In this document: in pieces, positions 1-11,839 of the stretch
Numbering within the stretch: the stretch's first letter is position 1
How the letters are laid out: every line of letters starts with the position of its first letter
From: a bacterium ADurb.Bin374
Lineage (GTDB): Bacteria; Riflebacteria; Ozemobacteria; Ozemobacterales; Ozemobacteraceae
Reading direction: 5' to 3'
Length of the DNA: 11,839 nt
NCBI GenBank assembly: GCA_002068715.1
Contig: MWAR01000110.1
Location: 1 to 11,839 of the forward strand
Notes under the pieces: generated by a model
Told to the model about the DNA's origin: nothing
Databases searched by the model: none
What the model saw: only the letters and a program-made list of their open reading frames with translations
Translations under genes and position numbers: made by a program

Positions 1-173
1 GGGATGGGGTTGAAGGTGTCGCGGCTGAACAGCAGCTTGTAATCGAAGGGGTAGCTGTCGATGAGCGCCTCGATCTCCGGCGGCGTGCGGCGCGACGTGG
101 TGACCCAGCGCTCGCGGCCCTCGGTGGCGGCGAAGACGCGGTCCAGCTCGCGCCGCATCTGTTCGGGCCGCAT
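1..173 (-). CDS. Antisense coding fragment, probable ELM1/DUF1022 family protein, truncated
   Basis: The minus strand is open from the window edge to an ATG at 173-171. In this frame 55 of 57 codons end in G or C, so it looks truly coding; the opposite plus frame gives only Arg/Ser-rich nonsense. The peptide contains WVTTSRRTPPEIEAL and, further on, LLFSRDTFNPIP. A TSRRTPP block followed some 25 residues later by an NP(I/Y/V)P-type block is what I remember of the ELM1/GtrOC1-like family (mitochondrial fission ELM1, DUF1022), which are putative glycosyltransferase-like proteins. That match is from memory and rests on two short blocks. The C-terminus runs off the window. The ATG may not be the true start, because it lies on the junction with the SpoIIE sequence; the fragment could be internal to a longer gene. 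Confidence is good that it is coding, moderate for the family. Confidence 0.5.
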   Translation of the reverse strand, partial: MRPEQMRRELDRVFAATEGRERWVTTSRRTPPEIEALIDSYPFDYKLLFSRDTFNPI

Positions 174-181
174 CGTCGCGA
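165..181. other. Junction between two unrelated coding sequences on opposite strands
   Basis: Left of about 170 the sequence codes well on the minus strand (ELM1-like fragment). Right of it the plus strand codes for the second half of a SpoIIE domain. There is no intergenic spacer. The plus frame of the phosphatase hits an in-frame TAA at 40-42, so its missing N-terminal half cannot lie to the left. This is either a real rearrangement breakpoint or a chimeric contig end; sequence alone cannot decide, though an abrupt switch close to an end favours the artefact. Confidence 0.6.
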
Positions 182-720
182 TGGCCAAGGCGGCGTTCGG
201 AAATCTCGTCAGATCCGGCGTGACCGACCCGGGGGCCCTGCTGGAGCAGATGAACGCCGTTCTGCTCTCAACCACGAGGAAACTCAAGATGATGACCGCC
301 GTCACCGGCCTGCTGAAACCCGACGGAACGATGCTGTTGGCCAATGCCGGCCACTGTTATCCGGCGGCCCTCCGGAAGGGGGCGGGAGCCGTATTCCTGA
401 TGCGCGAAGGAAGTTTTCCGCTGGGCGTGAGACAACGCGGAAAATGGCCCTCGATGAGCATCGCGCTCGAGCCGGGGGATCGCCTTCTGCTGTATACGGA
501 CGGCATTCCCGAGGCCATCGACCGGAACGGACAGCAGCTTGATTATGAACGGTGGCATCGTATCATTAACGAGGAGTCGGCGGAGGAGGACACGATCGGA
601 TTGATCTCGCGCCTGCACCAAAGGCTCCGGGATTTCACGCAGCCGGTGAGGTGGGGCGATGACGTGACGATCGCGGTCGTCACCCGCCTCGAACGGCAGA
701 AGGAGAAAGAAACGGCATGA
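169..720 (+). CDS. SpoIIE/PP2C-type Ser phosphatase domain, 5'-truncated (C-terminal half only)
   Basis: The homologous part begins at about IVAMAKAAF, which corresponds to the helix just after the GD-x-GHG metal motif of SpoIIE/RsbU phosphatases. What follows fits the family: an AGHCYPAAL block (usually AGH-N-P), a GSFPLGV block, the LLLYTDGIPEA motif, and the terminal DDVTIAVV motif. Counting from the ATG at 61, the motif aspartates are about residues 147 and 200-201. The first metal Asp and the GHG motif are absent, so this piece alone should have no phosphatase activity. The open frame reaches back to ATG 61, but residues before about 37 are the antisense reading of the ELM1-like fragment and are not part of the domain; the first ATG inside the homologous part is at 181. 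It overlaps the next gene by 4 bases (ATGA). These phosphatases usually act on anti-sigma antagonists and often carry N-terminal sensors. Partial or broken gene. Confidence 0.75.
   Translation, partial: RIVAMAKAAFGNLVRSGVTDPGALLEQMNAVLLSTTRKLKMMTAVTGLLKPDGTMLLANAGHCYPAALRKGAGAVFLMREGSFPLGVRQRGKWPSMSIALEPGDRLLLYTDGIPEAIDRNGQQLDYERWHRIINEESAEEDTIGLISRLHQRLRDFTQPVRWGDDVTIAVVTRLERQKEKETA
700..705 (+). promoter_or_regulatory. Shine-Dalgarno site for the pRiA4b ORF-3-like gene
   Basis: AAGGAG lies inside the end of the phosphatase gene, 11 bases before the ATG at 717. It supports that start over others and fits translational coupling through the ATGA overlap. Confidence 0.7.
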
Positions 721-1289
721 TCGGCAGCGAATCGGGTGGAAACACCGTATTCCGGCTCAGACTCGAGATAACCGGCCTCTCCCCGGCGGTATGGCGGGTT
801 ATTGATATACCAAATAATATAATATTGACTGACTTGCACAAGATCCTCCAGACCGCCATGGGGTGGCGAAACGAGTATCCGGCATGCTTTGCGGCGCCGG
901 CCGGGATCCATCCAATCGGCGAATGGCCCGGGGCGTCAGGCGAGCCGGCTCCCAGAACTCTCGCCGAACTCCTCGAGAACCCGAGGCGCGAGTTCTTCTA
1001 CGACTACGAGCCGGATGAACCCTGGCGCGTGGTGTGCCGCCTCGAGTCGGAGCGGCCTCGGGGGGGCGGCGACGAGCTGATTCCGTGCTGCGTCGACGGG
1101 GCCCGGTCTGCCCCGCCGGACGGTGTCGGCGGACGGGAAGGGTATGCCGATTTCCTGCGCATGCTCGACGACCCCGATGTCGACGAGGACGAACTCGAAG
1201 ACATGCTCGAGTGGGCCGGCGGGGATTTCGATCCCGCCGCGTTCGATCTCGCCGCGGTGAACCGCCGCCTGAAGAAGTTCGCGGTTTGA
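717..1289 (+). CDS. Plasmid pRiA4b ORF-3-like protein
   Basis: A soluble 190-residue protein with no signal peptide or membrane segment. Family marks of the pRiA4b ORF-3 domain (PF07929) are in order: an N-terminal LRLEITGLSPAVWRVIDIP strand block, TDLHKILQTAMGW, an FFYDYEPDEPWRVVCRLE block (family form near YDYDFGDDW), a CCVDGARSAPPDGVGG block followed by GYADFLRML, and a C-terminal acidic stretch leading to FDPAAFDLAAVNRRL. The family is common and its molecular function is unknown to me; homologues occur on plasmids and IS-associated loci as well as in chromosomes. Two consensus points are changed: the His-rich segment after MGW is replaced by a Cys/Pro-containing one, and the D-G-D of the YDYD block reads E-P-D. 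The start at 717 has AAGGAG at 700 and overlaps the phosphatase stop. An AT-rich island (799-830) with three ATA codons sits inside it. The next gene follows after 16 bases, so it is within the cyclase operon. Confidence 0.85.
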   Translation: MIGSESGGNTVFRLRLEITGLSPAVWRVIDIPNNIILTDLHKILQTAMGWRNEYPACFAAPAGIHPIGEWPGASGEPAPRTLAELLENPRREFFYDYEPDEPWRVVCRLESERPRGGGDELIPCCVDGARSAPPDGVGGREGYADFLRMLDDPDVDEDELEDMLEWAGGDFDPAAFDLAAVNRRLKKFAV

Positions 1290-1305
1290 AGCCGCTCTTC
1301 CTCCC

Positions 1306-4300
1306 ATGACGATTGTCGGTGTCGCTCGAGGTGCCGGCCGCAGGGTGCTCGCCCCGGCCGTCCCCTCGGCCGCTCCGGTCGCGGCTGCCTGGTTGTTCCT
1401 GCTGATTTTTCCCCTCCTGTTCCTGCTCGTGAGGGTCGATCAATGGCTCGACGGCGAGGAACGTTGGCGCGAACGTGCGGTCAGACGCGAGATGCTGGAT
1501 GTCATGCGCGAGCTGCAGCCCAGGCTCACGCCGGCGAAACGCCTCGAGGAGGGATTGTGCGGGATCGAACGCCTGATCGGGTTTCCAGATCCGGGCAGCG
1601 GCCGGACCCTGGTGGCGGCCGACGATCATCCCGGCCTCGATCCGGCGAGACTGAGCGAACGGTTCGAAACGGAGTGCCGCCGGACGATCGGATGCAAGCC
1701 GGTGTTCCTCCTCGCGGCGGGTGCGGATGGCACCGCCCCCTGCCTTCGGATCGATCCCTCGCTGATGGATGGTGCGCCTCCCCGTGCCGTAACGATGCAA
1801 CCTGTCTGGCTGTCGGTTGCAGGCTGGCTTGAACGCCGGATCTGGCGGCATACGGGGGAAACGGACACACTCAAACGGCGCTGGAGCGGCTCTTCCGCGG
1901 TCAGAGAGATGCAGGTCAGGCGAGCCGGCCTGCTCGAGCGTGTGTTCGGAAACGATCCGTTCGACGGCCTGACCTGGGGAACGGCCCAGCCGTTCGTGCG
2001 CATGCGCCCAGGCGGAGGCCGGTATCTCGCCTACGCGAATTTTCTTCCTTCCGGGCCTAAGCCTGATGCTCCGCTGCTGGGGGGATATCTGGCCGTTTTC
2101 CGAATCGACGACATCCCAAGGCGGTTCCTCCTGGCCCCCCTGCTCTCGCGGCCGGATGGAAGGATCACATCCCGGCTTGCCGTGATCCCGCGGGAAACCA
2201 GCTCGGCCGACGCTCTGCGACTCGAGTGTGCCCCTCCGAAAGAACTCCTGCAGGACTGGTGTCTTGGACAGCGCGACCGGCCGTTCAGTCTGATGCTCGA
2301 ATGGGATCGGGCGACCGTCCGTCACCCGTTCCGGACATGGCAGCCCTGGCTCCTGGCGGGCTTCTATCTGATCGTCTTCGGAACCGGCGCATACGTTTTT
2401 CTCAGGCTCGGGGGGTTCTTCCTGCCATTGCGGCTTCGTGGGCAGATCGCATTCGCCGTTGGTGTCGCGACCGTGCTCCCGCTCATTGCGTGCAGCGGGG
2501 TCATGGTGTCCTACCTCGACTACCGGAAGGATATCGATCGCGACAGACAGGAAAAGATGATCGCGGAGCGCCTCGAGATGCTCGAAAACGGGTTGTTGGG
2601 GTATTTCGAGTCCGTCAAACATCGCTTGTGGCAGATGAAGGAAAGCCTGTCATGCCGGACCGAGGACGGACCTGCTTCGGTGACCCGGTATCTGGAACAC
2701 CTGCGGCGGCGGACTCATGCCCCGGTCGTGTTCATGATCACGCAGAGAGGTGAAGAGTTCTTCGTAGCCGGGCCCGGTATTTCGGAGAAAACGCGGATGA
2801 TGGCGGAACGGCTTGGCGAGGTGGTGCGTGCAATGACGATGCGCATGTTTCTGCTGAGCGGGTGCTTTGGGGAATCCGATCTAGAGCTGCCGCACCGATC
2901 GAAGTTGTGGACGAGACGTCGCCGCGCGATTGCCGCAAACCTCAGCCTCATCGATGTGGGTTCGATGATGTATCTCGATGGGCGTGAAATCGATCCCAGA
3001 TTTTCAGGCATCGGTGACAGCATCGTATTTCAATATATGATCAAATATCCTAAAGAGCGTGGTGGGCGCCTGCACGGATTGCTGTATGCCATGTTCAGGC
3101 GTTCAGACATCCTCGGAATGTATCTTCGGAGCCTTGAACGGCGCAGAGAAGCGTTCTCGGACGTTGGGAACGGGGCATCCGTCGATTTCGCCATGTTCGC
3201 GACATCCGGCATGGACAGACTATCGCTCGATCCAGCGACCGTGTGGCCGCGGGCGGCTGCCGTCGACCGGCGCATTCTCGATCTTGCCCGCCGGACGCTC
3301 TCCGTGCCGGCCGGCTCGACGCAGGAAATACCTGAAGCTGCCGGCGGCGTGTCGCTCGTGCGCGCGTTTCTCGAATTCCCCGTGGTCGCGGTCGGCAGCG
3401 TAAGGCCGGTCCTTCCTTTCCAGCATGTCTGGAATGAACGCCTGCTGATCGCCGGTTGGAGCCTGTATGCGCTTTTCCTCGTCGCTTTTGTCACGTATGT
3501 TCTCACGAGGAATTTCGCGTTACCTCTCGAAAGTGTCGGTGCTGCTGGTCGGGAAGTCGCCGCGGGCCGTTTCGACGTGGCCCTGCGGCTGAAGACCGGC
3601 GACGAGTTCGAACGTCTTGCGGCCGAATTCAATGGAATGACGGCCGGACTTCGCGAGCGTGAGCGTCTGGCAAGGTTCGTTTCCGACGAAGTTCTCACGA
3701 CGGTTCGCGGAAACGATGTCGTGGGACTCCATCCGGGTGGAGAACGGCGCCGCGTCGGTGTTCTGTTCGCGCACATCGCCGATTTCGAACGAATCACGGC
3801 GGGCGCATCGGTCGACGAGATCTTCGCGTTGCTCGATGATATACTTCCTCGTATAGAACGTGCGATTCGCGACAACGGAGGCAGTCTCGACAAGATCATC
3901 GGCGACGGTGTCATGGGAGTGTTCCATCCCGCGGAGATCCCTGCCGCAATCCGGGCCGGCAACGCGGCGCTCGCCATGAAACGGATCTTCGACGAGGCGA
4001 ACCGGGAAAGAGCGGACGACGACATGGTGCCGTTGCGCGTTTCCGTCGGCTTCGTCACGGGAAACGCCATCTGCGGAAAAATCGGTTCGCGCAGCGGACG
4101 TCTGGATTTCACGGTGATCGGTGATACCGTCAATCTCGCGGCGAGACTCGAATCCGAGAGTCGCCGGAGGATCGGCTCGCCGATCCTGACCGATGAGGAA
4201 ACGATCTTCTCCATGGGGATGGCGTTCCGATACGGCCTGCTCGGCACCGTTTTCGTGAAGGGGCGTTCCAAGCCTGTCCAGGTATACGAACTCGTTGCGC

Positions 4301-4317
4301 CGGAGGGGACCGCATGA
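1306..4317 (+). CDS. Membrane receptor class III adenylate/guanylate cyclase 1 (substrate-site half, metal Asp replaced by His)
   Basis: A 1003-residue receptor. Likely membrane spans are at residues 24-42, 348-366, 381-402 and 713-733, giving two extracytoplasmic regions (about 45-345 and 403-710), a HAMP domain (about 734-790) and a class III cyclase domain (about 810-1000). Class III cyclases make cAMP or cGMP at a dimer interface. Substrate-side residues are intact: Lys863 (four before Asp867), Thr936 in DFTVIGDTVNLAARL, Asn943, Arg947 and Lys985 in VKGRSKP. The Lys/Thr pair resembles ATP-specific class IIIb enzymes. The second metal Asp (Asp867) is present, but the first, normally in F-A/S-D-I, is His823 (FAHIADF). 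The spacing 823 to 867 is 44 residues, as in canonical enzymes, so this is a substitution and not a misalignment. A homodimer should therefore bind metal poorly. There is no purine-rich SD; a pyrimidine run CTTCCTCCC precedes the ATG, so the start is uncertain (a GTG 13 codons in is an alternative) and coupling to the upstream gene is likely. It overlaps cyclase 2 by 4 bases. Confidence 0.9.
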   Translation: MTIVGVARGAGRRVLAPAVPSAAPVAAAWLFLLIFPLLFLLVRVDQWLDGEERWRERAVRREMLDVMRELQPRLTPAKRLEEGLCGIERLIGFPDPGSGRTLVAADDHPGLDPARLSERFETECRRTIGCKPVFLLAAGADGTAPCLRIDPSLMDGAPPRAVTMQPVWLSVAGWLERRIWRHTGETDTLKRRWSGSSAVREMQVRRAGLLERVFGNDPFDGLTWGTAQPFVRMRPGGGRYLAYANFLPSGPKPDAPLLGGYLAVFRIDDIPRRFLLAPLLSRPDGRITSRLAVIPRETSSADALRLECAPPKELLQDWCLGQRDRPFSLMLEWDRATVRHPFRTWQPWLLAGFYLIVFGTGAYVFLRLGGFFLPLRLRGQIAFAVGVATVLPLIACSGVMVSYLDYRKDIDRDRQEKMIAERLEMLENGLLGYFESVKHRLWQMKESLSCRTEDGPASVTRYLEHLRRRTHAPVVFMITQRGEEFFVAGPGISEKTRMMAERLGEVVRAMTMRMFLLSGCFGESDLELPHRSKLWTRRRRAIAANLSLIDVGSMMYLDGREIDPRFSGIGDSIVFQYMIKYPKERGGRLHGLLYAMFRRSDILGMYLRSLERRREAFSDVGNGASVDFAMFATSGMDRLSLDPATVWPRAAAVDRRILDLARRTLSVPAGSTQEIPEAAGGVSLVRAFLEFPVVAVGSVRPVLPFQHVWNERLLIAGWSLYALFLVAFVTYVLTRNFALPLESVGAAGREVAAGRFDVALRLKTGDEFERLAAEFNGMTAGLRERERLARFVSDEVLTTVRGNDVVGLHPGGERRRVGVLFAHIADFERITAGASVDEIFALLDDILPRIERAIRDNGGSLDKIIGDGVMGVFHPAEIPAAIRAGNAALAMKRIFDEANRERADDDMVPLRVSVGFVTGNAICGKIGSRSGRLDFTVIGDTVNLAARLESESRRRIGSPILTDEETIFSMGMAFRYGLLGTVFVKGRSKPVQVYELVAPEGTA

Positions 4318-7256
4318 GCCAGCGGCATTTCGGACCTGCTGAAAACCGCCGGGTGTGGGCGGGTGCGATCACCCTCGTCTGGCTGCTGTTCGTGGCCCTG
4401 CCCGCAATCGGCCTGCGAAGCGCCGTCAGACTCTGGCTCGAAGACGAGGAAAAAGGGCTGCGCACGGTCATGAGGCGACAACTGATCGATGAGATGCGGG
4501 AGTTCAAGAACGAGATCGAAATCGGTCCTGCGCTCGAACGTGTGTTTCTGCGCGCGATCGGTGATTCCGGTTTCCGAGAGAATCTTTCACCTGCCTCGGC
4601 CGCGGCCCTGTGCGCCTGTGACGAGGTCGGCTTCAAACAGATCTGTGCCTCGGTCGCCGCCCAGGTGGGCTCGAAGCCGGCGGTTGCCGCCATGCTCATC
4701 CCCTCGAACCGGAAAATTCTGGTCGATGTCGAGCCGTCGTATTTCACCGGGTATCCCAAGAAAGAGGTCGAAAGAACCGTTGCCCAGATCCTCGAACTTC
4801 TCATGCGGCCTCGGACTGGCACGGGCGCGAGTTGGAATATAAATGACGAAGAATATAATATATCAAAATTGCTTTCTCACAAACTGTTCGGGGGGGATTT
4901 CAATTTTGCGGATCTGAAATACGGAGTCAAAATCGATGTCGTGCATTTCGGCGGGACGTCGATCGGATACAAAGCTGTGGGATGGGCTTGCATTGGCCCC
5001 CGCAGTGACGTGTATTCCCCAAAGGACTGCTCCGCGCTGCTGGTGATGCTGTTTCATGGAAACAGCCTCTCGCGTGGGGCTCTGCTCCGGGCGCCGCTCG
5101 AAACATCCCTGAATCCTTCTATCCGAAGAAGGATCGAGGGGGTGGGGCGGTGCGATCTTCCGCGTTTCATCGACAGGCCCCGCTGTCTCGCTCTGCTCCA
5201 GGCACCGCCTATGGAATGGCCTGACGAGGCGCTCTGGCAGGGAAGTCGCACCGGTCCTCGTCCGGGGATACGTCCCGTGCCTGCCGTCGTCGCCGATCCT
5301 TCGGCGTTGTCCCACCCCTGGCGGAAGGCTTTGCCCTGGTTCGATGTCGGGCTGCTGCTCGTTGCCGCCGGAACGAGCCTCGTCTGCCTGAGGCTGGCGT
5401 TGTTCGAATACGCCGTCGGAAGAAGCCTGCGAAGCAGGATCGGCTGGGGATTCGCTTTCGGAGCGATGATCCCGTGCTGCGGGTGCGCCATGATGGCGAT
5501 GGCTTCGGCAAAGGCCGGCGAAGACCGTCTTCCGCAGATCGCTCTAACGCACATGGCCCGGCAACTCGAACGTCTGGATGAAGGGTTGCGATCCGCTCAG
5601 ATCATTCGCGCAAAATCCCTCCAGACGTGGAGTGAACGGATCATCTCCGCCGCGGATCGTGGCGAGGGCGTCGAGCCGGCCATGCAGGAGGTCCTTGCGC
5701 GAAGTCTCACCAGGACCATTCTTGTGTTTCTCGCCAACGGGAAGGACTGGGGGACGACGTCCTATGAAGATCAGACGTCGGTAACCCCCGTACAACGCCT
5801 CATGAAGGGCTTCTCGCAGGATGCGCTCATTCGCCTGGGCTCCTCCGGCGGTGGGGGAGGGAACGAGACGGCGAAGTCCATGCAGGTCACGATCGATCTA
5901 GCTCATGCCATCACATCCGAATATCTCGACGAATCCTATATCAAAAAAATCGTCACCTGTTCCCCGCTCTCCGCCGGAAATCCCTTCGGAAATCTCGGCC
6001 AGTTCATGAGCGTGCAGTTTTCGCCGGTTCCAGGCGCCGAAATGCGTCCGAAGGGGGTGGTCATGACGTACGGCGGTCTGGATACGATCATAGAACAGTA
6101 TTTTCTCCGCCTCCTGCGGAACAGCCGTCCAGAGTTTGCCGAGGGGATCGCTTCGTGGAATGTAAAGTATCTGGTATATACTATCAACTCATATAACCCA
6201 CCGGTCATTTCGGACTTCAATAACGGGTTCGATGACGGACTCTGGAAACAATGGAAGTATCTCGCGGAATCCTGTCTGAGTCAGCGGATGGGGCGAAAGC
6301 ACGGCATGCTGGCGCGACAACGGGATACGCTGGCTGTCACCAGGTATTTCTCGAACGGAAATCTGATCGGCGTCGCCGTCGCAGAAAAAAACGGCAGGGA
6401 TTCTGAGACGGGCTGGGTCGGGGCCGTGATAGCCATTGCCGCCGCCTGGTCGGCCGTCACGGTCGCTGCGGCGTTCTTTCTGACGTTGCCGTTCCCTGTG
6501 TTCCTCGATGCGACGAGGCTGACGACCGGGGGAGAATATGATTGGCGGATCGCTCTCGACCGACCCGACGAGTTCGGCGACCTGGCCGGCGTTTTCAACG
6601 GCATGGCCCGCGGCCTGGCGGAGCGGGCCGGGATGGCGAGATTCGTCTCGGACGGCGTTCTGGCCGCCGTGCGGAAAGCGGATTCCGGGGCTTCGAAGAT
6701 GGCGGCCGGCGGCGAGAGAATCACGGCAGCTGTTCTGTTTTCGGATATCCGCGGCTTCACGACGCTGTCAGAAATCAACGATCCGGAGGACGTCGTCACC
6801 CTGCTGAACGACTACTTCACGCTGATGGAAGAGCCGATAAGGGTTGCGGGGGGCACGATCGAAACATACCTGGGCGACGCGATTCTCGCCGTCTTCCCGC
6901 CGGACCCCGCCGGTGAGGCCCCCGAAGCCCGTGCGGTGAACGCCGCGTTCGGCATGCGCGAGGCGCTCGCCCGGTTCAACGGAATGCGGCGACGTGACGG
7001 CCTGTTCACGATCGAAACGGGTATCGGTGTGGCGTCAGGAACGCTCCTCTGGGGCCGCCTCGGCGGCGAGGACGGACGGCTGCTTCCCACTCTTATCGGC
7101 TCTCCTGCCGACCGTGCCGTCCGATGCGAGGCCGCGACGAAGGGAAGGGGCGGCAGCTGCATCATCGTCGACGAGACAGTCTGGAACAGCCTCGCAGGCC
7201 GCTTTCCCGCCGAACAGCTGTCGGCGGACGGAGAGACCCTCCATCTGCTTTCCTGA
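4314..7256 (+). CDS. Membrane receptor class III cyclase 2 (metal-site half, lacks substrate Lys and Asn)
   Basis: A 980-residue paralogue of the preceding gene with the same order: likely membrane spans at about 15-34, 344-363, 377-397 and 703-725, two extracytoplasmic regions, HAMP (about 726-785) and a cyclase domain (about 795-980). Both metal aspartates are present: Asp811 in FSDIRGFTTLSE and Asp855 in YLGDAILAVF, again 44 apart. On the substrate side, Lys is replaced by Thr851, the transition-state Asn by Asp933 (IGSPADRAVR), while Thr926 and Arg937 remain. The protein ends at ETLHLLS, about ten residues early, so the C-terminal KG-x-x-x-P strand with the phosphate-contacting Lys is missing. 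It should be inactive as a homodimer but complements cyclase 1. The start is well supported: a GAGGGGAC SD precedes ATG 4314, which overlaps the cyclase 1 stop (ATGA). The third span contains a CCGC cysteine cluster (residues 388-391). AT-rich islands lie at 4831-4870 and 6161-6200. It is the last gene of the operon; a terminator follows. Confidence 0.9.
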   Translation: MSQRHFGPAENRRVWAGAITLVWLLFVALPAIGLRSAVRLWLEDEEKGLRTVMRRQLIDEMREFKNEIEIGPALERVFLRAIGDSGFRENLSPASAAALCACDEVGFKQICASVAAQVGSKPAVAAMLIPSNRKILVDVEPSYFTGYPKKEVERTVAQILELLMRPRTGTGASWNINDEEYNISKLLSHKLFGGDFNFADLKYGVKIDVVHFGGTSIGYKAVGWACIGPRSDVYSPKDCSALLVMLFHGNSLSRGALLRAPLETSLNPSIRRRIEGVGRCDLPRFIDRPRCLALLQAPPMEWPDEALWQGSRTGPRPGIRPVPAVVADPSALSHPWRKALPWFDVGLLLVAAGTSLVCLRLALFEYAVGRSLRSRIGWGFAFGAMIPCCGCAMMAMASAKAGEDRLPQIALTHMARQLERLDEGLRSAQIIRAKSLQTWSERIISAADRGEGVEPAMQEVLARSLTRTILVFLANGKDWGTTSYEDQTSVTPVQRLMKGFSQDALIRLGSSGGGGGNETAKSMQVTIDLAHAITSEYLDESYIKKIVTCSPLSAGNPFGNLGQFMSVQFSPVPGAEMRPKGVVMTYGGLDTIIEQYFLRLLRNSRPEFAEGIASWNVKYLVYTINSYNPPVISDFNNGFDDGLWKQWKYLAESCLSQRMGRKHGMLARQRDTLAVTRYFSNGNLIGVAVAEKNGRDSETGWVGAVIAIAAAWSAVTVAAAFFLTLPFPVFLDATRLTTGGEYDWRIALDRPDEFGDLAGVFNGMARGLAERAGMARFVSDGVLAAVRKADSGASKMAAGGERITAAVLFSDIRGFTTLSEINDPEDVVTLLNDYFTLMEEPIRVAGGTIETYLGDAILAVFPPDPAGEAPEARAVNAAFGMREALARFNGMRRRDGLFTIETGIGVASGTLLWGRLGGEDGRLLPTLIGSPADRAVRCEAATKGRGGSCIIVDETVWNSLAGRFPAEQLSADGETLHLLS

Positions 7257-7312
7257 AGAACCCTGCATCCCTCGTAAGGGCGCTTGCCGCGCCGTTCCTC
7301 TTCGGGCAAAAC

Positions 7313-7340
7313 AAAACGCCCCGCTTTAGCGGGGCGTTTT
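7313..7340. terminator. Bidirectional Rho-independent terminator
   Basis: A perfect 12-bp stem: AAAACGCCCCGC (7313-7324), loop TTTA, then GCGGGGCGTTTT (7329-7340). The T-run on each strand serves both directions. It lies between the convergent ends of cyclase 2 (stop 7256) and rubrerythrin (stop 7352), so it ends both transcripts. Confidence 0.95.
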
Positions 7341-7351
7341 GGGAAAAGGTG

Positions 7352-7942
7352 TCAGTAGTTTTCCGTCCAGACCTGGAAGTATTCCTGCGGATGCTCACAG
7401 GCCGGGCACTGTTTGGGAGCGCTTTCGCCCTCGTGAATGTGACCGCAGTTGCGGCAGATCCAGGAGGTCTTGGCGTCCTTCTTGAACACCTTCTGGTTCT
7501 TCACGTTTTCGAGAAGCTTGCGGTACCGGGCCTCATGGTGCTTTTCGACCTTGGCGATCATTCGGAACGCCGTCGCGACGTCCTTGTAGCCTTCCTTCTC
7601 GGCGACATCGGCGAACGACTGGTACAGCGACGTCCACTCTTCCTTTTCGCCATCGGCCGCATACTGGAGGTTCTTGGCGGTGTCGGCGAGGGCGACGGGA
7701 TAGCCGGCCTCGTGAATGGTCACGACCTGCTCGTTCATGCCATGGTGCAGAAGGCGCTTGAGGAATACCTTGGCGTGCTCCTTCTCGTTCTCGGCCGTCT
7801 CGATGAAAAAGTCGGCGATCTGCGGCAGACCTTCCTTGCGGGCGACCGACGCGTAGTAGGTGTATCTGTTCCTCGCCTGGGACTCGCCGGCGAAGGCTTT
7901 CAGCAGGTTTTCACACGTCTTCGAGTTCTTGAAATCGGACAT
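7352..7942 (-). CDS. rbr: Rubrerythrin
   Basis: A 196-residue cytoplasmic non-haem iron protein that reduces hydrogen peroxide in anaerobes and microaerobes, with electrons usually from rubredoxin/NAD(P)H. The ferritin-like di-iron domain shows Glu20 (AGESQARNRY), Glu53-x-x-His56 (ENEKEH), Glu98/Glu101 and Glu133-x-x-His136 (EKHHEARY); Glu20, Glu53 and His56 fall at the numbering I recall for Desulfovibrio rubrerythrin. The C-terminal rubredoxin-like iron site has Cys163, Cys166, Cys179 and Cys182 (CRNCG and CPAC). Full length. The start MSDFKNSKTC is chosen because AAGGAG (plus-strand CTCCTT, 7950-7955) lies 7 bases upstream and family members begin here; the frame is open further upstream but that stretch has no domain. 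It probably has its own promoter (8007-8035). Convergent with the cyclase operon; the transcript ends in the shared terminator. Confidence 0.97.
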   Translation of the reverse strand: MSDFKNSKTCENLLKAFAGESQARNRYTYYASVARKEGLPQIADFFIETAENEKEHAKVFLKRLLHHGMNEQVVTIHEAGYPVALADTAKNLQYAADGEKEEWTSLYQSFADVAEKEGYKDVATAFRMIAKVEKHHEARYRKLLENVKNQKVFKKDAKTSWICRNCGHIHEGESAPKQCPACEHPQEYFQVWTENY

Positions 7943-7968
7943 GGAATCTCTCCTTGATGTTGAAGTGC

Positions 7969-7983
7969 CCGGGATCCTCCCGG
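7969..7983 (-). promoter_or_regulatory. Short hairpin in the rubrerythrin 5' leader
   Basis: CCGGGA, 3-base loop, TCCCGG: a perfect 6-bp stem, 14 bases upstream of the AAGGAG site. In the predicted leader RNA it could affect ribosome access or mRNA stability. Read on the plus strand it is followed by TTTTT, like a weak terminator, which would block read-through into nothing obvious. Function is inferred only. Confidence 0.35.
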
Positions 7984-7994
7984 TTTTTCCGAAT
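7980..7994 (-). repeat. Direct repeat copy 1 upstream of rubrerythrin
   Basis: Minus strand ATTCGGAAAAACCGG. A second copy, ATTCGGCAAGACCGG, lies at 8160-8174; 13 of 15 bases agree, in the same direction, 180 bases apart. Copy 1 lies just downstream of the predicted -10 element, where an operator could sit. It overlaps the right arm of the leader hairpin. May be chance or an old duplication. Confidence 0.35.
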
Positions 7995-8006
7995 GGAAAC
8001 AGGGAT

Positions 8007-8035
8007 ACTTTACCCGAAGGAAAAATGGAAGGCAA
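8007..8035 (-). promoter_or_regulatory. Candidate sigma-70-type promoter of rubrerythrin
   Basis: On the minus strand, TTGCCT (8035-8030) and TAAAGT (8012-8007) are separated by 17 bases; each matches 4 of 6 consensus positions. The -10 box is about 65 bases before the ATG at 7942, leaving a leader of about 55-60 bases. No convincing PerR or Fur box was found by eye. Confidence 0.45.
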
Positions 8036-8159
8036 GTATCGGGGCAGGCGCATCGGTTTTCACGACTGCCGAATCACTCGCGGAGCCCACTGAGGCCGCG
8101 GAAACTCCACGGAGAAACGAAAGAATCACCGTGAACATCGTGCTCTCCGGGATTCGCGT

Positions 8160-8174
8160 CCGGTCTTGCCGAAT
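8160..8174 (-). repeat. Direct repeat copy 2 upstream of rubrerythrin
   Basis: Minus strand ATTCGGCAAGACCGG, 13 of 15 identical to the copy at 7980-7994. It lies about 125 bases upstream of the candidate -35 box. Confidence 0.35.
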
Positions 8175-8220
8175 ACGAAGAGAAATTCATCTGCTCGCCT
8201 CGTGCAAGTCTCCTTCGAGA

Positions 8221-8250
8221 AAATAAAATATGATATATAACGTTTTATTT
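8221..8250. repeat. AT-rich inverted repeat at the hydrolase 3' end
   Basis: AAATAAAA (8221-8228) and TTTTATTT (8243-8250) are inverted copies with a 14-base spacer containing TGATATAT. The right arm includes the TAA stop of the hydrolase. It is strongly AT-rich in GC-rich surroundings. As a terminator stem it would be weak; a protein-binding site or a transcription boundary is possible. Confidence 0.4.
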
Positions 8251-9140
8251 TGAAGGCGCTGGAAGAATCCTGGCGTCGTTCAGAAACTGGAGCACGAGGG
8301 ACTCGAAGGGCGCGGGCGGGGGGCGGTGTGCCTGAACGTGGCCCGCATCCGGCACGATCATTTCCTTCGCCGTGGGAACGGCGGCCATGAGCCTGTCGTG
8401 GTCTTCCCGCGTCGCCCGGGGGTCGAGGCCGTCGTGGATCAGGAGCAGGGGCCGGCCGCCGACCCCTTTGATGCCCTCGACGGGCCGGTTCGATGCGTAG
8501 TCGATGCCGCTTCTCCATCGCGCCAGGGCAAACAGCCAGTCGAGCAGAAAACAGTCGGGAATCCCGCCGACCCGCCGGACATCGCGAGCCGCGATTTTCC
8601 GGAGCTCGGCGAAACTGGACTCGAGGATGAATGCCCCGACCCGTTCGAGCCTGGCCGAGCCGTTGGCGAGGGTGGCGGCACCCATCGAGCGTCCATAGGC
8701 TGCGAGTGGCATGGTCGGTGGCAGAAGCCCGTTCGCCTCGGCGGCCCTGATAACCGCATCGACGTCTTCCCATTCGTGAAGGCCGATCGTCGTGTATCGC
8801 CCTTCGCTGAGGCCGTGGGCGCGGAAATCCAGAGTCAGAATGTTGTACCCGGCCGCATGGAGGAATTCGGCCATGTCCAGGATATGGAGATGGTTCACGC
8901 AATGACCGTGGCAGAGCAGCACCGCGCCCGCCGCCGGATCACCCGGATACCACCATGCCGCGATCTTCTGACCCGATGCGTTTTGGGCGATGAAGGGAAT
9001 TCCCGGGATGCTCGGGACCTTGTTCGGAAGGTTGCCGCGATCGGGAAACATCAGGATATTCGACAGCGCGATCGAAAGAAATCCGCTGCCTGTGCCGAGC
9101 AAAGCCACGACAAGAAAGAGCCGGAAAAAGGGAGAGGTTT

Positions 9141-9144
<4 letters not shown>
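8245..9144 (-). CDS. Membrane-anchored alpha/beta hydrolase
   Basis: 299 residues. An N-terminal hydrophobic segment (about residues 7-32) serves as a signal anchor, so the catalytic domain probably lies outside the cytoplasmic membrane or is held to it. Alpha/beta hydrolase marks are all present: the oxyanion HG (His79-Gly80 in LLCHGHCVNH), the LDFRAHGLSEG block, nucleophile Ser153 in the G-R-S-M-G elbow, acid Asp241 in HDGLDPRA, and His269 in DAGHV. This pattern matches the serine aminopeptidase/BAAT-like and FrsA/YqkD-like hydrolases; the substrate cannot be told. The ATG at 9144 overlaps the kinase stop (ATGA), with only a weak purine stretch before it, so it is probably translated by coupling to the kinase. 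The gene ends in an AT-rich inverted repeat. Confidence 0.9.

Positions 9145-11839
<2,695 letters not shown>

What the first reader, a model, noticed from the sequence alone, without database searches (positions are those of the whole stretch)
1306..7256. Two adjacent receptor cyclases with complementary dead active sites: a predicted obligate heterodimer
Class III cyclases form two catalytic sites at a dimer interface; each site takes two metal Asp from one chain and Lys, Thr/Asp, Asn and Arg from the other. Seen here: cyclase 1 has Lys863, Thr936, Asn943, Arg947 and Lys985 but His823 in place of the first metal Asp. Cyclase 2 has both metal Asp (811 and 855) but Thr851 for Lys, Asp933 for Asn, and no C-terminal Lys. 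Pairing the two chains gives one complete site and one degenerate site, as in the C1/C2 halves of mammalian transmembrane adenylyl cyclases (C2 also lacks the first metal Asp). The 4-base overlap favours co-translation and 1:1 supply. I know of no bacterial two-receptor cyclase arranged this way, though I cannot search. The idea that the chains also integrate two signals is inference.
Basis: partly seen in the sequence, partly recalled or inferred. Interest (0 to 1): 0.88.

Follow-up and report, generated by a model that had tools for sequence, protein, structure and literature searches.

The report
Bacterial two-part receptor adenylyl cyclase
Two neighbouring genes each encode a membrane receptor carrying half of a cAMP-making active site, so the two proteins very probably have to pair to work, much as the two halves of animal adenylyl cyclases do.

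The parts
1306..4317 (+). Cyclase 1 (1003 aa), base-binding (C2-like) chain: about four membrane helices, two extracytoplasmic regions, HAMP, class III cyclase domain without the first metal Asp
3502..3657 (+). HAMP domain of cyclase 1 (residues 733-784)
   Evidence: PF00672, 31.1 bits, cut-off 25
3751..4287 (+). Class III cyclase domain of cyclase 1 (residues 816-994)
3772..3774 (+). His823 codon, in place of the first metal Asp
   Evidence: His in 9 of 9 family members
3892..3894 (+). Lys863 codon (adenine recognition)
4111..4146 (+). Thr936, Asn943 and Arg947 codons (4111-4113, 4132-4134, 4144-4146): base and transition-state residues
4258..4260 (+). Lys985 codon, C-terminal Lys of the base-binding half
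   Evidence: Lys or Arg in the family
4302..4308 (+). GGAGGGG, likely ribosome-binding site of cyclase 2 inside the end of cyclase 1
   Evidence: sequence; function inferred
4314..4317 (+). ATGA overlap of the two genes
   Evidence: 31 of 103 adjacent same-strand cyclase gene pairs overlap by exactly 4 bases
4314..7256 (+). Cyclase 2 (980 aa), metal-binding (C1-like) chain: both metal Asp, degenerate base side, no C-terminal Lys
6528..6617 (+). Partial HAMP match of cyclase 2 (residues 739-768)
   Evidence: PF00672 20.5 bits, below the cut-off of 25
6705..7178 (+). Class III cyclase domain of cyclase 2 (about residues 798-955)
   Evidence: PF00211 35.4 bits; PDB matches
6744..6746 (+). Asp811 codon, first metal Asp
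6864..6866 (+). Thr851 codon, in place of the adenine Lys
   Evidence: Thr or Ser in 11 of 11 family members, window included
6876..6878 (+). Asp855 codon, second metal Asp
7110..7112 (+). Asp933 codon, in place of Asn
   Evidence: Asp in 10 of 10 family members that reach this place
717..1289 (+). Upstream gene with a PRiA4_ORF3 domain, 16 bases before cyclase 1; probably the same transcript
   Evidence: PF07929; same order in L001
61..720 (+). C-terminal part of a SpoIIE-type phosphatase overlapping the next gene by 4 bases; probably the same transcript
   Evidence: PF07228; 539 aa with HAMP in L001

Best explanation
Cyclase 1 and cyclase 2 are two halves of one receptor adenylyl cyclase. 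Each chain has about four membrane helices, two extracytoplasmic regions and a helical or HAMP linker leading to a cyclase domain, and the chains pair through these domains. The pair builds one complete ATP site: cyclase 2 gives Asp811 and Asp855 for the two metals, cyclase 1 gives Lys863 and Thr936 (adenine), Asn943 and Arg947 (transition state) and Lys985. The second site (His823 and Asp867 of cyclase 1 with Thr851, Asp933 and Arg937 of cyclase 2) should not catalyse and may be a regulatory pocket. Neither chain alone should make cAMP. This is the logic of mammalian C1/C2, here as two overlapping bacterial genes, within a large bacterial paralogue family that occurs in two gene orders and as single-chain fusions. 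Shown here: residues, conservation, pairing, shared history of partners, predicted dimer of a fused relative. Inferred: dimerisation in the cell, activity, ATP as substrate, use of two signals.
Against: No biochemistry. AlphaFold2 has seen many class III dimers and could dock any two such domains, so one search shows compatibility, not proof; the model is of a relative's fused protein, not of the window's pair. Pairs share ancestry, so they are not independent losses. The lineage split is not fully stable: adding 40 newly fetched domains broke the single metal-type side into 89 and 48. Exceptions: a base-type gene beside a partner that keeps all residues (L265); neighbouring pairs in G037 and G039 where one half lost only the second Asp and the other is intact; two intact domains inside the metal lineage (L174, L168); one metal-metal neighbour in a three-gene run (L176); one fused base half with Ser for Thr (L324). 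L159 and L210 lack a seen partner. His is conserved at 823 in the window's family, so a special role of His is not excluded.
Confidence: 0.87

Rival explanations
1. Cyclase 2 works as a homodimer with weakened residues and cyclase 1 is a non-catalytic regulator (pseudoenzyme).
For: Cyclase 2 keeps both metal Asp and, in the window, Thr926 and Arg937. Pairs with one intact half exist elsewhere (L265, L314, L315).
Against: A cyclase 2 homodimer has no adenine Lys, no Asn and no C-terminal Lys; its Arg is Arg, Lys or Thr in the family. A mere regulator need not hold Lys, Thr, Asn and Arg invariant, yet base-type domains do so in 129 of 129 for Thr, Asn and Arg.
Confidence: 0.06
2. The pair is catalytically dead and binds ATP or another nucleotide as a sensor.
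Against: The composite site has the full set of metal, base and transition-state residues, kept across more than 100 pairs while the other site decays.
Confidence: 0.05
3. His823 replaces Asp as a metal ligand, so cyclase 1 is active by itself.
For: His is conserved at this place in 9 of 9 cyclase 1 family members; all other residues are present.
Against: In other base-type domains the same place is mostly Gly, Ala, Ser, Gln, Thr, Glu or Arg, which does not fit a needed ligand; metal-lineage domains keep the Asp in 139 of 139 read.
Confidence: 0.03
4. The two chains are independent decayed cyclases side by side by chance.
For: Both lost residues.
Against: Losses are complementary and conserved, partner trees match far beyond genome effects, and fused proteins exist.
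Confidence: 0.01

Closest known systems
Mammalian transmembrane adenylyl cyclases (C1/C2 pseudoheterodimer, e.g. human AC9)
   Same: One catalytic and one degenerate site; metal Asp on one half, base and transition-state residues on the other; in the fused relatives the order is also metal half then base half; predicted fold matches AC9.
   Different: Two genes in the window; about four membrane helices per chain with two large extracytoplasmic regions, and HAMP in cyclase 1, instead of 6-helix bundles. The review PMC9552081 (passages read) describes bacterial class III ACs as homodimerising monomers and puts the fusion in an early eukaryote.
Soluble adenylyl cyclase type (human sAC/ADCY10) and bacterial tandem-domain proteins such as L077
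   Different: Single chain with an AAA module in L077, no receptor part.
Soluble guanylyl cyclase alpha/beta
   Same: Two gene products, heterodimer of class III domains (PMC3591389, start of abstract in search listing).
   Different: Eukaryotic, soluble; cyclase 1 has the Lys/Thr pair of adenylyl cyclases (residue rule recalled).
Chytrid heterodimeric rhodopsin-guanylyl cyclases (RGC/NeoR)
   Same: Two different membrane receptor chains feed one heterodimeric class III core.
   Different: RGC1 and RGC2 keep all catalytic residues, so obligate pairing there is not by active-site complementation (PMC8815786, passages read).
Bacterial homodimeric receptor cyclases (CyaB of P. aeruginosa, Rv1625c)
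   Same: CyaB is the top structural match of the cyclase 1 model and among the nearest by sequence.
   Different: Both sites built from identical chains; 48 domains with all residues also occur in the sampled regions.

Membership tests
Class III nucleotidyl cyclase | PF00211 domain above the curated cut-off in each chain | tested here: met
   58.1 and 35.4 bits, cut-off 21.9
Class III nucleotidyl cyclase | Class III catalytic fold | tested here: met
Homodimeric class III cyclase | All catalytic residues in one chain | tested here: not met
   Cyclase 1 lacks the first Asp; cyclase 2 lacks Lys and Asn
Heterodimeric class III cyclase (C1/C2 logic) | Metal residues on one partner, base and transition-state residues on the other | tested here: met
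Heterodimeric class III cyclase (C1/C2 logic) | Physical heterodimer, with activity only on mixing | not testable with these tools
   Needs protein; only a fused relative was modelled
Mammalian-type transmembrane adenylyl cyclase | Both catalytic halves in one polypeptide | tested here: not met
   Two genes in the window; met in fused relatives
Mammalian-type transmembrane adenylyl cyclase | Six-helix membrane bundle before each catalytic half | tested here: not met
   Hydropathy gives 4 helices in cyclase 2 and 4 plus one marginal segment in cyclase 1; model of cyclase 1 agrees with about 4
Adenylyl rather than guanylyl cyclase | Lys and Thr/Asp at the base-recognition places | tested here: met
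   Lys863 and Thr936; residue rule recalled; substrate itself untested
HAMP receptor cyclase | HAMP domain in both chains | tested here: inconclusive
   Above cut-off in cyclase 1, below in cyclase 2

The most novel reading that the evidence does not exclude
This bacterial group arrived, separately from animals, at the pseudoheterodimeric membrane adenylyl cyclase: an old duplication gave a metal-type and a base-type receptor lineage. These spread as many paired receptors per genome, in both gene orders, and were fused into single chains with the same metal-then-base order as mammalian enzymes. Each pair reads two extracytoplasmic inputs, with the dead second site free to become an allosteric pocket. 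(Lowered from 0.55 because one search left the number of origins open.)
Probability: 0.5. Interest if true: 0.88.

Novelty: new variant of a known kind. Interest (0 to 1): 0.8.

Why it matters
A review passage I read states that bacterial class III adenylyl cyclases are monomers that homodimerise and that the C1/C2 fusion arose in an early eukaryote (PMC9552081). Here a bacterial group appears to use complementary heterodimers on a large scale, with split and fused forms both present. That opens the split-to-fused route to direct experiment, supplies natural candidates for two-input cyclases, and gives over 100 examples in which one of two sites was kept and the other let go. It also cautions against annotating a cyclase with a missing Asp as simply dead.

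Tried and rejected
Whole-genome search of the window's own assembly: not held. First genome-contig scan with cyclase 1 alone found no relative; the scan with alignment A4 worked. The sensor regions match no Pfam family convincingly (two of four regions give none, two give only weak hits below cut-off); structure searches of the whole cyclase 1 model were filled by the cyclase domain, so the sensor fold is untested rather than new.

Number of origins: in the 424-domain tree all 137 metal-type domains lie on one side of a branch with three intact ones (0.964), and both types are separated from canonical and outgroup domains (0.995); base-type domains fall in 113 plus 16. In a tree with 40 more domains the metal types split into 89 and 48. 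A 73-row IQ-TREE set put both types on one side (37 of 37, support 87) without resolving two clades; only 10 metal-type rows passed its gap filter. So one or several origins is left open. In one search the nearest older domains of every newly added metal-type domain are metal-type and of every added base-type one are base-type, except the G037/G039 pairs, which lie near outgroup domains.

Paper searches listed no description of this system; the library holds open-licence papers only.

Rows dropped before counts: domains with an unread key residue or under 140 residues were left out of the tree and so of the 134 pairs; identical and contained domains were merged; in multi-gene arrays each domain was used in one pair only, closest gap first, for the 116 pairs, while the 103 and 134 include contacts between neighbouring pairs. 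Regions were chosen from the best matches, so the sample leans to relatives of the window's pair. The outgroup came from loci found by motifs that include the adenine Lys and from database hits, so it is not a random sample.

Full report
Observation. The window encodes two adjacent class III cyclases of receptor type, 1306-4317 (1003 aa) and 4314-7256 (980 aa), overlapping in ATGA. By hydropathy cyclase 2 has four membrane helices and cyclase 1 four plus one marginal segment; the model of cyclase 1 (mean pLDDT 73.9, pTM 0.55) shows two regions between long helices, then the cyclase domain. HAMP is above the Pfam cut-off only in cyclase 1.

Close family. A database search returned eight proteins at 52-100% identity to cyclase 1, the identical one included, plus one at 31% from Candidatus Ozemobacter sibiricus, and eleven at 49-100% to cyclase 2, the window's own included; sources name several as Candidatus Ozemobacteraceae. 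All nine cyclase 1 proteins have His at the first metal place and keep Lys, Thr, Asn, Arg; all eleven cyclase 2 proteins keep both Asp and have Thr or Ser for Lys; ten of ten that reach the Asn place have Asp there; P0121 is cut. In L001 the two genes lie side by side with the same 4-base overlap and the same kinds of neighbour genes.

The wider family. A scan of genome contigs and searches of genomes in the same group showed many more pairs. I fetched 160 regions. After merging duplicates there were 317 cyclase domains: 134 with both metal Asp but without Asn and/or Arg, 125 with Asn and Arg but without the metal pair, 48 with all, 8 with an unread residue, 2 doubly degenerate. Of 103 adjacent same-strand gene pairs, 94 are complementary: 61 metal-first, 33 base-first; the rest are 3 with an upstream intact gene, 1 metal-metal, 5 with an unread residue. 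Thirty-one of the 103 overlap by exactly 4 bases. Thirty-one reading frames carried two domain hits: 27 are metal half then base half, 1 more has one residue unread, and 3 are split hits of one domain. In a database search with a fused protein, 131 passed and 120 were listed; 108 show metal half then base half, 8 more do so with one residue unread, 4 show one domain only; 7 of the 120 are also in fetched loci.

Lineages. Because these classes are defined by the residues, I built a tree of 424 domains with the six active-site columns removed. All 137 metal-type domains fall on one side of a branch with three intact ones (0.964). Of 129 base-type domains, 113 form one pure group (0.843), 16 sit outside it. 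Canonical and outgroup domains are separated from both (0.995). With lineage labels from this tree, 130 of 134 adjacent domain pairs join the metal lineage with a base lineage; the other four are three intact cyclases next to a pair (the one tested has HEAT repeats) and one metal-metal contact. Residue counts show reciprocal constraint: metal lineage Asp 139/139 twice but Asn 16/140 and Arg 18/140; base lineages Lys 126/126 and Thr, Asn, Arg 129/129 but first Asp 1/123. Among 108 outgroup domains each metal Asp is kept in 107 and Asn and Arg in 108. This tree is not fully stable: with 40 more domains the metal types split into 89 and 48, so the number of origins stays open. The pairing itself does not depend on it: by residue class 94 of 103 are complementary.

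Partners evolve together. For 116 pairs in 22 genomes the distances among metal halves and among base halves correlate at 0.761; shuffling partners within each genome gives a mean of 0.195 and a maximum of 0.351 in 1000 shuffles. This mostly reflects duplication of the pair as a unit, which suggests that the pair is the working unit.

Lone genes. Single metal- or base-type domains were followed. L149 and L289 are two halves of one reading frame; L103 and L143 are one pair separated by duplicate merging; L138 and L193 run into a contig end; L022 ends 313 bases from one; L137 begins at one; in L275 and L170 a further open frame runs off the contig on the expected side. L130 was refetched as L323 and has a base-type neighbour whose first metal place is unread. 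L210 has about 500 bases upstream and L159 only weak signs of a partner; these two stay open.

Distribution. Of 39 genomes in the group of L001, 22 have counted pairs and six more have pairs on later reading: G016, G023, G033, G034, G035, G036 (in G016, G035 and G036 some first metal places are unread). G033 and G034 hold loci whose records are titled Candidatus Cloacimonadota, so the names reach beyond Riflebacteria. G037 and G039 have neighbouring pairs with one intact half and one that lost only the second Asp, near outgroup domains in the tree: perhaps a separate, earlier stage. In the other nine only one to three matches each were read, all intact. In 40 genomes taken from the other loci (G033 and G034 among them) the capped list of best matches, read by eye, shows few same-strand neighbours; the one I fetched, in G052, is not complementary as far as read. 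L077, titled Deltaproteobacteria, has a tandem of the same logic with an AAA module.

Mechanism. The best reading is an obligate heterodimer with one composite ATP site and one dead site. That Lys and Thr mean ATP rests on recalled residue rules. Genomes of the group carry 5 to 24 matches to cNMP-binding domains (11 genomes), so possible targets for cAMP exist. In the window and in L001 the pair follows a SpoIIE-type phosphatase gene and a PRiA4_ORF3 gene closely, suggesting one transcript.

Known or new. Complementary C1/C2 sites are well known in animal enzymes, and PMC8815786 (passages) states that many heterodimeric class III cyclases, e.g. tmAC, need pairing to complete the site. PMC9552081 (passages) describes bacterial ones as homodimers. 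My ten paper searches list no report of this bacterial family. I rate it a new variant of a known kind.

Noticed in passing
L002:7304-10501, L003:7622-10660, L004:3-1388: A cyclase with all residues (DDKDNR) sits directly upstream of the pair in three genomes; the L002 copy, the one tested, is a HEAT-repeat protein.
   Followed up: partly
L314:2439-8030 (G037) and L315:3369-8913 (G039): Neighbouring ~920-990-aa cyclases, one intact (DDKTNR), one with the second metal Asp lost (DGKTNR), placed near outgroup domains: possibly an independent, half-way pair.
   Followed up: partly
L316 (G034) and L317 (G033): Three base-metal pairs in a row (GKKTNR then DDRLAY), part of the same in G033; records of loci in these genomes are titled Cloacimonadota.
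   Followed up: partly
L152:6572-8884 and L163:5808-8117: Two ~770-aa proteins whose cyclase domain is degenerate on both sides (GEKTRH, REKTSR); possibly nucleotide-binding pseudoenzymes.
   Followed up: no
L265:1268-7218: A base-type gene (GDKTNR) beside a partner from the metal lineage that keeps every catalytic residue; a possible ancestral or transitional pair.
   Followed up: no
L174:6371-7570 (-) and L168:1892-3004 (-): Intact-residue cyclases nested inside the metal lineage of the 424-domain tree, on short reading frames; could be retained or regained homodimers.
   Followed up: no
L260:709-5238: A fused protein whose base half keeps the first Asp and loses the second (DNKTNR), a different way to the same loss.
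   Followed up: no
L198, L199, L212, L221: Tandem arrays: three fused double cyclases in a row, or four to six single receptor cyclases alternating metal and base type.
   Followed up: partly
G005 (7.1 Mb) and G002 (5.7 Mb): 86 and 50 matches to the cyclase alignment at E 1e-10 or better in single genomes, very high numbers of class III cyclases.
   Followed up: no
window 1-190: The SpoIIE-type gene is cut and the first bases do not continue its frame; a minus-strand frame there looks protein-like, so the contig end may be misassembled.
   Followed up: no
L077:9908-14038: Tandem cyclase with AAA_16 in a record titled Deltaproteobacteria; second domain SEKTNR, first domain with both Asp but Asn replaced: an sAC-like complementary single chain.
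   Followed up: partly
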